Origin: a bacterium | Lineage (GTDB): Bacteria > Armatimonadota > UBA5829 | DNA: 50,477 nucleotides | NCBI GenBank assembly: GCA_021373255.1 | Contig: JAJFTD010000071.1 | Coordinates: 1 to 50,477 of the forward strand | Reading direction: 5' to 3' | Shown: piece by piece, positions 1 through 50,477 of the stretch | Numbering within the stretch: position 1 is the stretch's first letter | Layout of the letters: the number at the start of each line of letters is the position of its first letter | Program-made: the position numbers and the translations under genes | Notes under the pieces: model-generated | What the model was told of the DNA's origin: nothing | Seen by the model: only the letters and a program-made list of their open reading frames with translations | Database searches by the model: none

Positions 1-1131
1 AAGCTGATAATCGGCGGACCGGCTCAACTCGGCGAGCAGATAGCGGCTATATACTCGAAATCCGGGGCACGAGCGTTCGACTGGGAGTTCATGGGCAATA
101 CCGTTTATGAGAAGCCGTTCGAGGTAGTGGTTACCGGTGCCGACCAGGTTCCACCTGCCAATGAGGCCTCTATACCTCTTGGTAAGCACCTTGAGGGCTG
201 CAGGATAGGCTTTGACCTGGGCGCTAGCGACCGCAAAGTAGCTGCCGTCATTGACGGTGAGAGCGTGTTTAGTGAAGAGGTCGTGTGGAGCCCCAGAGAC
301 AACACCGATCCCAAGTATCACTTTGACGAGATAATGGATGGCCTGAAGCGGGCGGCATCGCATATGCCCAGAGTGGATGCGATAGGCGGAAGCTCGGCGG
401 GAGTTATTGTAAACAACCGCCCGATGGTGGCTTCGCTGTTCAGGGGAGTGCCTCGCGACCAGTTCGAGACGGGGGTAAAGAACCTGTTCCTGAACATCAA
501 AAAAGCGTGGGGTGTGCCTCTGGAAGTTACCAATGATGGTGATGTTACCGCGCTTGCAGGGGCTATGTCGCTTGATGATTGCTGCGTCCTGGGTGTGGCA
601 ATGGGCTCCAGCGAGGCTGTTGGATATGTGAACGAGGATGGCAACATCACCGGGTGGCTGAACGAACTCGCGTTTGCTCCCATAGACGCCAACCCCGATG
701 CTCCTGCTGACGAGTGGTCCGGTGATATCGGCTGTGGTGCGCAGTATCTGACCCAGCAGGCCGTGTTCCGGCTTGCCGCAAAGCTGGGGATCTCGTTGGA
801 CGGAATGGACACGCTTGCCGCCAAGCTGAAGTTTGTGCAGAATATGCTCCAGGCTGGTGATGAGAATGCTAAGAAGATTTGGGAGACCATCGGCGTATAT
901 GCGGGTTATGCCACAGCTCACTATGCGGACTTTTACTCCATCCGCCACATGCTGATACTGGGCAGAGTGACGTCTGGAGACGGAGGACCCATAATTCTCG
1001 CCAAGGCTAGAGAAGTCTTGGATAAGGAGTTCCCCGAACTCTCAGCCAAGATCGAGTTGCATCTTCCGGATGAGAAAACCAGACGAGTGGGGCAGGCTGT
1101 AGCCGCCGCCAGTCTTCCAATGATAAAGTAA
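1..1131 (+). CDS. ROK-like (ASKHA fold) sugar kinase/regulator, 5' end outside window
   Basis: The reading frame is open from base 1, so the gene starts upstream; 376 residues are visible. An ATG at 91 is in frame but has no convincing Shine-Dalgarno site, and the codons before it read as normal protein. About 65 residues in, the phosphate-1-like motif FDLGASDRKVAAVIDGE marks the actin/hexokinase fold. NDGDVTALAGA and VLGVAMGSSEAVGY resemble the ND-x-N-A and G-T-G stretches of ROK proteins, but the ROK zinc motif (CxCGxxGC) is absent. It lacks an N-terminal helix-turn-helix in the visible part, so a kinase-like role is more likely than a repressor. The PIG-L gene follows 16 bases later in the same direction, which suggests a shared role in amino-sugar or glycan metabolism. 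The substrate cannot be read from the sequence. Confidence 0.6.
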   Translation, partial: KLIIGGPAQLGEQIAAIYSKSGARAFDWEFMGNTVYEKPFEVVVTGADQVPPANEASIPLGKHLEGCRIGFDLGASDRKVAAVIDGESVFSEEVVWSPRDNTDPKYHFDEIMDGLKRAASHMPRVDAIGGSSAGVIVNNRPMVASLFRGVPRDQFETGVKNLFLNIKKAWGVPLEVTNDGDVTALAGAMSLDDCCVLGVAMGSSEAVGYVNEDGNITGWLNELAFAPIDANPDAPADEWSGDIGCGAQYLTQQAVFRLAAKLGISLDGMDTLAAKLKFVQNMLQAGDENAKKIWETIGVYAGYATAHYADFYSIRHMLILGRVTSGDGGPIILAKAREVLDKEFPELSAKIELHLPDEKTRRVGQAVAAASLPMIK

Positions 1132-1147
1132 GTAAAGGACCAAGAAA

Positions 1148-1999
1148 ATGAAGTTCAAGAATGAAGGCAGTGAAGTATACATAGCAGACGGTTTGGCGGT
1201 GAGTGAGGCGCTTTCGCGCACCACGCACATGGGCATCAGCGCCCACCAGGATGATATAGAGATAATGGCTTATCACGGCATTGTGGAGTGCTTTGGCAAG
1301 TCAGACCAGTGGTTCTCGGGCGTGGTCGTTACCAACGGAGCCGGCAGCCCTCGGGATGATGTATATGCAGAATACACCGATGATGAAATGCAGAAGATTC
1401 GCAAAGTCGAGCAGAAGAAGGCCGCGTTTGTTGGCGAATATGGGTCGCAGGTTCTGCTGGACTATACCAGCTCTGCAGTCAAAGACGGCAAGAACAGAGA
1501 CGTCGTAGAAGACATCAAGCAACTTCTGAACGCCGCCCGCCCGAAGGTCGTCTACACCCACAACCTCGCCGACAAGCACGACACCCACGTCTCCACAGCT
1601 CTGCGCATTATTCAGGCGATACGCGAACTGCCTGCGGAAGCGCGCCCTGAGACGCTCTACGGCTGCGAAGTATGGCGTGATCTGGACTGGATGACGGACG
1701 AGGACAAGGTCGGCTTCGATGTCTCGGCTCACGAGAGCCTGGCTGTAGCCCTGCTGGGAGTTTTTGACTCGCAGATATGCGGTGGCAAGCGATATGACCT
1801 GGCAACGATGGGCCGACGCAGAGCCCACGCCACCTATTTCGCCTCCCACGGTGTCGATGCCGCCGCCCTCCTAAACTTCGGCATGGACATGACTCCGTTA
1901 ATCAAGGACGAAACCCTCGACCCGCTGGAGTTCGTCCAGAACAAGATCAAGCGGTTCGCTGAGGAAGTGGAAAAGCGAATAGCCGGACTAAAAGGCTAA
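1148..1999 (+). CDS. PIG-L/LmbE-like family deacetylase
   Basis: A 283-residue protein of the PIG-L superfamily, zinc-dependent hydrolases that remove acetyl groups from N-acetylglucosamine-type substrates (MshB, BshB, LmbE relatives). The zinc site is visible: AHQDD near residue 32 corresponds to the (P/A)H-x-DD motif, and THNLADKHDTHVSTAL near residue 137 holds the second H-x-x-x-D-x-H-x-x-H cluster. The stretch VVVTNGAGSPRDD follows the expected beta strand after the first motif. It lies 16 bases behind the ROK-like gene, so the two are probably cotranscribed; the Shine-Dalgarno site (AAGGAC) is weak. Family membership is well supported. The natural substrate is unknown: mycothiol, bacillithiol or simple sugar deacetylation cannot be told apart here. 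Confidence 0.85.
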   Translation: MKFKNEGSEVYIADGLAVSEALSRTTHMGISAHQDDIEIMAYHGIVECFGKSDQWFSGVVVTNGAGSPRDDVYAEYTDDEMQKIRKVEQKKAAFVGEYGSQVLLDYTSSAVKDGKNRDVVEDIKQLLNAARPKVVYTHNLADKHDTHVSTALRIIQAIRELPAEARPETLYGCEVWRDLDWMTDEDKVGFDVSAHESLAVALLGVFDSQICGGKRYDLATMGRRRAHATYFASHGVDAAALLNFGMDMTPLIKDETLDPLEFVQNKIKRFAEEVEKRIAGLKG

Positions 2000-2030
2000 A
2001 CAGCTTTCATTGCTCATTACAGGCTAGCTC

Positions 2031-2240
2031 TTAATTACGAAAGCACGAAAGGACGAAAACACGAAAAGGTAAAGGTGTCGGTATCAGGTGACAGGTGCCG
2101 GTTGATAGTCGAAGAGACCCTGCAAGTTGTTTCGGGAAGCCCTCTTCCCGAAACCGCCGGACGTACAATGCAACTGACATAGATAATCTTGATCTACAAT
2201 TCCATTTTTCGTGTTTTTAAATTTTCGTGCTTTCGTGATG
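2031..2240. repeat. Intergenic repeat element with inverted ends and a perfect hairpin
   Basis: The gap behind the PIG-L gene begins with a near-tandem head (ACGAAAGCACGAAAGGACG, continuing AAAACACGAAAA to 2067) and ends at 2203-2238 with the same head in inverted orientation, giving a MITE-like layout of about 210 bases. Inside, 2129-2154 is a perfect 11-bp hairpin (GTTTCGGGAAG, loop CCCT, CTTCCCGAAAC) followed by CCGCCGGACG. The same hairpin recurs at 37805-37830 with its innermost pair changed from G-C to A-T. Another word-like stretch (GGTGTCGGTATCAGGTGACAGG) is at 2073-2094. No coding sequence is seen. Confidence 0.75.
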
Positions 2241-2266
2241 AATAAATCCCCAACGAGCGCAGACCA

Positions 2267-3097
2267 CTACAACACATTAACATGCGTCCGCGCGTATAGT
2301 CGCCTATAAGCAAGTGGTGACATTCCCTCTTCCAGTCGAAACGTCCGTCCAAAGTAGCCGGGGTCTTCGAAGCCGCACTGCCTGGCAATTTCCGCCACGG
2401 TCGTTTCACCATCGATCAGCATTGTCCGTGCACGTCTGAGCCTGATACTGCGTATGTAGTCGGTGGGGGTTGTGCCATAGCTGGTTCGAAAGGCTCTGCC
2501 GAGGTAGTCGGGGTTGCAGTCCAGCGCCTTGGCCACGCTTGCGGTGCTTATGGGCTGGTCGTAGTGGAGCCTGATGTATGCTGATGCTCGCTGCGCCAGC
2601 ACTGCTGCTGTGCCTGCGACAGCCTCATCGCCATTCTGAGTCCGCGCAACTTCACACAACATCAACGTAACCAGGAGATCGGCATAGACCTGGTCCAGAC
2701 ACTGCGACTCCTGGTCATCCAGAAATCTTCTGTAAAGCTCGATCAGCCTATCCGGTCGGCTGATTGTTGCTACCTGGGGTACATCAAACACCGAGTCCAA
2801 CCCTTTGGATTCTTCAGCCGTGACTACGAAATGAATCCAGTAGAATTGCAGGTTGCCGTCGCAGAAGTCGGTGCCCCCGTGTCGCCGCCCAGCGTGCAGC
2901 AGCAAAGTCTGTCCCGACCCCACTTCAAACTGCCGGTCCTCTTCCCACATCTTCACGACGCCATCGCGCACAAGTATCAGCTCGTTTGAGTCAATCACCC
3001 GCTCTGCGTGTATCCACTTCTGTTTGGAGACAAACAGCCCCCCATTGCACGCCCGTATAGGCAGGTTGGCCTGGATTCGCATTGTGTCAGTTCCCAT
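2267..3097 (-). CDS. AraC-family transcriptional regulator
   Basis: A 276-residue regulator. The N-terminal ~150 residues look like a cupin sensor domain (VRDGVVKMWEEDRQFEVGSG, then LLLHAGRRHGG), as in AraC/RhaS proteins that bind sugars. The C-terminal ~105 residues carry the two helix-turn-helix units of the AraC DNA-binding domain: SVAKALDCNPDYLGRAFR followed by TVAEIARQCGFEDPGYFGRTF and the closing signature around GMSPLAYRR. Start choice is open: the ATG at 3097 has GAGG only two bases upstream, while an ATG six codons in (3082) has GGGA nine bases upstream. It is transcribed away from flgB across a 118-base gap. Its target is unknown; the ROK/PIG-L pair and sugar-sensing fold suggest carbohydrate genes rather than flagella. 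Confidence 0.88.
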   Translation of the reverse strand: MGTDTMRIQANLPIRACNGGLFVSKQKWIHAERVIDSNELILVRDGVVKMWEEDRQFEVGSGQTLLLHAGRRHGGTDFCDGNLQFYWIHFVVTAEESKGLDSVFDVPQVATISRPDRLIELYRRFLDDQESQCLDQVYADLLVTLMLCEVARTQNGDEAVAGTAAVLAQRASAYIRLHYDQPISTASVAKALDCNPDYLGRAFRTSYGTTPTDYIRSIRLRRARTMLIDGETTVAEIARQCGFEDPGYFGRTFRLEEGMSPLAYRRLYARTHVNVL

Positions 3098-3135
3098 AAC
3101 CTCATGTTGCCAGCGGAAGTGGCGTGTGTCAATTA

Positions 3136-3162
3136 GCTACAGTATCAAATTGCAACTGTAGC
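3136..3162. promoter_or_regulatory. 8-bp inverted repeat upstream of the flgB promoter
   Basis: GCTACAGT (3136-3143) and ACTGTAGC (3155-3162) form a perfect inverted repeat with an 11-base spacer, ending four bases before the -24 element of the sigma-54 promoter. Such a spacing would suit an operator for a dimeric protein. It lies in the shared gap between the araC-type gene and flgB and could serve either. Confidence 0.4.
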
Positions 3163-3166
3163 AAGT

Positions 3167-3182
3167 TGGCACGCAAATTGCT
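3167..3182 (+). promoter_or_regulatory. Sigma-54 (-24/-12) promoter of the flagellar operon
   Basis: TGGCACGcaaaTTGCT matches the sigma-54 consensus TGGCACG-N4-TTGCW at every conserved base with exact spacing. The start of transcription would be near 3193, 23 bases before the TTG start of flgB. This implies that RpoN and an AAA+ enhancer-binding activator, not present in the window, control the cluster. Confidence 0.8.
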
Positions 3183-3215
3183 AATAGGTGCTCCGGCAGA
3201 AAGGGGGGACTCTAT

Positions 3216-3599
3216 TTGGCGAGAGAGTTTTTCACGGATACGGCGTCAACAGTCCTTTCAAAGACGCTTGATGCCGCCGCGGCCCGGCAGAAAGCTATCG
3301 CGAATAACATCGCGAACGTGGAGACACCGGGATATAAGCGCAAATACGTGACATTTGAAACAGAACTCAGGCAGGCTCTAGACCTGCAGGGTCACTCCAG
3401 GCGTGAGGCGATGCAAAAACTGACGCCGCTTCAGCAGACTGATGTGGTGAGTCCTTCGAGGCCGGATGGCAACAACGTCAACATTGACGCTGAGATTTCC
3501 GACCTGGCCAAGACGACGCTCACAAACAAAGCAGCTACCACACTCCTTGAGGGCAAGATCGCAATGCTGCAAACGGCGATAACGGAGGGTAAGCGATAA
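3216..3599 (+). CDS. flgB: Flagellar basal-body proximal rod protein FlgB
   Basis: A 127-residue rod protein, exported by the flagellar type III apparatus and built into the proximal rod just above the MS ring. The N-terminal signature of rod/hook proteins is clear: KAIANNIANVETPGYKRKYV around residues 29-48, where ANNIANVETPGYK is the FlgB form. The C-terminal helix (SDLAKTTLTNKAATTLLEGK) is the usual rod coiled-coil segment. The start is TTG at 3216, backed by a strong AAGGGGGG Shine-Dalgarno site at 3201-3208. It is the first gene of the motility cluster, directly behind the sigma-54 promoter, and flgC follows after one base. Confidence 0.95.
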   Translation: MAREFFTDTASTVLSKTLDAAAARQKAIANNIANVETPGYKRKYVTFETELRQALDLQGHSRREAMQKLTPLQQTDVVSPSRPDGNNVNIDAEISDLAKTTLTNKAATTLLEGKIAMLQTAITEGKR

Positions 3600-3600
3600 A

Positions 3601-4017
3601 ATGGGACATTCTTCCTCATTTGATATCAGCGCATCGGGTATTTTCGCCCAGCGCACGCGTATGGACGTCATAGCGAACAACATAGCTAACGCGGATTCCA
3701 CGCGTACGGCTGAGGGCGGGCCATACCGCCGCCAAACTGTAACGTTCAGAGCGGCCTATGATGACGCTATTGGCGGTAATGCGGCTGCTGGGGTCAAAGT
3801 TGATGGCGTCCAGCAGGACCCCACGGATTACCGAAGCGTCTATGACCCCGGCCACCCCGATGCTGACAAGAACGGCTATGTCAAAATGCCGAATGTGAAC
3901 GTAGTCGAGGAAATGGTGGACATGATATCCGCCACCCGAGCGTATGAGGCCAATGTTACGGCTCTCAATTCAACCAAGACTATGATCTCCTCTGCGATTG
4001 AGATAGGCAAGGCTTAG
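3601..4017 (+). CDS. flgC: Flagellar basal-body rod protein FlgC
   Basis: A 138-residue proximal rod protein. Residues 4-40 contain the N-terminal rod motif (ISASGIFAQRTRMDVIANNI) and the C-terminus carries the matching FlgC signature NVNVVEEMVDMISATRAYEA, followed by TALNSTKTMISSAIEIG. Length is normal for FlgC. The start codon lies one base behind flgB's stop, with GGAGG about 15 bases upstream, so translation is probably coupled. Gene order flgB-flgC-fliE is conserved across most flagellated bacteria and supports the call. Confidence 0.96.
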   Translation: MGHSSSFDISASGIFAQRTRMDVIANNIANADSTRTAEGGPYRRQTVTFRAAYDDAIGGNAAAGVKVDGVQQDPTDYRSVYDPGHPDADKNGYVKMPNVNVVEEMVDMISATRAYEANVTALNSTKTMISSAIEIGKA

Positions 4018-4028
4018 GGAGTTGTTTT

Positions 4029-4337
4029 ATGAAAATCTCACCTATTAGTTCCACCAATTCAATAGGATCTATCGGCAGTATCAACTCGACGTCTGGGGCA
4101 TCAGGGGATTCCGGTGGCATCTCATTCAAGGAAGCTCTTAAGAAGGGCGTCGGAGAGGTTAATAAACTTCAATCCGAGTCTGATGAAATGTCGATGAAGC
4201 TCGCCAGTGGCGAACTCGAAGATGTTCACAAGGCGATGATTGCGATGCAGAAAGCCAAGCTCGCATTCGAGTTTACAACACAGGTGCGTAACAAGGTCGT
4301 GGAGGCCTATCAAGAGATCATGCGGATGCAACTGTAG
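4029..4337 (+). CDS. fliE: Flagellar hook-basal body complex protein FliE
   Basis: A 102-residue adaptor that joins the MS ring (FliF) to the rod. The first 35 residues are Ser/Gly/Ile-rich and probably disordered, including the near-repeat NSIGSIGSINS. The conserved FliE core begins at SFKEALKKGVGEVNKLQSES and continues through the ELEDVHKAMIAMQKAKLAFE segment to the VRNKVVEAYQEIMRMQL C-terminus, all family hallmarks. The Shine-Dalgarno site GGGAG lies nine bases before the ATG. Position between flgC and fliF is as expected. Confidence 0.95.
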   Translation: MKISPISSTNSIGSIGSINSTSGASGDSGGISFKEALKKGVGEVNKLQSESDEMSMKLASGELEDVHKAMIAMQKAKLAFEFTTQVRNKVVEAYQEIMRMQL

Positions 4338-4368
4338 GCAGTACAGACTGCACTGATAAGAGGACGTT

Positions 4369-5970
4369 ATGGATCAAATCGCCAATATAGGCCCATTTGC
4401 GGCTCTAATAAAACTCTGGAACCAGCTTAATCCCACACAGCGAGTGGTGGTGACGGCATTCGCGGCGTTGTCGGTCGTGCTGATGATATTCGTTGGCATG
4501 GCTGCTACAAAACCTCGGATGTCCGTGTTGTTTTCGGGGCTGGGCCAGGAGGACGCTGGGGCAATCGTTCAAAAACTGAGCGAGCAGAAAGTGCCCTACA
4601 AGCTGTCCGGCGATGGCTCCACAGTTGAGGTGCCGGAAAACAAGGTCTACGATCTCAGACTTCAGATGGCTACGCAGGGGCTGCCGCAGGGTGGAAATGT
4701 CGGCTTTGAGCTGTTCGACAAGACCAACTTCGGCATGACCGAGTTCACAGAGAAGCTCAATTACCAGCGGGCTATTCAAGGTGAGCTTACGCGCACCATT
4801 TGCCAGCTTGCGCCTGTTATGAACGCTCGCGTGCATATAGCGATGCCCGAGGAGCAAGTTTACGCCAGTGATCAGGAACCACCTACAGCGTCAGTTGTAC
4901 TTAAACTGAGGCGGGGAATGCCGCTTACGGACGAGCAGGTAGGTGGTGTAGTCCACCTGGTCGCGTCGGCTGTTGAGGGCCTGAAGCCGAATAATGTCAC
5001 AGTGATTGATTCAGAAGGCAGTGTCCTCTCAGAGGGACCGAGTTCAGAGGGTGGCGGCTTGATGACCAGCAACCAGACCAAGCTCAAACGGCAGTATGAG
5101 TCCGAACTTGCACAGAACCTGCAGAGCATGCTTGCCAAGATTGTCGGAGCAGATAAGGTTGTTGTCAGAGTTAGTGCCGATCTCAATTTTGACCAACGGC
5201 AGATGAAATCCGAGAGCTATGAGCCCGTGGCTGGTCAGCCGGGTGCGCCAGGAACCGCTCAGACCGGTAATGCACACGGTGTACTTCTTTCGGAGGCTAA
5301 GACCACCGAGTCATACGCAGGTGGAGTTATCCCTCCATCAAACCTGCCTGCGGCTGCCAGTCGTATAGCAAGTTCGGGCAAGGACAACTACAGTCGCAGC
5401 GAGTCAACCACTCAATATGAGGTTACAAAGCGCATAGAAGAGACTATGAGCGCTCCCGGTCAGCTCAAGAGGCTGAGTGTGGCTGTTCTTGTGGATGATA
5501 AAGTAGATCCTACCAAAGTCGCCGCTATTCAAGAAGCCGTATCAGCCGCCGCCGGTGTCACGCCGACTCGTGGTGACCAGATAACGGTGCAAAGAGTGGC
5601 GTTCGACACTATGTCGGAGAAGAAGATTGCACAGGAGATGGCCAGTGCGTCCAAGAGTGAGCTGCTTCGCACTGTGGCAAAGGACGCTGGTGCAGCGATT
5701 ATGCTGATTGTCTTCCTTGTGTTCTTGAAGATGATTATCAAGCAGATCAAAGTTCAGGTTCCCGCACCGCCAGTTGCATCTCTAGCAGCGGCGACATCGG
5801 CGCCAGCGCCAGTGAATCCGGCTGAATTGATAGCGACCACAGGTGGGCAGGCATCGCCGAAGCTAGAGAACCAACCTATACATAAAAGCGACCAGGATCT
5901 TCCTGCAGAGATAGCCCAGTCCAGCCCCGAAGAACTGGCGCGGCTGGTTAGAAACTGGATGAGCGAATAA
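4369..5970 (+). CDS. fliF: Flagellar MS-ring protein FliF
   Basis: A 533-residue inner-membrane ring protein. A first membrane segment lies at about 26-47, followed by the YscJ/FliF ring-building domain (MSVLFSGLGQEDAGAIVQKL onward, to ~220), the FliF C domain with NYSRSESTTQYEVTK, and a second membrane segment at about 438-457. The cytoplasmic tail ends in PEELARLVRNWMSE, the conserved helix that FliG grips. Length and layout are normal. GAGGACG four bases upstream serves as ribosome binding site. A roughly 50-residue Ala/Pro-rich linker separates the last membrane helix from the FliG-binding tail. Confidence 0.96.
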   Translation: MDQIANIGPFAALIKLWNQLNPTQRVVVTAFAALSVVLMIFVGMAATKPRMSVLFSGLGQEDAGAIVQKLSEQKVPYKLSGDGSTVEVPENKVYDLRLQMATQGLPQGGNVGFELFDKTNFGMTEFTEKLNYQRAIQGELTRTICQLAPVMNARVHIAMPEEQVYASDQEPPTASVVLKLRRGMPLTDEQVGGVVHLVASAVEGLKPNNVTVIDSEGSVLSEGPSSEGGGLMTSNQTKLKRQYESELAQNLQSMLAKIVGADKVVVRVSADLNFDQRQMKSESYEPVAGQPGAPGTAQTGNAHGVLLSEAKTTESYAGGVIPPSNLPAAASRIASSGKDNYSRSESTTQYEVTKRIEETMSAPGQLKRLSVAVLVDDKVDPTKVAAIQEAVSAAAGVTPTRGDQITVQRVAFDTMSEKKIAQEMASASKSELLRTVAKDAGAAIMLIVFLVFLKMIIKQIKVQVPAPPVASLAAATSAPAPVNPAELIATTGGQASPKLENQPIHKSDQDLPAEIAQSSPEELARLVRNWMSE

Positions 5971-5993
5971 ATCTGGCATTATTGGAGACTGAT

Positions 5994-6917
5994 ATGGCCA
6001 TTGAAACTCAAGAATTAAGCGGATTGGAGAAGGCTTCGGTCCTTATGATGTCCCTCGGGGCGTCGACTTCAGCAAAAGTATTCGAGCACCTTAGCCCAAC
6101 CGAGCGCGAGTTGCTGGGAGCAAAAATAGCATCCCTGCGACATGTCGACACGGTGGTCCGCCAGCGTGTGCTGAATGAGGTCAACCAAATAGTCAAAACT
6201 GGCGCCGGCAGCGTTCTAAACGAGCTTGTGCAGGATGAACCGGAATCCGACGAGCCCTTGAAGTGGCTTGAGAAGATGGACCCTGCTGAAGTCGCCGGGA
6301 TGCTGTTTTCAGAGCGGCCGCAGAACATTGCACTTGTGGTGGCGCATTTGTCCCCACACTCCGCAGCGGAAATCCTCACCAACCTCAGTGATAGCCAGAG
6401 GAATGATGTCGCCTTAAGGCTCGCAACAATACATGCCGTTTCCAAAGAAGCCATAGAAGCAGTGGATTCAGTAATGCGTGCCAAAGCTGAGACGCATTCA
6501 CGGATCAATCCGCGCGGGCGCGAAACTCTTCTTGGCCTGTTGGGTGGTGCAACAGGGCGGGTGCGTGAATCGGTGATAGGTGCACTTCATCGCACAGATC
6601 AGTCTATGGCCAGTAAGGTGAAGCGCCTGCTTTCGTCACCGGAGGACCTTGCCGCTCTTCCCGACATTGATATCCGTGCCGCGTTGGTTGGGATCGACCC
6701 TGCCTACATCGGTATGGCGCTCAGGGTAGGGAGTGAGGAACTTAAGGCTGCTGTCCTCAGGAATGTTTCAGAGGAGACAGTGCTGGCAATCCACCGGGAG
6801 CTTGCATCGCCTGCACAAATTACTGTGAAGGATGTTGAGCTGGCACAGGACAGGATTGTGCAGGCAATGAAGCAATTTGCCGATGATGACCAGACGCTGG
6901 AGGCTGATGGTGAATAA
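5994..6917 (+). CDS. fliG: Flagellar motor switch protein FliG
   Basis: A 307-residue switch protein that sits under the MS ring and takes torque from MotA. ATG at 5994 is preferred, with GGAG at 5984-5987; a TTG at 5982 is in frame but overlaps that site. The N-terminal FliF-binding domain begins at LSGLEKASVLMMSLG, and the middle domain contains ERPQNIALVVAHLSP, matching the conserved HPQTIALIL-type motif. The C-terminal torque domain is recognisable (GSEELKAAVLRNVSEE, VKDVELAQDRIVQAMKQF) but divergent: the MFxF hinge reads LLSS, and several charged residues of the torque helix are replaced (LPDIDIRAALVGIDPAYIG). It overlaps fliH by 11 bases. Confidence 0.93.
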   Translation: MAIETQELSGLEKASVLMMSLGASTSAKVFEHLSPTERELLGAKIASLRHVDTVVRQRVLNEVNQIVKTGAGSVLNELVQDEPESDEPLKWLEKMDPAEVAGMLFSERPQNIALVVAHLSPHSAAEILTNLSDSQRNDVALRLATIHAVSKEAIEAVDSVMRAKAETHSRINPRGRETLLGLLGGATGRVRESVIGALHRTDQSMASKVKRLLSSPEDLAALPDIDIRAALVGIDPAYIGMALRVGSEELKAAVLRNVSEETVLAIHRELASPAQITVKDVELAQDRIVQAMKQFADDDQTLEADGE

Positions 6918-7590
6918 CGTCATCAAAAGTGGCGGCATGTGCAGAGATGCATCCGTTGTGGTAAGGCCTGTAAACCTTTCGCAGCAGCGTAATACCGGAA
7001 CAACAGGGCCAACCCCGCAGCAGAGAGCCCAGGCTGAAGCGGACATCATTGTCCGCAGTGCCCACGCGGAGGCTCAGTCAATTCGCGAACAGGCGCACGC
7101 TGAGGGCTATAAGGCTGGTGCGGAGGAAGCGGCTGGCCGGTTTGATGTGTTGATGCACAAACTTGAATCGGAAATCACCGAAGCCGATGCTGAAAGACAA
7201 GCCGTTCTCGACCAGATAGAGCCGGAAGTGCTCAACCTTTGCAAAGATATTGTCGAAAAAGTAATTAGGCATGAGATTAAATCTAATCCGCAGGTGCTCA
7301 TTCGCGTCATTAAGTCCTGCCTGAGGCGTGTCAAAGACAGTGCCGATGCCCGCATAAAGGTGAACCCGGCAGAACTCGCGGTAGTGAAGGCGCAGCGCGA
7401 TGAGCTTATGAGCATTGCTGATGGTATCAAAACGCTAAGCATAATTGATGACAGGCGCATCTCCCCCGGCGGTTGTGTGATAGAGACAGCCGCGGGCGAT
7501 TTTGATGCAAAAATAGAAACCCAGATTGACAGAGTCAACAAGAAGTTGGGAGACACATACGAGGATGGTCGCAGCGGCGAAGATTCCTGA
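6907..7590 (+). CDS. fliH: Flagellar export ATPase regulator FliH
   Basis: A 227-residue stator-like protein of the export ATPase complex; it holds FliI inactive and docks it at the C-ring. The ATG at 6907 has GGAGG at 6899-6903 and overlaps the end of fliG. Residues ~45-75 form an Ala/Glu-rich helix with small-residue spacing (AEAQSIREQAHAEGYKAGAE), the GxxxG-like coiled coil typical of FliH and of V/F-type ATPase peripheral stalks. The C-terminal domain has ICKDIVEKVIRHE-type and RISPGGCVIETAAGDFDAKI motifs, the latter highly characteristic of the family. It overlaps fliI by 26 bases. Confidence 0.92.
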   Translation: MVNNVIKSGGMCRDASVVVRPVNLSQQRNTGTTGPTPQQRAQAEADIIVRSAHAEAQSIREQAHAEGYKAGAEEAAGRFDVLMHKLESEITEADAERQAVLDQIEPEVLNLCKDIVEKVIRHEIKSNPQVLIRVIKSCLRRVKDSADARIKVNPAELAVVKAQRDELMSIADGIKTLSIIDDRRISPGGCVIETAAGDFDAKIETQIDRVNKKLGDTYEDGRSGEDS

Positions 7591-8905
7591 TTTTACAAAA
7601 TACCGGCAAGCCATAAACAGGACGGACACAGTCCGGCTGAACGGGCGCGTGTCTCAGGTCATTGGTGTGCTGGTTGAATCACGCGGGCCGGTCTGCGGCG
7701 TTGGTGAGATATGTGAGATACACAACGACCGCAACGTGGAGCCGGTGCTGGCTGAAGTAGTCGGGTTCCGTGAGTCGCGCACGCTGCTGATGCCCTTCGG
7801 AGTTGTTACAGATATTCGACCTGGTGCGGAGGTAATTGCTACCGGCTCATCCCTTCGTGTTAACGTTGGGCATGAGCTGTTGGGCCGTGTTCTCGATGGA
7901 CTCGGACGTCCATTAGATGGTAAAGGCCCCATCAAACGCGAAGCTGTGATCACCGCCGCCGCTCAACCGCCGCACCCTCTCACGCGGCGCAGGATAAACG
8001 AACCGCTGTCATTTGGGGTACGTGCCGTAGACGGCGTGCTTACCATTGGCAAGGGCCAGAGAATTGGTATCTTTGCAGGCTCAGGTGTAGGAAAAAGTAC
8101 GTTGATGGGCATGATTGCCCGCAATACATCAGCGCATGTAAATGTAATCGCGCTGATCGGCGAACGAGGTCGTGAGGTGCGGGACTTCCTCGAAAAGGAT
8201 TTGGGTGAAGAGGGTCTTGCGCGGAGCGTGGTAATTGTGGCGACTTCAGACCAGGTGCCGGTCGTGCGCTTGCGCGGCGCGCAGGTAGCCACCGGCATAG
8301 CCGAGTATTTCCGCGACTGCGGCAAGGATGTCCTCTTGATGATGGACTCTGTTACAAGATTTGCATGGGCACAGCGTGAGATCGGCTTGGCGTCAGGTGA
8401 GCCGCCGACCACCCGTGGCTACACTCCGTCAGTTTTTGCTCTGCTGCCGCAGTTGCTGGAAAGAGCCGGGACCGCCAAGCAGGGGTCAATCACGGGTTTA
8501 TACACAGTTTTGGTGGAGGGCGATGACATGAACGAACCTGTCGCCGACACCGTGCGCGGAATTCTGGATGGGCACATCGTGCTGAGTCGTGCGCTCGCCG
8601 CTCGCAACCACTACCCAGCTATCGATGTGCTCTCCAGTGTAAGCAGGGTGATGCCGGACGTCACCACCAAAGATCACCGCAGGTGCGCAGGGATGCTGCG
8701 TGACGTTCTGGCGACTCACAAGTCTAATGAAGACTTGATCAACATAGGCGCTTACGCTCATGGGAGCAACGCGAAAGTCGACTACGCGATCAGCAAAATC
8801 GATAGTGCTAACGGTTTCCTGAAGCAGGCCGTTGACGAACCTTCGACCCTGGACGCCACGGTCGCTGATCTGACACAGATGTTTGCAGGCAATGAAACGG
8901 TATAA
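7565..8905 (+). CDS. fliI: Flagellum-specific ATP synthase FliI
   Basis: A 446-residue export ATPase that unfolds and feeds substrates to the flagellar gate, homologous to the F1 beta subunit. ATG at 7565 is chosen over an upstream TTG at 7526 because the protein then starts normally. The P-loop GSGVGKST is at about 172-179, and the Walker B region DVLLMMDSVTRFAWAQREIG with GEPPTTRGYTPSVFA follows, all as in FliI/YscN. GRVLDGLGRPLDGKGP precedes the P-loop. It overlaps fliH by 26 bases and fliJ by 14 bases, so translation is tightly coupled. Confidence 0.97.
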   Translation: MVAAAKIPDFTKYRQAINRTDTVRLNGRVSQVIGVLVESRGPVCGVGEICEIHNDRNVEPVLAEVVGFRESRTLLMPFGVVTDIRPGAEVIATGSSLRVNVGHELLGRVLDGLGRPLDGKGPIKREAVITAAAQPPHPLTRRRINEPLSFGVRAVDGVLTIGKGQRIGIFAGSGVGKSTLMGMIARNTSAHVNVIALIGERGREVRDFLEKDLGEEGLARSVVIVATSDQVPVVRLRGAQVATGIAEYFRDCGKDVLLMMDSVTRFAWAQREIGLASGEPPTTRGYTPSVFALLPQLLERAGTAKQGSITGLYTVLVEGDDMNEPVADTVRGILDGHIVLSRALAARNHYPAIDVLSSVSRVMPDVTTKDHRRCAGMLRDVLATHKSNEDLINIGAYAHGSNAKVDYAISKIDSANGFLKQAVDEPSTLDATVADLTQMFAGNETV

Positions 8906-9335
8906 GTTCAGGCTACAGTCACTTTTAGATCAGCGCAAGTCGCTGGAGGAACAGCTTCTCGCCGAGTTGGGCGAGTTAAGGCGTGAAGAAGCTGCCGAAG
9001 TCATGCGGCTCCATGTGTTATGCCAAAGGCTGGAAATTGCATGTATTGAGATTGAGGACGCACTGAAGCGAAACGCCCAGTGCGCGGAGCTTGCTCAACG
9101 GGATGAATATGCAAAGACCCTGCGAGATGATGTGCGTGTGCAGGAGTTGACAATCGAGGCGGTCCGTGAGCGGGTTGAGGCGAAGCGGCAGGAAGTCGTA
9201 AAGGCAATGCAGGACCGCAAAGTCCTTGAAACGCTGCGCGATAAGCAGGAGCAGGAGTATCTGCAGGCAATTGCGCGGGCTGAGCAGAATGAACTCGACG
9301 AAATGTCGTCGGTGAGATACGCGAGGGGATTGTAA
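8892..9335 (+). CDS. fliJ: Flagellar export chaperone FliJ
   Basis: A 147-residue, almost wholly alpha-helical coiled-coil protein. FliJ links FliI to FlhA and resembles the gamma subunit of F1. The N-terminus KRYKFRLQSLLDQRKSLEEQ matches the family pattern (F-x-L-Q-x-L-L-x-x-R). Heptad-rich, highly charged sequence runs to the end. ATG at 8892 is preferred over a TTG at 8883. Identification rests on the motif plus position behind fliI, since FliJ sequences are poorly conserved. It overlaps the end of fliI and ends directly before the lytic transglycosylase gene. Confidence 0.88.
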   Translation: MKRYKFRLQSLLDQRKSLEEQLLAELGELRREEAAEVMRLHVLCQRLEIACIEIEDALKRNAQCAELAQRDEYAKTLRDDVRVQELTIEAVRERVEAKRQEVVKAMQDRKVLETLRDKQEQEYLQAIARAEQNELDEMSSVRYARGL

Positions 9336-9926
9336 ATGCTGGAAGGGTTGTCGTCCGTAAGGGCGAGGATAGAGGAAATAAAGACGAATTTCACGTCATC
9401 ACGGGCGAGTGGTCCGGTTGAAGTTGCGCCGCACTACACGTCCACCGGGCTGACAACTGCTGAGAACGTCCAGCCATTCTTCCCGAATTATCTGCTAAAA
9501 CAAGTGCAGCAGAGTTCAAGCAAGAGTTCTGAGGGTGGGTCTACTCAATATGATGATGATATACAGGCCGCAGCCGGCAAATATGGTTTGGACCCCGCGC
9601 TTATCAAGGCAGTCGTCAAAGCTGAAAGCGGATTCAACGCCAATGCAGTTTCACACGCTGGAGCGCAGGGCTTGATGCAGTTGATGCCTTCCACGGCTTC
9701 TGGCCTTGGTTGTTACAACCCGCTGGACCCTAAAGCCAATATCAATGCAGGCGCGAAATATCTAAAAGGCCAGATAGATAGATTCGGCAGCGTCGACAAA
9801 GCTCTCGCGGCCTATAATGCCGGTCCGGGTGCCGTGATGAAATATGGCGGCGTTCCACCATACCGCGAGACACAAAACTATGTAAACAAAGTGCTAGCCT
9901 ACCGCGATCAATACGCGACGCAGTAG
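9336..9926 (+). CDS. Lytic transglycosylase (SLT domain), flagellar cluster
   Basis: A 196-residue protein whose C-terminal ~120 residues are a soluble lytic transglycosylase domain. The catalytic glutamate is E97 in KAESGFNANAVSHAGAQGLM, followed by QLMPSTA and the AAYNAGPGAV motif near the end, which together define family 1 GH23 enzymes. The first ~70 residues are low-complexity and lack a clear cleavable signal, so export through the flagellar apparatus is possible, as for FlgJ. The place between fliJ and fliK, with no spacing on the left, suggests that it opens the peptidoglycan for the growing rod and stands in for FlgJ's muramidase half. Confidence 0.92.
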   Translation: MLEGLSSVRARIEEIKTNFTSSRASGPVEVAPHYTSTGLTTAENVQPFFPNYLLKQVQQSSSKSSEGGSTQYDDDIQAAAGKYGLDPALIKAVVKAESGFNANAVSHAGAQGLMQLMPSTASGLGCYNPLDPKANINAGAKYLKGQIDRFGSVDKALAAYNAGPGAVMKYGGVPPYRETQNYVNKVLAYRDQYATQ

Positions 9927-9950
9927 TTCAATTTTCCTATTACAAGCAGA

Positions 9951-9960
9951 AAGGAGGTGA
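9951..9960 (+). promoter_or_regulatory. Near-perfect Shine-Dalgarno site for fliK
   Basis: AAGGAGGTGA is complementary to the 16S rRNA 3' end over its full length, with the fliK ATG at 9968. This is by far the strongest ribosome binding site in the cluster and suggests high or independent translation initiation of the hook-length gene. Confidence 0.8.
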
Positions 9961-9967
9961 CAAATAA

Positions 9968-11473
9968 ATGGACGCAATAGCTCTTCTAGCTCCTCAGACA
10001 GCGAGCGTTGAGGCATCAACCGAGAACGTTAGTCAAAAAACTCCGGCTGATGGTAAGGAATTCGCCGCTGTCCTGAATGAGAACATGAAAGACTCCCAGC
10101 CCACGCAGGAAACGGAGCCTCAGACCGAAAAAAAGGCTGAAGATTCCACTTCTGAAACCCAGGCTGATGCAGGCGCGCTTGCCGTGGTTGCTCAGTTAAT
10201 GCCGGGTGTGACGCAGGTTCAGGTCGAAGCGACTGTGGCTGCAACAACAGACGCAGTGACAGCTATCGATCAGGCGAACCAGGGTGATCAGACGATTCCC
10301 GTGGATGTGCAGCCCAATACTGCTTCAGTAGATGTGCCGGTGAAGCAGGCTGGTGCGGCGGATTTTGCCGTTCCGGCAGCCAACACCGGGGCACAGGCTG
10401 CACCTGATGCCCAAACGGCTCAGATCAATGAGCCTGTCCCAGTTACACAAGCCGATCAGGCGGGAGCCCAGGATGGAGTGCAGGCAAAAGTTCAATCCGA
10501 GTCTGCAATAACGCAGGATGCGAAAACAACGAACCAGACCGTGGAGTATGCCAATGCAGCCACCTTCGCTCGAGTCGCGGCAAAGGTGGAACCGACATCT
10601 ACAGCTAACACTGCGGCGGCCGCCGTGGTTGATGATGGTGTTGATCTCAATGCACAGACTACGTCTCAGCCCACAACTCAAGTTGAGACCAATGCTGGGC
10701 AGACAGACCAGAATGTATCGGCTCAGGCTAAAGCCACGAAATCCGGTTCAAAGACAATAGAGGATCAGATGTTTCAAACAGCGGATGATTCCGCTCAGAG
10801 CAGCCAGACCGTCAAGCAGGCAAATGTAAACGCTAATTCAGGTGATCAGGTGATTGCTGCTGCTACTCAGACGGAAACATTAGAGGTGCCGGTTACAGAC
10901 ACCACCGCTCCAGCCAATCCCGATGGCACGGATGTTACAGTAATAGCAAACACCGCGCCGAAAGCGGCGGAACCGGCCACGCAAGCCGAAGCAGCCGCAA
11001 AGGTCGAAACTCCACGGACAGCCGAGGATCTGCATACACAGATCATCGACCAGGTTGTTCGCGAGGTATCGCTCAAGAAGACATCCGATCGCAGTGACCT
11101 GGTAGTCAAACTCACTCCCCCCGAGCTTGGTACACTTCGTGTGCACATAACTCAAACAGCGGAGGGAATGGTTTCCAATATCCAGGCCAGCAGTGATCAG
11201 GTCAGGAACATGCTTCAGGCTCATGCGCCTGCTCTAGTCGAGGCCCTCTCTAATGCGGGGATTAAGATGGATTCTGTGTCGGTTACATCGGGACTCTCGT
11301 TTGGTTCGATGATGCAAGACAATGCCTATAGCAGTGCTCAGCAGCAGATGGGCAGCAATTCGCGCCGGTATCACACCCATGCACAGGGCATGGCAGACAC
11401 TGGCGTAATGATCAATGCGGCAGCCACATCATCCGACGCTGGTAGCAGCGCGGGCTATAGTTGGCTGGCGTAA
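9968..11473 (+). CDS. fliK: Flagellar hook-length control protein FliK
   Basis: A 501-residue protein. About 340 residues of Ala/Thr/Gln/Val-rich, low-complexity sequence form the extended ruler part. The C-terminal ~110 residues are the folded Flg_hook domain that contacts FlhB: DLVVKLTPPELGTLRVHITQ and NMLQAHAPALVEALSNAGIK, followed by SVSVTSG. The segment LTPPELGxLxV is the key family motif. The long disordered ruler and the conserved tail both fit FliK of normal to long size. It lies just before flgD, which encodes the hook scaffold, as in many clusters. Confidence 0.93.
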   Translation: MDAIALLAPQTASVEASTENVSQKTPADGKEFAAVLNENMKDSQPTQETEPQTEKKAEDSTSETQADAGALAVVAQLMPGVTQVQVEATVAATTDAVTAIDQANQGDQTIPVDVQPNTASVDVPVKQAGAADFAVPAANTGAQAAPDAQTAQINEPVPVTQADQAGAQDGVQAKVQSESAITQDAKTTNQTVEYANAATFARVAAKVEPTSTANTAAAAVVDDGVDLNAQTTSQPTTQVETNAGQTDQNVSAQAKATKSGSKTIEDQMFQTADDSAQSSQTVKQANVNANSGDQVIAAATQTETLEVPVTDTTAPANPDGTDVTVIANTAPKAAEPATQAEAAAKVETPRTAEDLHTQIIDQVVREVSLKKTSDRSDLVVKLTPPELGTLRVHITQTAEGMVSNIQASSDQVRNMLQAHAPALVEALSNAGIKMDSVSVTSGLSFGSMMQDNAYSSAQQQMGSNSRRYHTHAQGMADTGVMINAAATSSDAGSSAGYSWLA

Positions 11474-11493
11474 TTTCACAAGGAGATAGCACA

Positions 11494-12312
11494 ATGTCTA
11501 GTACTAATGCGGTAAGCGGTTCGGACGCGACCAGTAATAACACGTCGACTACGGCCACTACTACCACCAAGGCCCTGGACCAGGATGCGTTCTTGAAACT
11601 GCTGATCTGTGAGATGCAGAACCAGGACCCGATGAACCCGATGGATGGTAAGGACTCCATCGCGCAGCTCGCCCAGTTCTCGTCACTCGAACAGATGGAG
11701 CAGATGAGCACGAGTATGGATAAGTTTACCAAATCGGCTCAAACTGAACAAGCCGTTGGTATGACCGGCAAGTGGATCGACTATCAAGACCCTGACGATT
11801 CTACCAAGACCATCACAGGCGTGGTTGATTATGCTGTGGTTGAAGATGGTGTTGCCAAGCTGGTTGTTGGTGAAGATAAGATCACCCTGGACAGCGTTCT
11901 CAAGGTATACCCTGATTCGTCGTCGCTAAGCACCGCGCAGAATTCTCAGCGGGCGCTTGGTATGATCGGCCAGACGGTTGATTATGTTGATCCGTCTAAT
12001 CCATTCAACACTCTCACCGGTAAAGTGACCGGCGTTTCGTTTGTAAGCAACAGGCCGAAGCTCGTGATTAATTCACAGAATATCGATCTGGACAATATCG
12101 TCAAAGTAAATGAAGACACTGTCTCCAATGAAGATGCCGTTGCGATTGCAACAGCGATGAAGGGTATGAAGATCGACTACACAGACCGCACTGATTCTAC
12201 AAAGATCCTGAGCGGCACCGTGCAGAGCGTATCAACAGACGGTGACACTCCGCAGCTTAAAGTCGGGTCTGAATTCGTCGACTTGAGCCAGATAGTCAAG
12301 GTCTACAAGTAG
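11494..12312 (+). CDS. flgD: Flagellar hook capping protein FlgD with three tandem modules
   Basis: A 272-residue hook-cap scaffold. ATG at 11494 has AAGGAG upstream and is preferred to the GTG-like start at 11461 inside fliK. The conserved FlgD N-domain is clear: LDQDAFLKLLICEMQNQDPM, then FSSLEQMEQM. Instead of the usual single Tudor plus FnIII pair, the C-terminal part is three copies of a ~50-residue module: residues ~87-139 (DYQDPDDSTKTITGVV), ~155-206 (DYVDPSNPFNTLTGKV) and ~222-271 (DYTDRTDSTKILSGTV), each ending in a V-L/I-K-V motif. These look like beta-rich SH3/Tudor-type units. Confidence 0.92.
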   Translation: MSSTNAVSGSDATSNNTSTTATTTTKALDQDAFLKLLICEMQNQDPMNPMDGKDSIAQLAQFSSLEQMEQMSTSMDKFTKSAQTEQAVGMTGKWIDYQDPDDSTKTITGVVDYAVVEDGVAKLVVGEDKITLDSVLKVYPDSSSLSTAQNSQRALGMIGQTVDYVDPSNPFNTLTGKVTGVSFVSNRPKLVINSQNIDLDNIVKVNEDTVSNEDAVAIATAMKGMKIDYTDRTDSTKILSGTVQSVSTDGDTPQLKVGSEFVDLSQIVKVYK

Positions 12313-12322
12313 GGAGATCGAT

Positions 12323-12706
12323 ATGTCTCCAGTCAGATTCACTCCGGTTACCACCGGTGTGCAAAACACAACACAGACGCAAACTTCAGCCAAACAGGCT
12401 CAAGGGAGTAGTTCATTCGCATCCGAGCTTCAGTCAGAAGTGACGAAGCAGTCGGGGGTTACGCTTTCCGCGCATGCGCAAAAGCGTCTCGCCGAGCGCA
12501 ATGTCCAACTCGGACCAGATGAGCAGGCAAGGCTGGGGGTGGGGATGGATAATCTTCAGCAAAAAGGTGCGGACAAATCGTTGGTGCTGCTTGATAATCT
12601 GGCTCTGGTGGTGAGCGCGAGAAATCGCACAGTCATCACCGCAGTCGATTCGACCAACGCCAAAGATTCGGTCTTTACCAACATAGACAGCGCTGTGATT
12701 GTATAA
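12323..12706 (+). CDS. TIGR02530-type flagellar operon protein
   Basis: A 127-residue protein of the family found between flgD and flgE in Firmicutes and other non-proteobacterial flagellar clusters. The diagnostic part is residues ~50-115: LSAHAQKRLAERNVQLGPDE, then LQQKGADKSLVLLDNLALVV and SARNRTVITAVD. The first 45 residues are Gln/Thr/Ser-rich and probably disordered, which fits an exported or export-regulating protein. The molecular role of the family is not settled; its fixed position suggests a part in hook assembly. The ribosome site AGGGAGATCG lies just before the ATG. Confidence 0.85.
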   Translation: MSPVRFTPVTTGVQNTTQTQTSAKQAQGSSSFASELQSEVTKQSGVTLSAHAQKRLAERNVQLGPDEQARLGVGMDNLQQKGADKSLVLLDNLALVVSARNRTVITAVDSTNAKDSVFTNIDSAVIV

Positions 12707-12729
12707 ACCGAATGACGAATACCATAAGA

Positions 12730-12807
12730 TGCACTGGACCTCTTAGAGGAAAGTGCAGGGCCGCCGACCGATTGACGCGGTCCATCCATAAACTGGAGGT
12801 CAAACAA
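12730..12807 (+). promoter_or_regulatory. Structured leader of flgE with possible Shine-Dalgarno masking
   Basis: TGCACT (12730-12735) and AGTGCA (12752-12757) enclose an inner stem CCTCT/AGAGG, forming an extended hairpin. Its GACCTC (12737-12742) is also complementary to the flgE ribosome site GAGGTC (12796-12801), so the leader could switch between two folds. No known riboswitch class is recognised. Confidence 0.35.
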
Positions 12808-14064
12808 ATGATTCAAGCAATGTATAGCGGCATCTCCGGCATGAAGGCGTTTAAGTCTTCGCTGGACGTTATTGGCAATAACATAGCCAATACCAACACC
12901 GTCGGTTATAAGGCGGGACGGGCAACGTTCAAGGAAATGCTTGCGCAGACCCTCACCTCGGGCAGCGCTCCGAGTGAGAATAGAGGCGGCGTTAACGCCT
13001 CACAACTAGGCCTTGGTGTTGTCATGGGTTCTATTGATACCAATGACTCACAGGGCTCAATGACGGCTACCGGACGAAATACCGACCTGGCTATAGAGGG
13101 TAACGGTCTGTTTGCACTGGGTGGAGGCGACAAAGTTGCCTACACCCGTGATGGCAGCTTTACTCTCGATGGTCAGTATAACCTTGTCTCGTCTTCGTCA
13201 GGGCTCAAGGTTTTGGGCTGGGCTGCTGATCTTACAACTGGTGAAATCGATACCAGCAAGCCAGTTACTGGGAATTCAGGTATACGTATCCCTATTGGCT
13301 CACTATCTGTAGCAAGACAGACCTCGCAGATCGACCTCGCCGGTAACCTGGATGCGTCGGCGGATGTTGGTGATGCCGATGATGTTGTACCACTCAAATT
13401 CGATATATACGATTCCCTGGGGCTGACACATGAGATGCGGGTTGAGTTTAAAAAAGTAGCTGCAGACGCTACCTGGGAATATAAGGTTTTCTGCCCCGAC
13501 GTAGATGCTACTAATGCTGTCTACACCGGCAACATTTCATTTGATAGCCATGGCTATAGCACACTTGACAAAATAGACCTGGCATTCAATTTCACTACTG
13601 ATACCGGCTCAGTAGAGCCGTTGGTAGCAACGCTTAATACTGCTAATCTGAGCCAGTTGAAAGGTACGTCCACTGCTAACTTGTCATATCAGGATGGTCT
13701 GCAGTTGGGCACGCTGGAGTCGTTCAGTATCGATAAAACTGGCGAAGTTGTCGGCACATTCACCAACGGTTCTACCAGGACACTAGGTCAGATTGCGCTC
13801 GCTAAGTTCAATAATCCTGCTGGCCTTACAAAGACCGGCAGCAACCTCTATGCGGAGAGCCCGAACTCGGGTTCAGCATCGTTAGGCATTCCTGGCGAAA
13901 GCAGCCTTGGGCAGATCGACTCCGGCTATCTTGAGGCGTCCAATGTGGACCTTGCCGCCGAGTTTGCAAACATGATAGTCGCTCAACGCGGTTTCCAAGC
14001 CAACTCCCGTATTATAACTACTGCGGATGAGGTTCTTCAGGAACTGGTTTCACTGAAGCGATAG
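12808..14064 (+). CDS. flgE: Flagellar hook protein FlgE
   Basis: A 418-residue hook subunit. ATG at 12808 is chosen because the family N-terminus starts there (MIQAMYSGISGMKAFKSSLD followed by VIGNNIANTNTVGYKAGR) and GGAGGT is at 12795-12800; the open frame upstream from 12712 is leader. The central D1/D2 domain includes ALGGGDKVAYTRDGSFTLDG, and the C-terminus has the matching rod/hook helix EASNVDLAAEFANMIVAQRG followed by FQANSRIITTADEVLQELV. Size is normal for FlgE of Firmicutes-like clusters. Confidence 0.96.
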   Translation: MIQAMYSGISGMKAFKSSLDVIGNNIANTNTVGYKAGRATFKEMLAQTLTSGSAPSENRGGVNASQLGLGVVMGSIDTNDSQGSMTATGRNTDLAIEGNGLFALGGGDKVAYTRDGSFTLDGQYNLVSSSSGLKVLGWAADLTTGEIDTSKPVTGNSGIRIPIGSLSVARQTSQIDLAGNLDASADVGDADDVVPLKFDIYDSLGLTHEMRVEFKKVAADATWEYKVFCPDVDATNAVYTGNISFDSHGYSTLDKIDLAFNFTTDTGSVEPLVATLNTANLSQLKGTSTANLSYQDGLQLGTLESFSIDKTGEVVGTFTNGSTRTLGQIALAKFNNPAGLTKTGSNLYAESPNSGSASLGIPGESSLGQIDSGYLEASNVDLAAEFANMIVAQRGFQANSRIITTADEVLQELVSLKR

Positions 14065-14134
14065 GCCTAAAAAGCCAATAGTATACATGAGTGATCATTT
14101 AACGATTAGTCGCTGGATGAAATGAGAGATAACG

Positions 14135-14159
14135 GTCCGGGTGCCCTGGGCACCCGGAC
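14135..14159. promoter_or_regulatory. Perfect 12-bp palindromic hairpin between flgE and flbD
   Basis: GTCCGGGTGCCC and GGGCACCCGGAC flank a single T. The stem is fully paired and GC-rich, but is followed by only two T residues, so it is not a good Rho-independent terminator. It may slow 3' decay of the flgE message or attenuate transcription before the stator genes. Confidence 0.6.
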
Positions 14160-14173
14160 TTGAGGATCAGTTG

Positions 14174-14428
14174 ATGATAAAACTTACGCTCTTCAACGAA
14201 GCCGATGTCATAGTGAACGCTGATCTGATCGAGTCGGTTGAGCGGACACCGGATACGCTTATTACGCTCACAACCGGCAAAAAAGTCATGGTCAAGGAGA
14301 CAGTTGACGACGTGATTACCAAGGTGGTCTCATATCGCCGTCTTATATCAAGGCATCATCGATTGTTCGGTGCGAAGGGCAGTAATTCGCTCAGGACAGA
14401 AGTGAAAGGTTTTGAACGATGGACCTAG
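14174..14428 (+). CDS. flbD: Flagellar protein FlbD (YlzI/SwrD type)
   Basis: A small, 84-residue protein. ATG at 14174 has GAGG eight bases upstream and gives the family N-terminus MIKLTLFNEADVIVNADLIE; a GTG at 14141 lies inside a hairpin and is unlikely. The pattern TPDTLITLTTGKKVMVKETV is the FlbD/SwrD hallmark. In Bacillus the homologue SwrD raises motor power, which fits its place directly before motA and motB. The C-terminal ~20 residues exceed the usual ~65-residue length. Its last 10 bases overlap motA. Confidence 0.88.
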   Translation: MIKLTLFNEADVIVNADLIESVERTPDTLITLTTGKKVMVKETVDDVITKVVSYRRLISRHHRLFGAKGSNSLRTEVKGFERWT

Positions 14429-15222
14429 CGACCGTTATAGGCCTCATCATTGCGTGGGGCGCGTTATTCCTGAGTTTGCGCCTGGAGGGCGGTTCGCTTG
14501 CCGACCTCTTCAATGCACCGGCGTTTATACTGGTTATGTTCGGCACATTGGGAGCCACCATAATTGGTTCCAGTATGAAAACCCTCGGGGCACTGCCGTC
14601 GATTATGAGGAATGCCCTTGTCGATAAGGCCATGGACCCACTGGAGGTCATCGACCTGATGGTGGGCTTTGCCCGCATCGCCCGGCGGGAGGGTGTACTT
14701 GCACTGGATGATGCCGCGCGTAAAACCAACCATAGATTCCTGCAAAAAGGCATCGAGCTGGTTGTGGACGGCACTCCCAGCATTATGGTTCGGGAGATCC
14801 TGGAAACAGAGATCGTTGCTATGCAGGAACGGCATAAAATAGGTGAGACTGTCTTCACCACACTGGGCGGTTTTTCCCCAACGCTGGGAATTATCGGCAC
14901 AGTCATGGGCTTGATCGGCATGTTAGCCAAGCTCAGTGAACCTGGGCGGATGGGACATGCCATAGCTGCGGCGTTTGTCGCTACATTATATGGTGTAGCG
15001 TTTGCCAACCTGATATATCTGCCGGTTGCGGCTAAGCTGAGATCCAAGACATCAGAGGAAGTGGTTGTCTACGAGATGATCATCGAAGGAGTGATGTCGA
15101 TTCAGGCAGGAGACAACCCGAGGATTGTCGAGACACGCATGTTGGCCTATCTGCCTCCAAGCCTCAGGGCGATGAGAAGCGTTGTGAAGTCGGTTGATCA
15201 AAGGGAATCCAAAGTGGCATGA
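14419..15222 (+). CDS. motA: Flagellar motor stator protein MotA
   Basis: A 267-residue inner-membrane stator subunit with four membrane segments (about 5-22, 32-52, ~148-170, ~181-203). The cytoplasmic loop has the torque motif FARIARREGVLALDD, with the charged residues that face FliG conserved. The third and fourth helices include GGFSPTLGIIGTVMGLIGML and FVATLYGVAFANLIYLP. With MotB it forms the ion channel around the rotor. Start overlaps flbD and end overlaps motB (ATGA), so expression is coupled. Ion preference cannot be decided from sequence alone. Confidence 0.95.
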   Translation: MDLATVIGLIIAWGALFLSLRLEGGSLADLFNAPAFILVMFGTLGATIIGSSMKTLGALPSIMRNALVDKAMDPLEVIDLMVGFARIARREGVLALDDAARKTNHRFLQKGIELVVDGTPSIMVREILETEIVAMQERHKIGETVFTTLGGFSPTLGIIGTVMGLIGMLAKLSEPGRMGHAIAAAFVATLYGVAFANLIYLPVAAKLRSKTSEEVVVYEMIIEGVMSIQAGDNPRIVETRMLAYLPPSLRAMRSVVKSVDQRESKVA

Positions 15223-16007
15223 GGAGAAAGAACGGTAAGCAAGAGCACGAGAATCTAGACCGCTGGTTGCTCACATATTCAGATATGATAACGCTGCTGA
15301 TGGCGTTTTTCATAATGATGTACTCGATGTCCGTGCTCAACTTGAGTAAGTTCAGAGAGGCCGCAATTTCGATACGTAGTGGCTTTGGTGGTATGGTCAG
15401 AGGGCAGGGCAGGTCGCCGCTAGGTACTAGCGGTACATTTGGCGCTAAGCCATCATCAATCGAGGGTGATACTGCCGGAGTGTCGTGGCGAGTCATTAAG
15501 CCGCTCGTGGAATATATCGAGACTGCAAATGGCGAGGCGCAAATAGGCGAGGATAAGCGAGGAATCGTGATAACTATACGCAGCGATTCCATGCTTTTCA
15601 AGCCCGGCAGTTCTGAGGTCAGACCAGAGGCTTACCCCTTGTTGGACCGTTTAGCGAAAACTCTGTCGAAGATTGATAATCTTGTGCAGATTGAAGGTCA
15701 TACGTGCGATTTACCACCTAGGTCGTCACGTTACCCAAGTAACTGGGAGCTCTCGACCGCTCGTGCCACGAATGTCCTTCGCTATTTGGTAGAACGCAAG
15801 AAACTCTTCTCGTGGAGGTTTGCGGCTGCGGGCTACGGCAGTGTGCGTCCGATGGCGCCTAACGACTCCGAAGCCGACAGGCGCAAAAACCGTCGAGTCG
15901 AGATAGTTATATTGCGGCCGCAAGCGCCAATGGGGAACATCCCGGACGTAGCGCCCAGGCGGCTTAATGAACCTGGCCAGATTGTATTTCAAAGGAGATT
16001 AGATTAA
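15219..16007 (+). CDS. motB: Flagellar motor stator protein MotB
   Basis: A 262-residue stator subunit that anchors MotA to peptidoglycan. The N-terminal plug and channel helix contain TYSDMITLLMAFFIMMYSMS, with the ion-binding aspartate at residue 22. The C-terminal OmpA-like domain has the peptidoglycan-binding stretch GHTCDLPPRSSRYPSNWELS, followed by RATNVLRYLVE and DRRKNRRVEIVI. In most relatives the first motif reads GHTD, so the extra cysteine (GHTCD) is slightly unusual. The gene overlaps motA by four bases and fliL by one. Confidence 0.94.
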   Translation: MRRKNGKQEHENLDRWLLTYSDMITLLMAFFIMMYSMSVLNLSKFREAAISIRSGFGGMVRGQGRSPLGTSGTFGAKPSSIEGDTAGVSWRVIKPLVEYIETANGEAQIGEDKRGIVITIRSDSMLFKPGSSEVRPEAYPLLDRLAKTLSKIDNLVQIEGHTCDLPPRSSRYPSNWELSTARATNVLRYLVERKKLFSWRFAAAGYGSVRPMAPNDSEADRRKNRRVEIVILRPQAPMGNIPDVAPRRLNEPGQIVFQRRLD

Positions 16008-16447
16008 TGCGACGTAACAGTGGACTGGGAAAGATGGTGCTGATAATTATTCTAGCGGTGGTTGTGCTGCTGGGTGGGATTGGTTTTATGGCGTTTAAGG
16101 GAAAGGCCGGGAAAAAGCACGAGAAAGTAAAACTTCCCACAACAGAGATGACTCTCGGCGAGTTTGTCGTAAACTTGGCTGATACAAATCAGGTAAGATA
16201 TCTCAAGACCATCATAGTAATTGATGTTGAGGGCGCTGTAAAGAGTGAGGGCGGCGAAAAAGAAGCAAGCGCGGACCCGAAGTTGCGTGATGCCGTAATC
16301 GAAGTCTTGAGCAGCAAGTGCTTTTCTGATCTCAATCAGCCCGGTGGTAAAGAGAAACTAAAGAAAGATATAATAACCGCAGTCAACAAACGTTTGGAAG
16401 AAGCGAAAGCTGTTGATGTGTATTTCAGCGAATTTGCCATGCAATAA
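16007..16447 (+). CDS. fliL: Flagellar basal body-associated protein FliL
   Basis: A 146-residue, single-pass inner-membrane protein that rings the stator units and supports their activity. The membrane helix is at about 10-30 (MVLIIILAVVVLLGGIGFMA). The periplasmic domain has LGEFVVNLADTNQVRYLKTI, and ends with KDIITAVNKRLEEAKAVDVY then FSEFAMQ, the normal FliL C-terminus. Start and the motB stop share one base (TAATG). In most clusters fliM follows fliL, but here a 174-base gap with a promoter comes next. Confidence 0.92.
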   Translation: MRRNSGLGKMVLIIILAVVVLLGGIGFMAFKGKAGKKHEKVKLPTTEMTLGEFVVNLADTNQVRYLKTIIVIDVEGAVKSEGGEKEASADPKLRDAVIEVLSSKCFSDLNQPGGKEKLKKDIITAVNKRLEEAKAVDVYFSEFAMQ

Positions 16448-16465
16448 AGCCTGATTCGTTATACC

Positions 16466-16481
16466 TGGTACGGGAATTGCT
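16466..16481 (+). promoter_or_regulatory. Second sigma-54 promoter, upstream of fliN
   Basis: TGGTACGggaaTTGCT differs from the sigma-54 consensus TGGCACG-N4-TTGCW at one base (C to T) and has exact spacing. It would start transcripts near 16492 and drive fliN onward. It sits within the terminator-like structure described next. Confidence 0.65.
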
Positions 16482-16488
16482 ATTATGG

Positions 16489-16555
16489 ACTCCGCGCGGC
16501 GGCGCGCGGCAGCGTTTGATAACGCTCCGCAGCCGAAGCGTGGAGTTTTTGTTTA
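16489..16555 (+). terminator. Branched intrinsic terminator or attenuator before fliN
   Basis: The outer stem ACTCCGCGC (16489-16497) pairs with GCGTGGAGT (16538-16546) using one G-U pair, and is followed by TTTTTGTTT. It encloses a second hairpin AGCGTT/AACGCT (16511-16526) and a GC-rich repeat. The predicted sigma-54 start falls at the base of the 5' arm. Read-through transcripts from fliL would carry the full terminator, while transcripts begun at the internal promoter would lack part of the 5' arm and could escape. Confidence 0.6.
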
Positions 16556-16621
16556 TCTACCCGGTGTCAGGGCAGAACCGACTCAGTAAACTTATAGACT
16601 TCCTGTTGTGGAGGAGTAAAT

Positions 16622-17131
16622 ATGGCAGATGAAGTACTTTCGCAGGCTGAAATAGAGGCCTTGCTTAACCAGCAGGCCGGTGGAGAGGTGGCGGCTGATG
16701 CAAGCGCAAGCGCGGCAGCCGCTGCAGAGCCGCCCCAGGAAACACAGCAGAGCGTACAGACGCCGCAGATCACCTCTGTGCCAAGCCCGGCGCCGAAAGT
16801 TCCCGATGTCGGAGTTCGCCCGGCGGAGTTTGCGCCTGTTGCCTCTGCGGGGGACATCGGCATGCGCCACGGTGTGGACCTTATTTTGGACGTTCAACTC
16901 CAGGTCGCAGTGGAGTTGGGACGAGCCAGCCTGCAGGTTCGCGAGGTGCTCGGGCTCGGACCTGGAAAGGTCGTTGAGCTGGACAAGCACGCAGGTGAGC
17001 CGGTAGAGGTAGTGATTAACAATAAAGTGGTTGCACGAGGTGAGGTAGTTGTCATTGACGAGAACTTTGGCGTGCGTATCACTGAGATTGTTAATGGAAA
17101 TGAGAGAGAGGCCCATGCTAAGGCGGCTTAA
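16622..17131 (+). CDS. fliN: Flagellar motor switch protein FliN with FliM-like N-terminal peptide
   Basis: A 169-residue C-ring protein. The C-terminal ~80 residues are a SpoA/FliN domain: DLILDVQLQVAVELGRASLQ, then VLGLGPGKVVELDKHAGEPV and VVARGEVVVIDENFGVRITE. The N-terminus starts with LSQAEIEALLNQ (residues 6-17), the FliM/FliY-type peptide that binds CheY-P, joined by a ~60-residue Ala/Pro-rich linker. The CheC-like middle domain of FliM or FliY is missing. GGAGG lies seven bases before the ATG. No separate fliM is found in the window, so this protein may carry the CheY-binding role. Confidence 0.92.
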   Translation: MADEVLSQAEIEALLNQQAGGEVAADASASAAAAAEPPQETQQSVQTPQITSVPSPAPKVPDVGVRPAEFAPVASAGDIGMRHGVDLILDVQLQVAVELGRASLQVREVLGLGPGKVVELDKHAGEPVEVVINNKVVARGEVVVIDENFGVRITEIVNGNEREAHAKAA

Positions 17132-17807
17132 CACAGTTGCCATAGCCATGCTCATCGGGGTGATTGTCTTTGCCGGTATCGCGAGTGCGGCCGGTGAGAC
17201 CAAGCACGTCGATAAAGCTGCTTCGGCTTCGACTGGTGCAAAAGTCACCAGTCAACCGGACTATTTGTCCCAATTGGAAGCAGCAGAAAAGGGCCCCACC
17301 CCGGAGACGAAGGAGCCCTCGGTTACGGTGACTGCGCTGAGCTTCATTTTTAAACTTGCGTTGGTCCTGGCGCTGGCCTATGGCACTGTGCTGGGGCTGA
17401 AGAAGTTCACGAGTATGAAGAGTGTCGCTGGACCGGCGGGTGCAAGGATAAGGGTTATCGAGAACTCATCGCTGGGTGCGAACAGGTCGCTGCACATAGT
17501 CGCGGTGGGTTCAAAGAGGTTGCTTGTGGCATCGACTCAGAACCAGATTAACCTGGTCGCGGAACTCGATTCCGAGGATGCGCAGGAGACCACGGTTCAA
17601 ACCAGTACACAGACAGATCAACCGTCGGGTGGATCGAGTGGTGGTTTCAAGGATCAGCTTTCAATGTTCCTTGGCAACAAGCCGGACTCTACTCAGAGCG
17701 CGAAGACTGTTGCAGAAATGCTCAGGGAGTCAAACTCATTTCTTCAGGACAAAGTCAGGGAAGTAGGACACTTCCGAAGGATATTCAGAGATGCCGGCAA
17801 TGGATAA
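17115..17807 (+). CDS. fliO: Flagellar biosynthesis protein FliO/FliZ
   Basis: A 230-residue membrane protein that helps assemble the FliP ring of the export gate. ATG at 17115 is chosen since a signal peptide then begins directly (LRRLNTVAIAMLIGVIVFAG) and GAGAGAGAGG precedes it; it overlaps fliN by 17 bases. A second membrane segment at about residues 80-98 (SFIFKLALVLALAYGTVLGL) is followed by the FliO cytoplasmic domain with IRVIENSSLGANRSLHIVAV and GSKRLLVAST, the conserved core. The C-terminal ~75 residues are Ser/Thr/Gln-rich with a short helix at the end. Confidence 0.88.
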   Translation: MLRRLNTVAIAMLIGVIVFAGIASAAGETKHVDKAASASTGAKVTSQPDYLSQLEAAEKGPTPETKEPSVTVTALSFIFKLALVLALAYGTVLGLKKFTSMKSVAGPAGARIRVIENSSLGANRSLHIVAVGSKRLLVASTQNQINLVAELDSEDAQETTVQTSTQTDQPSGGSSGGFKDQLSMFLGNKPDSTQSAKTVAEMLRESNSFLQDKVREVGHFRRIFRDAGNG

Positions 17808-18564
17808 GTCAAAAATCCTCAAAACAACAGGAATAACGGGGCTGATGCTGCTTATCGCCTGTGCACCGGCATGCGCTCAGAGTGGGATGATGGTCCCGAA
17901 GATCGACATTGGAGTGGGCACAGCACGCAACCCCGAGGAGGTCTCTGCCAGCCTTCAAATTCTGTTTATAATGACGATCCTGTCGCTGGCCCCGGCGCTG
18001 CTGATTATGCTGACATCGTTCACCAGGATCATAATCGTGCTGTCGTTCACGCGGAGCGCGCTGGGTTCGTCCCAGGTTCCGCCGAACACGGTGCTGATCG
18101 GCCTGGCGCTGTTCCTGACGTTTTTCACTATGGCTCCAGTCATCCAGCAGATAAACGGTCATGCGCTGCAGCCGTATATGGAGCACAAGATCACATTCCA
18201 GCAAGCCACCGACAATGCGTCCACGCCGCTGAAAGATTTTATGCTCAGACAGACCAGGGCAAAGGACATCGCATTGTTCGTGAACTTGTCCAAGGGCCCG
18301 CGCCCTAAGACCAAGGACGACCTGCAGATGCACGTCCTGATCCCGGCATTTCTGATCAGCGAACTCAAAACAGCATTCACAATCGGGTTCGTGGTATTTA
18401 TTCCGTTCCTGGTCATAGATATGGTTGTTTCGGTTACGCTGATGTCGATGGGTATGATGATGCTCCCGCCGGTGATGATCTCGCTGCCATTCAAGATATT
18501 GCTTTTCGTGCTCGTAGACGGCTGGCACCTGATAGTGCGGTCGCTTGCAATGAGCTTTCATTAA
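17791..18564 (+). CDS. fliP: Flagellar export gate protein FliP
   Basis: A 257-residue core component of the export gate (FliPQR). A cleavable signal peptide covers residues ~1-29 (LMLLIACAPACAQ). Conserved motifs are present: SLAPALLIMLTSFTRIIIVL, TRSALGSSQVPPNTVLIGLA, and LIPAFLISELKTAFTIGFVV, followed by MLPPVMISLPFKILLFVLVD and GWHLIVRSL. Four membrane segments are expected after the signal. Start at 17791 overlaps fliO by 17 bases; a second ATG is at 17800. Confidence 0.96.
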   Translation: MPAMDKSKILKTTGITGLMLLIACAPACAQSGMMVPKIDIGVGTARNPEEVSASLQILFIMTILSLAPALLIMLTSFTRIIIVLSFTRSALGSSQVPPNTVLIGLALFLTFFTMAPVIQQINGHALQPYMEHKITFQQATDNASTPLKDFMLRQTRAKDIALFVNLSKGPRPKTKDDLQMHVLIPAFLISELKTAFTIGFVVFIPFLVIDMVVSVTLMSMGMMMLPPVMISLPFKILLFVLVDGWHLIVRSLAMSFH

Positions 18565-18565
18565 T

Positions 18566-18608
18566 CCGCATTAATGCCCGCAGCATTCGACTGAGGTGAA
18601 TAATGCGG
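18566..18608 (+). promoter_or_regulatory. 8-bp stem between fliP and fliQ
   Basis: CCGCATTA (18566-18573) and TAATGCGG (18601-18608) form a perfect stem with a 27-base loop, ending three bases before the fliQ ribosome site GAGGAG. No T-run follows. It may tune the ratio of FliP to FliQ. Confidence 0.45.
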
Positions 18609-18622
18609 GTGAGGAGATATAA

Positions 18623-18892
18623 ATGACAGACGCAGGAGTTTTAGATTTAGCTCAGCGCGCTATGATGTTAACGCTGATGATATGCGCCCCCGCGCTGGGG
18701 TTGGGTATGCTGGTCGGCCTGGTTGTGAGTGTTTTTCAAGCCGCCACCCAAATTCAAGAGTCAACACTTACGTTCGTCCCAAAGATTCTAGCCGTGGCAG
18801 TGGCTACTGTTGTTTTCGGCCCATGGATGCTAAGAAGCATGGTCACTTTCACAACTAAACTCCTTGTATCCATCCCAAACTTAGCACATTAA
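18623..18892 (+). CDS. fliQ: Flagellar export gate protein FliQ
   Basis: An 89-residue protein with two membrane helices (about 15-38 and 52-75), the second gate component. Family motifs include GLVVSVFQAATQIQESTLTF and VPKILAVAVATVVFGPWML. The ribosome site GAGGAGATATAA is strong. The stop codon lies in the first copy of a 14-base direct repeat that separates it from fliR. Confidence 0.95.
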   Translation: MTDAGVLDLAQRAMMLTLMICAPALGLGMLVGLVVSVFQAATQIQESTLTFVPKILAVAVATVVFGPWMLRSMVTFTTKLLVSIPNLAH

Positions 18893-18922
18893 CGCACAAC
18901 GCGAAACGCATTAACGCACAAC
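18887..18922. repeat. 14-bp direct repeat between fliQ and fliR
   Basis: CATTAACGCACAAC occurs at 18887-18900 and again at 18909-18922, separated by GCGAAACG, giving a 22-base period. The first copy includes the fliQ stop codon. It looks like a small tandem duplication and leaves fliR without a clear ribosome site. Confidence 0.7.
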
Positions 18923-18926
18923 ACCC

Positions 18927-19703
18927 ATGGACATCCTAGGTTTCGGCATAACCCAAATACTGACTTTCCTTCTCGTGCTTTCACGAGTAGCTGGGATATT
19001 CACGTCCGCCCCGATCTTTGGCAATATGAATGTAGCCAAGCCGGTACGGCTGGCGATAGCTGTTGCGCTGACGCTTGTGTTTTTGCCAATGGCGAAGTAT
19101 AACGCCCCAACGTTCGACTTCCTCCCGTTCGCACTCGCGCTCGTAAAAGAAGCGTTCATAGGAATATTAATGGGTTTCCTGGCCTCGATGATGTTCTCAG
19201 CTATTCAAATGGCGGGGGCGTTCATAGACCTGTCGATGGGTTTTGGTATGGGCCAGATGGTGGACCCGATGACCAAAGAGCACGACGCCGTCATTGGTCA
19301 GCTTCAAAACCTGACTGCCACGATGGTGTTCCTCGCAGTAAACGGTCATCACCTGATGATACGTGGGCTTGCTGAGAGTTTTGCGATACTTCCGCTGGGT
19401 CAGATGTCATTCGGGCAGGATTCTGCAAATAATATCTTGCAGATGTTCGCGGGAATTATGCTCGCTGCTCTGCGTATTGCCGCCCCGGTGGTAGGGGCAA
19501 TCTTCCTCACTGATGTCGCCCTTGGTATTCTTAACCGAACGGTCCCACAGCTAAATGTATTTGTGGTCGGCTTTCCTGTGAAGTTGGCGGTAGGTTTGTT
19601 TGCCACTGTTGCCGTGCTGCCGTTGTCTGTGGTAGTTATGACCAATCTCTTTGGCGGCCTCCACAACGACCTTCTTGTGCTGCTGAAGCACATAAGGATA
19701 TAG
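18927..19703 (+). CDS. fliR: Flagellar export gate protein FliR
   Basis: A 258-residue gate protein with about six membrane segments. Conserved FliR features include FLLVLSRVAGIFTSAPIFGN near the N-terminus, LVKEAFIGILMGFLASMMFS, and GAFIDLSMGFGMGQMVDPMT. The C-terminal region GFPVKLAVGLFATVAVLPL fits the family. No good Shine-Dalgarno site precedes the ATG, which follows the direct repeat, so translation may rely on coupling with fliQ. It ends ten bases before flhB. Confidence 0.94.
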   Translation: MDILGFGITQILTFLLVLSRVAGIFTSAPIFGNMNVAKPVRLAIAVALTLVFLPMAKYNAPTFDFLPFALALVKEAFIGILMGFLASMMFSAIQMAGAFIDLSMGFGMGQMVDPMTKEHDAVIGQLQNLTATMVFLAVNGHHLMIRGLAESFAILPLGQMSFGQDSANNILQMFAGIMLAALRIAAPVVGAIFLTDVALGILNRTVPQLNVFVVGFPVKLAVGLFATVAVLPLSVVVMTNLFGGLHNDLLVLLKHIRI

Positions 19704-19713
19704 GGCAGATCCT

Positions 19714-20775
19714 ATGGCACTGGAGGACCGAACCGAAGCCCCGACGCAACGTAGGCGGCAGGATGCCCGGGAAGAGGGGCGTGTATGCCGAAGCGTTGAA
19801 CTCAACTCCGCAACAATACTGCTCTGCGGGCTGCTTGTGATAAAGTACACAGGACCGATGCTCACGCAGCGGCTCAAGGCCGTTGCAATTGAGTCTCTCG
19901 CACACTTCCCCAGCCACGATTTCAGCATTGCAGAGGCGAATTCTTACCTGGTACGGTTATTGCTACAAGTGGGCCCGGCGATAATGCCACTGTTGCTCGG
20001 AGTGGCGTTAGTTGGGTTTGTATCTAACGTCATTCAGGTAGGATTTGTCTTTTCCACAAAGTCCCTCGCATTCAAAGGCAACAGGCTAAACCCGCTTTCG
20101 GGTATCGCCAGAATGTTCTCAATGCAAGCCGCAGTGGAACTGCTGAAGTCGATAGCAAAGATATCAGTGATCGGCTTCCTTGTATACACGTTTATTCGGA
20201 GTAAATATTCCGAGATAGCCGGTCTTGTTGGTGGAAGCTACTTCACAAGTTGCAGGGTAATTGGTGACCTGACCTGGTCGGTTCTCCTCAGAGCTGCAAC
20301 GGCACTTTTCATAATTGCGGCGCTGGACTATATGTTCCAGCGTTACCAGTTAGAAAAGAGCCTGAAGATGACCAAGCAGGAAGTTAAAGACGATATGAAA
20401 AAGAGCGAGGGCGACCCGATGGTCAAGGGTCGCATCCGCCAGCGCCAGCGTGAGATGAGCCAGCGCAGGATGATGCAGGAAGTGCCCAAGGCCGATGTGG
20501 TGGTTGTAAACCCAACCCATTACGCCGTCGCTCTGAAATATGACCCTGAGCGAAGCCCGGCTCCGATTGTTGTAGCCAAGGGCTGCGACTTCATCGCAAA
20601 GCGTATCAGGGAAATTGCTGAAGAAAACAACGTTCCTATTGTGGAGAACATCCAACTCGCCCGCGCACTGCACGCGTCAGTCGAGATAGGTGATGAAATA
20701 CCCGCCGATCTCTATCACGCGGTGGCAGAGATTCTGGCATATGTCTATAAGCTGAGCAAGAAGCTGGCTGCTTAG
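19714..20775 (+). CDS. flhB: Flagellar export switch protein FlhB
   Basis: A 353-residue export component that changes substrate class from rod/hook to filament. Residues 1-20 have the charged N-terminus (DRTEAPTQRRRQDAREEG), four membrane helices follow, then the conserved cytoplasmic stretch QEVKDDMKKSEGDPMVKGRI and RQRQREMSQRRMM. The autocleavage site NPTH is at residues 266-269 (VVVNPTHYAVALKYD), intact. FIAKRIREIAEENNVPIVEN follows in the C-terminal domain. The gene follows fliR by ten bases with ATCCT-rich spacing and no strong ribosome site. Confidence 0.96.
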   Translation: MALEDRTEAPTQRRRQDAREEGRVCRSVELNSATILLCGLLVIKYTGPMLTQRLKAVAIESLAHFPSHDFSIAEANSYLVRLLLQVGPAIMPLLLGVALVGFVSNVIQVGFVFSTKSLAFKGNRLNPLSGIARMFSMQAAVELLKSIAKISVIGFLVYTFIRSKYSEIAGLVGGSYFTSCRVIGDLTWSVLLRAATALFIIAALDYMFQRYQLEKSLKMTKQEVKDDMKKSEGDPMVKGRIRQRQREMSQRRMMQEVPKADVVVVNPTHYAVALKYDPERSPAPIVVAKGCDFIAKRIREIAEENNVPIVENIQLARALHASVEIGDEIPADLYHAVAEILAYVYKLSKKLAA

Positions 20776-21117
20776 TTTCGATGTAGCAGAAGCGTCACAA
20801 GGTTAAAAGTCATAAGGTCAAAAGGTTGGGAAGGGAAAGGTTCGGGCAGATCTTTGATCTGCGCCGAAAGGGACAAGATGGGATCTCCTGATCCCACCAC
20901 CTATTGGTGCCATATATTTATTGCATACCATCTGCAAATTTCTATTGGTGTGGCCTTAGCTAATAAGCGTTACGTGGTGGCATCGGAGATGCCAATTGGT
21001 CAATGCGGGCCACATCAGAGATGTGCCCGAACATTGTTAGTCCCTTTTCGTGCTTTCGCTCCTTCGCGATTAAGGAGCCTTTCCGAATTGCACATACTAG
21101 CCGGAGATTGCTGAATA
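20776..21117. repeat. Intergenic hairpin array between flhB and flhA
   Basis: This 342-base gap holds no convincing gene. It starts with two 15-base near-copies (GTCACAAGGTTAAAA at 20794, GTCATAAGGTCAAAA at 20809). Four hairpins follow: 20846-20862 (GCAGATC/GATCTGC), 20879-20896 (TGGGATC/GATCCCA), 20978-20994 (TGGCATC/GATGCCA) and 21007-21028 (GGGcCACATC/GATGTGCCC). All have ATC on the 5' and GAT on the 3' side of a 3-4 base loop. The right end (21043-21080) is the inverted head of the dispersed repeat family (TTAATCGCGAAGGAGCGAAA on the minus strand). A short 86-codon open frame over it has no protein-like character. Confidence 0.8.
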
Positions 21118-23214
21118 ATGTCAGTTATAACTGCACAAAAGGATAAATCCTCCCCACTCGGGGCGATTGCGCGCTACAGCGATATTGTGATCGCGGGCGC
21201 GGCGGTTGTGATCGTCGGTATGATGATCCTGCCACTTCCGCACTGGGTATTGGATATCCTACTGTGCGGCAACATTGCTCTGGCGCTTTGTATCCTGCTG
21301 GTGTCGATGTATACATCGGCTCCGCTGGAGTTCAGCTCATTTCCGTCACTGCTCCTTATGACCACGCTGTTCCGGCTCTCGCTCAACATTTCCGCCACCA
21401 GGCTTATCCTTTTGCATGGCGATGCGGGCTCGGTGATCTCCGCATTCGGATCGGTGGTTGTGGGAGGCAACTATGTAGTTGGTATAGTCGTCTTCATAAT
21501 CCTGGTCATTATTCAGTTCGTTGTTATCACCAACGGCGCAGGGCGTGTCGCTGAAGTTGCCGCAAGGTTCACGTTGGATGCTATGCCCGGTAAGCAGATG
21601 GCTATAGACGCTGATCTCAACGCAGGCATAATCGACGAGAAAGAAGCCCAGACACGTAGAAAAAATGTTGCCCGTGAAGCCGATTTTTACGGGGCTATGG
21701 ATGGTGCTACCAAGTTTGTCCGTGGCGATGCTATCGCCGCTATTATTATGATCATCATCAACGTCCTTGGTGGGTTTGCCGTAGGTATTGCGCAGCGAGG
21801 ACTGGACATTATGCAGGCGCTGCAGACCTATACGCTCCTGACTGTTGGTGAAGGATTGGTCACCCAGATCCCCGCGCTGCTGATCTCCACCGCTACCGGT
21901 TTGATGGTCACTAAGAACGGCTCCGAGAAGAGCCTTGGCCTTGAGCTAATGAGCCAGGTCTTCTCACGACCGAAAGCTATCGGTATCACTGCGGCTGTGT
22001 TCGGTGTGTTAGTAATTGTGCCCGGAATGCCGAAAGTCCCGCTCAGCCTAGCTGCTCTACTGGCTGGGTTGATTGCGTATTTCCTGGCTCAAAACGAGAA
22101 GCAGATAGCTGTAAGTGCAGCTAAAGCCAAAGCCGCACCGGCGCAGGCCGCGCCCGCCGCACCGGAGCAAATGACCGATCTGATAGGTGTGGACCCACTG
22201 GCCCTGGAAGTCGGCTATGGCCTGATTCCAATGGCAGATCCAAAGCAGGGCGGCGAGCTACTGGACAGGATCACAATGGTTCGCAGACAATCCGTTATCG
22301 ACATGGGCATGCTCGTCCCTGCAATCAGGGTTCGCGACAATGTCCAGCTTAGTCCCAACGAATACGTGCTCAAGCTGAGGGGTATAGATGTCGCACGTGG
22401 GGAAGTATTCCCCGGCCAATTCCTGGCCATGAATCCCGGTGGAGCTTCGGAGAAGCTCACCGGCACAGAAACCGTGGAGCCTGCTTTTGGTCTCCCGGCC
22501 ACGTGGATCAGTGAATCTCAGAAGATGTTTGCCGAGATTGCCGGGTATACGGTTGTGGACCCGACCACGGTCCTGATCACGCACCTGAGCGAACTCGTCC
22601 GCAGGCACGCTGCCGAGCTGCTCACACGCCAGGAGACGCAGCAGTTGGTCGATGCCGCCAAGGAAGAGGCGCCGACTGTGGTAAACGAGCTCATACCGGA
22701 AGTTATGGGCATCGGCGATATACAAAAAGTCCTGCAGAACCTGCTCTCGGAGCGGGTGTCGGTCAGGGACATAGTTGTAGTGCTGGAATCGTTGGCAGAC
22801 TTCGCCGGAGCCACCAAAGATACTGACGTTCTCACGGAGTATGTAAGGCAGCGTCTCGCGCTCGCTATCTGCCGCCAGCACCAGGGGCCGGACGGCAAAC
22901 TAACGGTATTTTCGTTCCATCCAACGGTGGAGCAGATCATTACAGATAACATTCGCCAGACCGAATTGGGAGGAAGATTGATTTTAGACCCCGGCCTGGT
23001 ACAGGAATTGCTAAAAGCCATTCGCGACGAGATGGAAAAGCTCTCGCAGCGGGGTTTTGCTCCCATCGCGCTGTGCTCGCCCAGGACAAGGCTGCACATC
23101 CGCAGGTTGGTGGAACAAAACTTCCCGAACCTCACAGTGATCTCCTATGCAGAGATTGCTCCCGAGGTAGATATCGAATCCATAGGAATGGTGAAGATCA
23201 ACAATGCGAATTAA
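21118..23214 (+). CDS. flhA: Flagellar export protein FlhA
   Basis: A 698-residue export gate protein. The N-terminal ~310 residues have eight membrane segments and include SLLLMTTLFRLSLNISATRL, and the cytoplasmic FHIPEP-type loop DAMPGKQMAIDADLNAGIID with RRKNVAREADFYGAMDGATK. The C-terminal cytoplasmic domain (from ~340) receives chaperone-substrate complexes; LTHLSELVRRHAAELLTRQE and RLALAICRQHQGPDGKLTVF are typical. The start follows the hairpin array with GGAGA twelve bases upstream. Its end overlaps flhF by 11 bases. Confidence 0.97.
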   Translation: MSVITAQKDKSSPLGAIARYSDIVIAGAAVVIVGMMILPLPHWVLDILLCGNIALALCILLVSMYTSAPLEFSSFPSLLLMTTLFRLSLNISATRLILLHGDAGSVISAFGSVVVGGNYVVGIVVFIILVIIQFVVITNGAGRVAEVAARFTLDAMPGKQMAIDADLNAGIIDEKEAQTRRKNVAREADFYGAMDGATKFVRGDAIAAIIMIIINVLGGFAVGIAQRGLDIMQALQTYTLLTVGEGLVTQIPALLISTATGLMVTKNGSEKSLGLELMSQVFSRPKAIGITAAVFGVLVIVPGMPKVPLSLAALLAGLIAYFLAQNEKQIAVSAAKAKAAPAQAAPAAPEQMTDLIGVDPLALEVGYGLIPMADPKQGGELLDRITMVRRQSVIDMGMLVPAIRVRDNVQLSPNEYVLKLRGIDVARGEVFPGQFLAMNPGGASEKLTGTETVEPAFGLPATWISESQKMFAEIAGYTVVDPTTVLITHLSELVRRHAAELLTRQETQQLVDAAKEEAPTVVNELIPEVMGIGDIQKVLQNLLSERVSVRDIVVVLESLADFAGATKDTDVLTEYVRQRLALAICRQHQGPDGKLTVFSFHPTVEQIITDNIRQTELGGRLILDPGLVQELLKAIRDEMEKLSQRGFAPIALCSPRTRLHIRRLVEQNFPNLTVISYAEIAPEVDIESIGMVKINNAN

Positions 23215-24382
23215 GACTTTTGAAGCCCCAACGATGCAGGAAGCGCTCGTGCTTGCCAAGATGGAACTCGGCGAGGACGCGGTGGTGCTTAATACAAAGC
23301 ATGTAAAGTCCGGAGGGATACTCGGCCTGGGTGGAAACGATAAAGTTGAGCTGATGGCCGCAGTGGAGGACTCCAGAGATGATATAGCGGTTCCAGCGAT
23401 GAGCGTGCCAACTCCATCGCCGGCAATGGCCCCCGCGACATTCGCGGCTCGTGCCTATACCGGTGTTTCAATCCCGGCTCCTGAACCAACACCGGCGTTT
23501 CGTGAACTAGTTCCCGAAACGATCCAGCCAAAGGAAACCAACAACGAAACCACACAGCTCCGCAGTGAGCTCAGCGAGCTAAAGCAGATAGTGCAGGCCC
23601 TTCTCCAGTCGCAGGGGATGCCTGTAATGTCGCCGTCGCCGAAGACGGATGTGCCGCTGCTCATTAGATGTGGAGTGGACGAAGACCTGGCCAAGGGAGT
23701 GCTTTCCGATTTGCTCTTTATTAGCGACCCCACCGCGCTCGCGGCGGCGTTGGCTGCAAAGCTGCAAGGATTCGCAATGCCGCCTGTGCTGGACAAGAGG
23801 GAAGTGATAGCGGTAGTCGGCCCCACTGGGGTGGGGAAAACCACCACACTGGCCAAACTTGCCGCAAAGTTCTCACTGGAGCAGGGGAAGAAAGTTGCAT
23901 TAGTAACAGCGGACACTTATCGAATCGGTGCCGTTGAACAGCTCAGAACCTATGCCCGGATCATGGGCGTGCCGTTGGAGATCGCGCTTAGCCCGGAGGA
24001 GGTCGCTGCCGGCGTTGCCAAGCATGCGGACAAAGATGTTGTGCTAATTGACACTGTAGGTCGAAGCCAGCGTAGCGACGAGCACTTGGTGGAGTTAAAG
24101 AGCTTCATAGATGCAGCCGCCCCTACACAAGTGCATCTTGTAATCTCAGCGTCGCTCGCGCCGGAGATTCAGAGGGAAGCAGTTGATAAGTTTGCTATGC
24201 TGTCACCGACGAATCTGATCATCACCAAGTTGGATGAGTCCCCGAACAGGGGTTGTGTAGTGAACCTGCCACTGCGCACTGGTCTTGGAATATCGTGCAT
24301 GACTGCGGGACAGAATGTGCCGCAGGATATAGATTTGGCTGAAGCGGGCAAGATGGCCCGAGTAGTATTGGAGGTCGCCTGA
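23204..24382 (+). CDS. flhF: Flagellar biosynthesis GTPase FlhF
   Basis: A 392-residue SRP-type GTPase that directs flagellar position and number. The N-terminus MRIKTFEAPTMQEALVLAKM is the typical B domain start, followed by a ~90-residue Pro/Ala/Glu-rich linker, then the N and G domains. G1 is VVGPTGVGKTTTLAKLAAKF (about 203-222), G2 is ADTYRIGAVEQLRTYARIMG. The G3 motif reads DTVGRS instead of the usual DTAGRS, and G4 is TKLDE. The gene overlaps flhA and abuts flhG (shared base). The function with FlhG is well known; the alanine-to-valine change in G3 is mild. Confidence 0.95.
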   Translation: MRIKTFEAPTMQEALVLAKMELGEDAVVLNTKHVKSGGILGLGGNDKVELMAAVEDSRDDIAVPAMSVPTPSPAMAPATFAARAYTGVSIPAPEPTPAFRELVPETIQPKETNNETTQLRSELSELKQIVQALLQSQGMPVMSPSPKTDVPLLIRCGVDEDLAKGVLSDLLFISDPTALAAALAAKLQGFAMPPVLDKREVIAVVGPTGVGKTTTLAKLAAKFSLEQGKKVALVTADTYRIGAVEQLRTYARIMGVPLEIALSPEEVAAGVAKHADKDVVLIDTVGRSQRSDEHLVELKSFIDAAAPTQVHLVISASLAPEIQREAVDKFAMLSPTNLIITKLDESPNRGCVVNLPLRTGLGISCMTAGQNVPQDIDLAEAGKMARVVLEVA

Positions 24383-25245
24383 TGCTTGACCAGGCCGAAG
24401 CGCTGCGCGCGCTCGTTCGTGACAGAGTGATGTGCTATGGTCCCATTGCACGTCCTGCGAAGCTCTACACCATCGCTGTAACCAGCGGCAAGGGTGGGGT
24501 GGGCAAGACAAGCATCTCAGTAAACCTGGCGCTGCTGCTCGCCCGTTCTGGAAGACGGGTGCGGTTGGTGGATGCCGATTTCGGGCTTTCAAACGCAGAG
24601 GTGCTGCTGGGAATGGCTCCGAGTTTCACCCTTAGTGATGTGCTCCGTGGTCGAGTGGAGCCCGCTGGGGCGTGGACTGAGGGGCCGCTGGGGATCAAGC
24701 TGCTCTCGTCAGGATCGGGCCTGGAAGAAATGGCGAACCTGGATGGTGAGGCAGGCACGAGCTTGTTGGACTATGTCATTCGCACTGCATCAGATGATGA
24801 TATCGTAATCATCGACACCGCACCGGGGATCAACGAATCAGTGGCGTCGCTTTTGGGTCTTGCGAATGAGGTTCTTGTAGTAACCACACCCGAGCCGACT
24901 TCGATCACCGACAGCTATGCTGCAATGAAAGTGCTTATGTCCAGGATGCCGGACGCTGAGATCACGCTTGTTGCCAACTGCTGTGCCAGCCCCGCACAGG
25001 CGACCGCTGTTGCTGACGGTTTGGATGCTATCTGCAACAGGTTCCTGGGACGCAGTTTTCAGAGGTATGAGTACCTGCCGTCCGATTCTGCGGTTGGGTG
25101 GGCGATTCGTTCACAGAAACCTGTGGCTCTGGCTTCGCAGTCGGCCATAGGACCGTGGTTGAAGAAAATGGCGATTAAGCTGGATGGCCGCATTCGCAAG
25201 TATGACTTCGCGTCTGAACCGGCCCTGGCGATGGTGGGAGTATAG
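24382..25245 (+). CDS. flhG: Flagellar number regulator FlhG (MinD-like ATPase)
   Basis: A 287-residue MinD/ParA-type ATPase that limits flagellar number by stimulating FlhF. The N-terminal activator helix has the DQA-x-x-LR motif (LDQAEALRALV). The deviant Walker A SGKGGVGKTS is at about 35-44 and is followed by LVDADFGLSNAEVLLGM; the IIDTAPGI switch is near 140. The C-terminal amphipathic helix that binds membrane is plausible at GPWLKKMAIKLDGRI. Its ATG shares a base with the flhF stop. Confidence 0.95.
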   Translation: MLDQAEALRALVRDRVMCYGPIARPAKLYTIAVTSGKGGVGKTSISVNLALLLARSGRRVRLVDADFGLSNAEVLLGMAPSFTLSDVLRGRVEPAGAWTEGPLGIKLLSSGSGLEEMANLDGEAGTSLLDYVIRTASDDDIVIIDTAPGINESVASLLGLANEVLVVTTPEPTSITDSYAAMKVLMSRMPDAEITLVANCCASPAQATAVADGLDAICNRFLGRSFQRYEYLPSDSAVGWAIRSQKPVALASQSAIGPWLKKMAIKLDGRIRKYDFASEPALAMVGV

Positions 25246-25246
25246 G

Positions 25247-25498
25247 ATGATTCAACCCGTGTGGAAGCTCATAAGCCTCCTCGTGGGACTCGGGGTGTTC
25301 CTCGCGGTCGGCGTTTCAGTTTGGCTGGCTGAGGAAGACCTGGTGTGGGTGATCGGCAAGGCCATCGGATCATTCTTTATATGTTGGATAGTGCTCGGGC
25401 AGATGGGTGGTATGCTGCTCAGCGTTTTAGGAAAACAAGATTCTGACCCTGGCAATGAGCCGGGCAATGTGAAATTGAGCGGTAACGAGAAAGGCTGA
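25247..25498 (+). CDS. Small two-helix membrane protein, unknown function
   Basis: An 83-residue protein starting at ATG 25247, one base after the flhG stop, with GGGAG nine bases upstream. Two membrane helices are clear: about 6-26 (WKLISLLVGLGVFLAVGVSV) and 36-58 (VIGKAIGSFFICWIVLGQMG), joined by a short acidic loop (WLAEEDLV). The C-terminal ~22 residues are polar and acidic. I do not recognise the family. Its fixed place between flhG and the sigma factor suggests a flagellar or stator-related membrane role, but this is inference from position only. Confidence 0.75.
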   Translation: MIQPVWKLISLLVGLGVFLAVGVSVWLAEEDLVWVIGKAIGSFFICWIVLGQMGGMLLSVLGKQDSDPGNEPGNVKLSGNEKG

Positions 25499-25504
25499 TA
25501 GACC

Positions 25505-26266
25505 ATGGACCAGCGTGAAAAGCTTTGGCGAGAATATAAGCTCACCGGCAGCGAGACGGCCCGGGATCGCCTGATAGAGGAGTATGCCTATCTGGCCAAG
25601 TACACTGTAGACCGGCTGAACCTGTCGCCCTCGGGCGCGCTTGGCTACGAAGACCTTATCGGGCATGCGGTAATCGGGCTAATCGGTGCTATCGAGAAGT
25701 TCGAGTTGGAGCGCAACGTCAAGTTCGAGACATACGCCCTTACAAGGATCAGAGGCGAAGTGATCGACATAATCAGAAGCCTTGATTGGACCCCACGCTC
25801 GGTTCGAAGAAACGAAACCATTCTGCGTGATGCTTATGCTCGGTTGGAGATGGAATTAAAACGCCCTCCGAATGACCTCGAAATCGCTAATTATATGGAT
25901 GTAGATGTCTCCGAGTTCGAAAAGATGCTGGCAGATGTAGGCCAGTCGGCTGTGCTCTCGCTGGATGAAGTGATCTCAAGCGGTGGTGACGTCACTGTCC
26001 GTGGCGATGGCGACGAATACGACGACCCCGCCTCCTGTGCCGAGCGCGCAGACCAAAAGCGGCTGCTTGCAAAGTCGATTGAAGAACTCCCAGAACGCGA
26101 GCGACAGGTAGTAGCGTTATATTATTACGAAAACCTGACTCAAAAAGAAATCGCCGCCGTCCTAAGCGTCACGGAGTCCCGTGTGTGCCAAATCCACACC
26201 AAAGCCGTGCTACGCCTATCCGGCAAGCTATCCCGAACATCAGCCTGCTTCTCCATGGCGGCTTAA
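25505..26266 (+). CDS. fliA: Flagellar sigma factor FliA/WhiG (sigma-28 type)
   Basis: A 253-residue RNA polymerase sigma factor of the FliA/WhiG class, which turns on late flagellar genes. Region 2 is clear (YAYLAKYTVDRLNLSPSGAL, then YEDLIGHAVIGLIGAIEKFE and FETYALTRIRGEVIDIIRSL, ending DWTPRSVRR). Region 3 and region 4 follow, with ELPERERQVVALYYYENLTQ and KEIAAVLSVTESRVCQIHTK forming the -35 recognition helix-turn-helix. It is the last gene of the cluster, seven bases behind the small membrane protein gene. Its anti-sigma factor FlgM is not in the window. Confidence 0.93.
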   Translation: MDQREKLWREYKLTGSETARDRLIEEYAYLAKYTVDRLNLSPSGALGYEDLIGHAVIGLIGAIEKFELERNVKFETYALTRIRGEVIDIIRSLDWTPRSVRRNETILRDAYARLEMELKRPPNDLEIANYMDVDVSEFEKMLADVGQSAVLSLDEVISSGGDVTVRGDGDEYDDPASCAERADQKRLLAKSIEELPERERQVVALYYYENLTQKEIAAVLSVTESRVCQIHTKAVLRLSGKLSRTSACFSMAA

Positions 26267-26330
26267 TAAAAAGTTTTACACTATGGGTGCGATGCCAATT
26301 CACCCATGTTACCCAACAACCCACTTAACG

Positions 26331-26363
26331 GCCCGGAACCACCAGTTCCGGGCTAATTTTTTG
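26331..26363 (+). terminator. Intrinsic terminator of the flagellar cluster
   Basis: GCCCGGAAC (26331-26339), loop CACCA, GTTCCGGGC (26345-26353), then TAATTTTTT. The 9-bp GC-rich stem and T-run are textbook. It closes the 23-kb motility block two bases before the end of the opposite-strand gene. A weaker hairpin, TGGGTG/CACCCA, lies at 26284-26306. Confidence 0.92.
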
Positions 26364-26364
26364 C

Positions 26365-26895
26365 CTAGTGTTGATGCACTTCCTTATGTTCTTCCAGGTA
26401 TCGAAGCAAGTATGCGAGTTTTCCTCCAGGATCGTGCTCCTTTGCCAACTGCACTAGCAATTCTTCGAATTCAGGGGATGTGACTCTTGCTGCCAATTGA
26501 CAGAATCGTCTGAATTCTCTTCTGTTCGGTCCGCCAGCAATATTAATAATGATATTTTGTATCCTATTTACATCCTCATTAGTAAGTGGTGCACTTTTGA
26601 GGGCGTCGATTAATCTCTCCTTCAAATAACCGGATCGAAAATACCAAGGATCAACCTCAAGATATAACAGAGCATCGTTGATCACTTCCCTATCGCCGTT
26701 CTTGATCTTCAGTCGTACCTTATCAGACCACAGATAATCAGTTGCTACTCTTGTTTGATGAAAATCAGCGCAGGCCTCTTTCCATGCCGCCCATGTCTCT
26801 TGATTCTGCTGTCTTTGAGAGTAGGTTTCGTTTATGTGCTGCTGCTGACGATTACGAATGAGTTTGGCTTGAGCGATATCCTCGCGAGTTAGCAT
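26365..26895 (-). CDS. Protein of unknown function, helical
   Basis: A 176-residue protein. The ATG at 26895 has a good AAGGAG nine bases upstream, so it is preferred to an ATG 13 codons further out (26934). The first 60 residues are a highly polar Gln/Arg/Asn-rich helical stretch (IRNRQQQHINETYSQRQQNQ); the rest is probably helical, with DALLYLEVDPWYFRSGYLKE and a C-terminal FEELLVQLAKEHDPGGKLAY. No membrane segment, signal or catalytic motif is seen, and I recognise no family. Base composition is more AT-rich than in its neighbours, suggesting recent acquisition. It converges on the flagellar terminator. Confidence 0.75.
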   Translation of the reverse strand: MLTREDIAQAKLIRNRQQQHINETYSQRQQNQETWAAWKEACADFHQTRVATDYLWSDKVRLKIKNGDREVINDALLYLEVDPWYFRSGYLKERLIDALKSAPLTNEDVNRIQNIIINIAGGPNRREFRRFCQLAARVTSPEFEELLVQLAKEHDPGGKLAYLLRYLEEHKEVHQH

Positions 26896-26992
26896 CTGGA
26901 GTATCTCCTTGATTCTGAAAGTGTCAGTATACATCTATGTGCTGAATAGATGTCAAGACGTACTCTTTTGACGCTTGCTCGCTTAGTCTCAC

Positions 26993-27021
26993 TTGCCCAC
27001 CTAACCTACTTCCTGTATCAT
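26993..27021 (+). promoter_or_regulatory. Sigma-70 type promoter of tgt
   Basis: TTGCCC (26993-26998), a 17-base spacer, and TATCAT (27016-27021) match -35 at four of six and -10 at five of six bases. Transcription would begin near 27028, giving a leader of about 70 bases that carries the octamer repeat. Its presence argues against translation from the ATG at 26950. Confidence 0.55.
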
Positions 27022-27036
27022 ATAGGTGCAAGGCCC

Positions 27037-27076
27037 GACTCCCGGACTCCCGGACTTTCGGACCTCCGGACCGACC
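27037..27076 (+). repeat. Octamer tandem repeat in the tgt leader
   Basis: Five consecutive 8-base units: GACTCCCG, GACTCCCG, GACTTTCG, GACCTCCG, GACCGACC. They lie between the predicted promoter and the ribosome site. The unit is not a multiple of three, so change in copy number would alter leader length, or frame if any upstream start were used. Confidence 0.75.
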
Positions 27077-27096
27077 CTATCCAAGGAGCACTCAAG

Positions 27097-28305
27097 ATAA
27101 AGTTTGATATTCTAGCCAAAGACCCCGGCACGCGGGCGCGCCGGGGTAGGCTTCACCTTAACCACGGCACTGTAGAGACACCGGTGTTCATGCCCGTGGG
27201 CACCCAGGGCACCGTAAAGGCAATGAGCCAGGATGAACTCACAGACATGGGCTTTCAGATCATCCTGGGCAATACTTATCACCTCTACCTGCGCCCGGGC
27301 CATGAGCTTATCAAGTCCGCTGGCGCGCTGCACGGGTTCATCAACTGGGGCGGCAATATCCTTACCGACAGCGGTGGATTTCAGGTCTTCAGCCTGGAGC
27401 ACATACGCAAGATTGGTGAGGATGGTGTCGTGTTCCGCTCTTATGTGGACGGTTCCTATCATGAGTTCACCCCCGAACGCGTGATGGAAATACAAAGCGC
27501 ATTGGGTTCGGACATCGTGATGGCTTTCGACGAGTGCGCGCCTTATCCATGCGATAAGGAATATGCTCTCGCCGCAATGAACCGCACCCACGAATGGGCC
27601 AAGCGCTCGATGGACAGCCACAATCCCTCGCAGGCGTTTTTCGGCATCATCCAGGGCAGCGTCTATCCCGATCTACGCGCGCAGAGTGCTGAGTTTATTG
27701 CGTCGCTGGACACCGACGGCATCGCCATCGGCGGAGTGTCGGTGGGTGAGGGTAAGGAACTTATGATGAATGCCGTGGATTGGAGCGTGCCGCACCTGCC
27801 CGAGCATAAACCACGCTATCTGATGGGGGTGGGGACACCGGAGGACATTATCGACTCCGTGGTAAGGGGCATTGATATGTTCGACTGCGTCCTGCCCACT
27901 CGCCTCGGCCGCAACGGCTCACTTTACACCACCTACGGCCGGATCAATATAAAAAATAATCGGTTCATTGATGACCTGTCGCCGGTGGACCCGGAGTGCG
28001 ATTGCTGGTGCTGCCGGAACCATTCGGCTGCTTATCTACGTCATCTATATAAGTGTGATGAGATACTCGCGTCACGCCTTGCCACCTATCACAACCTCTA
28101 CTTCTACCGCACCCTCATGATGCGGATACGAGAAGCCATAGAGCAGGGCCGCTTGGCCGAATATCGAAAAGAGTTTCTCGCAAAGTACCGAAAGCATCGC
28201 GCTTCAGTGCACGACGAGACCTCGCGCCAGGAGAACAATAATGGATCAGGACATAGTTACGCTGGACCGCGTCCGGCACGACCCGAAGGTGAGGACGTTC
28301 ATTGA
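27097..28305 (+). CDS. tgt: Queuine/preQ1 tRNA-guanine transglycosylase
   Basis: A 402-residue enzyme that swaps guanine at tRNA position 34 for preQ1 in queuosine synthesis. Homology starts exactly at KFDILAKDPGTRARRGRLHL. A good AAGGAG (27083-27088) stands eight bases before an ATA codon at 27097, so the start is probably the rare AUA; an in-frame ATG lies at 26950 but the intervening codons are promoter and repeat. The catalytic aspartates are in LTDSGGFQVFSL and MFDCVLPTR. The zinc site C-x-C-x2-C with distal H is in CDCWCCRNHSAAYLRHLYKC and LATYHNLYF. The C-terminus has a ~30-residue polar extension overlapping the next gene by 65 bases. Confidence 0.93.
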   Translation: MKFDILAKDPGTRARRGRLHLNHGTVETPVFMPVGTQGTVKAMSQDELTDMGFQIILGNTYHLYLRPGHELIKSAGALHGFINWGGNILTDSGGFQVFSLEHIRKIGEDGVVFRSYVDGSYHEFTPERVMEIQSALGSDIVMAFDECAPYPCDKEYALAAMNRTHEWAKRSMDSHNPSQAFFGIIQGSVYPDLRAQSAEFIASLDTDGIAIGGVSVGEGKELMMNAVDWSVPHLPEHKPRYLMGVGTPEDIIDSVVRGIDMFDCVLPTRLGRNGSLYTTYGRINIKNNRFIDDLSPVDPECDCWCCRNHSAAYLRHLYKCDEILASRLATYHNLYFYRTLMMRIREAIEQGRLAEYRKEFLAKYRKHRASVHDETSRQENNNGSGHSYAGPRPARPEGEDVH

Positions 28306-28909
28306 GGCTGCCAACCTCCAAATGGATGCGCTCGGTTATACTGAGCACGGATTCCGGCACGCTGGGATAGTTGCCGAAACTGCGCGCAACATCATAGAAA
28401 GCCTGGGGCAGGACGGTCGCATCGCTGAACTCGCCGCCGTTGCGGGTTATCTGCACGACATCGGTAACGCGATTAACCGGCTGGGCCATCCCGACACTGC
28501 CGCTCTTATGGCGTTTAGCCTGTTGAACGAGATGGGCATGCCGGCCACCGAAGTCGCTATGGTGATAGCTGCAATAGGCAACCATGAGGAGGACTTAGGC
28601 TCCCCAGTAAGCGCGATCAGCGCCGCGTTGATTCTTGCGGATAAGTCCGATGTTCATCATTCCCGCGTGCAGAACCAAAACCCACTCACGTTCGACATCC
28701 ACGACCGCGTGAACTTCTCTGTGCAAAAATCCAACATGCGCGTGGACCTGGACAACAAGAGCATCAACCTTGAGCTGACCACAGACGATCAATCAGCTTC
28801 AGTAATGGAGTATTTCGAGATATTCCTATCTCGTATGCTAATGTGCCGCCGCGCCGCAGATTTCTTCGGCTATAAGTTCAAACTGATCATCAACGGAATA
28901 GAGATGTAG
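28241..28909 (+). CDS. HD-domain phosphohydrolase-like protein
   Basis: A 222-residue protein with an HD metal-dependent phosphohydrolase fold: TEHGFRHAGIVAETARNIIE supplies the first histidine, and VAGYLHDIGNAINRLGHPD the HD pair. IGNHEEDLGS and LILADKSDVHHSRV provide later metal ligands. The C-terminal ~70 residues form a second beta-rich part (RVNFSVQKSNMRVDLDNKSI). AGGAG lies seven bases before the ATG. The 65-base overlap with tgt implies coupled translation. The substrate is unknown; nucleotide or phosphate ester hydrolysis is likely. Confidence 0.85.
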   Translation: MDQDIVTLDRVRHDPKVRTFIEAANLQMDALGYTEHGFRHAGIVAETARNIIESLGQDGRIAELAAVAGYLHDIGNAINRLGHPDTAALMAFSLLNEMGMPATEVAMVIAAIGNHEEDLGSPVSAISAALILADKSDVHHSRVQNQNPLTFDIHDRVNFSVQKSNMRVDLDNKSINLELTTDDQSASVMEYFEIFLSRMLMCRRAADFFGYKFKLIINGIEM

Positions 28910-28910
28910 G

Positions 28911-29007
28911 CTTTTTAATCGCGACAGCGCGAAGGAGCGAAAACGCGAAAAAGGACGAAGAGATAACGCATGTTGGTCCGGGATCCTGATCCGGACCCGC
29001 CGAACAT
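28911..29007 (+). repeat. Dispersed repeat copy (head plus variable hairpin)
   Basis: The head TTAATCGCGACAGCGCGAAG starts near 28915 and continues GAGCGAAAACGCGAAAAAGG, then ACGAAGAGATAACGCATGTT to 28974. About 49 of 56 bases match the copy at 37679-37736. The hairpin GGTCCGgGATC/GATCCGGACC (28975-28997) and CCGCCGAACAT follow. Spelling of the stem differs from other copies while pairing is kept. Confidence 0.8.
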
Positions 29008-29037
29008 ACCAGCGTTGCGGATTTTGGTGTTAATTAC

Positions 29038-29085
29038 GTCCTGACCTTGGCGATCTCTGGTTCGTGGGTGACAATAACTACCAAC
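29038..29085 (-). pseudogene. 16-codon remnant of a MacB/LolD-type ABC ATPase gene
   Basis: Read on the minus strand, this stretch gives LVVIVTHEPEIAKVRT followed by a stop, with a stop also just upstream. It matches the H-loop segment VVIVTHEPEIAQ of the intact ATPase at 30052-30768; in DNA, 29044-29083 and 30145-30184 agree at about 32 of 40 bases. It is too short to be a gene and appears to be what is left of a duplicated or older ABC gene after rearrangement. Confidence 0.7.
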
Positions 29086-29100
29086 TATATATGATCCGTC

Positions 29101-29922
29101 TCAAACGTGCAGATACCACTCTGCGATCCAGGGCAGTTTTCCGTAATATTTTCCTATGAAAGCGCCAACTCTTTCCACCAGCGCTGCTCCCTCAACGTAC
29201 TGAGGGTAACCGTCCAATTCCAGATGTCTCGGGACGCTGTTCGCAATTTGCGCGACGTATTTACGGATGCTCGATTTGTTGGATTTCCCAAATCGAGTGG
29301 TGCCGATATATGAGAATAGCCACTTGTCGTGTGGGTAGCACTTGCCATCTAGTAGATAGCATATGCGGCACAGGCTTTGCAGGAGCTTCGCGCAGTGGAG
29401 CGCTACCGAAACTGAGTCTCCTCTTTTGAGAGGATGCCGAAGCCAATCGAGAGTAAGTTGGATATCCAGATACTCTCGTTTTATTGCAGGCAGCGGATCA
29501 GCAAGCAGGTCCGATGATAGCGATGATACCAGTTTCTGGTATCGATCCTGCGGATCGTGTAACACAACTACATTTTGATATTCCCAAACTTGAGGGTAAT
29601 CTGGCCTTTTGAAATAGGATGTCAGCTTGTCTAGAGTTTCTAAATTATAATGCCCTACCCAGTTACCAAGCGGCAAAAAGACACCATCATCTCGATGTGT
29701 CAATCCATGTTTGTAGTACATTTCGATGATCTCACGATAGGGCTTTTCTGCACAGAAGAAGACAAGGTCAATATCTGAGTATCTGTCGGGATTGTCGCGT
29801 GCCACACTGCCCTTGATTACTAATGAGAGTTCCGACCAGTATTCGGAAAGTACTGGATGTCGGGAAAGCTCGTTACAGTATTCCTCTGCCAATGCTAGAA
29901 GTTCAACAGTCCTCTGTTTCAT
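29101..29922 (-). CDS. Nucleotidyltransferase domain protein
   Basis: A 273-residue protein of the pol-beta nucleotidyltransferase superfamily. The signature IKGSVARDNPDRYSDIDLVF puts G38-S39 and the metal-binding D50 and D52 in the classic GS-x(n)-D-x-D pattern seen in aminoglycoside adenylyltransferases and MNT proteins. The remainder (DYPQVWEYQNVVVLHDPQDR, then LQSLCRICYLLDGKCYPHDK) resembles the helical C-terminal halves of such enzymes. The ribosome site AAAAGG is five bases before the ATG. It is AT-richer than neighbouring genes and lies between parts of the dispersed repeat, which suggests transfer. Substrate unknown; drug modification is possible but unproven. Confidence 0.8.
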   Translation of the reverse strand: MKQRTVELLALAEEYCNELSRHPVLSEYWSELSLVIKGSVARDNPDRYSDIDLVFFCAEKPYREIIEMYYKHGLTHRDDGVFLPLGNWVGHYNLETLDKLTSYFKRPDYPQVWEYQNVVVLHDPQDRYQKLVSSLSSDLLADPLPAIKREYLDIQLTLDWLRHPLKRGDSVSVALHCAKLLQSLCRICYLLDGKCYPHDKWLFSYIGTTRFGKSNKSSIRKYVAQIANSVPRHLELDGYPQYVEGAALVERVGAFIGKYYGKLPWIAEWYLHV

Positions 29923-30015
29923 AATAGCCTTTTCTTATTTCACGGATATTTCCTGCCTGAGTTATTATCAGTAATCTTGTTATTTTGGCACCCTGATTCC
30001 CCTCAGACGACAGGC

Positions 30016-30041
30016 TTTTGAAAGAACCGCGAGAGCCGGGC
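30016..30041 (+). repeat. Repeat tail fragment
   Basis: The 26 bases TTTTGAAAGAACCGCGAGAG plus CCGGGC match 37851-37876 with two differences (C/T and G/A). At 37 kb this sequence is the right end of the dispersed element; here it stands about 1.1 kb to the right of the head copy at 28911, with the nucleotidyltransferase gene between them. Confidence 0.7.
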
Positions 30042-30051
30042 ACTACGAATT

Positions 30052-30768
30052 TTACCCCCCAGGCTTGGCGATCAACTGCTCCGTAACCTGCTCATCTGAT
30101 TCCAATAGGCCGTCTCTGAATCTCAACACCCTCTTGCAGTGCTGGGCAATCTCCGGCTCGTGGGTGACGATAACCACGGTCTTGCCTTCAGTATTCAACC
30201 TCTGGAAAATAGCCATAATCTCAACGCCGGTTATGGTGTCGAGGTTGCCCGTCGGCTCATCACCGAAGATCACCGGGGGATCATTAATCAGCGCCCGGGC
30301 AATGGCAACACGTTGTTGCTCACCGCCGGATAGCTGCATCGGAGTGTGATGGACACGTTTTGCCAACCCTACGCTTTCCAGCGCATGCAGTCCCGCTTTC
30401 TTGTCCTTCTGCTCGCCTGCATACATCGATGGCAGCAGCACGTTCTTGAGCGCCGACATCTTTGGGAGAAGATTAAAGCTCTGAAACACAAACCCGATCT
30501 TGCGGTTCCGCACCGCTGCCCGTGCCGAGTCGCTGAGCTTGCTGGCGTCGGTGCCGTCGAGTATGTATTTCCCCGAAGTCGGACGGTCCAGGCATCCGAT
30601 AATGTTCATCAATGTGGATTTTCCAGAGCCCGACGGCCCCATAATAGCCACGAATTCTCCATTCTCGATGCTGAACGACACGCCCTTCAGCGCAGGCACA
30701 TCCACCGTACCTATCTTGTATGTCTTTGCTAGATCAACAACTTGGATAAGTGACATATTGCTATCCAT
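30052..30768 (-). CDS. MacB/LolD-type ABC transporter ATPase
   Basis: A 238-residue ATPase. Walker A GPSGSGKST is at 44-52, the signature is LSGGEQQRVAIARAL, Walker B is PPVIFGDEPTGNLD, and the H-loop is VVIVTHEPEIAQ. LMNIIGCLDRPTSGKY and the TGNLD form place it in the MacB/LolD/FtsE group, which power mechanotransmission rather than substrate channels. ATG at 30768 has AGAGG eight bases upstream and overlaps the permease gene by 8 bases; a second ATG is at 30756. It is the last gene of the efflux operon (TolC, HlyD, permease, ATPase). Confidence 0.93.
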   Translation of the reverse strand: MDSNMSLIQVVDLAKTYKIGTVDVPALKGVSFSIENGEFVAIMGPSGSGKSTLMNIIGCLDRPTSGKYILDGTDASKLSDSARAAVRNRKIGFVFQSFNLLPKMSALKNVLLPSMYAGEQKDKKAGLHALESVGLAKRVHHTPMQLSGGEQQRVAIARALINDPPVIFGDEPTGNLDTITGVEIMAIFQRLNTEGKTVVIVTHEPEIAQHCKRVLRFRDGLLESDEQVTEQLIAKPGG

Positions 30769-32065
30769 ACCGCAGCGCCTCTATCGGGTCCACCATTGCC
30801 GCGCGAACGGCTGGGTAGAGTCCGAAGACTATTCCCACAACTGCCGACACTCCGAATGATAACATTACAGCTTGCGTGGAGACCAGCGTCCGCCATCCGG
30901 CGTAAATGGATATCGCGTGCGCTCCTCCAATCCCCATTGCCACACCGATCAACCCTCCGAGGCACGTGATGACCATCGCCTCCAGCATGAACTGCCGGAC
31001 GATGTCCCACCTCGTCGCCCCGATGCATCTCCTAATGCCTATCTCGCGGGTGCGCTGTGTGACCGTGGCGAGCATGATGTTCATAATGCCAATGCCGCCA
31101 ACCAGCAGAGATATACTTGCAATAGCCCCCATGACGATACTGAAAATCTTCTGGGTTTGCTGCTGCTGGCGGAGGAGTTCAGCCGGGATCAGAATTTCAT
31201 AATCGCGAATGCCCTTGTGCTGGCGGTTCAAGACCGACCGAATAATTGACGCCGTCGCCGGGGTAGCCGTGTCGTCCTGGACCTGCACTATTATCTCGCT
31301 GACTCCACTGTTCTCGCGGCTGGGGCGGTTGTTCATCTTTCCCACCAAGGCGCGGAGGCTGGTTATGGTTGCAGGTACTGCCTGTTGTGAGTATATCTGG
31401 AAATTACTGAATGATACAGTGATGGGGATATAAATATCTGAATTGAAATCGCGCATCGCCGCGGATGCCTTGGATGATCCGATTTCTTTGGGCTCCATAA
31501 GACCCACCACGCGGAATATCCCTTGCCCGATCTTAACTGTCTTCCTGACTGGGTTATCGAACCCGAAGAGTTCACGTTTAGCCGCCGCGCCAAGCACACA
31601 AACCGGCCTGTTATCTTCCACATCTTGTTGTGTAAGGAATCGCCCTTCCTGCAACTGTGAGCGGCTAACTAATTCATAGCCCGGAGTCGTACCAACTACC
31701 TTGATGGGCACCGGGGTTTCACCGACTTTTACATCGGCAAACACTTCCCTGAGCGGCACAATGCGCTTGGCGAACGGACAAACAAGGGTGATGCTGTTGA
31801 CGTCGGAGTACTTCAGCCCATAAGGTGATCTTTCCTCCGCTTTTTCCAGCAGTTCCCCGGCGATTACGGCGCGCTTTACATGAACCACATCGATTCCCAT
31901 TTGCTTGATCTGGTCCAACGCTTCCTGCTTTGCGCCTTCCCCGATTGAGACCATCGCGATCACCGCTGCCACTCCGAATATAACGCCGAGCATAGTGAGC
32001 ATCGAGCGCATCTTGTGTGACAGCAGTTCGGTAAGCCCGGTTTGTATGGCGTCGAGTATACCCAT
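30761..32065 (-). CDS. MacB-like ABC transporter permease (FtsX family)
   Basis: A 434-residue permease starting at ATG 32065, one base behind the adaptor gene; open frame further upstream is not needed. The N-terminal membrane segment LTMLGVIFGVAAVIAMVSIG is followed by a ~220-residue MacB periplasmic core domain, and three C-terminal helices (IVMGAIASISLLVGGIGIMN; the MLEAMVITCLGGLIGVAMGI stretch; VSAVVGIVFGLYPAVRAAMV). The ending DPIEALRYG and RTREIGIRRCIGATRWDIV are hallmarks. Together with the ATPase, adaptor and TolC it should form a tripartite exporter of small molecules or peptides. Confidence 0.93.
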   Translation of the reverse strand: MGILDAIQTGLTELLSHKMRSMLTMLGVIFGVAAVIAMVSIGEGAKQEALDQIKQMGIDVVHVKRAVIAGELLEKAEERSPYGLKYSDVNSITLVCPFAKRIVPLREVFADVKVGETPVPIKVVGTTPGYELVSRSQLQEGRFLTQQDVEDNRPVCVLGAAAKRELFGFDNPVRKTVKIGQGIFRVVGLMEPKEIGSSKASAAMRDFNSDIYIPITVSFSNFQIYSQQAVPATITSLRALVGKMNNRPSRENSGVSEIIVQVQDDTATPATASIIRSVLNRQHKGIRDYEILIPAELLRQQQQTQKIFSIVMGAIASISLLVGGIGIMNIMLATVTQRTREIGIRRCIGATRWDIVRQFMLEAMVITCLGGLIGVAMGIGGAHAISIYAGWRTLVSTQAVMLSFGVSAVVGIVFGLYPAVRAAMVDPIEALRYG

Positions 32066-32066
32066 G

Positions 32067-33476
32067 CTAACTCTTTGTTGCCCCCGGTATCGGCGCTGGT
32101 GATTTTTCTTTCTTTTTGTCCTTGGCGTTGTCAGCAGGGTTAGCAGTCCCGGATTCCTGCTCATCGAGCGGTTTGGTGGGGTCTCTAAGCGCAACCACCT
32201 CGCCATTCTTCAGGCCTTTGGTTATGCAGACGAAGTTGTCGTTCTGTTTGCCGGTTTTCACCATCACGCGCTCGTATCGCTTGCCGCGTTTTACATATAC
32301 AAGAGTCTTGCCGTCCTTTTCGATTACTGACTCTATCGGCACATAAACCGCTTTCTTCACGCTCTCACATATAAACTCTGCATCCGCGGTAATTCCCGGC
32401 TTAAGCGTCTTTGGGTCGACTTCCTTAACAGCCACAACCACCTCAAACTGCTTTCGCCCAGGTGTCTCGCCCTCCCACGGGTTAGATTCAGTCGCCAGGC
32501 TGGAGATGTCTTTGATGGCGCCGTGGAATATCTTGCCGGGGATAGCATCAAGCCGTATCATCACAGGCAAACCGACTTTGAGACGCGGCGCATCTGACTC
32601 ACCAACTTTTATTTTGACTTGCATACTGCTAAGGTTTGGAAGCTGGCAGATGATCTGGCGCGGGCGCACTGCATCACCTTCCTGCAGTTTACGTTGCCCG
32701 TCCGCGAACCAATCCTTGGTGATCACCACCATTCCAGACGCTGGAGCCTTTATGATCGCGCGGCTGACTCTTGCTGTGGCGTCATCGAGGTTGAACTTAG
32801 CCATATTCGCAGCGAACTCTTTATTACGAACATCAGCCAACTTCTGTTGTTCCTTTGACTCGATTTCTTTTTTCTTAAGAGCGAGATCCTTAGTGCCCTT
32901 AAGGACGGCAAGTTTCTTTGCGCGTACATCGAGTTTAGCCTGATCTACCTCTGAGCCCGATATTAGCTTCTCTTCTGCGAGCCGTGTTTTCTTGTCTAGC
33001 GTGTTTTCGGCGCGTTCGAGTTCGGTGAGGTCAAAGTCCTGCTGCGCCTGGGTCTTCTCAAGGTCGGTTTTATTCGATTCCTTGAGAATGTCTAGCTCGG
33101 CTTGCACGCGGTTGACATCAGCCAGCGCATTTTGGTAATTCAGCTTTTGATTGCGGACTTCCTTGAGCAGGTCAGTGGTGTCCATTTCAACCAGCCTCTC
33201 GCCCGCCACCACAACCTTGCCTTCCTGCACCAGCTTGATTATCTTCCCGCCGGTCTCAGTTAGCACCGGCACGGATTTCTCTGCCTCCAGCGTGCCGATC
33301 TCATGGAAACTGATTGTAAACTTGCCCGCCTGTACCTTAGCCGTGGGCACAAAAGCCGTCTTCTTCTTGGGGACCATGTATTGCTTATAAGCGGGCATTC
33401 CCCACTGGCTCACCGCCACCACCAGCAGAGCCACCACAAAAGTACGGCTTCCCCAAATTTTTATCTGTCGTTTCAT
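32067..33476 (-). CDS. HlyD/MacA-type periplasmic adaptor protein
   Basis: A 469-residue membrane fusion protein. ATG at 33476 (GGAG five bases upstream) is preferred to 33497. A membrane anchor covers about 8-28, then a lipoyl half (GGKIIKLVQEGKVVVAGERL), a long coiled-coil hairpin at about 110-225 rich in Lys/Glu/Leu, the second lipoyl half (IIKAPASGMVVI), and beta-barrel plus membrane-proximal domains (GKIFHGAIKDISSLA, YVPIESVIEKDGKTLVYVKR). The tail is Lys/Pro-rich. It should bridge the MacB permease to TolC across the periplasm. Confidence 0.92.
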   Translation of the reverse strand: MKRQIKIWGSRTFVVALLVVAVSQWGMPAYKQYMVPKKKTAFVPTAKVQAGKFTISFHEIGTLEAEKSVPVLTETGGKIIKLVQEGKVVVAGERLVEMDTTDLLKEVRNQKLNYQNALADVNRVQAELDILKESNKTDLEKTQAQQDFDLTELERAENTLDKKTRLAEEKLISGSEVDQAKLDVRAKKLAVLKGTKDLALKKKEIESKEQQKLADVRNKEFAANMAKFNLDDATARVSRAIIKAPASGMVVITKDWFADGQRKLQEGDAVRPRQIICQLPNLSSMQVKIKVGESDAPRLKVGLPVMIRLDAIPGKIFHGAIKDISSLATESNPWEGETPGRKQFEVVVAVKEVDPKTLKPGITADAEFICESVKKAVYVPIESVIEKDGKTLVYVKRGKRYERVMVKTGKQNDNFVCITKGLKNGEVVALRDPTKPLDEQESGTANPADNAKDKKKEKSPAPIPGATKS

Positions 33477-33503
33477 TAGGACTCCATTACCGTTCACTGG
33501 CGC

Positions 33504-34931
33504 TTAATTGCCAATAACATGGGCCAAATTTTCACCCATAGCATACTTGAGATTAACACCGGCCAGGTAAAGATCTACCTTTGCGGAGAGAAGCTGGTTT
33601 CTGACAAGAGTAAGTGACTCTTGCGCATCCAATACCTCACGGTTGTCACGCAGGCCCTCGTCCACCATCCTCTGGGCCAGCCGCAGATTGTCTTCCGCCA
33701 CTGCCAGGTTCTGGCCGAAAATATCCAGAGATGTTCGCGCCGTATCAACACCCCGATACGCATTGCGCACCTGCTGTGCTATTTGCTCCATCTGGAACAT
33801 TCTCAATTTTCTGCTTGTATCCAAGTCACGCTCGGCAATTCTACGTTCCTCAACGAGTGCGCGCTTGTCCAGAGGCAGCTTATACTCAAACCCCGCGGTA
33901 AAGTCTCCCTGGTCGAGTATAGTTCTCGATAATATTCCGGTATCAGAGTTTGATGAGTCAAAACCAGCAACAAAGTCCAATCCCGAACGCATACTGTCGT
34001 TAGCCATCATTACTTTGCGGGAGAGTTCCGTTAGGTTTTCTTCCGAAATCGTAAGTTCGGAGCGGTTTTTGAGTGCGGTCTTTACAGCATCTGCCAGACT
34101 GGGCTGATCAGCAATCGGCTCAGGTACACCATCCGTTAGTTCAGGAGTCTGACCAACCCCTGTCCCAATAGCCACCATCAGCCGGTCCAGCGCACCCCGA
34201 GCGTTTTGCTTCTGTCGATTAAGCTCGTTTTTTGTCTGTGCCACCCGAATCTCTGCCCTCGACACCTCGATCTCCGCCACAAGACCTGCATCAGCACGCT
34301 TGCGTGCCCCATCGGCAGCTTCCTGCGTGATAGCCAGGGCGCTTTCCTGCACTTTTACCTGCTCACTAGCAAGCACAGCGGCGTAATAAGCCTCCACCAC
34401 GCCTAGCACCGTTGCCTGAGTGGTGAGATAGTATTGTTTTTCCTGCACAGTAGCATCACTGCGAGCACCCAGCACCTTATCAGATTTTGTGGAAAGCAAA
34501 CCTTTGCCCCTGGTTAATGGGCGGCGAAATTGCAGCGTGACTTCTCCACGGTTCTGCCCAAACCCATATGGTGAGACATCCAGCGACATTTCAGTGCCGC
34601 TCAACCCCTGGAAGTCGAAACCTCCAAACAGATTGCTGGAGCGGGTTCGGTCGTTGGAGGTGCGTTCAACCACTGCTCTGCTGCCGGCATCAAAGCTGGT
34701 AGACAGGCTGGCGATGCGAAGTTTTGATATTGAGGATATCTGTTTTGATTCCGCTTGTTTCAGGTTTGCATTGGTGTTAAGTGCAGCGCTTACCGCATTA
34801 CGCATAGAGAGTTTAATAGGCAACTCGGTTGAGGCTATGCAAACGGACGTAAAAAAGACATATATCCAAGTTATGGAAAGAACAGCCGTGAGCTTCCCAC
34901 GAGGAATGATACGAGATATCAGTTCAGACAA
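33504..34931 (-). CDS. TolC-family outer-membrane efflux protein
   Basis: A 475-residue outer-membrane factor. The start is TTG at 34931 with GAGG nine bases upstream. A signal peptide occupies about residues 1-34 (VLSITWIYVFFTSVCIAS). Two repeated OEP halves follow, each with a long helical hairpin: LSMRNAVSAALNTNANLKQA begins the first, and LADAVKTALKNRSELTISEE the second. The C-terminus (LVRNQLLSAKVDLYLAGVNL) ends as TolC proteins do. First gene of the efflux operon. Its presence is the best evidence for an outer membrane in this organism. Confidence 0.9.
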   Translation of the reverse strand: MSELISRIIPRGKLTAVLSITWIYVFFTSVCIASTELPIKLSMRNAVSAALNTNANLKQAESKQISSISKLRIASLSTSFDAGSRAVVERTSNDRTRSSNLFGGFDFQGLSGTEMSLDVSPYGFGQNRGEVTLQFRRPLTRGKGLLSTKSDKVLGARSDATVQEKQYYLTTQATVLGVVEAYYAAVLASEQVKVQESALAITQEAADGARKRADAGLVAEIEVSRAEIRVAQTKNELNRQKQNARGALDRLMVAIGTGVGQTPELTDGVPEPIADQPSLADAVKTALKNRSELTISEENLTELSRKVMMANDSMRSGLDFVAGFDSSNSDTGILSRTILDQGDFTAGFEYKLPLDKRALVEERRIAERDLDTSRKLRMFQMEQIAQQVRNAYRGVDTARTSLDIFGQNLAVAEDNLRLAQRMVDEGLRDNREVLDAQESLTLVRNQLLSAKVDLYLAGVNLKYAMGENLAHVIGN

Positions 34932-35018
34932 TGCAGTATATCCTCTTCAATGCCTACCCGCCGGACTGCCATCCGCAATGGATTGATATAATCATACTTA
35001 TACATGAGCTCACCTATT

Positions 35019-35074
35019 CCTGCACAATACAGGAGGTGTTGGTGGATATAATGTCTAATCCGAGATTGTGCAGG
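35019..35074 (+). promoter_or_regulatory. 10-bp inverted repeat flanking a -10 box, before the URO-D-like gene
   Basis: CCTGCACAAT (35019-35028) and ATTGTGCAGG (35065-35074) are perfect inverted arms 36 bases apart. A perfect TATAAT lies between them at 35047-35052, without a good -35 box. The layout suggests an activator- or repressor-controlled promoter for the gene at 35105, with TolC divergent on the other side. Confidence 0.55.
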
Positions 35075-35104
35075 TAAACCATCGATTATTGCATGAGGTT
35101 ATCC

Positions 35105-36121
35105 ATGAGCGCAACATCCAGAGAACTTGTTTATCAAACACTCAACTTCGAGAACCCTATCCGAGCCCCAAGACAGCTTTGGCCTTTGCCTTGGGCGTCT
35201 GATCATTACCCGAATGAGCTTGATAAGATCAACAAAGACTTCCCGCCCGATTTTGGCGGTGTAAACGGCCACTTCCACGAGTTGGCAGCCACTCAAGGTG
35301 ATCACTTCAGAAAGGGTCGTTATGTGGATGCATGGGGCTGTGTATTCGAGAACATCGCCGATGGCATCGTGGGCGAAGTAAAAGATCCGCTGATCAAGGA
35401 TTGGAATACAGATATATCCAAAGTCCATGTCCCCCGCGAGTGGCTCACGGCTGATATCGATCTCATAAATAAAGACTGTGATAGCATGGATACATTCATC
35501 ATGGCTGATGTCTGTCCCCGACCGTTCGAGCAGCTTCAGTTCCTGCGAGGGTCCGAAAATCTATACATGGACCTTGCCGATCCGCCGCAGGCAATGCTCG
35601 ACTTCATGAAGAAGATGCACAGCTTCTACTGCGAAGTACTCGAAATGTGGGCAAAGACCAACGTGGACGCGTTGATGTTTATGGATGATTGGGGCTCTCA
35701 GCAGACCCTGTTGATTCGCCCCGCTTCCTGGCGTGAGATATTCAAGCCAATGTACCGTGACTATATCCAGATCGCTCATAATGCAGGCAAGAAGGCGTTC
35801 ATGCACTCTGACGGCAACATCCTGTCCATCTATCCCGACCTGATCGAGCTTGGCCTGGACGCACTAAACTCGCAGCTATTCTGCATGGGTGTGGAAAACT
35901 TGAAATCATTCGCCGGCAAGATCACATTCTGGGGTGAGATAGACCGCCAGCACATCCTGCCAAACGGCACCACAGCCGATGTAGACGCAGCCGTTAAGCT
36001 GGTCTACAACAACCTGTGGAAAAGCGGCGGCTGCGTAGCCCAATGCGAGTTCGGCCCCGGTGCCCGTCCAGAAAACGTGCGCCAGGTCTTCCAAAGCTGG
36101 GACGAAATATCCAGAGCTTGA
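35105..36121 (+). CDS. Uroporphyrinogen decarboxylase-like (MtaA/URO-D superfamily) protein
   Basis: A 338-residue TIM-barrel protein. ATG at 35105 has GAGG six bases upstream. It belongs to the URO-D superfamily of decarboxylases and corrinoid methyltransferases: ALMFMDDWGSQQTLLIRPAS and WREIFKPMYRDYIQIAHNAG, then KKAFMHSDGNILSIYPDLIE. The HSDGN motif supplies a metal- or methyl-binding histidine as in MtaA-like proteins. True HemE N-terminal motifs (for example the substrate-binding RQAGR) are missing, so it is not the haem enzyme. It stands alone, not in a haem operon; relatives near sugar genes are common in Armatimonadota and other phyla, function unknown. Confidence 0.85.
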   Translation: MSATSRELVYQTLNFENPIRAPRQLWPLPWASDHYPNELDKINKDFPPDFGGVNGHFHELAATQGDHFRKGRYVDAWGCVFENIADGIVGEVKDPLIKDWNTDISKVHVPREWLTADIDLINKDCDSMDTFIMADVCPRPFEQLQFLRGSENLYMDLADPPQAMLDFMKKMHSFYCEVLEMWAKTNVDALMFMDDWGSQQTLLIRPASWREIFKPMYRDYIQIAHNAGKKAFMHSDGNILSIYPDLIELGLDALNSQLFCMGVENLKSFAGKITFWGEIDRQHILPNGTTADVDAAVKLVYNNLWKSGGCVAQCEFGPGARPENVRQVFQSWDEISRA

Positions 36122-36141
36122 TGGCTAGATGGTTGGGATGA

Positions 36142-36177
36142 GGGGGCGATGTACCTGCGAAGAAATATTGCCCCCTA
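36142..36177. terminator. Stem-loop between convergent genes
   Basis: GGGGGC (36142-36147) and GCCCCC (36170-36175) pair, with adjoining AT/AT bases, and TATTT follows. It lies between the ends of the URO-D-like gene (+) and the MATE gene (-) and may end both transcripts, though the T-tract is short. Confidence 0.5.
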
Positions 36178-36218
36178 TTTCGCGGATGCACCAAGTTGAT
36201 ACCTGACACCACTCCCAT

Positions 36219-37616
36219 CTACACTTGCGTCTGCCTCCAAGGTCCCCATTTGAACCAGGCTGCCATCAGCACACCTGAGAGGAATGTGGACGACGACATT
36301 GCTATCCATGCGCCCGTGGCTCCCAAGCCTGCCGGTATTGCCAATGCCCATGTCATCGGCAATCGCACAATCCAACTGGTGAAGAGCGTTATCCACGCGG
36401 GCACACGTGTCTCTCCGGCTCCCTGCAGAGCGCCTCTCAGTACCATGTTCACAGCAAGGAACGGTTCGGACAGTGCCACGATCCTGAGATACGACACGAT
36501 CATCGCCACCACTACCGCATCGTGCGTGAACGCTACAGCCAGGCTCCTGGGCACAGCAATAAATACAATCGCAACCAGCGTCATGATAAACGTAGCTTGG
36601 CCGGTAGCTACCCATGCGCTGTGCTCCGCACGTTCGGGCTTGCCTGCACCCAGGTTTTGCCCTACGAGAGGCGTTGCGGCCATGCTATACGCAACACCGG
36701 GCATAAAAGCGGTCGATTCTATAGTGAGCGCCACAGTGAGCGCCGCCTGTGCCGCTGTGCCCTGCCCACCGGGAAGAAACGCCAGTATTTTAATATAAAC
36801 TGCGGCTGCTGAGGTCCACATCAGGTTCTGAATCACCGCCGGCCAGCCTATCTTCATTATTCTTCTAGACCACTCCATGTGCGGCTTGAAGTGGCTGAGC
36901 GACCCACGCAGGTCAGAACGATACAGGAAGAATGCAGTCACAACCAGCCCTGCAACGCGTGATATCCCCGTAGAGATTGCTGCGCCATGCACGCCCATAG
37001 GCGGTATCGGCCCGACTCCGAAGATCAGGAACCAGTCCAGTAGCACATTCACCACGATGATGATAAGCCCAGCATAGAGTGGGCTGCGCACATCACCAGC
37101 GCTTCGCAGTATAGTGGTGGCTGTCATCCAGAGGAATAGGGGGATAGAAAACCAGGATATGATGGCAGTATAGTCTGCCGCAAGAGGTATGACTGACCCC
37201 GACGCTCCGATCAGCTTAACCAGAAAAGTCGGCGCCAGGATCAGAGGGATTGCGCTTATTATGCCCAATATGACTGAGAGTATGTAAGACTGTCGAGCTG
37301 TTTCGTTAGCATCATCCAACTGCCGAGCGCCCAGAAATCGCGCCACCAGCGCACTGCTCCCTGCGGTCAATCCCACGGTAATAGCGAACTGAAGCATAAG
37401 CAACTGCCCGCCAATACCCACCGCAGCCAACGCCGGAGCGGGATCATCGAGCCTACCCAGGAACATGCGGTTGATAATATTGTATGCCGTTTGGATGAGC
37501 GTATATACCGCAGTCGGCCAGGCAAGATACCACACCGCGCTCCATATATGCCCGGAGGTAATGATCTCAGTAGCCGAGTCGCTTCGTGTTCGAGGTGTTG
37601 GTTGCTGATCGCTCAT
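36219..37616 (-). CDS. MATE-family multidrug/metabolite exporter
   Basis: A 465-residue antiporter with 12 predicted membrane helices. MATE features include SAVWYLAWPTAVYTLIQTAY near the N-terminus, MFLGRLDDPAPALAAVGIGG, the conserved TAGSSALVARFLGA, and a second half beginning near KIGWPAVIQNLMWTSAAAVY with AATPLVGQNLGAGKPERAEH. The PLVGQNLGAGKPERA sequence is the hallmark of the second repeat. Candidate starts are at 37616, 37628 and 37640, none with a clear ribosome site; 37616 is chosen as first residue of the polar leader. Substrate unknown. It converges on the URO-D-like gene. Confidence 0.92.
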   Translation of the reverse strand: MSDQQPTPRTRSDSATEIITSGHIWSAVWYLAWPTAVYTLIQTAYNIINRMFLGRLDDPAPALAAVGIGGQLLMLQFAITVGLTAGSSALVARFLGARQLDDANETARQSYILSVILGIISAIPLILAPTFLVKLIGASGSVIPLAADYTAIISWFSIPLFLWMTATTILRSAGDVRSPLYAGLIIIVVNVLLDWFLIFGVGPIPPMGVHGAAISTGISRVAGLVVTAFFLYRSDLRGSLSHFKPHMEWSRRIMKIGWPAVIQNLMWTSAAAVYIKILAFLPGGQGTAAQAALTVALTIESTAFMPGVAYSMAATPLVGQNLGAGKPERAEHSAWVATGQATFIMTLVAIVFIAVPRSLAVAFTHDAVVVAMIVSYLRIVALSEPFLAVNMVLRGALQGAGETRVPAWITLFTSWIVRLPMTWALAIPAGLGATGAWIAMSSSTFLSGVLMAAWFKWGPWRQTQV

Positions 37617-37670
37617 ATCTAATGCCATTCTAATGGGCATATGGGCATTGCGTCAAACAAGTAAAAATGA

Positions 37671-37876
37671 GGTATTTAGTCGCGACAGCGCGAAAGGGCG
37701 AAAACGCGAATATAAACGAAGAGATAACGTATGTTGCTTCGGACCGCGAAGCTGCCGAAGCCGCCGGACGCACTAATGTAATATGTATAGGGGCATTCCA
37801 GGTTGTTTCGGGAAACCCTTTTCCCGAAACCGCCCCTCGGGCAACAGCGGTTTTGAAAGAACTGCGAGAGCCGGAC
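37671..37876 (+). repeat. Full dispersed repeat element
   Basis: The most complete copy: head TTTAGTCGCGACAGCGCGAA plus the rest to ATGTT (37674-37736), hairpin GCTTCG/CGAAGC (37736-37752), CCGCCGGACG, the perfect hairpin GTTTCGGGAAA-CCCT-TTTCCCGAAAC (37805-37830), and the tail TTTTGAAAGAACTGCGAGAG (37851-37870). The 76-codon open frame through it has no protein-like features. It fills the gap between the MATE and VWA genes. Confidence 0.8.
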
Positions 37877-37917
37877 GCCCTGATTCAATGGATATAAAGG
37901 CTGACATACTATCTTCT

Positions 37918-40752
37918 TTATTCGTCACTCTTCTCCTTCGCCCGCCTCTTAGCCGCCAGCAATCTGGATGTTGTTTCTTCTCCGCCACTACTATTCTCCA
38001 GTGCTTGCGGCTTAGAAGGTGCGGTTGGCTTGGGTGCGGCGATAACTTCAACCGGCTCATCCTCCACCACGCGCTCCTTCTTTGACTTCAATAAAGCCCC
38101 AACTGTCTCCACCCGCTGCGGCTCACGAGTTTTTGCATGATGCCTGTGCGCCATCTTCTCTGCCACCCGCGCGAACACCTCGTGGACAAGCTCTTCACTA
38201 AGCGCCACTCTTCGCACCGCGACATCCACCGGCAGCAATATCGCCGCCAATAAAGCCAGAATCGGCCAAAGATCGGTGTAGGTTTTGTAAGTTCTGAAGT
38301 GCGATGTGAAGATGTCGCCTGCGTTAGGGTTAAACCTCCCAGAGGTTTCCTCAGCGAGCCTTTTCAGCAAGCCGGTGTTGGACGTGATCTCCTTATACTC
38401 GGGCGGGTAGGGGATCGAGACGACTGTGACTTCAGGTGCGCTTCTAGACTTGTCTTTACGGACAGCATTCACCAGATATGTGCCCACTTCGCGCGCATCA
38501 AAGCTGGCCTCGTAGCGCCCCGGGCCGGTTTGTTCAATTGCCAGGGGAAGAGCCCTCATATCCGGCCCCACTACCGATCCAGCCAGCTTCAGCATATTAA
38601 TGAAGCCGCCCTTGGAGTCCACCGCATCAATGGTCACATGGCCCACACCGGCGGACACATCCACACTCGTTTGAAAGTCCCTGGACGCACTCCGGCGCAT
38701 AGTCGAACGCAGCACCTGCGCCCAAAACGTCGAATACCCCGGCCACCCAAGCCACCTCGCCGACCACCGCGCTTTGCAGTCGGATGTAAACGCCGCCGAC
38801 CGCCCGAGCCCATATTGCCATGTAGCAAGGATAGGGTCATTTTTTTGCGAGGCTATCGACATTCTAGCAGCCGGTTTTGGCCCCGTTGCTACATATCCCA
38901 ACAGGGGCGGCACGGAGCTCATATCAATGCCGCTCAGTTCCGGGCTGGATGTATCCACCCTGGGCACAAACGGCTCCTCGATGATCAGCGACTTGGAAAC
39001 CGTCATAACGTCTTTGGTAAAGATTGCCTTGAGGTCAGCCGCCCTTCGAGCTAGGTAAAACCCACCCTTGCCGTAATACGCCACGCCCTTCAGAAATGGC
39101 ACATGCGGGCCATCACCAATTGCTACAGCAGTCACGGTGATCTTCCGTGCCGCCATGTCTTTTACCAACGGAAGCACACCCTCTTGCTCGTCGCAGTCGC
39201 TGCCGTCAGCGAGCAGGATCACGTGTTTTTGCCTGGTGCCGCTGCTGGATATCATGCCATTTGCCATCTTCATCGACGGGAAGACTGCAATCCCCCCGCC
39301 TTCGGCACGAATGGTTGATATTTCCCTGTAGATAGGCCCCTTGTTGTTAGCAGACGTAAGTCGCACCGCTGCCACGGGCCAAGAGTGGCACACGATCACC
39401 CCGACTTTATCAATTGGCTGTAAAAGTTTCACCACAGCGGCTGCGGCATCATTGGCGAGTTGAATCTTCTCCCGTCCACCCTCGACTGCACTCATCGACC
39501 CGGACTTGTCCATAACTACTACCACAGACAGCGACGGCAGCACCTTAGTCTTGCGGACGGACATATCCACCGGCAGCGCCTGCTCAATAGGCGTGTCGTA
39601 ATATCCACCTGAGCCGAAGCTGTTCTCCCCGCCGATCATCGTAAACCCGATCCCGAGGTCCCTCACCCCGGATTTGATCATCTGCATCTGCTCGGGTGCA
39701 AGGCTCCAAGCCGGGACATCAGAGAAAACCACCATATCATAACCCTGAAGCTGGGCCATCGAACTCGGCACCCCTGAGAGATTGCGCGCCTCCACATCGA
39801 TATCACTGGAACCCAGCGCCCCGGCTAAGTGCTTCTCCTGACCATGCTGACCCTCAACGTAGAGCACCCTTGGCTTTCCGTGGACCACCGTGTAAGCCAA
39901 CGCGGCGTTATTCTCGGGAATTGTATCCTGAGGACACTCGAGTATTGCACGAAACTCGTAATTGCCAGGCTTAGGGATTGATTGTCTGAATGTGAGCACG
40001 CTCTTGCCACCGGTAAGCTCAATGGTCTTAACCCCCGCCGGTGCGCCGTTACGCAGCAGCCGAACCTGCGCTAGAGTCGACCTCTTCGACACTGCGATTA
40101 CCTTGAGGTCGAAAGGCTCCCCCACTTTTGCACTGCTAGGGGCGACCATTTTGTCTAAAAGCGCCTCGCGCGGCAGGTCGTTTGTTACGGGCACCACATC
40201 GATGGACACACCGTTTGCCCCCGCCAATGCGGCCTGTTCAACAGCCTTTCCAATGGTCTCATTACCGTCGGAAAGCAGCACGATCTTTTTTGCGCTCTGT
40301 TCGGGGAACGATGCCAGCGCCAGCCCAAGCGCCTGTGAAATGTCCGTGTTGCTGGTGTTGGGCACCGAGTAGACTTTATCCAGCTTCCGCGCATTGCACG
40401 GCGTCAGTTCCACGGATGCATCTCCACCAAACACCACCACGCCCACCTTCTGCTCACTCCGCCTGTGTTTGAGGGCGGTGTTGAGGTAGCGCAGTTCCGC
40501 ATCTTGTTTAGCCTTGGGGATGGAGTCGGAGATATCAAGAACGAAGATCACACTTTCCTGCGAAGCGTTTCTCACCATCCTCGCCCCGGCCAGCGCGAAC
40601 ACCAGTGCAGTAATCAACGCCAGCCGCAGCCCCAGCGTCAACCGTGCGCGGAATGGAGAAAGATCCGCCAGGCTCTGCCTCGCAAGCCGCCAGGAGTAAT
40701 AACCCAACGGGACCAGCAGGAGGAGGTATAGCGGTTTAGTGAATTGCACCAT
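37918..40752 (-). CDS. Large membrane protein with two VWA domains and a GATase-like domain
   Basis: A 944-residue protein. ATG at 40752 follows GGAGG. Two N-terminal membrane helices (about 7-19 and 40-60) precede a first von Willebrand A domain with MIDAS motif DISDS at 73-77, then an Ig-like segment, a glutamine-amidotransferase-like domain (YVEGQHGQEKHLAGAL ... FTMIGGENSFGSGGYYDTPI) and a second VWA domain with VVVVMDKSGSM. A C-terminal helix near 860-880 (LWPILALLAAILLPVDVAVR) anchors it, ending in a ~90-residue charged cytoplasmic tail. Such proteins accompany MoxR/DUF58/BatA genes; the function is presumed to be assembly or sensing at the envelope. Confidence 0.88.
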   Translation of the reverse strand: MVQFTKPLYLLLLVPLGYYSWRLARQSLADLSPFRARLTLGLRLALITALVFALAGARMVRNASQESVIFVLDISDSIPKAKQDAELRYLNTALKHRRSEQKVGVVVFGGDASVELTPCNARKLDKVYSVPNTSNTDISQALGLALASFPEQSAKKIVLLSDGNETIGKAVEQAALAGANGVSIDVVPVTNDLPREALLDKMVAPSSAKVGEPFDLKVIAVSKRSTLAQVRLLRNGAPAGVKTIELTGGKSVLTFRQSIPKPGNYEFRAILECPQDTIPENNAALAYTVVHGKPRVLYVEGQHGQEKHLAGALGSSDIDVEARNLSGVPSSMAQLQGYDMVVFSDVPAWSLAPEQMQMIKSGVRDLGIGFTMIGGENSFGSGGYYDTPIEQALPVDMSVRKTKVLPSLSVVVVMDKSGSMSAVEGGREKIQLANDAAAAVVKLLQPIDKVGVIVCHSWPVAAVRLTSANNKGPIYREISTIRAEGGGIAVFPSMKMANGMISSSGTRQKHVILLADGSDCDEQEGVLPLVKDMAARKITVTAVAIGDGPHVPFLKGVAYYGKGGFYLARRAADLKAIFTKDVMTVSKSLIIEEPFVPRVDTSSPELSGIDMSSVPPLLGYVATGPKPAARMSIASQKNDPILATWQYGLGRSAAFTSDCKARWSARWLGWPGYSTFWAQVLRSTMRRSASRDFQTSVDVSAGVGHVTIDAVDSKGGFINMLKLAGSVVGPDMRALPLAIEQTGPGRYEASFDAREVGTYLVNAVRKDKSRSAPEVTVVSIPYPPEYKEITSNTGLLKRLAEETSGRFNPNAGDIFTSHFRTYKTYTDLWPILALLAAILLPVDVAVRRVALSEELVHEVFARVAEKMAHRHHAKTREPQRVETVGALLKSKKERVVEDEPVEVIAAPKPTAPSKPQALENSSGGEETTSRLLAAKRRAKEKSDE

Positions 40753-40754
40753 AC

Positions 40755-42596
40755 CTAAAGCCTCCTGTGGTAAGCGTACCACTCGAATGACAGCACTGCC
40801 AGCGCCAGTAATATCAGCGGCCAATACATCTCACGGTTCGTTTCCACCGCCTTCCCCCGCGATGCCAGCTGCCGGCCCCCTACGCTAACCACCTCGCGCG
40901 GCGCAGTGTCGGACTCAGCCGGTGAAGCTAGATTGCACGCAAACTCCCTGCTGAAGTCTTTTCCCATCACGTGATACACGCCCGCGCGCTCTGTGTCGCT
41001 GTAGACCACAGGTGTTTGCGTCACATTGATAGACTGTTTCTCCCCACCGGGATCAATTATAGCAATTTTGCGACATGATGCAGGCACGTCAATATATGCC
41101 GGCTGCCCCGTCCGCGCCCCTTCGCTGCCACCGCCTTCACCCGACGGTGCGAGCCAGTCCAAGCAGTTAGCAATAAAAATTGGGAAACCCACATGGAGAG
41201 GAAAATCACTTTTCAATAAATCAAACGACATCTGCACAAACGAGCGCCCGCCCATGGACCCCGCGCAAACCATCGGTCCACGCTCGCCCTCTACCAACGC
41301 CGTCCCCCACGGCTTCGGCTTCAGATACTCTGCCTCCGCAAGCCGTATACCGGAGAAATCTACATAGGCGGTAACAGGGTGATGTAGGTCTGAGTCGACA
41401 ACCGCCGGTCTAGATGCTTTGCCTAGCACCTCCGCCGGTCCCTGCGCCGCCGATGTGCCGATCAGCAGATATCCACCTGCAGGCAGCTTCGCAGGTGGGG
41501 CAATTCTGTCGAACACCACCACATCGTAATCTTGCTTGCTTATACCAGCCGGCACTGCATCCGCGCGGGTGAGCCGGGTGCGTGGGTCGAGGTTCAGCGC
41601 ATTTTCAATGAACACATTGCCCTTGGACACCAGCAGCACATCAATCTTCCTTGGCTTGGCAAGATAGACCGACCCGGAGTTATCCGCCGCGAGCTGGTCA
41701 TCAATATCCAGCTTCGCCGTCACCCTGCCTCCCACGCCCTGCAAATCTTCCAGCATCTCCTGCTTGATCTGTCCCGGCGTCAGCGACTCTTCGCGGATGT
41801 CATAGAGCTTGTCATTGACATATATCTCCAGGTTGAACCCGCGCTCCCTCCTGGAAAAGTTCTTGAGCCCAATGAACACTTGTTGCGTCCCCGAAAGATT
41901 CTTGCGCGAGTCCAGCCCTGTAATGGCGACATTGTCCGAATCGCTTCCTACCTTCACAAAATCCAGCCGAGCCCCACCAACCGGCAGGTCCGATAGACTG
42001 CCGAACTTGCCGTCGGAGAATATCACCAAGCTGGGTGGGGCAGTGCTCCTTCCCGCAACTAATGACAGCGCAAGCACCAGCGCCTGACGCATGTTGCACG
42101 GGGCATCAGTTGGAGCAAGCCTTGATATTGCTGATGACAACGTCTTCTTATCCGATGTGAAAGATTGCACCACCCGCGTCTTCGTCGAAGCCGTCATCAC
42201 CAGCATCGAGTCACGCGGCCCCATTTTGTTCACTACTTCCAGCGCCTTGTTTTTCGCCCATCCAAACCGCGATGGCTTCATGTCGCAAGCCTGCATGCTC
42301 GCTGATGAATCCAATATCACCACAATCCGGTTCTCTGAAATCCCCTTTGCCCGTACATAAGGCCGCGCCACCGCAAACACCAGCAGCGCCAACGCCACAA
42401 TCTGAAGCAGCAAGAGCAAGCTCTTTTTCAGCTTCTGAAACGGTGCATCCGCCTGCAAGTCCGCCACGGCATCTTGCCAGAGCATAGTGCTGGATACCAC
42501 CCGCTCCTTGCGTCGAAGTTTAAGCAGGTAAAGCACCACCACAGCCCCGCCCAGGGGGATGAACAGTATTAAAGATAGTGGAGATAAGAAGTTCAT
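40755..42596 (-). CDS. BatA-type membrane protein with VWA domain
   Basis: A 613-residue protein. Its N-terminus has the BatA pattern: a helix at 5-25 (LSLILFIPLGGAVVVLYLLK), LRRKERVVSSTMLWQDAV, a second helix at 58-76, then a VWA domain with the MIDAS motif DSSAS at 96-100. The rest includes a GATase-like stretch (YDVVVFDRIAPPAKLPAGGY) and ends in a membrane helix (WPLILLALAVLSFEWYAYHR). It stops two bases before the large VWA gene, so the two are cotranscribed. The family partners with MoxR ATPases and DUF58 proteins. Confidence 0.9.
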   Translation of the reverse strand: MNFLSPLSLILFIPLGGAVVVLYLLKLRRKERVVSSTMLWQDAVADLQADAPFQKLKKSLLLLLQIVALALLVFAVARPYVRAKGISENRIVVILDSSASMQACDMKPSRFGWAKNKALEVVNKMGPRDSMLVMTASTKTRVVQSFTSDKKTLSSAISRLAPTDAPCNMRQALVLALSLVAGRSTAPPSLVIFSDGKFGSLSDLPVGGARLDFVKVGSDSDNVAITGLDSRKNLSGTQQVFIGLKNFSRRERGFNLEIYVNDKLYDIREESLTPGQIKQEMLEDLQGVGGRVTAKLDIDDQLAADNSGSVYLAKPRKIDVLLVSKGNVFIENALNLDPRTRLTRADAVPAGISKQDYDVVVFDRIAPPAKLPAGGYLLIGTSAAQGPAEVLGKASRPAVVDSDLHHPVTAYVDFSGIRLAEAEYLKPKPWGTALVEGERGPMVCAGSMGGRSFVQMSFDLLKSDFPLHVGFPIFIANCLDWLAPSGEGGGSEGARTGQPAYIDVPASCRKIAIIDPGGEKQSINVTQTPVVYSDTERAGVYHVMGKDFSREFACNLASPAESDTAPREVVSVGGRQLASRGKAVETNREMYWPLILLALAVLSFEWYAYHRRL

Positions 42597-42627
42597 TGTT
42601 TAGTTTATGGATGACAGCTAACATATT

Positions 42628-42658
42628 CCCTCTCCTGGGGGAGAGGGCAAGGGTGAGG
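42628..42658. repeat. CCTCTCC/GGAGAGG palindromic repeat
   Basis: CCCTCTCC (42628-42635) and GGAGAGGG (42640-42647) form a hairpin, followed by CAAGGGTGAGGG. This resembles a palindromic element found between genes in many unrelated bacterial genomes. It fills most of the 82-base gap between the DUF58 and BatA genes. Confidence 0.6.
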
Positions 42659-42678
42659 GCGCAACGTAACGCTAATAG

Positions 42679-43587
42679 TCACTTCAGCAAAGCCCTCTGT
42701 CGTAAGTAACCCAATATCAAATCCTCAAAAGGCGCATCATTAGTCACGCGGACATAACTACAGCCGTAGCGTGTGCTGAAGCTCTCAATCTCAACGAAAA
42801 AGTTAGCCAGCCTCTGTTGATACTTGCGCAAGAGAGTCTGGGTGATGGTTACTTCCCTGCGTTCACCGGTCTCTGAATCCACCAGCAGCAGATCCCCGAC
42901 CAAAGGCGGTTCAACCTCGTTGTGGTCAAGTATGTGCAAGATTACTGGCTCAAACTTGCGCGAAAGCAGAGTTATCAACGCTTGTTGATAAGTTGTGGAT
43001 AAGAAATCAGACAGAACTATAACAATGCCCGGTTGAGCGGTCCTCAAACTGAAGTCACGGACACATGCAGCCAGGTCTGTTTCACCTGCCGCTTGCACAT
43101 TACTCAGCCAATCAAACACACCAAATGCTGCCTGTTTTCCACGCTTCGGAGAGAGCAAACTTATACTCGGCCCAGCCAGGGCAGCGAGTCCAACTCTGTC
43201 TAAGTTACACAGCCCAATGTATGACAGTGCAGCCGCGATTTGCTTCGCATATAGCAGCTTTGAGGGCTCCCCAAACTCCATTGATCGCGACACATCAATG
43301 AGGATATAGACGTGCAAATCCTCTTCTTCAACAAACAGCTTCATGAACAACTTTTCCAGCCGAGCATATACATTCCAGTCCACCCGCCGAAAATCATCGC
43401 CCGCGGTGTAATTCCGGTAGTCCGCGAACTCCACAGAAGCCCCGCGCTTGGTAGACCGCCTCTCCCCCCTCATCTGCCCTGCGAACACTCGCTTTGCCAC
43501 CAACGACAAATGCTCGATCTTCCGCAGAAAGTCAGGAGTCAGGAGTTCTTCACTTTGTTGTGTCAACACATTTTCCATCAATGACAT
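42679..43587 (-). CDS. DUF58 domain protein
   Basis: A 302-residue cytoplasmic protein of the DUF58 family, which has a VWA-like fold. The diagnostic motif FRRVDWNVYARLEKLFMKLF is at about 70-90, preceded by FAGQMRGERRSTKRGASVEF and followed by the metal-site-like LIDVSRSMEFG. The C-terminal segment reads FVEIESFSTRYGCSYVRVTN. ATG at 43587 is used; a TTG at 43593 and an ATG at 43578 are alternatives and ribosome sites are weak. It follows moxR, the standard pairing. Confidence 0.92.
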   Translation of the reverse strand: MSLMENVLTQQSEELLTPDFLRKIEHLSLVAKRVFAGQMRGERRSTKRGASVEFADYRNYTAGDDFRRVDWNVYARLEKLFMKLFVEEEDLHVYILIDVSRSMEFGEPSKLLYAKQIAAALSYIGLCNLDRVGLAALAGPSISLLSPKRGKQAAFGVFDWLSNVQAAGETDLAACVRDFSLRTAQPGIVIVLSDFLSTTYQQALITLLSRKFEPVILHILDHNEVEPPLVGDLLLVDSETGERREVTITQTLLRKYQQRLANFFVEIESFSTRYGCSYVRVTNDAPFEDLILGYLRQRALLK

Positions 43588-43626
43588 GCCCAAACCATCA
43601 AACCATCACCCCATCAGACCATTAAG

Positions 43627-44625
43627 CTAAACCGGTAGTTCATCGCCCTTGGACGCCCCAGTCATCACGTCTTCCACGATAGCATCTTGATCAATCCGTT
43701 CCGCTTCGCCTTCGAAATTAAGGATGATGCGGTGCCGAAGAGTTTGCTTTGCCACGTGCTTTATGTCATCGAACGATACGTTGAACCGCCCGTCCAGCAG
43801 CGCGCGCACCTTGGCGGCAACAATGATGGATTGTGCCCCGCGTGGGCTGGAGCCGTAGCGGACATATTGTCGGGCCATTGGTGTGGCGTATTCGCTGTCG
43901 GGGTGGGTGGCAAGCACGCACTTGAGTGCAAACTCCTTCACATGGTCCGCGACCACCACCTCGCGCGACAGTGTCCGCATCTCGATGATCGTTGCGGCGT
44001 CCAATACATTCACTGCGTGCGCGTCAGAGATTCCGGTTGTGCGGTCGATGATGCTGCCAAGTTCTTCGAGGGTGGGGAAGCGCACCATCAGCTTGAACAG
44101 AAACCTGTCCAACTGTGCCTCCGGCAGTGGGTAGGTGCCCTCCATCTCCAGCGGGTTTTGCGTTGCCAGCACCAGGAATGGCTGCTCCAGCTTTCTTATC
44201 GCTCCCGCCACCGTCACCGACCGCTCCTGCATTGCTTCGAGCATAGCCGACTGAGTCTTGGGAGTAGCGCGGTTGATCTCATCTGCAAGGACGATATTCG
44301 CAAATACCGGCCCGTGCTGAAACTGAAACTCCCTTCGCCCCTGCTCGTTTTCGACGAGTATATTGGTGCCAACTATATCAGCAGGCATCAGGTCAGGGGT
44401 AAACTGGATGCGCGAAAACTCCAGGTCCATAGCCTCGGCAAGCGTCCGCACTAACAGCGTTTTGCCCAGCCCCGGTACCCCCTCCAGCAGCACATGCCCG
44501 TTGGCGACCATTGCTATGATCACATCCTCAACAAGTTCGTCCTGCCCGACGATTACTTTTCCAATCTCCTCACGGAGCCTCTTGAAGTAGCTATTAAACT
44601 GCGCAACGCGTTCTTCTGCCTGCAT
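43627..44625 (-). CDS. MoxR-family AAA+ ATPase
   Basis: A 332-residue AAA+ chaperone-like ATPase. Walker A GVPGLGKT is at 49-56, Walker B ADEIN at 114-118, sensor 1 ATQNPLEMEGTYPLPEAQLD, and an arginine-finger region DRFLFKLMVRFPT. SPRGAQSIIVAAKVRALLDG lies in the lid. GGAGG is six bases before the ATG. MoxR enzymes act with VWA proteins to insert metals or remodel protein complexes; here the partners would be the DUF58, BatA and large VWA proteins downstream. Confidence 0.95.
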   Translation of the reverse strand: MQAEERVAQFNSYFKRLREEIGKVIVGQDELVEDVIIAMVANGHVLLEGVPGLGKTLLVRTLAEAMDLEFSRIQFTPDLMPADIVGTNILVENEQGRREFQFQHGPVFANIVLADEINRATPKTQSAMLEAMQERSVTVAGAIRKLEQPFLVLATQNPLEMEGTYPLPEAQLDRFLFKLMVRFPTLEELGSIIDRTTGISDAHAVNVLDAATIIEMRTLSREVVVADHVKEFALKCVLATHPDSEYATPMARQYVRYGSSPRGAQSIIVAAKVRALLDGRFNVSFDDIKHVAKQTLRHRIILNFEGEAERIDQDAIVEDVMTGASKGDELPV

Positions 44626-44666
44626 TTATTGCCTCCATAAAAAAATGGTTGTCGGTCATCAGCTTC

Positions 44667-44777
44667 TCTGAATCGCTGAAGCACTGAAGGGATATGAAGC
44701 CACTGAATAAGAAAGTACAAGTTCCCGGCGTTAGTCTCTTCAGTGTCTCAATTCATTCATCCCTTCAGTGATTCAGG
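44667..44777. repeat. Imperfect inverted repeat of CTGAA words
   Basis: The arm 44667-44706 (TCTGAATCGCTGAAGCACTG onward) and the arm 44739-44777 (minus strand CCTGAATCACTGAAGGGATG onward) are similar in inverted orientation, each made of near-tandem CTGAA(T/G) words. They enclose about 32 bases. The element fills the gap between the moxR start and the preceding gene; no gene is seen. Confidence 0.65.
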
Positions 44778-44785
44778 AACAAGAC

Positions 44786-45136
44786 TCATTCCGCTAACTT
44801 GCTGAAGTAATCCTTAACCCTGGTCCGATAAGCCGGCGGCACTTTTTCTTTCTGCAGTGCGCTTTCGGCGGCCTTGCGGTAGTTGGGGAGTACATCTGTA
44901 TACGGGACGCTGGCAGGCGCGGCGGCATCGGGTGCGCCTTTGGTTTCGCCTGCGGAAAAGATCATACCACCGGAGCCAACTGCAGATGGCACATTCTCCA
45001 TACCCTTGACTTCTTTGATCTTTGCATGTGGGCCAGTGTTTCTATTATCACCGCCCATGCCACCGCCAGGTGCAGGGCTGCTCGGTCCGTTGCCCATTCC
45101 AATTCCTGTGCCGCACTGCCCGAGTGCGAGTCCCAC
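44786..45136 (-). CDS. Downstream part of interrupted protein (or separate small protein)
   Basis: A 116-residue reading frame starting with GTG at 45136, in the same frame as the coiled-coil gene and separated from it only by TGA-CTG-AGC. It has a Gly/Met-rich stretch (LALGQCGTGIGMGNGPSSPA), a 40-residue flexible region, and a C-terminal helical part (VLPNYRKAAESALQKEKVPP, then AYRTRVKDYFSKLAE) like the end of DUF4175-type proteins, which normally lie in one chain. GGTGGGTGA upstream could act as a ribosome site by coupling. It may be a separate gene, a read-through extension, or the tail of a broken gene. Confidence 0.55.
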   Translation of the reverse strand: MGLALGQCGTGIGMGNGPSSPAPGGGMGGDNRNTGPHAKIKEVKGMENVPSAVGSGGMIFSAGETKGAPDAAAPASVPYTDVLPNYRKAAESALQKEKVPPAYRTRVKDYFSKLAE

Positions 45137-45142
45137 GCTCAG

Positions 45143-46426
45143 TCACCCACCGCCTGCTTTCGCGAGTGTCTTCTGCATCTTCTGGGCCTCGGCGATCTGC
45201 TTCATGAGCTGTTTTAACTGCTCATCGCTCATCTTGGAAAGGGCCTCGGCGTTCTGCCGCATTGCCTTTGCGAGTTTGTCCAGATCAGTGCCTTTTAGCG
45301 ACTTCGCCAGCGCCTGCATCTGCTTTCGCAGCGACTCTTGATCCGATTTGCTCATCTTCCCCGAGTTGAGGCGCTGAGAAAGTTTCTTCATAAGCTCAGC
45401 AGCTTTTTGGTAATCCTGGCTCTGTGCCAGCTTGGCAAGAGCTTCTCCGAGTTCGGACGGTATCGGTTCAGAGCTATTCCGATTAGCATACTTGGAAACA
45501 GCCTGCTCAAGTTCTTTTCGCTCGGATTCCGTGAGCGGTCCATCTTTGCGCGCTAACTCCGCCAGCCGCTTGTCCGACGGCACCTGGTTCATCGCCTGCG
45601 CCAGTGGAATGTTCTCTTTCTTCGCCAACTCCATGGCCATCTTCTGGGATAATTGCTCCGCGGCCTTGCGCATTTCCAACTGCGCCTGCTCCATCGGCTT
45701 ACCGGGCGAATTGCGCCGCGCGAGGAGGTTTTGCTGCTCTTTTACTTCTTTTGTGAGCTTGCGTGTCTTGAGCATCGCCTGCTTGCGAGTCATACGGCCG
45801 GTCTGCATTTTCTTGCCCAGGTTTTCGAGCCGGTTCGCGAGTTTACGCATTTCTGTGTGGCTCGGTGATGTCTGCTTCCTAATGTCCTTGGCGATGCTCT
45901 TGAGCTTGGCACCCTGGCGTTTCATCACCGTCACTTCCTGCCGCCGCCCACTCGACTGCAGCGCCGGAACCTGCGGAAGCACGACTGCGCAGGCAAGTAG
46001 CAAGGCCGCTCCTCCGAACACCCAATGCGGCATCCCGAACTTGTGCGGGAACACTGATTTAGGCGACACAGCCGTAACATGCTCCCGCGCATCGTGCACC
46101 AGCGCCTCAGCCCAACTCGTATCGTCAGACACCATTAGAGCCGTGGACATTCGTTCTTTTAGCCCCGCCCTGCGGTCTACCGCCAGCGCGATGGTAAAGT
46201 CGTCCAGCTTCCGAAGAAGTCCCCACGCTACACCCACACCCGTGCCAAATACTAACGCTCCAGCCCACAATGTGTAGCTGATAAGCGCATCATATCTCAA
46301 CGAAAGCAGCGCCATTACAGCAGCGACAACCGCGCCTGCCGCACCTCCGATCAAGCCGTAACGCTCGACCAGCAGCAGCCGCACCCGTCTTCGCATGGCA
46401 TGGATACGTTCCGTGAGATTAGCCAA
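45143..46426 (-). CDS. Coiled-coil membrane protein, DUF4175-like
   Basis: A 427-residue protein. The start is TTG at 46426 with AGGAGG eight bases upstream. Two N-terminal membrane helices (about 22-43 and 52-70) and a third at about 133-152 (VFGGAALLLACAVVLPQVPA) are followed by ~260 residues of Lys/Glu/Gln/Leu-rich coiled coil. The N-terminal part (TIALAVDRRAGLKERMSTAL) resembles membrane proteins found near MoxR/ABC genes in Planctomycetes and Armatimonadota. The chain stops at an in-frame TGA (45143-45145) after LAKAGGG, and matching sequence continues beyond it. Confidence 0.75.
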   Translation of the reverse strand: MANLTERIHAMRRRVRLLLVERYGLIGGAAGAVVAAVMALLSLRYDALISYTLWAGALVFGTGVGVAWGLLRKLDDFTIALAVDRRAGLKERMSTALMVSDDTSWAEALVHDAREHVTAVSPKSVFPHKFGMPHWVFGGAALLLACAVVLPQVPALQSSGRRQEVTVMKRQGAKLKSIAKDIRKQTSPSHTEMRKLANRLENLGKKMQTGRMTRKQAMLKTRKLTKEVKEQQNLLARRNSPGKPMEQAQLEMRKAAEQLSQKMAMELAKKENIPLAQAMNQVPSDKRLAELARKDGPLTESERKELEQAVSKYANRNSSEPIPSELGEALAKLAQSQDYQKAAELMKKLSQRLNSGKMSKSDQESLRKQMQALAKSLKGTDLDKLAKAMRQNAEALSKMSDEQLKQLMKQIAEAQKMQKTLAKAGGG

Positions 46427-46427
46427 A

Positions 46428-48050
46428 TCAGTCCTCCTGCACCCCGCCGAATTTCTTCAGCGCCGTCCCCGCAATAGAGAGTGCTATAACTCCCAGCGCA
46501 ACGTAAATGCAGCTCGTTACCAGCCATGAATCATTTGGCACCCACCACAACGTGGGCATGGTCCTGTCCCAATTCTTGCATTGAGCCATTATCGGGGTTA
46601 TCGGCCAGAGTGCGGCAGTCTGCCATATAGGAGCGCTTGTATCCTCGTTGGGTTGATGGTATGCCAGTAAGAATGTATATCCGGCGAATACAAAAGCAAG
46701 GAAAACCAGCACCAACGCCGCCGCACCTTTTCTTCTGCTCGCTATGGACGATGCCAGCATACCAACAGCCGACACACCCGCCACGATCATTACAAGTGCG
46801 ACTCCAAGCTTCAAGTAAGCCGGCCAAAATTGGGGATCGAATGACACATGCTCTACCTTGGTCAACCAATACAACGTGCCGCCGAACGCGCCGTAAACTA
46901 CGGCTGTCCATAGGGCCAGAAAACTCATCGCTCCACCAAGTTCTTTTGAAAATGCCCGTCGTCCGGACATTGCGTAGAGCAGCATGGACTTTTCAGTCCT
47001 ACTTGGCTCACCAGTTGCCAGCGGACAAGCCATAATACACATGAATCCCAGTATGATACTCGATACAGCGGCAAGCATTTCCCATACAGAGTTAGCCCGA
47101 GACCATCTTCCACCACCGAAATTTGGAAAGCTTCCAATTGTCAGCCACACCAGTATCAGTGTGGTCGCCAGCAGCATAAGCCTGATGACGAGGGTTTTGT
47201 CGGTCTTACGAAATCTGACATGTCCGGAGGAAATCAATAGCAGCAAACTGCCCAATATAAGTTCTGTTGCCACCGATGCAATCCAAGCAGGAAACTCTAT
47301 CCCGCATACCTTGGTCATTGTAAGTGCCATATCATAAGCAGCAAATATTGGGTTAAGCAGGCTCAATGAGAAAACCGCTGATCTTGGGGGAGGGTACATT
47401 GCGGACTCGCCCAAGATGGAAGTAACGAACATATAGAACATGCAGGATCCGTATGTAAATACCCCTGATATAGCTGTCTTCTCGAATATTGCCGACCAAA
47501 ACACACCAATGGCAGCGAACAGGAACACTGTCCCTGCAATCAAAGCGTATGTAGCCATCACTTCACCGGGTGATATCCCGCCCAACATCAGGCAGATACC
47601 CGCCAGTGGCGCTGAGCAGAATAACAGCACCATCGCATAAAGAAATCCTGAGAACTGCTTGCCAAATACTATTTTGCCCGATGGAATGGTCGTGAGCACC
47701 AGGAGTTCCATCGTCTTCTTCTCGACCTCTTGAGCAAGTGCTCCTGAAGTAAGCGAAGGTACTATAAACATTAACATTATTGCTTGCGCTACTGTGAGCG
47801 TGACAAACATCTTCGCGCCGACCTTCAAGCTGCCGGATTCCATCTGAAAGCTGTGTCCGGCATCAGCCGCGATAGACAAATAATGTATGAATAGAAATGC
47901 CGCCAGCAGTAGGGTGTAGCTACCCATCACAGTAAAGGCTTTCCATCCCCGCATTCTCGTGCGAAACTCCCTGGTTACCACTGGATTGTCATAGATCGAT
48001 TCGGCCAAAGTCCCATTTATGCGCTCGCGCGCGGTTGTTGCTATGCTCAC
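46428..48050 (-). CDS. ABC-2 type transporter permease
   Basis: A 540-residue permease with about 12 membrane helices. The start is GTG at 48050, overlapping the ATPase stop (GTGA). The N-terminus NPVVTREFRTRMRGWKAFTV is typical of ABC-2 permeases of this group, and SGALAQEVEKKTMELLVLTT with IPSGKIVFGKQFSGFLYAMV is the conserved cytoplasmic EKExGT-like loop. It forms an exporter with the ATPase at 48047. The substrate is unknown; polysaccharide, lipid or protein components are all possible. Confidence 0.9.
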   Translation of the reverse strand: MSIATTARERINGTLAESIYDNPVVTREFRTRMRGWKAFTVMGSYTLLLAAFLFIHYLSIAADAGHSFQMESGSLKVGAKMFVTLTVAQAIMLMFIVPSLTSGALAQEVEKKTMELLVLTTIPSGKIVFGKQFSGFLYAMVLLFCSAPLAGICLMLGGISPGEVMATYALIAGTVFLFAAIGVFWSAIFEKTAISGVFTYGSCMFYMFVTSILGESAMYPPPRSAVFSLSLLNPIFAAYDMALTMTKVCGIEFPAWIASVATELILGSLLLLISSGHVRFRKTDKTLVIRLMLLATTLILVWLTIGSFPNFGGGRWSRANSVWEMLAAVSSIILGFMCIMACPLATGEPSRTEKSMLLYAMSGRRAFSKELGGAMSFLALWTAVVYGAFGGTLYWLTKVEHVSFDPQFWPAYLKLGVALVMIVAGVSAVGMLASSIASRRKGAAALVLVFLAFVFAGYTFLLAYHQPNEDTSAPIWQTAALWPITPIMAQCKNWDRTMPTLWWVPNDSWLVTSCIYVALGVIALSIAGTALKKFGGVQED

Positions 48051-48973
48051 GATACCGCCCCCGTTGTCACTTTGAGGAATATGTCTTCCAGATCGACTTC
48101 CGCCTGAGTGAATGACAGAATCCTGAACCCATCTTTACTAAGCGCCTGCAGCACTACATAGTGCTCACCCGGCGTTCCTGTGTAAGTGGCGAATACGCAG
48201 CCGTTGTTCCACTTCACTTCGCTTACTACATCCAGATTATCCAGTATCCTGCAAGCCTCGTCTTGACGGTCCACCATCTCCACTTTGAGCACGGTCCCGC
48301 CCCGGCATTGGTCCATTATCGACTCCACATCCCCACTTACCACCAGCTTCCCACGTTCGATAATAGCGATCTTGTTGCAGAAGTCGGCGAGTTCGGGGAG
48401 GATGTGAGAGGATATCAGGATCGTTTTGCCCATGCTTCGTAGCTCTTTTAGAAGCTCCTTGATCTCAATTCTCGCGCGTGGGTCCAGCCCGGAAGCTGGT
48501 TCGTCCAGCAGGAGCAGCTTGGGGTCGTGAATCAACGTCTTCGCCAGGCACAGCCGCTGCTGCATACCGCGTGAAAGCTCGGAAACGAACGAATCGCGCT
48601 TGATAGTCAAATCCGTAAGCTCCAGCACATCATCAATGGTGCCTTTGCGTTTATTGACGGGGATTTTATAGGCTGCCGCAAAGAAGTCCAGATATTCCCA
48701 TACCATCACATCTTCATACATCCCGAAGAAATCCGGCATGTATCCGATCAGCGGCCGCACTTCTTCCGGGTTAGCGAACACATCTACCCCATTGACATAG
48801 GCCGTCCCCGAGGTCGGCTTGAGCAGCGTTGTGATCATCTTAATGGTAGTTGTTTTACCTGCGCCATTGGGGCCGATAAACCCCATTATGTCACCGGCTC
48901 CCATCTCCAGGCAGAGATTATCGACAGCCGTGAGCTTGCCATAAGTTTTAGTGAGGTTTTCTATTCTTAACAT
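48047..48973 (-). CDS. ABC-2 type transporter ATPase
   Basis: A 308-residue ATPase. Walker A GPNGAGKTTT is at about 34-43, signature LSRGMQQRLCLAKTLIHDPK (LSxGxxQR with R for G at the third place), Walker B LLLLDEPASGLDPRARIEIK, and the H-loop ILISSHILPELADF. The C-terminal ~90 residues are a regulatory domain common to exporters of this type. GAGG is six bases before the ATG. Tightly coupled to the permease gene by a four-base overlap. Confidence 0.95.
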   Translation of the reverse strand: MLRIENLTKTYGKLTAVDNLCLEMGAGDIMGFIGPNGAGKTTTIKMITTLLKPTSGTAYVNGVDVFANPEEVRPLIGYMPDFFGMYEDVMVWEYLDFFAAAYKIPVNKRKGTIDDVLELTDLTIKRDSFVSELSRGMQQRLCLAKTLIHDPKLLLLDEPASGLDPRARIEIKELLKELRSMGKTILISSHILPELADFCNKIAIIERGKLVVSGDVESIMDQCRGGTVLKVEMVDRQDEACRILDNLDVVSEVKWNNGCVFATYTGTPGEHYVVLQALSKDGFRILSFTQAEVDLEDIFLKVTTGAVS

Positions 48974-48982
48974 ATGTACCTC

Positions 48983-50477
48983 TTATCTTCCGATGTCCAG
49001 TCTGATCAAGCACATCCGGGCTGACTTCACCGTTGCGTTGTTACCTGTAGTGCCAAACATGTTTCCTCCCGGCATAGACCCTACCAACACCGGCGTTTTA
49101 GCTTGACTGGCCAAGTATTGAGCATGTGTTTTCAGACCATAGCTGAGTGTGCCCGGCTTTATATAAGGAGGGTTGGGCTGGCTGCCCGCCGGTTGCCCGT
49201 GGCTTGCTCCACGGGTCATATCCACCATTGCGGATGCGCCTACAGGTAAATTACCCAGTGATACTGATGAGCCTCTGAATACGACCCAGCAATCACATAA
49301 TTGAAATGCTGTGTTGTTGGTGATTTTACCCTGGATTCTGTAACCATCCGTAATCAACTCAGACTTCACCACGCCACCCAGGTCCATTCCACCAACCGAT
49401 TCAAACTCCTTTGTGGACCACATCGACATAGGCACCTGTTCGATGGTCGGTGCATCGTTGAGATAAGCAATGGAGGGCTCGCTGTCGTCGCGAGAAGGTA
49501 TCACCTGGCAAAGTGCGGTGGAGTCTATTACTTTGACATCGTAGTTACGCTTGGCTGGGGAAAACAGGGATGCATCTGTGATCATTCGTGCATACCGGGC
49601 ATTGCTCGAGCCTTCTACTATTGTCGCTTCGTAGAATGATAACTTGCCACCCTTCATCGTTGATCCGATAGCGTAAGCTCCCAGTGTGAATGCAACTACT
49701 ATCACCGGTGTAGTCACCCACGCCATCTCAAGCCTGCGTTTGCGCTTGAGCACCATATAGTTCACCGGCACCAGCACCACCAGATATGCAAGCATAAACA
49801 GCCCTATAGTGCTGATTCCCGGCATCTTCACAGAAGAGTCTTGTCTGACCACATCAGACATAGGTGCCTTTGTCCCAGGGGCTCCGTAATAGCCACCATT
49901 TTCTGACAAACACCCAGCCGCTGTAGGGACGAAAGTCTGCTCGGGCTGCGTTTTAATTAGATATTTCCAAAACTCAGTCTGTCCGTTCCAACCGCGAAAA
50001 GGCTGCGATTGACTGTCAAATGCCACAAATATAACTTTGCCCGCGCCATAAGAACGCTTAGCCACTATGGGTACTCCATTTTGGGTCAGCATCGCACTGC
50101 CTATTCGAGGCTTGATAGTGCTCTTTGCGATAGATACTGCTCCAGATGGAAATGGTTCTTTGCCTAGAGCTGATAATGACGCCATTCCCGGCAGGCTAGC
50201 TGTTCCAGTCAGCTTCACAGGCAGCAGGTCGCTGTAGAAGCTGTTCTGAAGCATCTTGTAATCAGCGCCTGCGGATATGATTAACACCCCCCCGGATGCC
50301 ACCCAAGTTGCTATCGACCTCAACACCGCTGGTCTCACCGAATGTGGCGAAAAATCGGACAACACCATCACATCGACTGTCTCATACCCAGCCGGGCGAT
50401 CGGGCATTGCTTCAGTAGAGATGGATGATGTGAAGACCTGAGCCTCTGGGCTGGGTGTAGTGCTTGAACCAGCAGTC
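48983..50477 (-). CDS. Membrane protein with GATase-like extracytoplasmic domain, 5' end outside window
   Basis: The frame stays open to the window edge, so the start lies beyond base 50477; 497 residues are visible. The ATG at 50407 is internal. The visible part begins in a Rossmann-like fold (VDVMVLSDFSPHSVRPAVLR, then WVASGGVLIISAGADY and VAKRSYGAGKVIFVAFDSQS), as in glutamine amidotransferase-like domains without the catalytic triad. Two membrane helices are at about 222-242 and 254-273 (STIGLFMLAYLVVLVPVNYM; VTTPVIVVAFTLGAYAIGS), followed by a beta-rich C-terminal domain. It is the first visible gene of the operon with the ABC-2 ATPase and permease and probably supplies their extracytoplasmic partner. 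Confidence 0.75.
   Translation of the reverse strand, partial: TAGSSTTPSPEAQVFTSSISTEAMPDRPAGYETVDVMVLSDFSPHSVRPAVLRSIATWVASGGVLIISAGADYKMLQNSFYSDLLPVKLTGTASLPGMASLSALGKEPFPSGAVSIAKSTIKPRIGSAMLTQNGVPIVAKRSYGAGKVIFVAFDSQSQPFRGWNGQTEFWKYLIKTQPEQTFVPTAAGCLSENGGYYGAPGTKAPMSDVVRQDSSVKMPGISTIGLFMLAYLVVLVPVNYMVLKRKRRLEMAWVTTPVIVVAFTLGAYAIGSTMKGGKLSFYEATIVEGSSNARYARMITDASLFSPAKRNYDVKVIDSTALCQVIPSRDDSEPSIAYLNDAPTIEQVPMSMWSTKEFESVGGMDLGGVVKSELITDGYRIQGKITNNTAFQLCDCWVVFRGSSVSLGNLPVGASAMVDMTRGASHGQPAGSQPNPPYIKPGTLSYGLKTHAQYLASQAKTPVLVGSMPGGNMFGTTGNNATVKSARMCLIRLDIGR

Follow-up and report, generated by a model that had tools for sequence, protein, structure and literature searches.

The fliL-fliN junction of this flagellar cluster raises the question of whether a promoter and a transcription terminator can be laid over one another, and what such an overlap would do for the genes on either side. 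An earlier, sequence-only reading had described a 174-base gap after fliL that holds a sigma-54 promoter nested in a terminator, and had proposed it as a device that uncouples the fliN-flhB block from the upstream genes. Here the gap was examined in the window (the whole stretch of 50,477 nt that was analysed) and in related genomes, which are given below as G numbers, the source genome being G000. The 174-base gap proved genuine: it runs from 16448 to 16621 between two genes identified by their domains. Its features and those of its flanks are as follows.

16007-16447, plus strand: fliL (PF03748).
16466-16481, plus strand: putative sigma-54 -24/-12 promoter site TGGTACGGGAATTGCT, of the flagellar flavour, with T at -11.
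16487-16548, plus strand: unbranched hairpin with internal loops, resembling an intrinsic terminator (-43.7 kcal/mol).
16490-16494, plus strand: predicted transcription start zone; 16492 follows from a 12-nt spacing after the C of the -12 element.
16546-16554, plus strand: T-run TTTTTGTTT, seen in the sequence 3' of the hairpin.
16610-16616, plus strand: Shine-Dalgarno-like sequence GGAGGAG 5' of fliN.
16622-17131, plus strand: fliN (FliMN_C domain, PF01052), which opens the downstream block.
16622-20775, plus strand: fliN-fliO-fliP-fliQ-fliR-flhB block, the presumed target of the gap promoter, with predicted unit boundaries.

The gap site reads TGGTACG-N4-TTGCT; its -24 GG and -12 GC elements are correctly spaced and, as had been reported, a single mismatch separates it from TGGCACG-N4-TTGCW. 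With the plain sigma-54 consensus and two mismatches allowed, the number of sites in the window was not above chance (13 found, 10.45 expected), so that the case depends on closer matches. TGGYACRN4TTGCW, a strict pattern, has 14 matches across the 4.19 Mb of the genome, whereas its reversed-pattern control has 2; the 50 kb of the window contain 4 of the 14. A matrix was then derived from flagellar sites of relatives (22 16-mers; the window's own genome contributed none): 21 were selected by the analyst among 34 plus-strand matches (7 weaker matches were omitted, as were 6 that repeated an identical site), and one further site was added. With this matrix four sites of the window score 25.0, 24.3, 23.4 and 23.0, the next best position on either strand reaching 13.8; the gap site, at 24.3, is surpassed only by the site before flgB. 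Among 40 sequences of 101 kb generated at random by a Markov-1 model, the best score had a mean of 13.8 and one sequence reached 24.7. Because of that one sequence, a lone site with such a score could be due to chance, in a few per cent of windows; chance is not a reasonable account of four such sites, all on the gene strand.

The cluster has the following sigma-54 sites outside the gap.

3167-3182, plus strand: site 5' of flgB, kept in G001, G003, G004 and G006.
19949-19964, plus strand: site inside flhB, with codon-level conservation over 7 genomes.
22997-23012, plus strand: site inside flhA, about 190 nt 5' of flhF, with codon-level conservation over 6 genomes.

Sites of this kind are found in relatives 5' of flgB, at flgD/flgE, between fliP and fliQ, and within flhB and flhA. 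The two intragenic sites are held at the DNA level: the fraction of identical codons among same-residue pairs has a mean of 0.43 over flhB, and likewise over flhA, while it is 0.85 for the six codons of the flhB site (rank 2 of 348, the first, with 0.94, being the one that begins one codon upstream) and 0.93 for the codons of the flhA site (rank 1 of 682). In the flhB of G007 a residue has changed from V to A, yet the form of the sigma-54 site is kept.

Concerning the sigma-54 that could read these sites, the source genome possesses two rpoN genes, at G000:C30 (L204) and G000:C61 (L036), which belong to separate clades and have the RpoN boxes ARRTVAKYR (b) and ARRTVVKYR (a). In a tree of 51 rpoN sequences the b clade (n = 16, support 100/99) was found in flagellated genomes. 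Within the family, two rpoN genes are present in each of the 11 genomes that carry fliN, and none of the 4 genomes without fliN has one above the cut-off. Beyond the family, fliN occurs with a single rpoN, of clade a, in G019 and G021, which argues against a simple two-rpoN rule; near their fliN no strict site was present among the sites listed. In G025, which is 69% complete, fliN is present and no rpoN was found. The gene for RpoN-b shares the fliN contig in G015, G022, G026 and G027. In G016, for which no fliN was found, its neighbours are an NtrC-type activator on one side and flgB-flgC on the other; sites TGGCACGCAAATTGCT precede both rpoN-b and flgB. In these five genomes rpoN is within the flagellar locus, unlike in the source genome, where rpoN-b is not beside flagellar genes and where no sigma-54 site was seen in the stretches examined around fliM and rpoN-b. 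Two strong Sigma54_activat matches are present in the source genome, one 58% and the other 48% identical to the G016 activator adjoining rpoN-b.

In Rhodobacter (Cereibacter) sphaeroides, position -11 helps to tell the promoters of rpoN paralogues apart. Here, the last base of flagellar sites, at -11, is T, and that of other sigma-54 sites is mostly A. Strict sites listed for seven genomes (G000, G005, G006, G007, G010, G011 and G015) were counted by hand before the test, a tally that excludes one G005 site and all of G001-G004: all 18 sites on fliN contigs have T, compared with 14 of the 66 on the remaining contigs of these genomes (Fisher p = 5e-10), and 5 of these 14 are in G010, whose flagellar genes may span contigs. 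In the single-rpoN genomes G017-G021, 5 of the 62 strict sites listed end in T. The b clade would then be a putative flagellum-dedicated sigma-54 that has a promoter flavour to itself. Since this second clade is present in the flagellated members of the family and the gap site has T at -11, the latter is probably a promoter of the dedicated sigma-54.

The other half of the overlap, the hairpin with its T-run, is also present, although it had been described as branched and is in fact one stem with internal loops. It ranks first among the 65 TTTTT tracts of the window (the next has -31.7 kcal/mol), and the fold of the gap has a z of -4.2 against shuffled sequences. The hairpin is stable and GC-rich and the T-run comes directly after it, as expected of an intrinsic terminator. 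It was not reported by a simple terminator scan of the window, a method that requires an uninterrupted stem and a loop of 3-8. The possibility of a riboswitch or another known RNA was considered and rejected: Rfam gave nothing at gathering score on the window, and the gap alone gave Bacteroides-1 at 15.2 bits, against a cut-off of 43, which we took as chance.

The predicted start, about 16492 by the usual 12-nt spacing, falls within the 5' arm of the hairpin, as the earlier reading had placed it. Read-through RNA would form the hairpin in full. An RNA started at 16492 would miss about 5 nt of this arm; its predicted fold has -36.6 kcal/mol, against -43.7 for the whole, and leaves 2 nt between stem and T-run. 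With starts from 16490 to 16494 the energy goes from -40.6 to -31.0 kcal/mol. RNA started at 16492 would stay terminator-like, so that termination may occur there too, and almost nothing of the terminator would be missing with a start at 16490. A local RNA that terminated as well would make the promoter useless for fliN.

Of the proposed uncoupling device, the site, the terminator-like hairpin and the predicted start in the 5' arm are all supported, but the part of the stem lost by the local RNA is just these 5 nt or so. Because the local RNA keeps so much of its stability, uncoupling would need the few base pairs beside the T-run to be decisive. Base pairs adjoining the T-run weigh most for termination, and for this reason the local RNA may escape in part. 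The device may then exist in a weaker, graded form than first proposed; a clean uncoupling of the fliN-flhB block from the upstream genes is no more than possible.

The reading we favour, with a confidence that stops somewhat short of even, is that the gap is a lineage-specific boundary between transcription units, made of a flagellum-dedicated sigma-54 promoter and a terminator that the local RNA partly escapes, in a flagellar supercluster run by that sigma-54. The site at 16466 would be the promoter for the fliN-fliO-fliP-fliQ-fliR-flhB block, putatively recognised by RpoN-b with its NtrC-type activator. Hairpin and T-run would stop most transcripts coming from the flgB-fliL side, and RNA begun at about 16492 would start inside the hairpin, without the base pairs closest to the T-run. 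Termination of this RNA should thus be less efficient, and part of it would continue into fliN with the remaining hairpin as a structured 5' end. It is conceivable, though we find it doubtful, that the terminator is gated by the start itself, in that the hairpin would stop upstream polymerases and let pass those that the flagellar sigma-54 starts within the hairpin's own 5' arm, how many depending on the precise start base; only the dedicated sigma-54 would then switch the fliN-flhB export block. Such a nesting of promoter in terminator, if real, would amount to a minimal insulator built from two ordinary parts. The dedicated sigma-54 and the conserved intragenic promoters are better supported than the nested device, and provide something more solid, namely a testable flagellum-dedicated sigma-54 with its own flavour (T at -11) and promoters kept inside coding genes; relatives with and without the second sigma-54 are natural controls.

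Conservation in relatives, which had been suggested as a check, was not observed for the overlap, which is seen only in the source genome. The fliL-fliN junction is short and free of sites in all ten other fliN-bearing members of the family, where the best matrix score does not exceed 5.9. Its length was measured in seven of them (17-79 nt), the other three being inspected in a separate comparison, and the junction of the source genome is about 95-155 nt longer. The gap had also been called the usual place of fliM, a description that finds no support in the family, since in the ten fliN-bearing relatives fliN directly follows fliL. A fliM lost from the gap was ruled out: the gene is on contig C143, and the relatives are also without fliM here. 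Upstream of FliN, a scan of 30 loci found a site only in the source genome and in G022, and in the latter no hairpin with T-run is present. At the other 31 flagellar sites scanned there is no comparable downstream hairpin, the strongest having -21.7 kcal/mol against -43.4 here. We also searched 61 genomes for a sigma-54 site with TTTTT 45-75 nt downstream. Matches were found in 16 genomes and were judged by eye, not each folded; no other nested device was seen among them, the rest being units resembling small RNAs and chance-looking T-runs, and about two (G032, G025) do show a hairpin. A scan of the genome contigs with FliP retained 80 distant loci, among which no near relative could be recognised; 2 of the 80 contain any strict site. 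No earlier description of a promoter overlapping a terminator in this way was found in the literature searched, which does not prove that none exists.

A related arrangement was observed a few genes away. G001-G004 carry a sigma-54 site between fliP and fliQ; the source genome is without it, and the gap promoter may therefore be its replacement. A hairpin precedes the fliP-fliQ site in G003 and G004, and none does in G001 and G002; the combination of boundary and promoter thus appears to recur nearby, in the fliP-fliQ gap of G003 and G004.

Two other explanations are the main rivals of the boundary reading. According to the first, the gap is a short-RNA gene or an attenuator, with a start at about 16492 and an end at the T-run some 60 nt on, fliN being mostly supplied by other transcripts or by regulated read-through. 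This agrees with the stability that the local hairpin still has beside the T-run (-36.6 kcal/mol), and in the source genome each of three tandem sigma-54 sites is followed by a unit with a hairpin and T-run at its end, so that terminated sigma-54 transcripts are likely there. However, the sRNA-like units have an A-type site (at -11) and a CTCCTTC core, whereas the gap site is T-type and no core follows it, and intergenic flagellar sites of relatives otherwise stand shortly 5' of genes; we consider this explanation unlikely. According to the second, the hairpin is mainly a stabiliser of the 5' end of the fliN mRNA (and of the 3' end of the upstream mRNA) and causes little termination. A 5' protective stem classically has its first base paired, as the predicted fold gives for RNA started at 16492; but a T-run right at the end of the stem, together with the first rank among the TTTTT tracts, suits a terminator better, and we regard this explanation as improbable.

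It could also be argued that the hairpin is a plain terminator of the flgB-fliL unit, and that the promoter is fortuitous or decayed and the overlap functionless. Its occurrence in the source genome only would fit, but the matrix score, second only to that of the flgB site, and the correct strand speak for a real site, and without a fliP-fliQ site the block would otherwise have no entry of its own, which makes this explanation distinctly improbable. The insertion of a mobile repeat that happened to bring both parts would account for the extra length of the junction, but it is hardly credible, as the gap is single copy and its other matches in the own genome are of 25 nt or less, with E values of 0.6 or worse.

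The boundary with partial escape can be compared with known systems. In the pyrC and pyrD leaders of enteric bacteria a 5' hairpin forms or fails to form depending on the exact base at which transcription starts; this hairpin blocks translation, under sigma-70, whereas the hairpin of the gap would tune termination under sigma-54. At an ordinary terminator-then-promoter junction one unit is closed and another opened, as appears to be the case for the fliP-fliQ gap of G004; in the fliL-fliN gap, by contrast, the order is inverted and promoter and terminator overlap. Sigma-54 sites inside genes are also known from Escherichia coli, where, in PMC4591121, intragenic sigma-54 promoters are described as sense-enriched, many as conserved between species and some as driving the next gene. 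Unlike these, the two intragenic sites reported here recur in flhB and flhA of one cluster and are under top codon constraint. As for the dedicated sigma-54, PMC7277832 and PMC12316311 present RpoN2 of R. sphaeroides as one of several rpoN, located in the flagellar locus, and as alone responsible for flagellar genes. The b clade is a candidate for a similar flagellar sigma-54 paralogue, but its linkage to flagellar genes is seen in other families and not in the source genome.

Other gaps of these clusters have features of their own. The flhB-flhA gap of the window (20776-21117, 342 nt) is rich in inverted repeats and exceeds the length measured in relatives. The fliQ-fliR gap of G005 (L134) is long and has runs of AAAGCGG/GAGAGTGG-like repeats, with a CGGGATTT inverted repeat before the sigma-54 site at fliR.

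Apparent sigma-54-driven small RNAs were observed at G000:C19:1074-1634 (L139), and members of the same sRNA-like family in G011, G015, G019-G023, G025 and G026. No Rfam match was obtained for the family in the 7 loci tested. A unit consists of a TGGCACRN4TTGCA site followed by a TTCTCCTTC core, which is complementary to ribosome-binding sites; units are often in tandem, and those read have a hairpin with T-run. The pattern gave 19 matches in 10 of the 61 genomes, all within the class of the window, against 0 for the control.
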